NCBI GenBank assembly: GCA_913049915.1
Contig: CAJWZC010000030.1
Coordinates: 1 to 39,315 of the forward strand
Length of the DNA stretch: 39,315 nt
Direction of reading: 5' to 3'
Origin: an uncultured Colwellia sp.
Lineage (GTDB): Bacteria; Pseudomonadota; Gammaproteobacteria; Enterobacterales; Alteromonadaceae
The position numbers and the translations under genes were made by a program. Within the stretch, counting starts at the first letter, position 1. The number at the start of each line of letters is the position of its first letter. Positions 1-39,315 of the stretch are shown here, piece after piece. Below the pieces are notes generated by a model. It was not told where the DNA came from. It saw only the letters and a list, made by a program, of their open reading frames with translations, and ran no database searches.

Positions 1-112
1 CAATGCGCACGGAGGAGTCTTTACTTTTAAATTCATTAATGTCAGTAATCGTATCATAGAAGGCATTAGGCTTGGCAGGAAGATAGCTTTCGCTTGCCCA
101 CAATTAAGACAT

Positions 113-139
113 AAAAAAACCTGAATATTTCTATTCAGG
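113..139 (-). terminator. intrinsic terminator-like hairpin
   Basis: CCTGAATA (120-127) pairs with TATTCAGG (132-139) around a TTTC loop. On the minus strand the stem is followed by seven T residues (113-119), the layout of a rho-independent terminator. It lies about 500 bases beyond the stop of the minus-strand cytochrome gene, so which transcript it ends is unclear. It could also serve weakly on the plus strand for a gene left of the window. Confidence 0.5.
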
Positions 140-513
140 CTTTCGTTTAAGTGGTTAGACTTATAAAAATAGAGTTTTAACACTATTACATCATGCCGCC
201 CACACACAACTTAAACAACTGATATTTAAATAAAAAATTAAACCCACAAAGTGGGATACCCCACATTATACCCCGACAGCTCAAGTGACTTAGCTAACCT
301 GTTGAAAAAATAATAAAATATTTTTTGTTAAAAACAAACATCGTGGTTCACCACTATTCCAATACAGAGTTTAGATTTGTTTCTACTCAATGCCTACTTA
401 GGCGCTTTGTTGACGTTAGCTAGTGGTTGCTCCTAATGTCAAAAATTAGCCAAAAGAAGACGTTGCTGCGTGAATTTTAATTGATAACTTTTTGTTGCAA
501 TAGCTATTCTCAA

Positions 514-551
514 TCTAATGTCTGCTGCCTGCAAGGATAGCTGACATTAGA
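514..551. repeat. inverted repeat, 12 of 13 bp stem
   Basis: TCTAATGTCTGCT at 514-526 is nearly the reverse complement of AGCTGACATTAGA at 539-551, with one mismatch and a 12-base loop. It is not followed by a T-run on either strand, so it is not a classical terminator. It lies 100 bases beyond the stop of the minus-strand cytochrome gene and may stabilise its mRNA 3' end. Function is unknown. Confidence 0.4.
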
Positions 552-650
552 ATATATAGTCTATGGCGCTTTCGCCCCCCTTGCGAGTTAGAAAATTATT
601 TTTAGACAATATACTCAATGACGAAATAGCCGTAAATGCCTTAGGAATAT

Positions 651-2846
651 TTATATATTTATAAACCAATCATAGTCAGTTTTACTATTTAGCTTTTGCG
701 ACAAATACAATCCCAACTCTTTCAGTTGAGCAATATCTTCATAGCTTATTATTAACGTTTTTAATTTCCTTAATGCTTGCTTACTCTGCCCAGCACTATC
801 TAGCGCTAAAATATAGGTATAAGCATATTGAGAATTACCGGGCTGTAACTTCATTGCTTTTTCAAAAAGGGAGAGCCCTTTTTCTAACTTTTTCTGACGA
901 ACAAAATGTAATCCATATGAGTAATGCAAAGCCGCTGATTTAGGGTTGTTTTTGATACCTTTTTTCATTACCGCAGCTACTTGAAATGGTCTTTGCTGTG
1001 TACGATAAATATCAGCCAAATTGATATAACCGGCTTCAAAATAAGGTTCTATTTTAATAGCTCTTTTAAATGATTTTTCAGCATCAGTTAACTTACTCAT
1101 TTCAATCGCTAATACTCCTTGGTTCGCCACACCTTCACCACGCCAGCTATTTATATTATTGGCATAAGTTAATTCTTTAAACGCTTGCTCAAAAACTTTT
1201 TGATCTCCTGAGGATATATCACTGGTAACCAAACTACGTGCTGCCGCAACTCTGACCGATTTATAATCATCGCTTAATAGTGGTGTTAAATATTTTACTT
1301 TATCGGCTGGTTGCATCAGGCTGGCCACATTGGCGGCATTTAATCTCAATAATGGCTCTACGTGGGTTAAATAAGGCACTAAAACGTCTGCGCTTAGTGT
1401 TGGCGAAGCATAACTTAGCAATCCAATAGCGGTTGCTCTGCTAATGACATCAAGTTTTTCATCCGCAAGGATACTAAGGTGCTGGTCAAAAGATATTCCT
1501 TGACCGTTATTTAACATCATCAATAATTGTTTACTTGGTAATACTGTTTTAGCCTTACCATGCCAATTTTCTAATGTTTCACTTGCCCATTGGTTTGATT
1601 TATCATCATGGCAGGATATACAAGCATTGGGGGTATTAAAGGCTAATGATAAGTCGGGACGCGGGATTTTAAAACTGTGATCGCGTCTATCATCAACGCC
1701 CATATATCTATTTTCAGGCATGTGGCAATTTACACACTCTGCCCCACTAGAATTATCATCATGTTGATGATGTTCTTTTACGTTGTATACTTCAGCCCCA
1801 TGACACTGCAAACATAAACCATTTCCCTCAATTGTTAACTTCATGGTGTGTTTGTCATGACAATCTAAACAATTAACCCCTGCTTTATACATTTTACTTT
1901 GTAAAAACGAGCCATAAACATAAACTTCTTCTTTGATTTGGCCGTCAGCATGGTAATTGGGTGGAGCTAATAATTGTGGTGTGAATTGATCTAAAAATGG
2001 TGTATTCGGTTTAAACCCATCGGTTAATGGTGAGCGAAGTGAATGACAGGAAAAACAGCCATCCATAAAGGTATTATCGCGCTTTTTGCCTTGCCAATGT
2101 GCGGTTTTATCGCCTAACGATCTTAGCCATTGCCCTGTCGGATGATTTATTGAAGTAACATCAACTCCGACATTACGTTTTGTCGGCTTTTGAGCATGAT
2201 CTGACATATCATCATGACAAGTTAAACAACCAACATTGATATTATCAAATTGACTTGAAAAACTATTTTCCTTTGGATCATACTTCCTAACAAGCCCATC
2301 AGAATGACAATCAGCACACATACCATTCCAGTTTTGTAATGGCTGACGCCAATGCAGTCTGTCTTGTGGACGAATTTCCTCATGGCTATAGTTGTGGTAC
2401 CAGCGATGGCCGCCCTCTTCTTTGGCTCGACTGTCCCACGCAAAAGGTAAAACCTGTAATTGTCCTGTTTCAGTTTCAACTAAATATTGCTGCAAAGGAA
2501 AGTGCCCAAAGGTGTATTTAACTGGATAAGTATCTGTTTTATTATCGTAAGATATAGTTACTTGATGACGTTCATCTTTAATAAAGAAATACGCTTGTTG
2601 ACCATAGTGCTCAACATCTACATTATTAAAGTCAGCAAGAACAGATTGTTTATCTGCAATAGCCATTGATTTGGCATGGTCAGACTGCTGCCAATCATGC
2701 TGTGACTGTTGATGACACGAAATGCATTGTTGGTTTGATACCGATTTGTCTTTTTGGAACAGGTGCGCCGTTATTTCAACAGCATGCACTGATAACGAGA
2801 AAAGAAAAAAAGTGCAAGTAACGCATAATACATTAATAAAATTCAA
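651..2846 (-). CDS. secreted octahaem cytochrome c with HEAT-like and TPR repeats
   Basis: 731-residue protein with a Sec signal peptide ending near residue 22 (SVHA/VEI). Eight CXXCH haem-binding motifs lie in the first ~420 residues: CISCH, CADCH, CLTCH, CFSCH, CLDCH, CLQCH, CVNCH and CISCH. A HEAT-like helical stretch (~440-560) and TPR-like repeats (~580-700) follow. This order matches periplasmic multihaem cytochrome/TPR proteins of marine gammaproteobacteria, whose substrates are mostly unknown; electron transfer is the likely role. The start is TTG: an in-frame TAG sits two codons upstream and the next ATG would delete the signal peptide. It stands alone between long intergenic stretches and shows no link to the xylan genes. 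Confidence 0.85.
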   Translation of the reverse strand: MNFINVLCVTCTFFLFSLSVHAVEITAHLFQKDKSVSNQQCISCHQQSQHDWQQSDHAKSMAIADKQSVLADFNNVDVEHYGQQAYFFIKDERHQVTISYDNKTDTYPVKYTFGHFPLQQYLVETETGQLQVLPFAWDSRAKEEGGHRWYHNYSHEEIRPQDRLHWRQPLQNWNGMCADCHSDGLVRKYDPKENSFSSQFDNINVGCLTCHDDMSDHAQKPTKRNVGVDVTSINHPTGQWLRSLGDKTAHWQGKKRDNTFMDGCFSCHSLRSPLTDGFKPNTPFLDQFTPQLLAPPNYHADGQIKEEVYVYGSFLQSKMYKAGVNCLDCHDKHTMKLTIEGNGLCLQCHGAEVYNVKEHHQHDDNSSGAECVNCHMPENRYMGVDDRRDHSFKIPRPDLSLAFNTPNACISCHDDKSNQWASETLENWHGKAKTVLPSKQLLMMLNNGQGISFDQHLSILADEKLDVISRATAIGLLSYASPTLSADVLVPYLTHVEPLLRLNAANVASLMQPADKVKYLTPLLSDDYKSVRVAAARSLVTSDISSGDQKVFEQAFKELTYANNINSWRGEGVANQGVLAIEMSKLTDAEKSFKRAIKIEPYFEAGYINLADIYRTQQRPFQVAAVMKKGIKNNPKSAALHYSYGLHFVRQKKLEKGLSLFEKAMKLQPGNSQYAYTYILALDSAGQSKQALRKLKTLIISYEDIAQLKELGLYLSQKLNSKTDYDWFINI

Positions 2847-3337
2847 AACCTAAATTTACCTTTTAAAAGAGTTAAACAGCGATTAACTTAATATAATATT
2901 TAACTTCGCAATAATACTTCATTATACGCTTTCGCATATGGAAAAGCTTGCTTGAGCCCTTGCGCTGAAAACTGCCAATGTTGTGGCTACAGGAACCAAA
3001 ATTCAATAGCCCATTACCGAGAGTACGTAGACTTATCAAAAAACAAAGCAACAATACAATAAATAAAATGTTATCGCTACCTTATAAAATCAGAAGACAA
3101 CAGTAAGCCAACAATTTAGATGACTTAAATTAAGGACGCTACAATCAGTCCTGCTTTATGGTATTACAATATATCGACACTAAGCCAAACTTATAAACAT
3201 AACAGAAATAATAATGAACATGGTATAAAACCGATATGTAACAAGCAAAATATAGCTTAAACGCCAACACAACTTCAACTATCAAACGTTAAAATGATAA
3301 CTAATCGATACTTCCGTACAGTAATATCACAAAAAAC
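2847..3337. other. intergenic region between divergent cytochrome and xylB genes
   Basis: About 490 bases with no convincing gene. Short open frames here lack ribosome binding sites and family motifs. It must carry the minus-strand promoter of the cytochrome gene, but I cannot pick one hexamer pair over others in this AT-rich DNA. The xylB promoter and operator begin right after it. Confidence 0.4.
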
Positions 3338-3391
3338 TTAACATTAATCTATTGCCAAGATATAAAAGCAATGCTAATGTTAGCGCTAACA
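3338..3391 (+). promoter_or_regulatory. xyl operon promoter with LacI-type operator
   Basis: A sigma70-like promoter is visible: TTAACA at 3338-3343, a 17-base spacer and TATAAA at 3361-3366, each one base from consensus. Immediately downstream of the expected transcription start is a perfect 14-bp palindrome, TGTTAGCGCTAACA (3378-3391), with the central CG typical of LacI-family operators. A bound repressor there would block initiation. The LacI regulator at 12688-13722 is the natural candidate, and a degenerate copy of the site lies upstream of that gene. A second possible promoter (TTGCCA 3352, TAATGT 3375) overlaps the operator. No binding data are implied. Confidence 0.7.
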
Positions 3392-3417
3392 AAGCCACAT
3401 TAATAAAAAGAAATGTT

Positions 3418-4875
3418 ATGTATTTAGGTATTGATTTAGGAACATCGGGTGTAAAAGTAATAATTCTTAATGATGACGATACACTTATCGCTCAGGCATC
3501 TTCATCACTGGAAGTTTCAATCCCCCAGCCTCTGTGGTCTGAACAAAACCCTAAGCACTGGTGGCAAGCAACAAATGATGCAATTGCCGAACTGAAAAAA
3601 AATCATCCTCAAGCACTGGCATCGGTTCAAGCCATTGGCTTATCAGGTCAAATGCATGGTGCAACGTTATTAGATATTAACAATGACATTATTCGTCCGG
3701 CTATTTTGTGGAATGATGGCCGATGCGAGCAACAATGTATCGAAATAGAAAAACATGAGCCAAACGCTCGTCAGATCACCGGTAATATTGCTATGCCAGG
3801 CTTTACTGCACCAAAATTACTCTGGGTAGAACAAAACGAACCTGAATTATTCGCTCGTATTCATAAAGTATTATTACCTAAGGATTACCTAAGATTTTTA
3901 ATGACTGGTGATTTTGCTTCTGACATGTCAGACAGCGCAGGAACACTTTGGTTAGATGTAGCAAACCGTAAATGGTCAAGTGAAATGTTGGCCGCAACGG
4001 GTTTAAATGAATCACATATGCCTACCCTATACGAAGGTACTGACATTACCGGAATCCTTAAGACAGATATCGCCGAAAATTGGGGAATGCAACAAATCCC
4101 CGTTGCTGGTGGTGCTGGTGACAATGCTGCAGGTGCTGTCGGAATTGGTGTTATTAATCCTAACGAAGCATTTTTATCACTCGGGACTTCAGGGGTATAT
4201 TTTGTTGCCAATGAAAAATACTTACCTAATCCTGATGGCGCTTTACATACTTTTTGTCATTGTATTCCAAATACTTGGCATCAAATGTCAGTAGTGTTAA
4301 GTGCCGCCAGCTGTTTATCTTGGGTCACTAAATTAACTGGTGCTGATAATGAGCAAAGCTTGTTAGATGAAATTATTTTAGAAGATTTCACTCAACCTTG
4401 CGCGGTAACCTTTCTCCCTTATTTATCTGGCGAGCGTACCCCACATAACAACCCGAATGCACAAGGGGTATTTTTTGGCTTAGGTCATAATACTTCTCGT
4501 GCAGTGCTAGGGCGAGCGGTGTTAGAAGGCGTAGCCTTTGCCTTTGCCGATGGCCAGCAAGTGTTGCTTGATGCAGGTACTCAAATCGATAAAGTATCCG
4601 TTATTGGTGGGGGAGCACGAAGTGAATTATGGGGAAAAATTCTGGCCAGCGTGCTTAACCAACCGCTTATTTATCGAGAAGGTGGAGAAGTAGGTCCTGC
4701 AATGGGTGCGGCACGTCTTGCTCGTATGGCAGTAACTGGAGAATCTCCGTCAGTTGTTTGTCAGCCTGGTAAAATTAAACACATTATCGAAGCTGATTCG
4801 GCCATGGCTAATATTTACAAAGTGCAATATCAAAAATACAAAGATTTATACCAAAGTGTTGTCGCCCATTTTTAA
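3418..4875 (+). CDS. xylB: xylulokinase
   Basis: 485-residue FGGY-family kinase that phosphorylates D-xylulose to xylulose 5-phosphate in the cytoplasm, the second step of the isomerase pathway. The N-terminus carries the sugar-kinase phosphate motif GIDLGTSGVKV, then GLSGQMHG, the GGAGDNAAGAVG loop, and near the C-terminus GGGARSELW, all as in XylB. The frame is open upstream to 3352, but ATG 3418 gives the family's usual length and N-terminus, and the operator at 3378-3391 would otherwise lie inside the gene. xylA follows after 98 bases with no terminator seen, so the two are probably co-transcribed. Confidence 0.95.
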   Translation: MYLGIDLGTSGVKVIILNDDDTLIAQASSSLEVSIPQPLWSEQNPKHWWQATNDAIAELKKNHPQALASVQAIGLSGQMHGATLLDINNDIIRPAILWNDGRCEQQCIEIEKHEPNARQITGNIAMPGFTAPKLLWVEQNEPELFARIHKVLLPKDYLRFLMTGDFASDMSDSAGTLWLDVANRKWSSEMLAATGLNESHMPTLYEGTDITGILKTDIAENWGMQQIPVAGGAGDNAAGAVGIGVINPNEAFLSLGTSGVYFVANEKYLPNPDGALHTFCHCIPNTWHQMSVVLSAASCLSWVTKLTGADNEQSLLDEIILEDFTQPCAVTFLPYLSGERTPHNNPNAQGVFFGLGHNTSRAVLGRAVLEGVAFAFADGQQVLLDAGTQIDKVSVIGGGARSELWGKILASVLNQPLIYREGGEVGPAMGAARLARMAVTGESPSVVCQPGKIKHIIEADSAMANIYKVQYQKYKDLYQSVVAHF

Positions 4876-4973
4876 TGGCACCATTACAAAGTATCGATAT
4901 AAAAAACAACATGTTAAAAAACAACTTATTTTAAACACATTATTTACGACTTATCGTGAAGAGGATGAATATC

Positions 4974-6293
4974 ATGACTGAACAATTCTTTAAAAACGTA
5001 AACAAAATTCAATTCGAAGGCGAAAACAGCACTAACCCATTGGCATTTCGTTACTATGATGAAAATCAAGTAGTACTTGGCAAAACCATGAAAGAGCACT
5101 TGCGGTTTTCTGCATGTTACTGGCATAACTTTTGTTGGACAGGTTCTGACATCTTTGGTGCTGGCACTTTTGATCGTCCTTGGATCCAATCTACAGGTAA
5201 CCAATTAGAACTTGCTGAACAAAAAGCTAAAGCCGCCTTTGAATTTTTGGAAAAATTAGGCACGCCATACTTTTGTTTTCATGACGCAGATATAGCACCT
5301 GAAGGAAATTCATTAAAAGAGTTTCATGCCAATGTAGATCACATGGCTGATATTTTTGAAAAAGAAATGGCTCGTACTGGTATTAAGCTTTTATGGGGTA
5401 CGGCTAACTTATTCTCAAACGCCCGTTTTTGTGCCGGTGGTTCAACTAACCCTAATCCAGATTTATATGCTTATGCTGCCGCGCAAGTTAAACATGCTAT
5501 GGATGTTACCCACCGTTTAGGTGGTGAAAACTACGTACTTTGGGGGGGGCGTGAAGGTTACGATACATTATTAAACACTAACCTTAAACAAGAAGGCGAG
5601 CAGTACGCACGTTTCCTTAAAATGGTTATTGAGCACAAACATAAAATTGGCTTCAAAGGGAAACTATTAATTGAGCCTAAACCTCAAGAGCCTACTAAAC
5701 ACCAATACGATTACGATACAGCTACCGTAGTTGGTTTCTTACACAAGCATGGTATTGCTGGTGAAATTCATGTAAATATTGAAGCAAACCATGCAACACT
5801 TGCTGGTCATAGTTTCCATCATGAAATAGCGACGGCCTGTGCAGAAGGCATTCTGGGTAGTGTTGATGCTAACAGAGGCGACATGCAAAACGGTTGGGAT
5901 ACAGATCAATTTCCTAACGATGTAGCTGAATGTACCTTAGTTATGTATGAAATTTTAAAAGCTGGTGGTTTAGACACCGGTGGTTTTAACTTTGATACTA
6001 AATTACGCCGTCAATCATGTGAACGTGATGATTTATTCATCGGTCACATTGGCGGTATGGATACTATGGCTAAGTCCTTATTAAACGCAGCGAAAATGAT
6101 TGAAGATTCACCATTATCTCAGTTTGTTGAACAGCGTTATTCAGGTTGGAAAGGTGAATTAGGTCAAAGCATTATGTCTGGTGACCAAAGTTTAGAAAGC
6201 TTATCTAAATTAGTATTAGAAAATGACATTAACCCAAAACAAGAATCGGGTCGTCAAGAGCTACTCGAAAACATTGTTAACCGTTACGTTTAA
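4974..6293 (+). CDS. xylA: xylose isomerase
   Basis: 439-residue class II xylose isomerase converting D-xylose to D-xylulose, first step of cytoplasmic xylose use. Visible signatures are the catalytic His-Asp segment [12 protein letters not shown], the metal-ligand segment [34 protein letters not shown] and [12 protein letters not shown] 4974 is preferred over an in-frame upstream codon because GAAGAGGA at 4958-4965 forms a good ribosome binding site and the length then equals the family norm. A terminator hairpin 30 bases after the stop suggests that xylBA forms one unit. Confidence 0.96.
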
Positions 6294-6324
6294 TTTTTAA
6301 TAACAGCTAATATAAAAAATAAAG

Positions 6325-6354
6325 CCTGTTTTATTCATCAATGAAACAGGTTTT
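6325..6354 (+). terminator. terminator after xylA
   Basis: CCTGTTT at 6325-6331 pairs with AAACAGG at 6344-6350 and is followed by TTTT. It lies between the xylA stop and the tal start, only 15 bases before the tal ATG, so partial readthrough or attenuation into tal is possible. Confidence 0.65.
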
Positions 6355-6368
6355 CTATAGGCATTACT

Positions 6369-7322
6369 ATGAACTTATTAGAACAATTAAAAAATGTTAC
6401 CGTTGTTGTAGCAGACAGTGGAGATGTTGACTCAATTAAGTCACTCAACCCAACAGATGCAACGACAAACCCATCGTTAATTTTACAAGCAGCCAAACTT
6501 CCTCAATACCAGCATTTAATTGAAGATGCCATTGAGAAAGCAGGTAATAATGTTGATGCTATTTGCGATCAACTTATTGTTAATTTTGGCTGTGAAATAT
6601 TAAAACATGTCCCAGGTCGTATTTCTTCTGAAGTCGATGCACGTTTATCTTTTGATATACAAGCGAGCATTGAAAAAGGCCGTAAACTCATTGGCCTTTA
6701 TGAAAAAGCAGGTATCGATAAAAAGCGTGTTTTAATCAAACTAGCTTCAACATGGCAAGGTATTAAAGCCGCTGAACAGCTTGAAAAAGAAGGCATTGCT
6801 TGTAACTTAACCTTACTATTTTCAAAAGCCCAAGCCATTGCGTGTGCTGAAGCTAACGTGACACTTATCTCTCCTTTTGTTGGTCGTATTCTTGATTGGT
6901 TTAAGAAAAATGAAGGTAGAGAGTTCTTTGGTGCCGCTGATCCTGGTGTTAAATCTGTAACCGCTATTTATAACTACTACAAACAATATGGTTATAAAAC
7001 CGTTGTTATGGGAGCAAGTTTTAGAAACACCAGTGAAATCACTGAGTTAGCTGGGTGTGATTTATTAACCATTTCTCCTGTTTTACTCAATGAACTACAA
7101 ACCACTGAAGGCACATTAGTGACTAAGTTATCTGCCGATAACGTTAATACTAAGAGCCGTGATTCACTCGTGCCATTAACTGAGTCTACTTTTGCATGGC
7201 AACATAATCAAGATGCCATGGCGAGTGAAAAGCTTGCTGAAGGCATTCGTAATTTTGCAAAAGACCAAGCAATTTTAGATCAATTAGTCACTGACTTAGT
7301 TAATCAAACAGCAACAGCCTAA
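6369..7322 (+). CDS. tal: transaldolase
   Basis: 317-residue class I transaldolase of the TalB type. It moves a dihydroxyacetone unit between sedoheptulose 7-phosphate and glyceraldehyde 3-phosphate in the non-oxidative pentose phosphate pathway. The motifs DATTNPSL near the N-terminus and [12 protein letters not shown], holding the Schiff-base lysine (Lys124 here), are diagnostic. Length matches the family. Its place directly after xylBA suggests a dedicated copy that drains xylulose 5-phosphate, not the sole housekeeping copy. The ribosome binding site is weak (TAGG before ATG). A strong terminator follows at 7376. Confidence 0.96.
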
Positions 7323-7375
7323 TTCTTTATTACCTAAGTATTAATAATAAAAATTAGCTACATGCAGCATTTAAA

Positions 7376-7416
7376 TAAGACCAGTTTATTAACTTAATAA
7401 ACTGGTCTTATATTTT
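7376..7416 (+). terminator. strong palindromic terminator after tal
   Basis: TAAGACCAGTTTATTAA (7376-7392) and its exact reverse complement (7394-7410) are separated by one base and followed by TATATTTTT. This 17-bp perfect stem 54 bases after the tal stop is the clearest terminator of the window on the plus strand and implies that tkt has its own promoter or depends on readthrough. Confidence 0.8.
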
Positions 7417-7464
7417 TACCGAGGACGAATTGATAGCCGTCATCGTAATTAATAGGATTTCAAC

Positions 7465-9456
7465 ATGACATCTAAACAAGATCTTGCCAATGCCATTCGT
7501 GCTTTAAGTATGGATGCTGTGCAAAAAGCAAAATCAGGACACCCTGGCGCTCCTATGGGTATGGCGGATATTGCCGAAGTATTATGGAATGATTTTTTAA
7601 AACATAACCCAACCAACCCAAATTGGGTTGACCGCGATCGCTTCGTATTATCGAACGGTCATGGTTCAATGCTTATCTATTCTTTATTACATTTGTCAGG
7701 TTACGATTTACCTATTGATGAATTGAAACAGTTCCGTCAATTGCATTCTAAAACGCCAGGACATCCAGAATATGGTTATACACCTGGCGTTGAAACCACT
7801 ACTGGGCCACTAGGTGCAGGCCTTTCCAATGCTGTTGGTATGGCGATTGGTGAAAAAACGTTAGCCGCACAGTTTAACCGTGAAGGCCATGACATTGTTG
7901 ACCATTTCACTTACTGTTTCTTAGGTGACGGTTGTTTAATGGAAGGGATTTCGCATGAAGTCTGTTCATTAGCCGGTACACTCGGTTTAGGTAAACTTAT
8001 TGCTTTTTGGGATGACAATGGTATTTCTATTGACGGCCATGTTGAAGGTTGGTTTACCGACAATACACCTGCTCGCTTTGCCGCTTATGGCTGGCATGTG
8101 ATCAGTGATGTAGACGGACATAACCCAGAAGCGATTGCTAAAGCGATTGCTGAAGCAAAAGCCGTTACTGACAAACCTACCATGATTTGTTGTAAAACTA
8201 TTATTGGTTTTGGCTCACCAAATAAATCAGGCAGCCATGATTGTCATGGTGCACCATTAGGTGATGATGAAATTGCTGCGGCACGCGAATTTTTAAACTG
8301 GCCACATGCTCCATTTGAAATTCCGCAAGACGTTTATAATGGTTGGGATGGTAAAGAAAAAGGTAATACCGCAGAGCAACGTTGGAATGAAGACTTTACG
8401 GCCTATGCTGCTGCTTATCCAGAACTTGCTGCTGAATTTGAGCGCCGTGTTATTAATAACGAATTACCTAGCGATTTTGAAGAAAAAGCCAATGCCTTTA
8501 TTGCTAAATGCCAAGCCGATGGTCAAAACATTGCTAGTCGTAAAGCGTCACAAAATACTATTGAAGAATTTGGTGCGTTATTACCGGAAATGTTAGGCGG
8601 CTCAGCTGATTTAGCGGGTTCAAACCTAACGTTATGGAGTGGTTCAAAAGGCATTCAAGACGACGCTGCCGGTAACTACATCTACTACGGTGTACGTGAA
8701 TTTGGTATGAGCGGCATTATGAATGGTATTTCATTACATGGCGGTTTCATTAATTACGGTGCAACGTTCATGATGTTTATGGAATATGCACGTAATGCCG
8801 TACGTATGTCAGCATTAATGGGCATTCAAAACATTTTTGTCTATACCCATGATTCAATTGGTCAAGGTGAAGATGGTCCAACGCATCAACCTATTGAACA
8901 ATTAGCCAACTTACGTATGACGCCAAATATGTCAACGTGGCGACCTGCCGATGCAACTGAATCAGTTGTTGCATGGAAAACAGGTATTCAATGTAGAAAT
9001 GGGCCGACCTCGCTTATATTCTCTCGCCAGGGTTTACCTGCACAACCACGTACTGATGCACAAGTAGCTAACATAGCTAAAGGTGCTTATGTATTGGTTG
9101 ATTGTGGTCAAACACCTGAAGTGATTTTAATTGCAACAGGTTCTGAAATTGGTTTAGCGGTTGATTCAGCGATCGCACTAACCGCTGAAGGAACAAAAGT
9201 GAACGTAGTTTCTATGCCATCAACAGATACTTTTGATGCCCAAGATGCTGCTTACAAAGAAAGCGTATTACCTACCTCAGTCACTAAACGTGTCGCTATT
9301 GAAGCGGCTCATGTTGATTACTGGGCTAAGTATGTTGGCTTTGCCGGCGATGTTGTTGGTATGTCTACTTTCGGTGAATCTGCACCGGGTGCTGACTTAT
9401 ACAAACACTTTGGTTTTACTGTTGAAAACGTCATCAGTAAAGTAAAAAACCTATAA
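7465..9456 (+). CDS. tkt: transketolase
   Basis: 663-residue thiamine-diphosphate transketolase that moves two-carbon units from xylulose 5-phosphate to aldose phosphates. Visible motifs are [17 protein letters not shown] at the N-terminus, the ThDP/Mg motif starting GDGCLMEG, and [19 protein letters not shown]. Length matches bacterial TktA/TktB. A purine-rich ribosome binding site (AGGATTT) precedes the ATG. The stop codon's last base is the first base of an intergenic repeat (9456-9662). The neighbours tal and pgi make this a pentose-to-glycolysis cluster. Confidence 0.96.
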
Positions 9457-9662
9457 TACCAAATCTATTAAGTGTGTGATCTTGTTGTGCGTAGGAAAAA
9501 TATTACAGGGTACAACGCTTGATTGATCGTTACATGGATGTAACTTAGTAGACAATGCAGGAGCATATTGTCGACTCATAGCTGGCTATGAGGATTGGGA
9601 GCAACGCAGAGCTGTAACATTTTAACCAGCACAAGTGAGCAATAACTTATTAGAATTGGTAT
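9456..9662. repeat. intergenic palindromic-tipped repeat, copy 1
   Basis: A 207-bp element with inverted tips: ATACCAAATCTATTAAGT at the left matches the reverse complement of the right tip at 16 of 18 positions. Inside are CGCTTGATTGATC (9516-9528), the palindromes GTTACAT-GG-ATGTAAC (9529-9544) and TCATAGC-TG-GCTATGA (9576-9591), and GGATTGGGAGCAACG. A related copy lies at 12515-12675. There is no coding potential. It resembles MITE or REP-type repeats of marine gammaproteobacteria and could fold as nested RNA hairpins. It begins on the last base of the tkt stop codon. Confidence 0.75.
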
Positions 9663-9688
9663 AAGCACAACAGAAATTATAAACCCCA

Positions 9689-9729
9689 TTAGGAGGTCAT
9701 GTGGATCAGAGCACCACATTACTTCCTAA
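9689..9729. repeat. 16-bp imperfect hairpin upstream of pgi
   Basis: TTAGGAGGTCATGTGG (9689-9704) pairs with 9714-9729 at 14 of 16 positions around a 9-base loop. It lacks a T-run, so it is not a terminator. It lies 115 bases before the pgi start, in the 387-base tkt-pgi spacer that otherwise holds repeat copy 1. It may be an operator or an mRNA leader structure. I recognise no family. Confidence 0.45.
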
Positions 9730-9843
9730 CTTATTAAGTGAACAAGAAAAATTAATAATAGCAACGTGTGTGGAACTTTGCGTATATAGCTACAGCTAAC
9801 TTGAAAGTTACTCACCCTTTAACTGTATTTCAAAGAGATTATC

Positions 9844-11490
9844 ATGCAACCAAGAACCTCCCTACCCAGCTGGAAAAAATTAGTCACTCATGCTCAAACA
9901 ATGAAAAAGCAGCACATGAGTGAACTATTCAAGCAAAATAGCCAACGATTTGAACAGTTATCCATTAAGTTAGCGCCTTTTTTATTAGATTATTCTAAAA
10001 ATTTGATAAGTGAAGACACCATGTCAATGTTATTCGACTTGGCGAAAGAATGTAATATTGAACAATGGCGCGAGAAAATGTTTTCTGGTGAGCGTATCAA
10101 TAGCACCGAAGACCGAGCCGTTTTACATACCGCGTTAAGAAGTCGTTCAGATAAACCGGTCATGCTTGATGGTAATAATGTTAAAGAAGACGTGCAGCGC
10201 TCATTAAATCATATGAAAGATTTTTCCGATAAAGTGCGTCAAGGGCATTGGAAGGGATATTCCGGTAAACGCATTACAGATGTCGTCAACATTGGCGTTG
10301 GTGGTTCAAACCTTGGTCCACAAATGGTCACTGAGGCACTTAAACAATATAGTGATAATAGCGTTAATGTGCATTACGTTTCAAATGTTGACGGCACCCA
10401 AATTGCCAATGTATTAAGACCGTTAAATCCTGAGAAAGTGTTGTTTATTGTTTCCAGTAAAACCTTTACCACCACAGAAACCATGACCAATGCTAAAACA
10501 GCAATGAAGTGGTTAGTGTCATCTTCATTTGATCAATCAGCCATCGCTAAACACTTTGTTGCCGTATCATCAAATAAGAAAAATGCCACGGAATTTGGTA
10601 TCGCCAAAGAGAATATTTTTGATATGTGGGATTGGGTCGGCGGCCGTTTCTCACTTTGGTCAGCGATTGGCTTACCTATTGCTATCGATCTGGGTTTTGA
10701 GCGTTTTATTGAGTTACTCGAAGGTGCCGATGAAATAGACAGACACTTTTATGAAACACCGTTAGAACAAAATGCGCCGGTAATTTTAGCGTTATTAAGC
10801 CTGTGGAACTGCACATTCTTAGGCGCGCAGTCACAAGCTATTTTACCTTATGATCAGCCACTGCATATGCTGTCAGCTTATTTACAGCAAGCAGAAATGG
10901 AAAGTAATGGCAAATCGGTTAACTGGCAAGGTGAGACCATTGACTATTCAACTGTGCCGTCAATTTGGGGGGAACTAGGTATTAATGGTCAACATGCTTT
11001 TTATCAATACTTACATCAAAGTAATAACATTGTCCCTGCTGACTTTATTGGTTCGGTGGAAAGTATTACCCCGATTGAAGGACATCACCAAACCCTGATG
11101 GCTAACTTTTTCGCGCAAACTCAAGCATTAATGCAAGGTGTAGATGAACAACAAGTACGAGCAGACTTAAAAGCCAAAGGCAGAACACCTGAATACATAG
11201 ATAAAGTTGCCCCCCATAAAGTTCATAAAGGTAATCGCCCAACCAATACAATTTTGATGAAGCGTATTTCACCAAGAACAATCGGCAGTTTAATTGCTTT
11301 ATATGAACACAAAATTTTTACCCAAGGTATTCTTTTGCAAATTTGCTCATTCGATCAATGGGGTGTTGAACTTGGTAAAGGTTTGGCAAATAGTATTGAG
11401 GCTGAACTTGAGAGTAATAATGTTAGTGAAAATCACGATAGCTCAACTAAAGGTTTAATGAATTATTACCAAACCAGTATAGCCAGCTAA
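9844..11490 (+). CDS. pgi: glucose-6-phosphate isomerase
   Basis: 548-residue phosphoglucose isomerase interconverting glucose 6-phosphate and fructose 6-phosphate. The motifs VNIGVGGSNLGPQMV, the family signature around VGGRFSLWSAIGL, MESNGKSV and GQHAFYQYLHQ are present, and length matches the E. coli-type enzyme. In this setting it links fructose 6-phosphate made by tal/tkt to hexose phosphate pools. galM starts 18 bases downstream, so the two are probably one transcript. Confidence 0.96.
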   Translation: MQPRTSLPSWKKLVTHAQTMKKQHMSELFKQNSQRFEQLSIKLAPFLLDYSKNLISEDTMSMLFDLAKECNIEQWREKMFSGERINSTEDRAVLHTALRSRSDKPVMLDGNNVKEDVQRSLNHMKDFSDKVRQGHWKGYSGKRITDVVNIGVGGSNLGPQMVTEALKQYSDNSVNVHYVSNVDGTQIANVLRPLNPEKVLFIVSSKTFTTTETMTNAKTAMKWLVSSSFDQSAIAKHFVAVSSNKKNATEFGIAKENIFDMWDWVGGRFSLWSAIGLPIAIDLGFERFIELLEGADEIDRHFYETPLEQNAPVILALLSLWNCTFLGAQSQAILPYDQPLHMLSAYLQQAEMESNGKSVNWQGETIDYSTVPSIWGELGINGQHAFYQYLHQSNNIVPADFIGSVESITPIEGHHQTLMANFFAQTQALMQGVDEQQVRADLKAKGRTPEYIDKVAPHKVHKGNRPTNTILMKRISPRTIGSLIALYEHKIFTQGILLQICSFDQWGVELGKGLANSIEAELESNNVSENHDSSTKGLMNYYQTSIAS

Positions 11491-11507
11491 GTTATTTGGA
11501 AAACAAC

Positions 11508-12515
11508 ATGAGCATAAAAGCATATAAAATTTCTAATGAGCAAGGCGATATTGTTCATATAGCCAACTATGGCGCGCGTCTATTAAAATGGATAACGCAG
11601 GTCGATAATCAAGCACGTAATATTATTTTAGGTTATGAGCAGCTTGAAGATTATCTTAACGATACTTGCTTTATCGGCGCCATTGTCGGCCCTTATGCTA
11701 ATCGTATTGCTCATTCAACCTGCACTGTTAATGGCCAAACATTGCTGCTTGATGCCAATGAAGGTGAACATCATCTGCATGGTGGAAATCAAGCATTAGC
11801 TAATTTATTCTGGGAATGTATTGAGCATGAAGAAAATAAGATCACATTAAAATGTGTATTAGCTGATGGTTACAATGGTTATGCTGGAGAAATGACGGTA
11901 GAGGTGAGTTACGGTTTAGTTGCAAACAGTGAGTTGGCAAATAATGAAATAGCAGGGTGTGAATTAGTTATTGATATTAAGGTGACCTCAGATAAAACCA
12001 CTATCGCCGGGCCAACCACCCACCCCTATTTCAACCTTGGTCCAGACAATAATGAAAGCCGACACAGTTTGCAGCTATTGAGTGAATATTACACACCGGT
12101 AAATAATGCAGGGCTTCCTCAAGGAAGAGTATCCCCTGTTGCCGGTACTCAATTTGATTATTTAACGCCAAAAACCATATCTGGCCAAACGCGATTAGAT
12201 AATAATTTTTTATTAGTGCCTGAAGATAGCACCCTAAGCGCTAATAGCTTAACTTCTGGCATCTTAAAACATGCAATATTGCAAAGTGGTGATGAAAAAC
12301 TAAAGTTGCATGTCAGCTCTAATTATCCAGCAATGCAAGTTTATACGGGGCAACACCTACAAACCCCCTTTAGAACTGGCCAAGGGGTTTGTTTAGAGCC
12401 GCAGTTTTGTCCAGACAGTCCAAATCAATCCACTTACCCATTCCATTTAACAACCAAGCATAAGCCATTAAAAACGCAGATAGTATATCAATTGGAAAAA
12501 GTTAAAAACAAGTAA
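11508..12515 (+). CDS. galM: aldose 1-epimerase (mutarotase)
   Basis: 335-residue aldose 1-epimerase that interconverts alpha and beta anomers of free aldoses. Visible are ANRIAHS, HLHGG, TTHPYFNLG with the catalytic His, and CLEPQFCPDSPN with the catalytic Glu. ATG 11508 is chosen over an in-frame TTG twelve bases upstream because GGAAAA lies at the right distance before it. In this operon the likely substrate is xylose released as one anomer by cytoplasmic glycosidases; this is inferred. The stop codon's last base starts repeat copy 2. Confidence 0.93.
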   Translation: MSIKAYKISNEQGDIVHIANYGARLLKWITQVDNQARNIILGYEQLEDYLNDTCFIGAIVGPYANRIAHSTCTVNGQTLLLDANEGEHHLHGGNQALANLFWECIEHEENKITLKCVLADGYNGYAGEMTVEVSYGLVANSELANNEIAGCELVIDIKVTSDKTTIAGPTTHPYFNLGPDNNESRHSLQLLSEYYTPVNNAGLPQGRVSPVAGTQFDYLTPKTISGQTRLDNNFLLVPEDSTLSANSLTSGILKHAILQSGDEKLKLHVSSNYPAMQVYTGQHLQTPFRTGQGVCLEPQFCPDSPNQSTYPFHLTTKHKPLKTQIVYQLEKVKNK

Positions 12516-12675
12516 TACCATTTCCATTAATTAATGGTTACAGAATTCAATGAGAATAAATGTTCAAGAACAAGGCGCTTGATTGATCAATAGCTGGCTA
12601 TTGGGATTGAAAGCAACGATGTTATTGGATATTTAGGCCATTTGAAAATGATCACTTAGTTAATGGAATTGGTAT
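12515..12675. repeat. intergenic palindromic-tipped repeat, copy 2
   Basis: A 161-bp shorter relative of the repeat at 9456-9662. Its tips ATACCATTTCCATTAA and TTAATGGAATTGGTAT are inverted. It shares CGCTTGATTGATC (12576-12588) and a palindromic hairpin CAATAGC-TG-GCTATTG (12588-12603), followed by GGATTGAAAGCAACG. It lacks the ~48-bp segment with the GTTACAT and GACAAT hairpins seen in copy 1. It lies between the convergent stops of galM and the LacI gene and may end both transcripts. Confidence 0.75.
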
Positions 12676-12687
12676 AATGAAATAACC

Positions 12688-13722
12688 TTATTTGGCGTTA
12701 GCAGTAGAGTCTCTTTCAATAACTTCAAAATCAAGGACATTACGAAATTCTCGGCTGTTTGCGTTAGCTAAATCAGAAAATTTACCCGAGGAAATAATAT
12801 CAACAGCTAACTCGGCCATTTGCACAATGGGCTGCCTTACCGTGGTTAAATTTGGATACACAGTAATAGCCAAATGACCATCATCAAAGCCGGCAATAGA
12901 TAAATCCTCAGGTACTGAAAGTCGAAACATATGAGCCACAGACAATACCGCTGCTGCCATATCGTCATTGGCAGCAAAGATGGCGGTCGGTTTATCCTCA
13001 AGCGATAACATTTTCTTAGCGGCAACTAAACCTGATTCATAAGTAAATAAACCTTGTTCAATATACTCGGGGGGTACGTTAATTTGGTTTGAACGCAAAG
13101 CATCAAGATAGCCCTGATAACGTAAACGGCTGACCCCTTGGTTTGGATTACCAATAATATGACCTATCTTGCTATGGCCTTGTTTAATTAACATCTCAGT
13201 CAGTTCAAAACTGGCCTGATAATCGTCCATACAAATATAAGGTGCTAGATTTAATTGGGTCTCTGGTGCAATACGGACAAAACAAACGTTCGCTTTTTGC
13301 AATGTGGCGAGTAAGATAGGATCATCACAAGTGGGTGGCAACAAAATCAAACCATCGACTTGGGTAACCTCAATTAACTCTTGCACCGATGCGATAGACT
13401 TATCTATATCTTCATCAATTTGATCAACCACTAAATGATGACCCGTTGAACGACAACTTTTTAAACCACGCAGTAGAAACTTACTCACATAAGAAGTATC
13501 TATATCAACGTAAAGTAAACCAATTAGAAACGATTTATTACTCGCTAATCGTCGCGCAGCAACATTTGGACGGTAATTAAGCTCCTTTACAGCTTTCATC
13601 ACTAACAAGCGTTTAGCGTCACTTACTTTACTGTCTTGATTAAGCACACGAGAAACCGTCATGCTAGAAACGCCAGCCTTTTCAGCCACATCTTGTATAC
13701 GTGCTCGCTTGGGAGTTGTCAT
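12688..13722 (-). CDS. LacI-family transcriptional regulator, probably of xylose use
   Basis: 344-residue LacI/GalR repressor. The N-terminal helix-turn-helix (IQDVAEKAGVSSMTVSRVL, residues ~8-26) and hinge segment YRPNVAARRLAS are canonical, followed by a periplasmic-binding-protein-like effector domain. It lies convergent to the xyl cluster. A candidate autoregulatory half-palindrome lies upstream at 13781-13794 and a perfect operator at 3378-3391. The likely effector is xylose or a xylose derivative, inferred from context only. A GGA-type ribosome binding site precedes ATG 13722. Confidence 0.92.
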   Translation of the reverse strand: MTTPKRARIQDVAEKAGVSSMTVSRVLNQDSKVSDAKRLLVMKAVKELNYRPNVAARRLASNKSFLIGLLYVDIDTSYVSKFLLRGLKSCRSTGHHLVVDQIDEDIDKSIASVQELIEVTQVDGLILLPPTCDDPILLATLQKANVCFVRIAPETQLNLAPYICMDDYQASFELTEMLIKQGHSKIGHIIGNPNQGVSRLRYQGYLDALRSNQINVPPEYIEQGLFTYESGLVAAKKMLSLEDKPTAIFAANDDMAAAVLSVAHMFRLSVPEDLSIAGFDDGHLAITVYPNLTTVRQPIVQMAELAVDIISSGKFSDLANANSREFRNVLDFEVIERDSTANAK

Positions 13723-13780
13723 ACTACAAAGTTTCCTTTCATCAGACTGCTTTTATAATTACATCTATCTTAACAAAAAA

Positions 13781-13794
13781 TGTTAGCGATATCA
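13781..13794. promoter_or_regulatory. candidate degenerate LacI-type operator
   Basis: TGTTAGCGATATCA shares the left half (TGTTAGCG) with the perfect operator at 3378-3391. It lies 59 bases upstream of the LacI gene start, where an autoregulatory site would be expected. The right half-site is degenerate, so binding would be weaker if real. Confidence 0.4.
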
Positions 13795-13840
13795 TTAAAT
13801 ATAGCATTTGATATACTTTACCAAAAATAATCATAATAAA

Positions 13841-13872
13841 AAAGGTAGGGGCCATAATTAGCACCTACCTTT
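13841..13872 (-). terminator. terminator of the sugar-porter gene
   Basis: AAAGGTAGG (13841-13849) pairs with CCTACCTTT (13864-13872). Read on the minus strand the stem is followed by a T-rich run (complement of 13836-13843). It lies 28 bases past the transporter stop and separates that gene from the LacI gene. Confidence 0.75.
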
Positions 13873-13899
13873 ATTTATATATATCCACAGAAAAAGGCG

Positions 13900-15321
13900 T
13901 TAACCTTCCATTTCCTCTAATTCTTTTCCTTTTGTTTCCGAGATAAATTTGATAACAAAGATAATCGATAACAGGGCAAAAAAGGCATAAATTCCATAAG
14001 CACCAGCTAAACCAATAACGGAAAGTAAAATAGGAAATGTCATGGTAATAGCAAAGTTAGCCGTCCATTGAGACAATCCACTAACCGCTAATCCAGATCC
14101 TCTAATTTGATTAGGAAACATTTCGCCTAGCATTACCCACATCACAGGCCCCCATGAAATATTAAAGAAGAACACATAGGCATTAGCAGAAAGCAGTGCT
14201 AGCATTCCCATGTTATCTGACAGTTGTAATGCCCCTTCTGCATCCAACGAGCCCGATGAAAAGGCTCCGGCCATAAGTACTAAAGTGATAGACATCCCAA
14301 TAGAGCCCCACAATAAAAAGGGTTTTCTTCCTATTTTATCAATAAAGTAAATAGTCACGAAACAAGCCCCAATACTAATAGCTGAACTAATGATATTGAT
14401 CAACAGTGCATCAGATTCTGAATAACCTACTGCCTGCCAGAGTACGGCTCCATAATAGAAAACGACGTTAATGCCAACAAGTTGTTGGAATGTTGCTAAC
14501 GCGATACCCACCCATATTATCGGCCTGATACGAGATGTTTCTTTATCTAATAGGTCTTTCATTGATGGTTTTCTGGTATGTGAAACAGAGTCGTATATTT
14601 CTTTGAATTTTTCCTCAGCTATTCTCTCGCCAAACAGCATCTTAAGTACGCGTTTAGCTTCATCATAGTTATTCGAAAGAATTAAATATCGAGGACTTTC
14701 GGGGATGAAAAATAATGCCACTATGAATATAATTGCAGGAATGAGTTCTATCCAGAACATCCAACGCCATGCTTCAAAGTTAGCCCATAAAATTTCAACA
14801 GAGCCTCCTGCAGAAACAGCAAGACAATAATTACTTACGAATGCCGTGAATAACCCTAAAATAATAGCCACTTGTTGTGCTGTTGCTAATGCCCCTCGAT
14901 AACGAGCAGGAGCCACTTCACTGATATAAGCTGGTGCCATTACTGATGCTGCGCCGACCGCAAGACCACCAAATATTCTGTATATAATGAATTCAAATGA
15001 TGAACTGGCTATCCCTGAGCCATAAGCAGACATGATAAAAAAGACTGCTGAGACCATTAGTATGTTCTTTCGGCCATATTGATCTGCCAATTTACCCGCA
15101 AAAAATGCGCCTACGGCACAACCTAATAACATAGATGCTACATTGAAGCCGGTACCGACACTATCTGAATTGAACGCCGTTTGTAGTCCATCAATAGTGC
15201 CATTAATTACGCCACTATCGAAACCAAAGAGAAAACCACCAATAGTCGCGACTAACGATATAATGATTATCAATCCGATATTTTCTTCTGCTGTAGCCTG
15301 CTCAATTGTGACCAAATTCAT
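13900..15321 (-). CDS. sugar-porter family MFS transporter (probable xylose:H+ symporter)
   Basis: 473-residue major facilitator of the sugar porter family with about 12 transmembrane helices. Diagnostic motifs are GGFLFGFDSGVINGT in helix 1, GKLADQYGRKN in the first cytoplasmic loop, PESPRYLIL before the central loop, GRKPFLLWG in the second half and the late segment around GEMFPNQIRGSG. The family includes XylE, GalP and AraE, so xylose import into the cytoplasm is likely from context but not proven by sequence. AGAGG precedes ATG 15321. A heptanucleotide repeat lies just upstream (15345-15368), and a terminator follows the gene. Confidence 0.92.
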   Translation of the reverse strand: MNLVTIEQATAEENIGLIIIISLVATIGGFLFGFDSGVINGTIDGLQTAFNSDSVGTGFNVASMLLGCAVGAFFAGKLADQYGRKNILMVSAVFFIMSAYGSGIASSSFEFIIYRIFGGLAVGAASVMAPAYISEVAPARYRGALATAQQVAIILGLFTAFVSNYCLAVSAGGSVEILWANFEAWRWMFWIELIPAIIFIVALFFIPESPRYLILSNNYDEAKRVLKMLFGERIAEEKFKEIYDSVSHTRKPSMKDLLDKETSRIRPIIWVGIALATFQQLVGINVVFYYGAVLWQAVGYSESDALLINIISSAISIGACFVTIYFIDKIGRKPFLLWGSIGMSITLVLMAGAFSSGSLDAEGALQLSDNMGMLALLSANAYVFFFNISWGPVMWVMLGEMFPNQIRGSGLAVSGLSQWTANFAITMTFPILLSVIGLAGAYGIYAFFALLSIIFVIKFISETKGKELEEMEG

Positions 15322-15344
15322 ATTGCCTCTTTCGCATTAAGTTA

Positions 15345-15368
15345 TTATTTATTATTTATTATTTATTA
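15345..15368. repeat. heptanucleotide tandem repeat (TTATTTA)3
   Basis: Three perfect TTATTTA units plus TTA, 24 bases upstream of the sugar-porter start on the minus strand. It falls in the expected promoter or leader zone, where slipped-strand changes of 7 bp would alter spacing. It could also be simple AT-rich drift. Confidence 0.6.
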
Positions 15369-15403
15369 AGGATTTTTAATATCTTTGATACGGATTGTCA
15401 ATC

Positions 15404-16336
15404 CTAATAAATGGTCTCTTGGTATTGATGTAGAAAATCCTTCATCTTCGAAGCGCGTTTTGTGTGAAACATGCGCACACCCGCTTCAATCAACTTGTCC
15501 CAATCCTCGGCCTTACCATCGGCATGGGTTTCAACCAGTAGTCCTTGACTCGTGGCATATTGGATCAGTTCCAGGGTTTTGTGGTGCGCGGGATCAGACT
15601 TTTTTATGTTGATCTGAATAGTGAGCGGATCGAACCGCGCCTTAATATCGTTTATCTGCTGCTTGCTGGAAACCTTGAACATTAACAGGCTCCTAGCATA
15701 TGGGACACCATCAGCCTTGTATTGGGCGAACAAATCGGACTGCTGGTAAGGCACCCGAAAGATGATCCCCTCCAGCGCATCATGTTGGGTGACCAGCCCC
15801 ATGATCGCTGTAAAATGTTTACTGACGCCTGGTTTCAAGTCGGCCTTGAAAACCGTTTTGCCCTTACCCTGTTGAAGAAACTGAGCCAGGGTGGCGACAC
15901 GCTCATTGGAGACACTACCATCGCGATACCTTTTATGAAGCTGTTGCAGTTCTTCAAGGGTCATGTTGCTGGCTTGCCCTGTTCCGGTGGTTTCACGGTC
16001 GATAGTCGGGTCATGAATCATAACGAAATGACCATCTTTTGTGCGCTGAATATCAGTTTCGTAAAGATCAATGCCCTTGCTTTGGCTGTTCTGGATGTTG
16101 GCGAGTGAGTTTTCTGGAGCTTGGTCGACCTTGTCGCTCTCATAGCCACCTCGATGCGCTGCGACCAACATGGTTTTGGAAGAAGCTGTACGCATCTGTT
16201 TGAGGGCGCTAGAACCCTGCTCGGTTGCCATTTGCACAGCGGATGTCGGCGTCTGGTCGACCCTAACGGCTGAGGATATGCATCCAGATAGGCTGACCAA
16301 TATGGCTAGGATGGTTGTGAATGTGATTGCTTTCAT
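15404..16336 (-). CDS. glycerophosphodiester phosphodiesterase lipoprotein
   Basis: 310-residue GDPD-domain protein. The N-terminus is a lipoprotein signal (lipobox LSGC), so it is likely membrane-anchored in the periplasm or outer membrane. Catalytic-type motifs are AAHRGG, APENSLANI, the YETDIQ metal ligands and VMIHDPTIDRETTGTG. The family hydrolyses glycerophosphodiesters and some other phosphodiesters with a divalent metal. ATG 16336 is preferred over an in-frame ATG 39 bases upstream because GGAGAAACG precedes it closely. Base composition is strikingly richer in G+C than the neighbours (hand counts 31/60 and 32/60 in two lines against 22/60 in the adjacent sulfatase), suggesting acquisition from another genome. 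Confidence 0.9.
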   Translation of the reverse strand: MKAITFTTILAILVSLSGCISSAVRVDQTPTSAVQMATEQGSSALKQMRTASSKTMLVAAHRGGYESDKVDQAPENSLANIQNSQSKGIDLYETDIQRTKDGHFVMIHDPTIDRETTGTGQASNMTLEELQQLHKRYRDGSVSNERVATLAQFLQQGKGKTVFKADLKPGVSKHFTAIMGLVTQHDALEGIIFRVPYQQSDLFAQYKADGVPYARSLLMFKVSSKQQINDIKARFDPLTIQINIKKSDPAHHKTLELIQYATSQGLLVETHADGKAEDWDKLIEAGVRMFHTKRASKMKDFLHQYQETIY

Positions 16337-16409
16337 CGTTTCTCCGCAGTGCAGCCGTAAGTTGTGATTTTTCATGTTAAGTTAATCAACTTATCCGTTT
16401 CAGCTTATT

Positions 16410-17921
16410 TTACAAAAAGGTCATGGTACTAAATTTATTGACAATGCTCTTTCCTCCGCAAGGTCCATGTGGAAAAGCTATGCGCTGACATACCGCTTTT
16501 TCCATCGTAATACCAGAATCGCCTTGCTGTACCATCCATTCACTTAATTTTTGCTGTAAATGTGCAATTTCATCACGAAATTGTACCTTGTTGATTAAGT
16601 TAACTTGCTCTAGAGGATCGTTAATCACATCATATAATTCAAATTCAGGTCGACTAACAAAATCAGCATAATTACTGATCTGTGCATTTTTTTCAGCAAC
16701 GAGTTCACGATGAAACCAAGGACTTGCGGTGATCAAATTTGAAAAACCATTTTCGAATTGCAGGTTATGGATTAATTTAAATTGTTCGCTACGAACAGAC
16801 CGTACAGGATATTCACTGCCTTCTTTAACGTTGTAAGTTGTTTGCACGCCATAAACATATTCTTTATGTTCAGTTTCCTTACCGAGTAAAACGTTTTTAA
16901 AACTTTTGCCATCTAATCCTTCGGGTACCGTGCTATTAACCAAGTCAGTTAGCGTTGGCACGACATCAACATATTCGATCATGGCATCAGTTTTGGTGCC
17001 TGCAGATATTTTATTTGGCCAGCGAATGATGAAAGCTGTTTTCAGGCCAGCATCGTAATTAGACCATTTACCAAAAGGTAAAACAGAGCCTTGTTCGCTG
17101 GTAAAAATAAAAATGGTATCGTCTTTAATACCTAGGTTAGCTAACTCAGTTTCCACTAAGCCAACTTCACGATCTAAATCACTGACTTCGGCTAAATAAT
17201 CAGCCATTAAGCGACGCACTTCTTTAGTATCATTCAAAAAATCAGGTACTTGTAATTCATTTTCTGGATACTTACTTCTATCTCCTCTAGTCCACGGATC
17301 ATGAGGGCTGCTTGAGGCTACGATTAAGAAAAATGGCTGTGAACTATCTCTTTTAATAAATTCACGCGTGGTATCCATACCAAAAGATGTTTCACCATCG
17401 GCTAATCTATTTTGCTTACCTGCCATTTCAAAGGGGAATGATTCAAGCGGAGCTATATGTTTTTTGCCCGCTAAGCCAACTCTATATCCCAAATCCTTAA
17501 AGTAGTGTGCAACGCTTTTCACGCCATCATGCACTCTAGTGTGATTACCATAAGCACCATTACGGACAGGGTAAATACCCGTATAAAGCTGTTGTCTAGT
17601 TACGGCGCACATGGCAGTGGCGGTAAATGAACGGGTAAACATCATGCCTTGTTCAGCAATTTTATCGATATTGGGCGTTTTAGCATTTTTAGGCACATAA
17701 TCAAACTGCTTATGGTAAGCACTAATGTCATACCAGCTCATATCATCGGCAAGCACCAAAACAACATTAGGCTTTTTATCACCTTTAGGAACAGCTGAAT
17801 CTGCTACTTCAACGGTTTGGTTTTGTGCTGACTTATTATTACCGATAGGTTTAATATCTGAGCAGGAAAAAAGTACTAAGCCAAGTAATGTTAGCGTTAA
17901 TGTTGTTGTTATATTTTTCAT
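16410..17921 (-). CDS. S1-family sulfatase lipoprotein with atypical CAVTR motif
   Basis: 503-residue type I (S1) sulfatase with lipobox LFSC (Cys20), so probably an anchored periplasmic or surface protein. Metal-ligand Asp59-Asp60 (LADDMSW) is present. The formylglycine site is CAVTR (Cys105-Arg109) followed by QQLYTG; the usual pattern is C-X-P/A-X-R, so Val107 is unusual. The second metal segment reads TSEQGS where many family members have SDHG. It is a clear paralogue of the sulfatase at 30478-31923, which has CSPTR. It lies in the minus-strand group with the TonB receptor. The substrate is presumably a sulfated xylose polymer. A maturation enzyme is not encoded in the window. Confidence 0.9.
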   Translation of the reverse strand: MKNITTTLTLTLLGLVLFSCSDIKPIGNNKSAQNQTVEVADSAVPKGDKKPNVVLVLADDMSWYDISAYHKQFDYVPKNAKTPNIDKIAEQGMMFTRSFTATAMCAVTRQQLYTGIYPVRNGAYGNHTRVHDGVKSVAHYFKDLGYRVGLAGKKHIAPLESFPFEMAGKQNRLADGETSFGMDTTREFIKRDSSQPFFLIVASSSPHDPWTRGDRSKYPENELQVPDFLNDTKEVRRLMADYLAEVSDLDREVGLVETELANLGIKDDTIFIFTSEQGSVLPFGKWSNYDAGLKTAFIIRWPNKISAGTKTDAMIEYVDVVPTLTDLVNSTVPEGLDGKSFKNVLLGKETEHKEYVYGVQTTYNVKEGSEYPVRSVRSEQFKLIHNLQFENGFSNLITASPWFHRELVAEKNAQISNYADFVSRPEFELYDVINDPLEQVNLINKVQFRDEIAHLQQKLSEWMVQQGDSGITMEKAVCQRIAFPHGPCGGKSIVNKFSTMTFL

Positions 17922-17986
17922 AATGTCACTTCTATTTTAATATTGATCAAAAGACCTATGGCTCACTCAGTTAATAAATGTTCGGT

Positions 17987-19258
17987 TTAATCACGTAAAG
18001 CAAGCTCATGACGAACGGCTAGACCTAGTGCATAATATGCTCCAGATTTAACATTAACGCCTATTTTGGTCAGTTGCGGCCCGCAAGAAAGATCCCATAC
18101 TTTTTGTTCGATCAAACTTAAATGACACCAGTTCAAATTTGACAATCGTTTAGCTTCAATTAACTCAGTCTTTGAACCATCAATATAATGCTTAAACAGG
18201 TGACGAGTATTAGGTTCGATTTGCCTAAGTTTATAAAGGTAAGTATTCGCCATTTGTTGCAGTAAATTACTATCTATAGAGTCACGATAAAAATCATCAC
18301 GACTGATCCCCATCAATGCAGCACTGACTAACCCGCCATGTAGAATGTCATCAGGTTTTGTCTCAACATCAGAGATTTCATCGAAATTCCAAAATAGAAT
18401 TTCCTTTGCTAAATTTAATTTCGGCTCGTTAATACTGTCAGCATTCCTTTTGAAATATTGCAGCTGATCACTGACTATTTTTCGATAACGACTTACTGTC
18501 TGTGGGTTTTGTTCAGCAACTTCATTAGCAAGCACTATATATTGCATAGCGCTAGACATGGTAAGTGCTCGGTTATACGCAATAGGCTGGCCTACTTTTT
18601 TAAGCGGTACTTCCTGTATTCTGGCTAAATCTGGATTATTAGCATGAATAAAAAGTCCTTTACCTTGATCAAACCACAATGGCGAAAGGGCAAACATTTC
18701 GACTGATTCAGTGGCGTCTGATAAAAAGCGTAATGCTATATTTCTATAACTTTCACCATTTGAGCCGACAAGTCCAACTAGCTTGTCTTCCTTAAGTATC
18801 AACCAAGATGCGTAAGCGATGGGTTGTAATATGTTTGCCGTCATTAATATATTCGTAAAGGCAACAGGCTGGTTATTTATACTCCACTTTTTATAAAGAG
18901 AGGGCCATACAGGTAAAACTTTTCCATCAATATAGAGTGTTAATTTTTCATGTCGATCATTTCGCCTGGAAAGCATAAATTCAATGCGTTCTATCATGGT
19001 ATTGAGTAATCGCGGATCACCCGTCACTTGATAAAGACGCCCAAGGCCCATCAAATAATTGGCATAGTTCCAACTAAAGCCACGGCTGTAGTTATCCTTT
19101 ATCAAAGCCGCCTTACTCACTATTTCTAAGTATTTTGTTATTTCACTTTCGCTGGCTAATCCTAAACTTTTCTCCAGTTTATAGTGCGTTTCAGCAAATA
19201 ATGAAAAGCTACTCAGAAAGATAACCAGCTGAATAAAAATTATTATTGATTTGCGCAT
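17987..19258 (-). CDS. secreted helical protein of unknown function
   Basis: 423 residues with a Sec signal peptide (SSFSLFA/ETH, cleavage ~residue 22). I do not recognise the family. The mature part is rich in amphipathic helices and aromatic residues (FSWNYANYLMGLGRLYQ, PVWPSLYKKWS, FWNFDE, HGGLVSAALMGI), reminiscent of (alpha/alpha)-toroid glycan enzymes, but no catalytic pattern is certain. Only two Cys lie near the C-terminus (NWCHLS, DLSCGP). It sits 65 bases upstream of the CAVTR sulfatase and 85 downstream of the TonB receptor, so a role in handling the same polysaccharide is likely. An AAGG ribosome binding site precedes ATG 19258. Confidence 0.7.
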   Translation of the reverse strand: MRKSIIIFIQLVIFLSSFSLFAETHYKLEKSLGLASESEITKYLEIVSKAALIKDNYSRGFSWNYANYLMGLGRLYQVTGDPRLLNTMIERIEFMLSRRNDRHEKLTLYIDGKVLPVWPSLYKKWSINNQPVAFTNILMTANILQPIAYASWLILKEDKLVGLVGSNGESYRNIALRFLSDATESVEMFALSPLWFDQGKGLFIHANNPDLARIQEVPLKKVGQPIAYNRALTMSSAMQYIVLANEVAEQNPQTVSRYRKIVSDQLQYFKRNADSINEPKLNLAKEILFWNFDEISDVETKPDDILHGGLVSAALMGISRDDFYRDSIDSNLLQQMANTYLYKLRQIEPNTRHLFKHYIDGSKTELIEAKRLSNLNWCHLSLIEQKVWDLSCGPQLTKIGVNVKSGAYYALGLAVRHELALRD

Positions 19259-19295
19259 AACTGACGACCTTGGTTACTAAGTAAATACATATAAA

Positions 19296-19324
19296 AAAAC
19301 GGCACCTTTACTATGTGCCGTTTT
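19296..19324 (-). terminator. terminator of the TonB receptor gene
   Basis: AAAACGGCAC (19296-19305) pairs exactly with GTGCCGTTTT (19315-19324). On the minus strand it is followed by a T-rich run, 20 bases past the receptor stop. It should insulate the downstream secreted protein and sulfatase genes, or act as a partial terminator that gives the receptor higher expression. Confidence 0.85.
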
Positions 19325-19343
19325 ACTTTGTTACAGGTGAATA

Positions 19344-22046
19344 TTAAAACTTCGCGCTAACACCTAAGGTATAACGACGACCCGTAGTTTGCGTTTTATA
19401 ATGACGTTCAGCAATCGATGAATACTGCTCAGAGTATGAATCGTTAAGGTTAATAGCATTGAAGGTTACCTGAATTTTCTTGGTAATATCATACGCCATA
19501 GACCAGTCTAATTGCCCTCTAGATTTTTCAAACTCTGGTTGGTCATTAAAACCATCCGTGGTATTTAAATATTCTGAGCGCCAGTTATAGGCTAAACGGG
19601 TTGCAAATTTCTTATACTCAAAAAAGGCAATCACGTTATAGCTATCTTTAGACAAATCTTCTAACGGTAAAGCCGCACCGGTTAAAATATGCTTCGTTGA
19701 TGTTTCACTATCGGCGTAAGTATAGTTTGCTGATATACCTGCCCCTTGGAACATTTCACCTAAAAAGCCAAACGTTTTGGTTGCTGCAACTTCAAAACCT
19801 TCTACTGTACCGCCTTCTCCATTTATAGGTATTGAAACGCTAACTTCTTCAGCTAATGGAGCGCCATTGTCATCGGTCTCACCTAAAAATAAAAATCTAT
19901 TTTCATTATCTGAACTAATATAAGATTCTATATCTTTATAGAAAATGGCGGCGCTGAAAGAGTCATTGTTTTCACCATACCATTCTATAGAAACATCAAA
20001 CTGGCTGGCGCGGAAAGGCTTCAAGAAAGGATTACCGCCATTACCTGTACCATCACCCGCTTTAACTTTTACGCCTTTACTTAAGTCGACGATATTTGGA
20101 CGAGACATTACATCAGCGCCAGCAAAACGTAGCACTAAGTTGTCTGAAAGTTGAAATTGAATATTAGCGCTTAGCAATACGTCGGAGTAATCATTTTCGT
20201 CTTTAATCCATGACGATGTATCTTCTGGGTCCCAACCAGAGGAGGTAATATCTGTTTCGACATATCGTATCCCCGTATTGGCACTATAAGGATAATCTAA
20301 AAAATCACCGTCAAAATTAGTTTTGAAATAAACTGCATTAGTTTTTTCTTCAATATCAAAGGTGGTATTTGTTTCATTCACCCAATTAATATCACTTTGA
20401 AATTCTGGTTCAAATAATTCAGGGTTATCCCAATATTTTGATGCATCTACGGTAACATATTGATTAAAGGCACCCGAAAAGTCTTCTAAAAAGTTATCTG
20501 GTGTGCTGATCGTTGGTAAATCGGGATGATCAGAAAATAATTTGCCATTAATGACTTTGGGCTTTCTAACTGATTTTTCACGGGTAGCGCTGCGCCCTGC
20601 AACACGAACACCAAATTCGATTGAGGTTAAGTGTCCTGCTTCAAGGTTATAATCAACATCAAATTTTACTTCATCACTGTCGTTTTCTTTTGTTTGATCT
20701 TGTAATGATAGATTATTAAGCAAGTATGAAGCGGTATTATTTAGGTCGAGTGCATTGGTGAAGTTATCTTTTTTAGGGAAGAAGCTAGCGCCACCAAAAT
20801 CGCTGGCGGTTAAATCATACTGCATCTCAGTATTTTTATCTAAGGTATTGACGAAAGCATTGTAAGCATGCTCTTCACCATGAGAGCTGTTAATACTGCC
20901 GTTAAACGTCCATTGATCACCTACAAAGTATTCAAAGCCTAATGTAGTTGCATAAGTTTTTCTGTCTGAGCGTTGATCCCAGCCACTAGTAGTCATTTTT
21001 GCTTTGCTAAGTGATCCTGAAAGTAAAGTGTTGTTATCACTAATGATTGCATTAGTTAAATTGCCTCCATTATTCCCTTCACCTTGAATGTTTTGGCTAG
21101 CAGTTGCAATGTCAAATTGATTGTAAATACCATCGAAGTAAATTTCTAAATTATCAGACGGCGCCCATTGCAAATTGGAAGTAATACCTGTTCGCTCTTG
21201 ATCGCGTGACCAATATTGCGCGCGTAATTTTTGAGGTACAAATAATGGATCAAGTTCACCATCGCCATCAACATCATTGCCCATTCCATATCCAGAGTAC
21301 TCGGTCCAGCGAGTTTCACCAGTATCTCTACGTTTATTGGTGTCTGAATAGTTTGCTGAAATCGCTAGGCCAAACTCACCTATTGAAGAGTCCCATCTGT
21401 CACTGAAAAACGCCGACATGCTAGGGCTAGTTTCTTCTGATAAATCACCATATTCTGCATTGGCACGGACGCTAACCCTTCTTTCATCACTATCGAAAGC
21501 ACGACGGGTTTTTAAATTAATGGTGGCACCTAATGCGCCTTCTGTCATGTCGGCGGTGGGAGACTTGATGACTTCCATACTACTAAAAGCATCTGGAGAT
21601 AAATCGTTAAATTGAATGCCACGGCTTTCTGAGTCTGAGCCCATTACTGTTTGGCCATTCATTTCCACGCGGTTTTGTGCCATACCGCGAACAGAAACTT
21701 CGTTACCTTCACCAAAATCACGACCAATTTGTACGCCGGTAACACGCTGTAGCGCTTCTGCAAGGTTTTGATCCGGTAGTTTACCAATATCTTCTGCGCT
21801 GATGACATCTTTTATTTGGTCAGCAGATCGTTTGTTCGCTAAAGAACGTTTCATACTGGACATGATGCCAGTAACTTCAATTCTTTCAATTTCTTCATCT
21901 GCTTTATTTGTACTTTCAGCGTTTGCGTAAGCAATAGGCGCCATTGCCGCCATGCTTGAACACAGCATAATGGCGTTTAAGGCGAAGCGATTTTGATTTT
22001 GATTTTTATTTTTATTTTTATTTTTATTTTTTATTTGATGTTTCAT
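19344..22046 (-). CDS. TonB-dependent outer-membrane receptor, oligosaccharide type
   Basis: 900-residue TonB-dependent receptor of the TIGR01782-like type found beside polysaccharide genes in Xanthomonas, Caulobacter and Alteromonadales. After the signal peptide (cleavage near AYA/NAE) comes a TonB box (ERIEVTG), a plug domain (DIGKLPDQNLAEALQRVTG; VRGMAQNRVEMNG; SPTADMTEGALGATI) and a long barrel ending YTLGVSAKF with the usual C-terminal Phe. It should import xylo-oligosaccharides to the periplasm; the substrate is inferred. ATG 22046 is chosen over TTG 22058 because GGGGAA lies 4-9 bases before it. The signal peptide n-region is a KN/QN repeat encoded by a hexanucleotide array. Confidence 0.93.
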   Translation of the reverse strand: MKHQIKNKNKNKNKNQNQNRFALNAIMLCSSMAAMAPIAYANAESTNKADEEIERIEVTGIMSSMKRSLANKRSADQIKDVISAEDIGKLPDQNLAEALQRVTGVQIGRDFGEGNEVSVRGMAQNRVEMNGQTVMGSDSESRGIQFNDLSPDAFSSMEVIKSPTADMTEGALGATINLKTRRAFDSDERRVSVRANAEYGDLSEETSPSMSAFFSDRWDSSIGEFGLAISANYSDTNKRRDTGETRWTEYSGYGMGNDVDGDGELDPLFVPQKLRAQYWSRDQERTGITSNLQWAPSDNLEIYFDGIYNQFDIATASQNIQGEGNNGGNLTNAIISDNNTLLSGSLSKAKMTTSGWDQRSDRKTYATTLGFEYFVGDQWTFNGSINSSHGEEHAYNAFVNTLDKNTEMQYDLTASDFGGASFFPKKDNFTNALDLNNTASYLLNNLSLQDQTKENDSDEVKFDVDYNLEAGHLTSIEFGVRVAGRSATREKSVRKPKVINGKLFSDHPDLPTISTPDNFLEDFSGAFNQYVTVDASKYWDNPELFEPEFQSDINWVNETNTTFDIEEKTNAVYFKTNFDGDFLDYPYSANTGIRYVETDITSSGWDPEDTSSWIKDENDYSDVLLSANIQFQLSDNLVLRFAGADVMSRPNIVDLSKGVKVKAGDGTGNGGNPFLKPFRASQFDVSIEWYGENNDSFSAAIFYKDIESYISSDNENRFLFLGETDDNGAPLAEEVSVSIPINGEGGTVEGFEVAATKTFGFLGEMFQGAGISANYTYADSETSTKHILTGAALPLEDLSKDSYNVIAFFEYKKFATRLAYNWRSEYLNTTDGFNDQPEFEKSRGQLDWSMAYDITKKIQVTFNAINLNDSYSEQYSSIAERHYKTQTTGRRYTLGVSAKF
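21991..22026 (-). repeat. in-frame hexanucleotide repeat in a signal peptide
   Basis: On the plus strand: two TTTTGA units (21991-22002) followed by four TTTTTA units (22003-22026). In the receptor gene these read as KNKNKNKNKNQNQNR at residues ~6-20. Because the unit is 6 bp, gain or loss keeps the frame and changes only the length of the basic n-region. Confidence 0.85.
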
Positions 22047-22070
22047 TGATTTCCCCAATATAAAAGATTT

Positions 22071-22116
22071 TAGGTTTTCGTTTCAAATTTTATTGTTAAG
22101 TTGAAATGAAAACCTA
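22071..22116 (-). promoter_or_regulatory. 16-bp inverted repeat in the receptor leader
   Basis: TAGGTTTTCGTTTCAA (22071-22086) and TTGAAATGAAAACCTA (22101-22116) are inverted with one mismatch around a 14-base centre. The element ends 24 bases upstream of the receptor start codon, just ahead of its GGGGAA ribosome binding site. It could be an operator for a dimeric regulator or a stem-loop in the mRNA leader affecting translation or stability. Confidence 0.55.
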
Positions 22117-22170
22117 CATATAATTACTAAAACAGCATTTATTATTAATTTCTTATTACCCGCAGTTGCT

Positions 22171-22326
22171 TTATTTCTCAGCTGCGGGGATATGCGAGTG
22201 CTTATTTATTTTTATAAGTTTTAACATACGCTTTACTCGCTTCGTATTCGTTTGATTCGTACTATCGCTTGGTGCATTACTGCCAAACCAAAAACGTTTC
22301 ACATCTTCAAGTTCCGCCCCTTTGGT
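22171..22326 (-). pseudogene. possible C-terminal gene remnant
   Basis: A minus-strand frame of 51 codons runs from just after a stop at 22327-22329 to TAA at 22171-22173. It has protein-like composition (it includes ELEDVKRFWFGSNAPSDS) but no credible start or ribosome binding site. It may be the tail of a lost gene. I cannot name the family and chance remains possible. Confidence 0.2.
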
Positions 22327-22334
22327 TTATCAGT

Positions 22335-22370
22335 ACACTTGATTACGAATCAACACACTTGATTACGAAT
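22335..22370. repeat. 16-bp direct repeat with 20-bp spacing
   Basis: ACACTTGATTACGAAT occurs at 22335-22350 and again at 22355-22370. The 20-base start-to-start distance is about two helical turns, a layout suited to tandem binding of a regulator. It lies in the divergent control region. Confidence 0.55.
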
Positions 22371-22719
22371 ATAATGAATCTAGCACCTTAGCTTCTTATA
22401 GTCAATATGACATTAATGTTTTATATCTAATTATATTAAAAAATTCTAGTGACCATTTATTTGGAGTTAATTCCTCCGCTTCGCGTATATGAGCCGAATC
22501 GAGAGGGCTTCACTTATAGACATAATTATATTAATAAACACTGATCGTTTAAATTTTGAAATTATTTATCACAGCCTGTTGATATAAATTAATACTTCAT
22601 AGTAAACTATTAATTAGTCTATCAGACCATTAGAATTAGTTATTGAGTCACTTAGAGCTCTATGTGTAATATTAAAAAAATACAATTTATTAAGATATAA
22701 TCACCATCACGGAAATATT

Positions 22720-23454
22720 ATGACAGGGAAAAAAATGCCTTTATTAAATAGCAATATCGATAAGGAAGTGCTTTTACCAGATAACTGTATTAAAAATATA
22801 TCTGTTGATAATTTAATATTTTCTATACATGAGGGAGAGCTAAAAATATTATTGGTAAAGTATAAAGAAGGATTAGCTGCTGATAAATGGGGATTAGTAG
22901 GTCACTGGGTAAAAAAAGATGAATCTCTAGAGCAAGCTGCATCTAGGGTTGTAAAAGAAATAACAGGGAGCACCAACTTATATTTAGACCAACTAGGTGC
23001 TTTTGGTGATGTTGAGCGCTACCCACTAAGTCGAATTATTACTATCGCTTATTATTCATTAGTTAGGCATAGTGAAACCCAGCCTGTTCTAAGTAATCAA
23101 ACAACTGAAATCAACTGGTTTACTATTCATAAACTTCCTGAGTTGGTATTTGATCATCAGCAAATTATTGCTGCAGGCTTAGCTCACCTCAAATATAAAG
23201 TCAGGCATGAGCCCATAGGATTTAGTCTATTACCTGAAAAATTCACTTTATTAGAATTGCAGGATATTTACGAAGCCATTTTAAATAAAAAATTAGATAA
23301 GCCTAATTTCAGACGCAAAATTTTGAAAATGAACTTCCTCATTGACTGTGAAGAAAAACAAAAACATGTTGCGCATAGAGCCGCTGGTCTATACCGATTT
23401 GATATTCATGTCTATCAAAAACTTAAAGAGTTTGGTTTTACTTTCGAGTATTAA
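22720..23454 (+). CDS. NUDIX-domain plus winged-helix transcriptional regulator (NrtR-like)
   Basis: 244-residue protein with an N-terminal NUDIX fold (~28-140) and a C-terminal winged-helix segment (~150-244; LPEKFTLLELQDIYEAIL, then RRKILKMNFL), the architecture of NrtR-type regulators. In Bacteroidetes, relatives such as AraR sense pentoses, so a sugar-responsive role is plausible. The NUDIX box (residues 61-83) is degenerate: the REUXEE core reads RVVKEI, losing two catalytic acids, so the domain probably binds ligand without hydrolysis. A GGAAA ribosome binding site precedes the ATG. It is divergent from the TonB receptor and upstream of the GPH symporter and GH43, its likely targets. 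Confidence 0.88.
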   Translation: MTGKKMPLLNSNIDKEVLLPDNCIKNISVDNLIFSIHEGELKILLVKYKEGLAADKWGLVGHWVKKDESLEQAASRVVKEITGSTNLYLDQLGAFGDVERYPLSRIITIAYYSLVRHSETQPVLSNQTTEINWFTIHKLPELVFDHQQIIAAGLAHLKYKVRHEPIGFSLLPEKFTLLELQDIYEAILNKKLDKPNFRRKILKMNFLIDCEEKQKHVAHRAAGLYRFDIHVYQKLKEFGFTFEY

Positions 23455-23627
23455 TAACTACTGATTTTGACTAGTTTTAACAATAAACATTCTCTTTAAT
23501 TCATGCTTGCCTTAAGATAATTCTAATTCCAGCTGCCCCCTACATCTTAAGGTAGTTTGGCTATATCCCGTTTATAGCTTCGCTAACCCATACATTGTCC
23601 TTTTTTATTTTTATCATTTGACAAATC

Positions 23628-23671
23628 ATTTTTATTGACTCAACATTATGTTATGGTAACAATGACAATAA
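23628..23671 (+). promoter_or_regulatory. promoter and candidate operator for the GPH symporter
   Basis: A perfect -35 TTGACA (23628-23633) is followed after 18 bases by TATGGT (23652-23657). The -10 is covered by a palindrome, TGTTA-TGG-TAACA (23649-23661), whose half-sites match those of the LacI-type operator at 3378 but with a 3-base centre. ATGACAATAA at 23662-23671 is the reverse complement of TTATTGTCAT found upstream of the sulfatase operon (30413-30422). Either could be a site for the NUDIX regulator or the LacI protein. Confidence 0.45.
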
Positions 23672-23693
23672 CTAATGGTTAATTGGATTAACA

Positions 23694-25160
23694 ATGAAAA
23701 ATAATAATACTTCCTTATCTATTACAGAAAAAGTTGGTTACAGCTTAGGTGACTTAGCAGCAAATTTGATCTTTCAAACGCTGATGACGTTTTTAGCATT
23801 CTTTTATACTGATGTGTATAACATCCCCGCTAGTAAAGCTGCCGCTATTATCTTTACTGGTGGCATGATTGGCGCTTGTTTTAATCCTATTATGGGGATC
23901 ATCGCGGATCGAACAGTCACAAGGTGGGGTAAGTTTAGACCGTGGATTTTATGGACTTCTGTGCCATTTGGCATCTCAGCGTTGTTGGCCTTTAGTACCC
24001 CTGATTTTTCAGACGATGGGAAAATTATTTACGCGCTATCAACCTATATTTTTTTAGTGATTATGTATTCGGCAAATAACCTGCCTTATGCCGCATTAAG
24101 TGGTGTGTTAACGGGCAATATGAAAGAGCGAAATAGCTTATCTTCCTATCGATTTGTAGCCGTGATGCTTGCTCAATTTATCATCCAAGTATTATTGTTA
24201 CCGCTGATTATTATTTTAGGAGACGGTGATAAAGCTTTGGGTTTTTCTAAAATCATGACCTTTTTTGCAATTGTTGGCATCGTTTGCTTTTTAATCACCT
24301 TTATCACCACTAGGGAACGGGTTGTAACTTCAGCTGAACAAAAATCTAGTATTAAGCAAGATATTTTGGATTTGATGAAAAATAGACCCTGGGTCATTAT
24401 TTTATCCGTCACTATTCTAATATTCATCACCTTAGCGTTGAAAGGTGGTATGACTATTTATTATTTTGAGCATTTTCTCAACAAAGATCAAGTCGCATTA
24501 TTTTTAGATAGCTCTGGATTTAATACCTTAATATCTAATTTAAATAGTCTTCTCATTGGTGTCGGCTTAAGCGAGTTTCAGTGGCCAAAAGATGCAGCTA
24601 CATCAGGTTTTAGTCTGTTTAACGCTTGCGGAATCCTGTTCATGATACTAGGTATTTTTATCTCTAAACCATTGGCTGATAGATATGGTAAACGAGATGT
24701 TTTTTCACTTGCTCTTACTATTGCCACATCAACATTAGCACTATTTTATTTCTACTCACCGACCAGTATTATCGCCGTATTTACCACGCAAATTATTCAT
24801 GGATTTTTCTATGGTGTCACTATTCCTTTATTGTGGGCGATGATAGCCGATGTTGCTGACTATTCTGAGTGGAAAAATAATCGAAGGGCGACGGCAATTA
24901 TATTCTCCGCGATGATATTTGGCCTTAAAGTCGGCCTAAGTGTAGGTGGATCGTTAGTCGCTATTATTTTAGCCTACTACGGTTACAATAATGAGCTGGC
25001 CGTTCAAGCCCCTGAAACAGCCCAAGGCATAAAGCTATCAATAAGTGTCTTTGCCGCGATCCCTTTTGCCTTAGCAATCATTATTTTATTCGCATACGAA
25101 ATAAACAGAAAAATGGAACATGTCATAGAAAGTGAATTGTTACAAAGAAGAGCGACTTAA
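23694..25160 (+). CDS. GPH-family sugar/cation symporter (xyloside type)
   Basis: 488-residue glycoside-pentoside-hexuronide symporter with about 12 membrane helices. The N-terminal segment around YSLGDLAANLIFQTL and the loop DRTVTRWGKFRPW are family hallmarks. GPH carriers move xylosides, melibiose or glucuronides into the cytoplasm with H+ or Na+. Here it is followed 109 bases later by a cytoplasmic GH43, so import of short xylo-oligosaccharides from the periplasm is the natural reading. Start ATG 23694 is preceded by GGA within a short inverted repeat (GTTAAT-TGG-ATTAAC). Confidence 0.93.
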   Translation: MKNNNTSLSITEKVGYSLGDLAANLIFQTLMTFLAFFYTDVYNIPASKAAAIIFTGGMIGACFNPIMGIIADRTVTRWGKFRPWILWTSVPFGISALLAFSTPDFSDDGKIIYALSTYIFLVIMYSANNLPYAALSGVLTGNMKERNSLSSYRFVAVMLAQFIIQVLLLPLIIILGDGDKALGFSKIMTFFAIVGIVCFLITFITTRERVVTSAEQKSSIKQDILDLMKNRPWVIILSVTILIFITLALKGGMTIYYFEHFLNKDQVALFLDSSGFNTLISNLNSLLIGVGLSEFQWPKDAATSGFSLFNACGILFMILGIFISKPLADRYGKRDVFSLALTIATSTLALFYFYSPTSIIAVFTTQIIHGFFYGVTIPLLWAMIADVADYSEWKNNRRATAIIFSAMIFGLKVGLSVGGSLVAIILAYYGYNNELAVQAPETAQGIKLSISVFAAIPFALAIIILFAYEINRKMEHVIESELLQRRAT

Positions 25161-25269
25161 ATAAATTTCCAGACAGCTAACTTTATCCCAGTTTAATTAA
25201 CAATATACAGTGTTTGAGGCGCTCTACCCTCAACCCACTACAGCACTATAAAAAGAAATAGGTATTATA

Positions 25270-26340
25270 ATGACAGACACAACAATGATTGACTCAATAC
25301 AGCAACATGAAAGTGATGTTGAAGTCGTTCAGGCACAGGATATTCAAAGGGCTAGGATGTTACAATCAGTGAATCCACCGCTGGTAAAACACATGTATAG
25401 TGCCGATCCCTCTGCACATGTATTTGACGGATCACTCTATGTATATTCTTCACATGATATAGAAACCGATGCTGAATTTAATGATAATGGCGAACACTTT
25501 GCAATGCGTGACTACCATGTACTTTCAGTACCTATTGTCGGCGAGGAAGCCATAGACCACGGTCTTGCATTAAAAGTTGAGGACATACCTTGGGCAAAAC
25601 AACAACTTTGGGCGCCTGATGCTGCATACCGCGATGGCAAATATTATTTGTTTTTTCCGGCAAAAGACCATCAGGATATTTTTCGACTCGGGGTAGCGGT
25701 TAGTGAAAGTCCTACCGGTCCATTTATTGCGAATGAAACCGCTATTGAAGAAACGTTTAGTATTGATCCTGCCGTATTTGAAGATCAAGGAGATCATTAC
25801 CTGTATTTTGGTGGGATCTGGGGAGGACAACTGCAATCTTGGGAAAATGGTACGTTCACCGGGGGTGATAATTATCCAAAGGATGATGAACCCGCATTAA
25901 CCGCTAAAATGGCAAGATTAAATGCGGATATGGGATCCTTGGCAGAGCCCGTCCAAGATATTGTAGTTTTAGATGAATTTGGTCAGCCAATATGTTCCGG
26001 TGACACCGATCGTCGATATTTTGAGGGGCCTTGGGTGCACAAGTACAATGATAAATACTACTTTTCTTATTCAACAGGTGATACCCATAAAATAGTTTAT
26101 GCAATTGGCGACTCACCCTATGGTCCATTTACCTACCAGGGAGTGATACTAAAGCCCGTACTCGGTTGGACAACGCACCACTCAATTGTACAATTTCAAG
26201 GTAAATGGTATTTATTTTATCATGATTCGACCTTATCAGAAGGTCAGACACACTTACGATGTGTAAAAATGATTGAGTTGCAGCATGATGAAAATGGTTC
26301 TATAGCAACTATAGATGCATATAATAAAGTTTCTGCTTAA
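25270..26340 (+). CDS. GH43 family glycoside hydrolase, probable intracellular beta-xylosidase
   Basis: 356-residue five-bladed beta-propeller glycosidase of family GH43. The three acidic residues are visible: Asp46 in YSADPSAHVF (base), Asp166 in SIDPAVF (pKa modulator) and Glu252 in YFEGPW (acid). No signal peptide is present; the first ~35 residues are a charged extension. It should act in the cytoplasm on oligosaccharides brought in by the GPH symporter upstream. Beta-xylosidase is the likely activity from context, but alpha-arabinofuranosidase is also found in GH43. The last clear gene before the IS4 element. Confidence 0.92.
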   Translation: MTDTTMIDSIQQHESDVEVVQAQDIQRARMLQSVNPPLVKHMYSADPSAHVFDGSLYVYSSHDIETDAEFNDNGEHFAMRDYHVLSVPIVGEEAIDHGLALKVEDIPWAKQQLWAPDAAYRDGKYYLFFPAKDHQDIFRLGVAVSESPTGPFIANETAIEETFSIDPAVFEDQGDHYLYFGGIWGGQLQSWENGTFTGGDNYPKDDEPALTAKMARLNADMGSLAEPVQDIVVLDEFGQPICSGDTDRRYFEGPWVHKYNDKYYFSYSTGDTHKIVYAIGDSPYGPFTYQGVILKPVLGWTTHHSIVQFQGKWYLFYHDSTLSEGQTHLRCVKMIELQHDENGSIATIDAYNKVSA

Positions 26341-26764
26341 GTGCAAAAATTTTCTCAACAGCCATAGGAAAGAAGGATCTTAGCCGTCTATGCAGGCAAT
26401 TAAACATAAGATGCTTCAGACGCCCTTGGCACCTTCAGTATGACATATCTGACATCTAGCTTTGCTTATCTTTGCAATGTTCTCTATTCTCATAAGGCTC
26501 GTAGCTGATAGCTTAATACGTGGCTTTTGTTCTTTAGGACAATAAGCCACTATTCCAGAAATAACATTCAACCTGCTCTTTATTCAAGCTTAAAGATTGA
26601 TCTGGTAAAACACTCGGAATTCATCTTCGTGTTAAGGCAACTTATTCATTTAGCGACTTTATGATCGTGGTTTAAATGGTTGCTATTGCACTTCTGTAAC
26701 GATTATTTAGATAAAATCCCGTCTAGTAAATTAAACAAAACGCTTTTTATTATTATATGTTATG
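26341..26764. other. spacer between GH43 and the CRP promoter
   Basis: About 420 bases with no intact gene or clear terminator for GH43. It contains a decayed minus-strand coding fragment (26416-26583). The right end becomes very AT-rich just before the CRP-like site. Confidence 0.4.
26416..26583 (-). pseudogene. decayed coding fragment, family not recognised
   Basis: A minus-strand frame open for 55 codons ends at TGA 26416-26418 and includes CPKEQKPRIKLSATSL and a CxxC pair (RCQICHTEG). A second protein-like stretch in another frame overlaps its 5' part, as after a frameshift. No start or ribosome binding site is visible. It may be the C-terminus of an old transposase or zinc-binding protein, but this is weak. 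Confidence 0.2.
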
Positions 26765-26815
26765 TGTGAAATCGCTCACATAACACTCAAGTTTTGCTAA
26801 TATCCCAATTAATAT
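26765..26815 (+). promoter_or_regulatory. consensus CRP site with extended -10 promoter
   Basis: TGTGA-AATCGC-TCACA at 26765-26780 matches the CRP consensus TGTGA-N6-TCACA exactly. An extended -10 element, TGCTAATAT, follows at 26795-26803, giving an expected start near 26810-26814. The CRP centre then lies about 38-41 bases upstream, the class II position. The promoter points right, toward the GH8-like gene, but an IS4 element begins about 25 bases past the start point. Confidence 0.7.
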
Positions 26816-26837
26816 TCTGTGGCTGCTATTAGTGCAG

Positions 26838-28247
26838 CAATGTCATTAACTTAAGGAATTAACACACACGTTTATAATTCATTGGGTACTTATTTGTCTT
26901 GTTTCTACGGTCTTGTCGAGCAAACTTACGATTGGGTCGAATAACACTTAAATTCTTTGATATTTTACTTATCAGCAACTCATATAATTCAAGTTCAGCT
27001 AGTTTCATTGTGAACCTAACAACATTATCTTTGAGCTGATTTATCGCAAAAGTGAAATTGATCTTATAATCATAAAGTCTATTTTTTCTAGGCTTTTTTA
27101 TTTTTCGTTTTGCATCATGGATCGCTGAAGCAGCAAGGTTCTTAGTCAATAGCTTATCGTGTAAATCTTGTAAAACTCCTTCCGTGGAGACACTAGAGAA
27201 ATTCTCAATAGTGAGACGGCTTTTCAATACTTTGAAATCTTCTTCAATCCCCCAACGTTGGTGATACAAATCAGCAAAAAGAGAAGTAGGATATACTTGC
27301 TGATCTGTTAATGATGAAACCAAAACCTCTGACTCACCAGAGAGTAAATCAACTCGCACTAATCTTAAACTTAGTGATCCTGTTGATATTTTATCTTTTC
27401 TGCATCGACGAAAAGACTTTTCAACACAAGGAAAAGCAACAATCTCGCTATATTTTCCACTTTTTAAGAAGGCTTTAACAACATTAGAGCTTTTAACAAT
27501 ACGCATGCAGAAATCAATGTTTTTCAACATATGATATTTATAAAACCAAACGGTAGGATAGCCTCTGTCATAAACCACTAAGTCACCTGCTTGGGTTTTA
27601 TTTAGATGTTTCAGTGCCATTTCGCGCTCACCTGTTGAATATCTATCTACCTGTAAATCTAACGTAATATTATTTTTAACGTCATATAATTGAGAAAGTC
27701 GAACACAAGGTCTTGGCGTAAGTGAATGAGCTTTACAAAAGTGTTCAAGCAGTTCGTCAGAAACAGGGAGTTGCGTGACAGAGCCATCAACAGCTAACAG
27801 TCGATGACCTTGCCATTTATTAATGTTTGCAACCTCATAAAATTTATCGACCAAATCATCGTTTAGCTCAACAAATGCCTGATGAGATAATTTCATTCTC
27901 GCTTTACAAAAAGCAGCAGTGCTAACTGAAGTTGTTGATAAGTAGCTATCATCGATAACATTGAAAAAACGAATGAGCTCTGTCTGAATTGAACCGTTAA
28001 GGGCATTCAACATAAAACTAATTAAACGTGGGAAAGTAAGTGTTCGATTTCGAGTAAAATAGGCTGGTTTATTACGGTGATTTTCTAAAAACTCAGTTGA
28101 ATGAATTTTGTTGGTTAATTTTCGTACTATTTGAATTGAATACTGAACAGCTCATTGGTTAATTCTCTATATTTTTAATTCATAGTCAGGTTAGCAACTA
28201 GCCAAACCATTGTAAATACATAATTTAACCTTAAGTTAATGACATTG
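26838..28247 (-). mobile_element. complete IS4-family insertion sequence
   Basis: A 1410-bp element bounded by perfect 19-bp inverted repeats: CAATGTCATTAACTTAAGG at 26838-26856 and its reverse complement at 28229-28247. It is flanked by a 10-bp direct target duplication, ATTAGTGCAG, at 26828-26837 and 28248-28257. One intact transposase gene fills most of it. Perfect ends and duplication indicate a recent insertion. It lies in the control region upstream of the GH8-like gene. The 28014-28228 stretch inside it is the transposase leader and holds no other gene. Confidence 0.93.
26859..28013 (-). CDS. IS4-family DDE transposase
   Basis: 384-residue transposase with the DDE triad recognisable as Asp in LAVDGSVTQLP, Asp in VVYDRGYPT and Glu in the signature YHQRWGIEEDFKVLK (Y-2-R-3-E-6-K), the hallmark of the IS4 family. 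The stop lies two bases inside the left inverted repeat. Length and motifs look intact, so it is probably active. It is oriented opposite to the flanking xylan genes. Confidence 0.95.
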   Translation of the reverse strand: MLNALNGSIQTELIRFFNVIDDSYLSTTSVSTAAFCKARMKLSHQAFVELNDDLVDKFYEVANINKWQGHRLLAVDGSVTQLPVSDELLEHFCKAHSLTPRPCVRLSQLYDVKNNITLDLQVDRYSTGEREMALKHLNKTQAGDLVVYDRGYPTVWFYKYHMLKNIDFCMRIVKSSNVVKAFLKSGKYSEIVAFPCVEKSFRRCRKDKISTGSLSLRLVRVDLLSGESEVLVSSLTDQQVYPTSLFADLYHQRWGIEEDFKVLKSRLTIENFSSVSTEGVLQDLHDKLLTKNLAASAIHDAKRKIKKPRKNRLYDYKINFTFAINQLKDNVVRFTMKLAELELYELLISKISKNLSVIRPNRKFARQDRRNKTNKYPMNYKRVC

Positions 28248-28494
28248 ATTAGTGCAGTTCGGAAACAATTTTGGGAAATACAGCTCAAAATAAATATTGT
28301 CAACCTGACTATTACAGTATAAATTAAATACATAATAAGTTTATATAGATAAAAATGCTTATTATGTTCAATTAGAAATTAGCTTGTATTCCTTTAACCG
28401 GAGATAAAAATTATATTGCACCATTATTATAGTTTGAGTGTTTTAATTAATTGATATCTCTATAAATATTATAAAAATAAATTAAGGCGTTATT
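28248..28494. other. target duplication and leader of the GH8-like gene
   Basis: Starts with the right copy of the IS4 target duplication (28248-28257), then AT-rich DNA with no gene up to the GH8-like start. If the IS is removed in thought, this segment joins the CRP promoter at 26765-26815 and forms a leader of about 260 bases. No replacement promoter is obvious. Confidence 0.4.
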
Positions 28495-30144
28495 ATGCTA
28501 GAACAAAACTCTACCCCCTTCAACGTAAAGAAAATAGCAGGAATGTTACTGCTGTTTAGTTTTTGTAGCGCGAAAGTAGCCAGTGCTGTAGAGCCTATTA
28601 CGTTTTATTCCGAATGTGATTACCAGGGGGATACAGTCGCCTTTGACTTAGGTGAAGACTATCGCAAATCAGACATTTTAAATAATGTGGGTAATAACAC
28701 TATATCTTCAGTGAAGGTCGCTGATGGTTATCAAGTTACTCTGTCTGACGGGTTTGACCATACAGGCCGTACCATTGTTTTAACGACTGATGATTCATGC
28801 CTAGACGATAACATTGTTGATAATAAGAGCATGGATGAACGTATCAGCTCTTTTCAGGTTAGGTATAATGCAGCATATGAAAGCCCTTTTAACACCTTGC
28901 TTGGCCTTGATACTCAAGTAATTAACCAGCGGTTGATTGATGATTGGGCGATAATTACTGATGCATTCCTTGATCGCCATTCAGACGCAGAAGGCGTGAG
29001 TTATGCGAGATGGCTGCAACCGACGACGCCTGATGTTGATGAACCCCCTATGAGTGATTATAAATTCACCTTGGCGCAAATGGGTCATGCCATGAATGTC
29101 TCTGTGCATCTGGATAAGAAGGACGATTTTGATGCCTTGTTTCGTGAAGCGAAGCGTACAATGTACCAATCGGATACATTGTCACCTAATTTTGGTTTGT
29201 ATTCAGCTACGGTGTTTGTAAACAATCCTGGTGATGCGGGTGTAGTCGGTATTTCTTCTACTTACGGTGTAGGTGGTGCACAACATTTTTCAAATCCATT
29301 GGTTTTAGCGGGTAACCGTTGGGGCAATGATGGTGAAATTGATTATCATCAAGCCGTTAGAGACATTTTAGAGCAATTGAATAGCACTGCAAACGGCCAA
29401 AGAAGCTCTATGTTTATCGATACCAAATATGGTTCGAGAATGCCAATGAATTTGAAGTTTGGCCATAGACAGAATACCATGAGCAGCCCGCCTTATTATC
29501 ATGCAGAGCACTATCCGCTTTGGGCATCTCTGTACCAAGACGGTGACAGTCAACGTAATTTGTGGTGTGAACGTGCCGATGACTCCCGCGATACGCTTAC
29601 AAATACATTCGCTCATCCTACAACTGGATTTGTCCCAAATAAAGCACTCTTTGATGGTACCCCTGAACCTGATTGGCCTAATGAAAAAGATGATTCAGCC
29701 TTTGAAACTGACCCACAAAGATTACCTATGACAACCTCAATAGATGCGATTTTTTATCAGAATACTTGGGGCCGCGATTTGAATAACAAGATTTTAACTC
29801 ACTTCTATGATGATGTTAATGACGGCATATCGGGTATTAAAAGGACTGTTTATAGCCATGATGGCGAAACGTTAGTGCTCAGTGGCGGCGCAAAATCAAA
29901 TGATAAGTGGTCTTTATCAGCAATGTTAGCTGTTGCCACACTCAATACTGACTTACCGGATACAGCAGCATCTGAGTTACCACAGAATAAACTTTTTGTT
30001 CAAGATTTATGGGACGTCGATGTAACTTCACAGACTAATCCTTCTTCTTATCATTCTGTTGTTTACATGGTAGGTTTGGTAACAGTCGCAGGGCTTTATA
30101 CGCATTACTTACCTGCGAGTGAAGTGCAGCAACTTTGCCTTTAG
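28495..30144 (+). CDS. secreted betagamma-crystallin plus GH8-like protein, catalytic residues apparently lost
   Basis: 549 residues: signal peptide (cleavage ~31, KVASA/VEP), a betagamma-crystallin-like domain (~35-124; FYSECDYQGDTVAF, SDGFDHTGRTIVL, ERISSFQV), then ~425 residues that resemble family GH8 (alpha/alpha)6-barrel xylanases of the Rex type from remembered family patterns: LAQMGHAMNVSVHLDKKDDF (193-212), NRWGNDGEIDYHQA (274-287), TGFVPNKALFDGTP (377-390), DPQRLPM (406-412). Compared with GH8, the general-acid Glu position falls on Ala194 and the DGE motif reads GGA (260-262), while the base Asp (406) is kept. It may be a xylan-binding pseudoenzyme or have altered chemistry. A terminator follows. 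Confidence 0.65.
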   Translation: MLEQNSTPFNVKKIAGMLLLFSFCSAKVASAVEPITFYSECDYQGDTVAFDLGEDYRKSDILNNVGNNTISSVKVADGYQVTLSDGFDHTGRTIVLTTDDSCLDDNIVDNKSMDERISSFQVRYNAAYESPFNTLLGLDTQVINQRLIDDWAIITDAFLDRHSDAEGVSYARWLQPTTPDVDEPPMSDYKFTLAQMGHAMNVSVHLDKKDDFDALFREAKRTMYQSDTLSPNFGLYSATVFVNNPGDAGVVGISSTYGVGGAQHFSNPLVLAGNRWGNDGEIDYHQAVRDILEQLNSTANGQRSSMFIDTKYGSRMPMNLKFGHRQNTMSSPPYYHAEHYPLWASLYQDGDSQRNLWCERADDSRDTLTNTFAHPTTGFVPNKALFDGTPEPDWPNEKDDSAFETDPQRLPMTTSIDAIFYQNTWGRDLNNKILTHFYDDVNDGISGIKRTVYSHDGETLVLSGGAKSNDKWSLSAMLAVATLNTDLPDTAASELPQNKLFVQDLWDVDVTSQTNPSSYHSVVYMVGLVTVAGLYTHYLPASEVQQLCL

Positions 30145-30187
30145 TCTGCCGATAAGTTATTTGTAGATAGCTGGTATTTAAAGCATC

Positions 30188-30260
30188 GTCACTGCTTCGC
30201 ATCCCTGCGACAGTGACATACTGTACAAAAAAACTTCACAAAAAAGTGAAGTTTTTTTGT
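30188..30260 (+). terminator. tandem hairpins, strong terminator after the GH8-like gene
   Basis: Two stems follow the stop. The first joins GTCACTG (30188-30194) to CAGTGAC (30211-30217) with an inner TCGCA/TGCGA pair. The second pairs 30225-30239 with 30246-30260, ending in GTGAAG followed by seven T residues. The second is a classical intrinsic terminator and is near-symmetric, so it could work in both directions. Confidence 0.85.
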
Positions 30261-30477
30261 TGTAGGTTAAATACCTTACATTTACTGTTCAATAATATTT
30301 CGATAAGAGATACGTTTTCCACTGGATTTACCTAAGGCTTATTATTAAATTGTTTTTGATCCTTAGTCTGTTCTGTATGTAATTTTAAAATATAAGGAAT
30401 AAAACATAACACTTATTGTCATAATGACTATTGTGGTTTATGATGATTTTATATTTAGACACGTTTTACGGGATTGT
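30261..30477. promoter_or_regulatory. leader of the sulfatase-xylanase operon
   Basis: AT-rich spacer before the six-gene operon. It holds an inverted pair CTAAGG/CCTTAG (near 30332 and 30360) and TTATTGTCAT at 30413-30422, whose reverse complement lies before the GPH symporter (23662-23671). The shared 10-mer could be part of a common operator. No clear -35/-10 pair is chosen. Confidence 0.3.
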
Positions 30478-31923
30478 ATGAATTTGTTAGTAAGAATTAC
30501 TCTAATTAGTCTTGCTGTATTGTTTAGCGCTGTTTGCGCTGCACAATCAGAAACTAGTCACAAAAATTTAAAGCAATCACCGCCAAATGTAGTGCTCTTT
30601 CTATCTGATGATACTAACTGGTTCGATATTGAGCCTTACGATCGACTGTACGATTACACCCCTCATAATGCTATTACGCCAAATTTAATGAAATTTGCCC
30701 AACAAGGTATGTTATTCACTTCAGCGTTTACTTCTACGGCATTGTGCTCTCCCACACGTCAACAGCTTTATACGGGTTTGTTTCCGGTACGTAATGGTGC
30801 TTACCCCCAGCATTCAGTTGCTGACAAAGGTACTAAGAGTGTCGTTCATTATTTTAGCGATCTCGGCTACCGCGTTGCTTTAGCCGGTAAAAGGCATATT
30901 GCACCAGCATCGGTTTATCCATTCGAGTTTGTCGGTGAAGATATTAGAGGCACAGAAGGCACAACGACTTTTGGACTCGAAGGCGTTGAAGAATTTATTA
31001 AGCGGGATAAGAATCAACCGTTCTTCTTGATTATTGCTTCAAATAATTCCCACGGTCCCTGGACGCGAGGAGATCGTAGCCTATACGATGCGGATAAATT
31101 GAATATTCCGCCTTTTTTAGTTGATAGCCCTGAATTTCGAAAGAGCATGGTCAATTATTATGCAGAGATAACAGATTTAGATACAGAGTTTGGCTTGGTT
31201 GATGATGTGTTAATACGTAATAAAGTACAAAAAAACACGATTACTATTTTCACAAGTGAGCAAGGCAGCGGTATGCCTTTCGCAAAATTCACCACTTACG
31301 ATGCTGGACTCAAAACTGCCTTTATGGTGAGGTGGCCGGATAAAATAGCAGCGGGAAGTATTACTAACGCTATGGTGCAATATGTTGATGTGGTACCGAC
31401 TTTAATCGAAGCGGCACAAGGCAAAGCACCTAACAATATCGATGGCAAAAGCTTTCTGTCGATTTTGCAAGGCTCACAAAAAGAACACCGCGAATATACC
31501 TATGGTGTGCATACCACAAGAAATTTATTAGCCGGTAATGATTACCCTATCCGCTCAGTACGAAGTAAACGTTATAAACTCATTTTAAATTTAATGCATG
31601 AAAGTGAATTTAACAACCTGACGACGTTAGGTTTAAAGAAAAAGCAAGGCACGCTGTGGGAGTGGCAACAATTAGCAAAAAAAGGCGAACAATGGGCGAG
31701 AGCCAGAGTTGATTTGTATCTACGACGTCCCGCGGTAGAATTTTATGATGTTATTAATGATCCTTTTGAAACTAAAAACTTAGCTGAACAAAAAAAATAC
31801 CAACCAATAATAGAGGAGCATCGGAACGAACTTGCTCGCTGGATGAAACAACAAGGTGATTTAGGCATAAAAACAGAATTGGAAGCATGCCGGCATGCCG
31901 CGAGTTTTAAAGCATGCCCTTAG
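30478..31923 (+). CDS. S1-family sulfatase, secreted
   Basis: 481-residue type I sulfatase with a Sec signal peptide (SAVCA/AQS). It has metal-ligand Asp44-Asp45 (LSDDTNW), the canonical formylglycine motif CSPTR (Cys90-Arg94) followed by QQLYTG, and a TSEQGS segment where SDHG is commoner. It is a close paralogue of the lipoprotein sulfatase at 16410-17921, sharing long stretches such as RQQLYTG and LAGK(K/R)HIAP. The frame opens upstream at 30424, but ATG 30478 gives a proper signal peptide behind GGGA. First gene of the operon; the next sulfatase starts 43 bases on. Confidence 0.92.
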   Translation: MNLLVRITLISLAVLFSAVCAAQSETSHKNLKQSPPNVVLFLSDDTNWFDIEPYDRLYDYTPHNAITPNLMKFAQQGMLFTSAFTSTALCSPTRQQLYTGLFPVRNGAYPQHSVADKGTKSVVHYFSDLGYRVALAGKRHIAPASVYPFEFVGEDIRGTEGTTTFGLEGVEEFIKRDKNQPFFLIIASNNSHGPWTRGDRSLYDADKLNIPPFLVDSPEFRKSMVNYYAEITDLDTEFGLVDDVLIRNKVQKNTITIFTSEQGSGMPFAKFTTYDAGLKTAFMVRWPDKIAAGSITNAMVQYVDVVPTLIEAAQGKAPNNIDGKSFLSILQGSQKEHREYTYGVHTTRNLLAGNDYPIRSVRSKRYKLILNLMHESEFNNLTTLGLKKKQGTLWEWQQLAKKGEQWARARVDLYLRRPAVEFYDVINDPFETKNLAEQKKYQPIIEEHRNELARWMKQQGDLGIKTELEACRHAASFKACP

Positions 31924-31966
31924 TAAAATAATAATTTTAATAGAAATAATGAAGTGAGAAAAAAAC

Positions 31967-33460
31967 ATGAGAATAGTGCAAAAGTTATCCCTGATACCAT
32001 TGCTTGCCATGGCGGCAATTTCACAGGCTGCAGAAAAACCCGTTAACTTTATTCATATTATTATGGATGACCTTCGTTCAAGCGGGCTGCCAATCTATGA
32101 GAAAGATGCGCCGGTAATAACGCCAAATTTAGAACGTTTAGCTTCACAAGGTGTTTTATTTAACAATGCACACGCAAATTTTCCCTCGTGCGGCGCATCG
32201 CGAGCTAGCTTATTGACGGGCTTGTATCCTACGGCAAAGCGCTTTACTTCATATGATGCAAAATTAGAAGAAGATGCACCAGGAGTCATAACACTGCCTG
32301 GCTATCTTAAGAACAATGGTTATACAACATTATCTTTGGGTAAAGTTATTCATGTTAGAGGTGATACTGACTTTGCTTGGAGTGAAGCACCGTGGGATCC
32401 TAAATACCATGATAAAACGACCACCAGCTTTATGGACTTTAAAGATCCAAAAAATATCGACGCGTTTAATAATTCTTGTAAAACGCAGAATATTTGTGGA
32501 TATGGCAATATGGGTAAAGGGGCACCTTATGAAAAGTTAGACCTACCTGATGATGCCTATATCGATGGTAAAATTGCCAACCGAGCCATTGCTGAATTAG
32601 AGCAGTTAAAGAAGAAAAACACACCTTTCTATATGGTGGTTGGATTTGTAAAACCACACTTACCCTTTACCGCGCCTAAGAAATATTGGGATATGTATAA
32701 GCGCGAAGATATTGTCATGTCTGCTGCACCTAATAAACCCAAAGATGCACCACGTGAAGCGTGGCATACGTCTGGTGAACTACGAGAAGGCTATGCCGGT
32801 ATTCCTGCAGAGCCTAAGCCTTGGGTGCAAAATATACCGGATGAATTAAGTCGTACACTACGTCATGGTTATTACGCAGCAACGACCTATTCTGATGCGC
32901 AAGTAGGCAAAGTATTAGACGCTATTGAACGTCTTAAATTAACCGATAATACGGTGATTATATTATCTAGCGACCATGGTTTTAGTTTGGGCGATCACAC
33001 TTTATGGAATAAACATTCATTATTTAATTTAGCGACCCAAGTGCCGTTAATCATCAAGGCACCTAAAAAGGCCATCGATAAAGAAATTGACGGCTTAGTT
33101 GAATATGTTGATTTATATCCAACCGTTGTTGAACTTGCCGGGCTTGCTATGCCAGAGCATTTAGAAGGCGAGTCATTAGTTGATAATTTAAAACATCCGG
33201 AACTACCAACCAAAAAGGCGGTATTTACCCGATATAAAGACGGCGAGAACATTAATGTTGATGATTACTCATACAGCGCATGGTTCAAAAAAGGCAAGCG
33301 TGCAGCACACATGTTATATAACAAAAAAACAGATCCAAATGAGACGGTTAATTTAGCTAACCAAATAGAATATAAAAAAGTAGTGGTAGAACTACAGATC
33401 ATGTTGGCTAAGCATGTAGCATTACGCGATGAAAGAGAAATTAAGTTACAGGCTAAATAA
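31967..33460 (+). CDS. S1-family sulfatase, iduronate-2-sulfatase-like
   Basis: 497-residue sulfatase with a Sec signal peptide (ISQA/AEK). Asp34-Asp35 lies in IIMDDLR, the maturation motif is CGASR (Cys75-Arg79, the C-X-A-X-R variant), and the C-terminal metal segment is SSDHGFSLGDH. The overall pattern resembles the iduronate-2-sulfatase-like group common in algal polysaccharide loci. It is distinct from the other three sulfatases here, so it probably removes sulfate at another position. The GH10 xylanase begins 3 bases after its stop, implying translational coupling. Confidence 0.92.
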   Translation: MRIVQKLSLIPLLAMAAISQAAEKPVNFIHIIMDDLRSSGLPIYEKDAPVITPNLERLASQGVLFNNAHANFPSCGASRASLLTGLYPTAKRFTSYDAKLEEDAPGVITLPGYLKNNGYTTLSLGKVIHVRGDTDFAWSEAPWDPKYHDKTTTSFMDFKDPKNIDAFNNSCKTQNICGYGNMGKGAPYEKLDLPDDAYIDGKIANRAIAELEQLKKKNTPFYMVVGFVKPHLPFTAPKKYWDMYKREDIVMSAAPNKPKDAPREAWHTSGELREGYAGIPAEPKPWVQNIPDELSRTLRHGYYAATTYSDAQVGKVLDAIERLKLTDNTVIILSSDHGFSLGDHTLWNKHSLFNLATQVPLIIKAPKKAIDKEIDGLVEYVDLYPTVVELAGLAMPEHLEGESLVDNLKHPELPTKKAVFTRYKDGENINVDDYSYSAWFKKGKRAAHMLYNKKTDPNETVNLANQIEYKKVVVELQIMLAKHVALRDEREIKLQAK

Positions 33461-33463
33461 CGC

Positions 33464-34606
33464 ATGATGATGAATCGACGAAAATTTTTAACCAGCTCAA
33501 GCTCATTGGCTCTTTCAACGTATCTAATGTCATACAGTGGTAGCAGCCTAGCTAGCCTAATCGAGAATACTGGTTTAAAAGATGTATTTAAAGATAAATT
33601 CAGTTTTGGTACTGCGCTAAGCACAGCAACACTGAGTGGCCTCGGCAATAGTTCTGATCAACTAAAGTTAGTGGCAAAAGAGTTTAGTTCTATTACCCCT
33701 GAAAATGACTTTAAGTGGGCAAATCTTCGGCCAAAGCCTAATAGTTGGGGTTGGGATTTAGCCGATAAGTTTGTTGAATTTGGTCAAGAAAACAATATGC
33801 AGATGGTAGGGCATGCGTTAGTTTGGCATAGCCAAATCCCTGACAATGTTTTTTTTGATAAAAAAAATAAAATGTTACCTCGTTCTCACTTATTAGCCAC
33901 GATGGAAGAGCATATTAATACGGTTGTTGGTCGTTACCGAGGAAAAATACACGTTTGGGATGTTGTTAATGAAGCCTTTAAAGGTGGACGTTGGCGAAAA
34001 AGTCACTGGTATAATGGTATCGGTGAAGATTACTTTGAGCATGCCTTTAGGTTTGCTCAAAATGCGGATCCTAGTGCTCAGTTAATGTATAACGATTACA
34101 GTATGGACAATTCTAAGAAACAGCAAAGTGTCATTGCAGCGATTAATCAGTGTAAACGCAAAGGTGTAAAAATTGACGGTGTGGGCATGCAATCCCATTT
34201 ACACCTTGATGGACCTTCAATTAAACAAATTGAACAGGCTATTTTAAACTATGCCAACGCTGGCTTACGGGTGCATATTACCGAGTTAGAAATGGATGTA
34301 TTGCCGAAAATTCAAGACTATGCCAGTGCAGACATTGGTAATAAATACGCTTACCGTGAGGAACTTGACCCTTATAAAAGCGGTTTACCTTTGGCTATGG
34401 AACAAAAGCTAGCTCAACGCTACGAAGAAGTCTTCAAATTATATATAAAGCATAGCGATAAAATAGACCGAGTGACGCTTTGGGGAACATCTGATGATGA
34501 ATCATGGAAGAACGATTTTCCGATTAAAGGTCGTACTAACTACCCGCTGCTTTTTGATCGTAATCAACAACCTAAACTTGCTTATTTTGCTTTAAAAAAA
34601 TTATAA
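33464..34606 (+). CDS. GH10 endo-xylanase with Tat-like signal
   Basis: 380-residue family GH10 endo-beta-xylanase. Acid/base Glu170 lies in WDVVNEAF and nucleophile Glu274 in HITELEMD. HALVWHSQIP and the SITPENDFKW segment are also typical. The N-terminus NRRKFLTSSSS then a hydrophobic stretch resembles a twin-arginine signal, so it may be exported folded. Three ATG codons in a row (33464, 33467, 33470) are possible starts; the AGG at 33451-33453 fits the first or second. Its place between sulfatases suggests that it cuts xylan after or during desulfation. GH10 acts on beta-1,4 or mixed beta-1,3/1,4 xylan. Confidence 0.95.
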   Translation: MMMNRRKFLTSSSSLALSTYLMSYSGSSLASLIENTGLKDVFKDKFSFGTALSTATLSGLGNSSDQLKLVAKEFSSITPENDFKWANLRPKPNSWGWDLADKFVEFGQENNMQMVGHALVWHSQIPDNVFFDKKNKMLPRSHLLATMEEHINTVVGRYRGKIHVWDVVNEAFKGGRWRKSHWYNGIGEDYFEHAFRFAQNADPSAQLMYNDYSMDNSKKQQSVIAAINQCKRKGVKIDGVGMQSHLHLDGPSIKQIEQAILNYANAGLRVHITELEMDVLPKIQDYASADIGNKYAYREELDPYKSGLPLAMEQKLAQRYEEVFKLYIKHSDKIDRVTLWGTSDDESWKNDFPIKGRTNYPLLFDRNQQPKLAYFALKKL

Positions 34607-34654
34607 CTCTAAGCATTACTACTAATTAAGAAAAATAGCTTCACCGAGGAAATT

Positions 34655-36169
34655 ATGAAATTAATTCAATTACTGCTTGTTGTTAGTGCGCTACAGGTCG
34701 CTTCATCTGCTTTAGCGAAAGAAAGTGATACTAACAATAATGAACAAGTGCCTAATATCGTTTTTATCATCATAGATGATCTTGGCAGACAAGACTTGTC
34801 ACTACATGGAAGTCAGTTACATGAAACACCCAATATTGATTTATTAGCTCGACAGGGTGTGAGATTTGATAATGCTTATTCATCACATGCTAGATGCATT
34901 CCTTCTAGAATATCTATATTAAGTGGTCAGGATTCAGCAAGGATAGGACCGCCTATTGGCAAAACGGGTGATCACCCATTACCTACTAAAATAGTAACGT
35001 TTGGTGAGCAACTTCAAAAATCTGGTTATAAAACAGGTTACATAGGTAAGTGGCATCTAGGTAAAAAAAATGGCGGATGGCCAGAACATCAAGGGTTTAA
35101 TGAAAGTATTCTTGCTGGTTCTGCGGGCAAACCTGATAGTTACTTTTTCCCATGGGGAGGCAAATCTAAAGGCGGCAAAGAAACGTTTGATTATCTTAAA
35201 GGGGAAAAAGATGACTACCTTCCAGAGCGCTTAACTCAGGAAGCCGAAGGCTTTCTTGAGCGTAATCACAAAAAGCCTTTTTTACTTGTACTTTCACATT
35301 ATGCGGTACACGGTCCTATCCAAGCAAAACAAAAACCAACAGGTTATTACCACAATAAATTAAAAAATATGGAGGTTGAGTCAAGCACCGCATCACATAT
35401 GCCTGATTTAGCAAAAGGGAAAAATGGCATCTCAGAGTATAAAACCATACAAAACAACCCAAGATATGGCGCAATGGTTGGTGCCGTTGATGAAAGCGTA
35501 GGTCGAGTAATTAATAAGCTGAAAGAATTAAATATTGAAAACAATACCATTGTAATATTTACCTCTGATCATGGTGGCTTATCTTCTCGAGGACCTAATA
35601 AAAGAGAGCTGGCAACAAGTAATCTTCCTTTTAGGCAAGGTAAAGGTTGGTTATATCAGGGGGGGATCCGAGTACCTTTGATCGTAAAATGGCCAGGAAA
35701 AATCGCTGAAAACTCGATCTCATTAACCCAAGTTACCGGTACAGATCATTACCCAACTATTTTACAGCTTGCTAACATGGAACTAAGCCCTAAAGATCAT
35801 CTTGATGGCGTGAGTTATTTATCTGCTCTTCAAGGTAAACAAGAGAGCCGCCCTGCTTTTTATTTCCACTCTCCTTTAGGTCGACCAGGCTCAACAGGTG
35901 ACACCAATGCGTCAGCTGTGATCCAGGGTGACTGGAAGTTAATCGATTGGTTTGATGAAAAACGGGTTGAACTTTTTAATCTCCGTGAAGATGTGGGTGA
36001 ACAGCACGATCTATCAACTAAGCATCCCGAAAAACTCAAAGAACTTGAGTCGAAGCTACAGGCTTGGTTGCAAGAAACCAATGCTCGATATCGTAAGCCT
36101 GGTCGTAAAGCGAAATGGGATCTTCGACCAGCGCAAATAAACAAGCTGAAAATTCAGGATGAACATTAA
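34655..36169 (+). CDS. S1-family sulfatase, arylsulfatase-A-like
   Basis: 504-residue sulfatase with a Sec signal peptide (SSALA/KES). Asp41-Asp42 (IIIDDLG), formylglycine motif CIPSR (Cys81-Arg85), GKWHLGK and the metal segment FTSDHGGLS are all canonical. It differs clearly from the other sulfatases of the locus and resembles the arylsulfatase-A-like group. GAGGA gives a strong ribosome binding site. It follows the xylanase by 48 bases. An inverted pair TTATTAGCT/AGCTAATAA (36173-36181, 36218-36226) lies between it and the next gene, possibly tuning downstream expression. Confidence 0.93.
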   Translation: MKLIQLLLVVSALQVASSALAKESDTNNNEQVPNIVFIIIDDLGRQDLSLHGSQLHETPNIDLLARQGVRFDNAYSSHARCIPSRISILSGQDSARIGPPIGKTGDHPLPTKIVTFGEQLQKSGYKTGYIGKWHLGKKNGGWPEHQGFNESILAGSAGKPDSYFFPWGGKSKGGKETFDYLKGEKDDYLPERLTQEAEGFLERNHKKPFLLVLSHYAVHGPIQAKQKPTGYYHNKLKNMEVESSTASHMPDLAKGKNGISEYKTIQNNPRYGAMVGAVDESVGRVINKLKELNIENNTIVIFTSDHGGLSSRGPNKRELATSNLPFRQGKGWLYQGGIRVPLIVKWPGKIAENSISLTQVTGTDHYPTILQLANMELSPKDHLDGVSYLSALQGKQESRPAFYFHSPLGRPGSTGDTNASAVIQGDWKLIDWFDEKRVELFNLREDVGEQHDLSTKHPEKLKELESKLQAWLQETNARYRKPGRKAKWDLRPAQINKLKIQDEH

Positions 36170-36258
36170 AGATTATTAGCTACATAAATAGAGGAATCAG
36201 TAAGCATATTCTAATGAAGCTAATAATAAAATAGCCCTATTAAATGGAAAAACAACAC

Positions 36259-37251
36259 ATGAATTTTGTTAAATCACTATCCCTATCAACTATTGTCGTT
36301 TCGCTGATTTTGGCAGTTACTGGTTGCTCTAGTGCCCCTGAAGTCGTTAATCCGTACAATCCCGAACCGAAAATGGCATCACTTAGGGCAAGCACCGGCG
36401 ATAATCCCACTAAAATGCATTTCCTAGTATTTGGTGACTCAAAAGGCTCGCCTGAATTTAAAAATGTACTAAAACGAGCTGATGCTTTAAACCCCCAATT
36501 TAATATTACGACCGCTGATTTAGTCAAAACAGGCGGTGGTGAAAAAGGCATATTAGATTACCAACGACTTGATCAACAAGGGGGTTGGTTTATGCGTAAA
36601 TACCCGATGTGGCCCACGGTTGGTAATCATGAGGAAGCAGGTGGTGAAGATGCCATTAATAACTTCACTAACTTTTTTTCGATGGAAAAAGCTATGTACA
36701 GCTTTGAATACGGCAATGCTAAGTTCATTGCTTTGCCATGGCCTAAAATGAGCGAAGATGAGACTAAACTTAGCTGGTTGGAAGATGAATTGAAATCAGC
36801 CAATGGTAAGCATATTTTCATATATAAGCATCGTCCGCACTACACCGTTGGCTCAAAGAAATATAAGGATGTAGAGGGTTTAGAGTCTAAAACGACAAGG
36901 CTGTACGACAAATACAAAGTCAAGGCAGTATTTAGTGGCCATGACCATATCTATTATCGTACTAAACGTAATGACACCCATTATATAATTTCGGCGGGTG
37001 CCGGTGCCTCTATTTATAAACTCAAGCGAGTAAAAGATGCGCTAGCCAATGATGTTTACTATGGCATGCGAACAAAAAAAGAAATTATGACGGGCGCTGC
37101 GTTGTATAAATTTCATGCAGCTGATGGCACGATTACCGATATTGCTAAACCAATGTATTATGTGGTTTCGGTTAAAATTGATGGTGACAAGGTATCAATT
37201 GAAATGATCGATGCAAAAACCGGTAAAGTCTGGGACAAAGCAGAAATTTAG
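36259..37251 (+). CDS. metallophosphoesterase lipoprotein
   Basis: About 330 residues with a lipoprotein signal (lipobox VTGC, then SSAP). The calcineurin-like fold is marked by FGDSKG, the ADLVKTGGG turn, TVGNHE, KHRPHY and SGHDHIYYR; the first motif has Lys where DXH enzymes have His. It should hydrolyse phosphate mono- or diesters in the periplasm or at the surface. An in-frame ATG lies at 36244; 36259 is preferred because GGAAAA precedes it. It belongs to the sulfatase-xylanase operon, which hints at phosphate on the glycan or scavenging of phosphate. Confidence 0.88.
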   Translation: MNFVKSLSLSTIVVSLILAVTGCSSAPEVVNPYNPEPKMASLRASTGDNPTKMHFLVFGDSKGSPEFKNVLKRADALNPQFNITTADLVKTGGGEKGILDYQRLDQQGGWFMRKYPMWPTVGNHEEAGGEDAINNFTNFFSMEKAMYSFEYGNAKFIALPWPKMSEDETKLSWLEDELKSANGKHIFIYKHRPHYTVGSKKYKDVEGLESKTTRLYDKYKVKAVFSGHDHIYYRTKRNDTHYIISAGAGASIYKLKRVKDALANDVYYGMRTKKEIMTGAALYKFHAADGTITDIAKPMYYVVSVKIDGDKVSIEMIDAKTGKVWDKAEI

Positions 37252-37269
37252 TCTGTCAAAGAGTGATAA

Positions 37270-37860
37270 ATGTTAATTAAACTTGCCATATTATTACTGG
37301 TAACCGTTACTTATACTTTGGTTCGCTATGTCACTTTTGGCACGGTATCAGTAGTGCAAATTCCCGTTTATTTATTGAATAAATCGATAGCACTGGCTGC
37401 AGTCTGTTGTTTATTGTTGGCGGCTTTTTATTTGAGTAAACAAATGCTGAAGCAGACGAAGCAGTGGGGAATTGCTTCGTTTCATTTTGCAGCCGTACAT
37501 GTTCTCCTGTCTAATCTCATTCTTAGCAGCGATTACTTCCCCAAGTTATTTGATAGTAACCGAATGAACTTGATGGGTGAATTAAGCCTATTATTTGGTG
37601 TATTAGCTGGTTATGCCCTTTGGCATGCCCGTTATCAACAATTTATCCAGATTAAACCTAAAGTGTTTCAAATCATAGCGTCTGTTTTTATTTTAGGGCA
37701 CCTTATCACTTTGGGCTATACCAACTGGCTCAACGTAGGGTTATGGTATGGGAGATTACCACCCATTTCATTACTAAGCTTTATTATCGTGATTATAAGT
37801 ATATTGTTTTCAATAAAGCATAAGTTTTCAAAGGCGAACAGTGTCCCCTTTCCGAGATAA
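37270..37860 (+). CDS. small polytopic membrane protein, unknown
   Basis: 196 residues with about five to six predicted membrane helices. His residues lie inside helix 3 (FHFAAVHVLLSNLIL) and near helix 5 (ILGHLITLGYTNWL), an arrangement a little like ferric-reductase or YedZ-type haem-binding proteins, but no firm family match can be claimed. It follows the phosphoesterase by 18 bases and is the last gene of the operon. IS110-type DNA begins about 70 bases later. Confidence 0.6.
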   Translation: MLIKLAILLLVTVTYTLVRYVTFGTVSVVQIPVYLLNKSIALAAVCCLLLAAFYLSKQMLKQTKQWGIASFHFAAVHVLLSNLILSSDYFPKLFDSNRMNLMGELSLLFGVLAGYALWHARYQQFIQIKPKVFQIIASVFILGHLITLGYTNWLNVGLWYGRLPPISLLSFIIVIISILFSIKHKFSKANSVPFPR

Positions 37861-38002
37861 AAAACGCGAGCCAAACACCCAAATCCCGACTTGAAATAGC
37901 ATAATTACTCTAAGACACTAAGTGATGTGATGGACGCCCCTCCCCATTGGCGTTAAATGAGCCATACTCAAATTGATTCATTTAATTTATAGGAGAGTCA
38001 TC

Positions 38003-39037
38003 ATGAGCATCAAAGTTGTTGGTATTGATTTAGCAAAACATTTTTTCCAAGTTTGTGTTCTGTCCAATGAAAATAAGGTTACTTCTAACAAAAAAGTTAC
38101 ACGCGCAAAACTTTTAGATGTAATACGTCAATTTCCTGAAAACACACTTATTGCTATGGAGGCTTGTGGTAGCTCTAATTATTGGGCAAGAACAGTTGTA
38201 AATATGGGGTTTTCAGTTAAATTAATTCCAGCTCAACACGTTAAACCTTTTGTTGGTCACCAGAAAAATGATGCCAATGATGCCCGTGCTATTTGTGAAG
38301 CAGCCTCACGACCAAACTTACATAGCGTTCCTATTAAAACTATCGAACTTCAAGACATTAAATCACTACGTTGTGTGAGACAAAGGTTAGTTGATCAGCG
38401 AATAGCTATATCCAACCAATTGCGGGGTTTAGCAAGTGAATACGGCGTTGTTATCGCTAAAAGTTTCAAGTGCCTACGAGAGCAGGTTCCTGAAGTGTTG
38501 GAAGATCCAAACAATGAGTTTTCAGATGTGATGCGCAAACTAATTTATAGCCTGTGGCTAGAAGTTGATGGCCTAACTGAAGATATCAAATCAATATCAA
38601 TTGAGCTTGAATCATTATGTAAACAACAACCAAGATATCAAGCATTACTTGCTATTCCAGGTTTTGGACCAATAGTTACCGCTGCTTTTTTAAGCCAGGT
38701 AGGAACGGGTAAACAGTTTTCAAATGGGAGACAATTATCTGCTTGGTGTGGCTTAGTTCCTCGACAAGCAAGCTCTGGTGGAAAGGTCAAATTAGGTCGT
38801 ATAACTAAAAATGGTAATAATGAGTTGAGAGCTTTATTAATTCACGGAGCAAGAGCCGTTTCGAAATATACGCCTGATAAAACTGACGCACTAAGTCGCT
38901 GGTTTAATGCGCTCGCTATTCGCAGTGGAAAAGCTAAAGCAATTGTTGCCCTTGCTAATAAATTGACACGAATTGCCTGGGTCATTGTCACAACTGGAGA
39001 TGAATTCAAAGCCAATTGTGCATTTAAAACGGCATAA
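38003..39037 (+). CDS. IS110-family DEDD transposase/recombinase
   Basis: 344-residue recombinase with the N-terminal DEDD RuvC-like domain (VGIDLAKHFFQVCV, MEACGSSNYW, KNDANDARAI) and the C-terminal transposase_20 domain (AIPGFGPIVTAAFLSQVG, LSAWCGLVPRQASSGGK with the conserved Ser). ATG 38003 is chosen for its strong GGAGA ribosome binding site over an in-frame start 30 bases upstream. It appears intact. Confidence 0.95.
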   Translation: MSIKVVGIDLAKHFFQVCVLSNENKVTSNKKVTRAKLLDVIRQFPENTLIAMEACGSSNYWARTVVNMGFSVKLIPAQHVKPFVGHQKNDANDARAICEAASRPNLHSVPIKTIELQDIKSLRCVRQRLVDQRIAISNQLRGLASEYGVVIAKSFKCLREQVPEVLEDPNNEFSDVMRKLIYSLWLEVDGLTEDIKSISIELESLCKQQPRYQALLAIPGFGPIVTAAFLSQVGTGKQFSNGRQLSAWCGLVPRQASSGGKVKLGRITKNGNNELRALLIHGARAVSKYTPDKTDALSRWFNALAIRSGKAKAIVALANKLTRIAWVIVTTGDEFKANCAFKTA

Positions 39038-39280
39038 TTGAATAAAGAAATATAAATAGAAAACAAAGTAAGTATTTTAAACCTAGTTTAAGTTTGCAAT
39101 GCTTGATGAAAAACGGTCAACCGTTCCTGTAAAAACCTGCCTTGGGGCTTGTCATTTTAATGTCGACTTTGTGATTAGGAGACAGGATTCGGATTACATC
39201 ATGGCGCTGGCTAGAAATAGCCAATCTAGACGTCGGATATATGACAGCAGACTGTACCTTCATTAAACCTTGCATTAACC
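39038..39280 (+). ncRNA. candidate bridge RNA region of the IS1111-type element
   Basis: The 243 bases after the transposase stop carry no gene. In IS110-family elements the noncoding end encodes a bridge RNA that pairs with target and donor DNA; in the IS1111 group it is 3' of the gene. A hairpin TGGCTA-GAAA-TAGCCA (39208-39223) with a tetraloop is visible. Exact RNA ends and guide loops cannot be set by eye. Confidence 0.45.
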
Positions 39281-39315
39281 GGGGCGTCCATATATGCCCC
39301 ATAGTGAGATAGAAC

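Follow-up and report, generated by a model that had tools for sequence, protein, structure and literature searches.

A GH8-derived barrel without its catalytic acid in a sulfated-xylan locus of an uncultured Colwellia: a candidate xylan-binding pseudoenzyme

Why would a cluster of sulfated-xylan genes hold a xylanase-like protein whose catalytic acid is missing? The gene that raises this question, termed here GH8L, lies at 28495..30144 (+) in the window, a 39,315-base stretch that forms an entire contig of a draft genome (3.81 Mb, 178 contigs) of an uncultured Colwellia. A sequence-only reading had described its product as a betagamma-crystallin domain fused to a GH8-like barrel, and had offered three explanations: a xylan-binding pseudoenzyme, an enzyme with relocated catalysis, or the founder of a new family. 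The coordinates given for the gene fit a 549-aa open reading frame exactly, and its identity as a GH8-like pseudoenzyme gene is drawn from this frame and from homology.

Domain architecture and active site

GH8L begins with a putative signal-peptide-like N-terminus (residues ~1-33; 28495..28593, +), judged by eye from the translation. This is followed by a betagamma-crystallin domain (residues ~35-126; 28597..28872, +), recognized by structure-sequence matches, and a GH8-like (α/α)6 barrel (residues 123-549 as modelled; 28861..30141, +), delimited by a predicted model. A perfect 15-nt hairpin 3′ of the gene (30225..30260) is a possible terminator, although it is absent from the list of the terminator scan. 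Searches of the protein against NCBIfam, PHROGs and PADLOC gave no match.

The GH8 pattern read in the C-terminal part stands far above chance. In the PDB, phmmer matches the GH8 xylanase 6g00_A (E 1.3e-19, residues 195-542) and Rex8A (6to0_A; E 2.7e-15, span 194/195-542). The GH8 profile search that the sequence-only reading had proposed gave a divided answer: our own profile of 41 GH8 relatives, with the query left out, scored 144 bits over residues 196-545, while Pfam PF01270 (GH8) had no match in GH8L up to E 10 and matched all seven canonical relatives scanned. The 41-row set comprises L001-L008 and later loci, trimmed to the GH8 part (L052, L053 and L099 are later additions outside the 41-row counts); it does not amount to 41 independent tests, because many rows are near-identical. 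The nearest relatives share at most ~27-32% identity with GH8L, whose tree branch (6.56, with seven rows removed beforehand) is too long for placement.

Structure prediction, likewise proposed earlier, returned a GH8-like (α/α)6 barrel for residues 123-549 that resembles Rex and Xyl8 structures, a fold match that is not independent because the input alignment contained GH8 rows. This model is of moderate quality (mean pLDDT 58.6, pTM 0.71), its loops near the active site fall below pLDDT 50, and the full-length model is poor (pLDDT 45.3). L074 was omitted from the alignment behind the second model.

The N-terminal module was also correctly recognized, since residues 35-126 match betagamma-crystallin structures (3hzb_A, E 5.3e-7; protein S 1prr_A, E 1e-6); Pfam Crystall reached E 0.24 only, under its cut-off. 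The domain features YSECDYQG at 38 and two NN/DE-x-I-S-S-type strings, NNTISS at 67 and DERISS at 114, which we take to be betagamma-crystallin motifs. These motifs suggest a calcium-type module that may bind calcium. The earlier description of the module as unusual holds for GH8 among the relatives examined, but not for secreted hydrolases: in related genomes, Pfam finds a crystallin or weak crystallin-like module and CBM6 with GH16 (L013) and with an M12-type peptidase (L100), and phmmer finds a crystallin module beside CBM6 and GH19 (L054). A crystallin module on a secreted hydrolase is thus not unusual as such, and not novel. A galactose-oxidase-like protein (L050, 1-2196, -) bears a crystallin-like module as well.

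At the position of the general acid, GH8L carries Ala194 (29074..29076, +; the place of Glu70 of Rex8A) where all 40 lettered rows have Glu (one gap among 41). The register is secure here, with an alignment that is gap-free from ~181 to 227 across seven rows and from 189 to 230 against L007. The conserved Asp-Gly-Glu is replaced by Gly260-Gly261-Ala262 (29272..29280, +); column 260 is Asp in 41/41 relatives, and column 262 is Glu in 39 and Asp in two. The catalytic base, Asp406 (29710..29712, +), is retained, its column being Asp in 39 and Asn in two of the 41. The sequence-only reading had named all three features, and the alignment offers no intact Glu/Asp pair in their place, only the base being present. 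Also kept are Tyr334 (same residue in 39/41 rows), Arg409 (41/41) and Trp343 of the cleft.

The loss is broader than first noted: much of the acid-side pocket is gone, not the acid alone. Other conserved residues are replaced as well, namely Arg by Thr192, Trp by Ala238, Tyr by His198 and Asp by Ser331, with further losses of Asn at Thr413, Asn at Leu478 and the Arg-Tyr of the C-terminal RYY at Ser517 and Ser518. Residues were mapped onto Rex8A through L007, a bridge close to that enzyme. The counterparts of its Arg68, Glu70, Trp112 and Asp128 are lost, and those of Tyr197, Asp265 and Arg268 (by chain index) are kept. Tyr197 of Rex8A is the counterpart of BhRex Tyr198, and PDB titles name BhRex variants at Y198F, D263 and E70A. 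In TtGH8, the excerpt of PMC6173055 gives Glu73 and Asp281 as acid and base, and that of PMC6661730 places Arg67 of PbRex8 at subsite -1. GH8L keeps 34 of the 74 columns conserved in at least 85% of relatives. Within the acid-side segments 190-201 and 236-262 it keeps 2/17, as against 32/57 elsewhere (Fisher p 0.0017, post hoc, as the segments were picked after inspection of the alignment).

Sulfated-xylan locus and operator-like palindrome

One flank of GH8L holds a GH43, an MFS transporter, a NUDIX/wHTH regulator (22720-23454), a TonB receptor and a sulfatase, and the other holds three sulfatases and a GH10. Further left lie a gene for a LacI-type regulator (12688-13722) and genes for xylulokinase, xylose isomerase, transaldolase, transketolase and aldose epimerase. 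The proposed placement in a sulfated-xylan locus is borne out: GH10, GH43 and four sulfatase genes occur with xylose catabolism, matching the pattern of predicted sulfated-xylan PULs, which combine GH10, GH43 and several sulfatases in the excerpt of PMC6794258.

Several neighbors have features of their own. A 423-aa secreted-looking helical protein (17987-19258, -) has no Pfam or NCBIfam match and nothing better than E 0.75 in the PDB, and may be another unrecognized barrel. The GDPD-like gene at 15404-16375 (-) is likely a recent arrival, with a GC3 of 0.56 and a codon fit of -0.162, where other genes have a GC3 of ~0.25-0.40. The sulfatase at 16410-17921 (-) reads CAVTR where its 51% identical neighbor at 30424 reads CSPTR; the formylglycine motif, we assume, usually has Pro or Ala at the position of this Val. 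For the neighbor, the listed start at 30424 falls within the promoter, and an ATG at ~30478 is the likelier start (30424-30478).

An operator-like palindrome, TTGTCAACCTGACTAT, lies upstream of GH8L (28297..28312, +), in a promoter-like setting with TTGTCA 17 bases before TAAATT. The palindrome was spotted by eye at the promoter of the next sulfatase, where it reads TTGTCATAATGACTAT (30416..30431, +) and TTGTCA stands 17 bases before TATGAT. Locus L069, in a genome of another genus (G460), carries TTGTCATTGTGACTAT at the same place in its sulfatase promoter, and the window and L069 promoters together yielded the strict form TTGTCATNNTGACTAT. The site at 28297 has one mismatch to TTGTCATNNTGACTAT and is situated 198 bases before GH8L. 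A further site with one mismatch lies in the gap that separates the TonB receptor gene from that of the NUDIX/wHTH regulator (22398..22413, -), and a weaker one with two mismatches precedes the MFS transporter gene (23653..23668, -).

Sites with two mismatches or fewer occur in four of 21 intergenic gaps, all four preceding sulfated-xylan genes, transport genes or GH8L, and the other 17 gaps have at least three. Dinucleotide shuffling of the 247 bases before GH8L reached one mismatch 6 times in 20,000. In the own genome, five sites differ from the strict form by at most one base, three of them inside the window (a complete list, counted by hand); among five sites in G460, the sole exact one is the sulfatase promoter. 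The case for co-regulation rests on clustering within the locus, because across the genome a looser pattern is no commoner than its reversed control (30 and 34 matches, respectively). In 28200-30520, promoter-like sites taken together show no enrichment either (11 against a mean of 8.4). Since the palindrome stands in the GH8L promoter as it does at other cluster heads, GH8L is probably co-regulated with the sulfated-xylan cluster. A shared repressor may be involved, most simply the NUDIX/wHTH regulator. Of the two operator-like sites beyond the window, one (L096 ~3808; G000 contig 20, 10307), between frames that resemble an MFS transporter and a TonB receptor by eye, perhaps marks a second locus of the same regulon.

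Binding, altered catalysis or decay

Of the three explanations in the sequence-only reading, the xylan-binding pseudoenzyme draws the strongest support, from GH8 homology and fold, the lost acid side and the shared promoter element. We consider it somewhat more probable than all alternatives together that GH8L is a GH8-derived pseudoenzyme that a sulfated-xylan regulon has taken up as a binder of xylan or xylo-oligosaccharides; context and homology suggest xylan as the ligand. A GH8 xylanase-type barrel would be exported behind a calcium-type betagamma-crystallin module. On its proton-donor side the usual residues are gone (Glu to Ala194, Arg to Thr192, Trp to Ala238, Asp-Gly-Glu to Gly-Gly-Ala), so that hydrolysis of β-xylosidic bonds should no longer occur, while the barrel retains its fold and a portion of its cleft (Tyr334, Trp343, Asp406 and Arg409). 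Set under an operator-type promoter that heads sulfated-xylan genes, GH8L would most likely be a periplasmic or surface binding protein. It may capture xylan or xylo-oligosaccharides, or present them to the GH10, GH43, sulfatases and TonB receptor of the regulon.

Ordinary GH8 hydrolysis should fail because the proton donor, the second conserved Asp, the -1 Arg and the Trp are lost. E70A variants of Rex8A have been crystallized with bound arabinoxylo-oligosaccharides, according to PDB titles, so loss of the acid alone need not abolish binding. Glycan binding by GH8L is nevertheless not assured, since many subsite residues beyond the acid are changed. The barrel has a net charge of -26 (relatives' median -14, n=35), and the GH10 and the sulfatases to the right of GH8L range from neutral to basic (0 to +8). 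These charges would suit a neutral ligand, perhaps one that has already lost its sulfate, better than a heavily sulfated polymer.

An active enzyme with changed chemistry is unlikely, although the pattern of losses gives it some footing. Asp406, Tyr334 and Arg409 would activate water, with protonation of the leaving group coming from elsewhere or from the substrate, or being unneeded. GH1 myrosinases, in which the acid is absent, are a precedent for acid-free chemistry. The base side is kept and the acid side lost, the three retained residues matching 39, 39 and 41 of 41 rows, and decay at random should not leave the base side untouched. However, no aligned carboxylate takes the place of Glu70, and the losses also take in the second conserved Asp (the place of Rex8A Asp128) and two residues close to subsite -1, Arg and Trp; the loops near the site, below pLDDT 50, are too uncertain to place a relocated acid. 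The relocated catalysis proposed earlier retains its base-side residues but gains no candidate replacement acid. A bolder form of this idea, to which we give very little credence, is an acid-independent GH8 that cleaves a particular sulfated or otherwise activated xylan linkage with Asp406, Tyr334 and Arg409 alone; departure of the leaving group would be assisted either by the sulfate that it carries or by a residue in a remodelled loop. If true, it would represent a new catalytic mode among (α/α)6 glycosidases.

GH8L could also bind something other than xylan and serve as an inhibitor-trap, a calcium or matrix protein, or a platform on which partner enzymes assemble. The crystallin-type module, the strong acidity and the many changed subsite residues are consistent with such a role, but homology to xylan-active GH8 enzymes and the xylan context argue against it, and we regard it as doubtful.

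The distribution of the gene bears on whether it is functional at all. No ortholog of GH8L was found in the genomes searched. Whole-protein searches over overlapping genome sets found matches in 5 of 99 genomes of relatives, 20 of 394 of the order, 22 of 395 of the family, 5 of 369 of the class and 4 of 299 of the phylum, each count including the own genome, in which the single match is GH8L itself. Among 39 genomes of the genus nothing matched beyond the window itself, and the one genome of the genus of G460 gave none. Matches outside the barrel are crystallin modules and a few unrelated frames. Six exact 8-residue patterns searched in 84,980 species retrieved eight relatives, all within the 41-row set. 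Plasmids contained no match to GH8L; viral contigs had none with the GH8L protein or A1, and one GH8-like match with A2. A viral contig (L074, 948-4184, +) encodes a 1079-aa apparent structural protein whose GH8-like domain has EGMSYGM.

With the last sulfatase as synteny probe, 96 of 196 family genomes had some match, the best places being in G460, G569, G041 and G009. Among the five stretches compared, only that of G460 is syntenic, sharing the order GH43-sulfatase-sulfatase-GH10-sulfatase at 75-89% identity (GH43 89%, sulfatases 84, 86 and 75%, GH10 81%) on a contig that runs out within GH43. Between GH43 and the first sulfatase, 62 bases of G460 remain unmatched, and in their place the window carries ~4.1 kb (26329-30413) containing an IS4 element and GH8L; no GH8L match occurs anywhere in the G460 genome (85% complete). 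The difference is a gain here or a loss there; one comparison fits both. The IS4-family element (26838..28247; transposase 26859-28013, -) is bounded by perfect inverted ends of 19 nt and flanked by a 10-bp duplication of its target, ATTAGTGCAG (26828-26837 and 28248-28257). These enclose the transposase alone, which rules out the element as the carrier of GH8L; with its own ends and duplication outside the operator, it does not cut the promoter either. A foreign origin by codon use is likewise rejected, since the codon use of GH8L fits its neighbors (0.092 against 0.048 to 0.212, minus one outlier).

A relic, brought in beside an IS element and drifting without function, would explain the absence of GH8L from the sole syntenic locus found, the IS4 element just upstream and the missing orthologs; it is nonetheless improbable given 549 stop-free codons at very high divergence, host-like codon use, the operator-like site of the cluster in the promoter and an IS4 element complete in itself outside that operator. 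An open 549-codon frame at ~27-32% identity with host-like codon use makes selection likelier than a relic, and the protein appears to have been under long selection. The founder of a new family is unsupported, because GH8L is still recognizable as GH8 by sequence and profile and is a single orphan.

Comparison with known systems

As a GH8-derived binder, an acid-less GH8 under an apparent sulfated-xylan operator, GH8L would parallel in nature the E70A variants with which crystallographers trap xylo-oligosaccharides. It offers a clean and cheap test case for the conversion of a xylanase barrel into a dedicated bacterial glycan-binding protein, and bears on how a regulon gains a part, here through a gene that is specific to the lineage and comes with the right operator. 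A caution follows too, as GH8 calls made from homology only can give the label of xylanase to a protein that is no enzyme. Searches of the open-licence literature turned up no GH8 pseudoenzyme.

The GH8 Rex (BhRex, 1wu4) and the endoxylanase TtGH8 (6g00) share the (α/α)6 barrel with GH8L at 20-25% identity over the barrel, together with the base Asp, the Tyr on the water side and the Arg that follows the base. In GH8L, by contrast, the acid Glu is Ala, DGE is GGA, the -1 region lacks its Arg and Trp, and an N-terminal betagamma-crystallin domain is added. The crystallin-bearing hydrolases of L013, L054 and L100 resemble it in carrying a similar single module on an exported protein, but their partners are catalytic domains recognized by Pfam, whereas the partner in GH8L is an eroded GH8.

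At the level of the locus, the marine Bacteroidetes sulfated-xylan PULs described in the excerpt of PMC6794258 share GH10, GH43 and several sulfatases with the window. They belong to a different phylum; in the window, a TonB receptor was found without SusD, and its locus includes a GH8-like pseudoenzyme, whereas PMC6794258 does not contain the term gh8. Pseudo-glycosidases that act as binders are known from other families, including the chitinase-like lectins (GH18, YKL-39) and klotho (GH1), as described in the excerpt of PMC7828330. Like these proteins, GH8L combines a glycosidase fold with the loss of catalytic residues and a proposed role in binding. It differs in belonging to another family, in being bacterial and in lying inside a catabolic regulon, where its binding role is the one we infer here.
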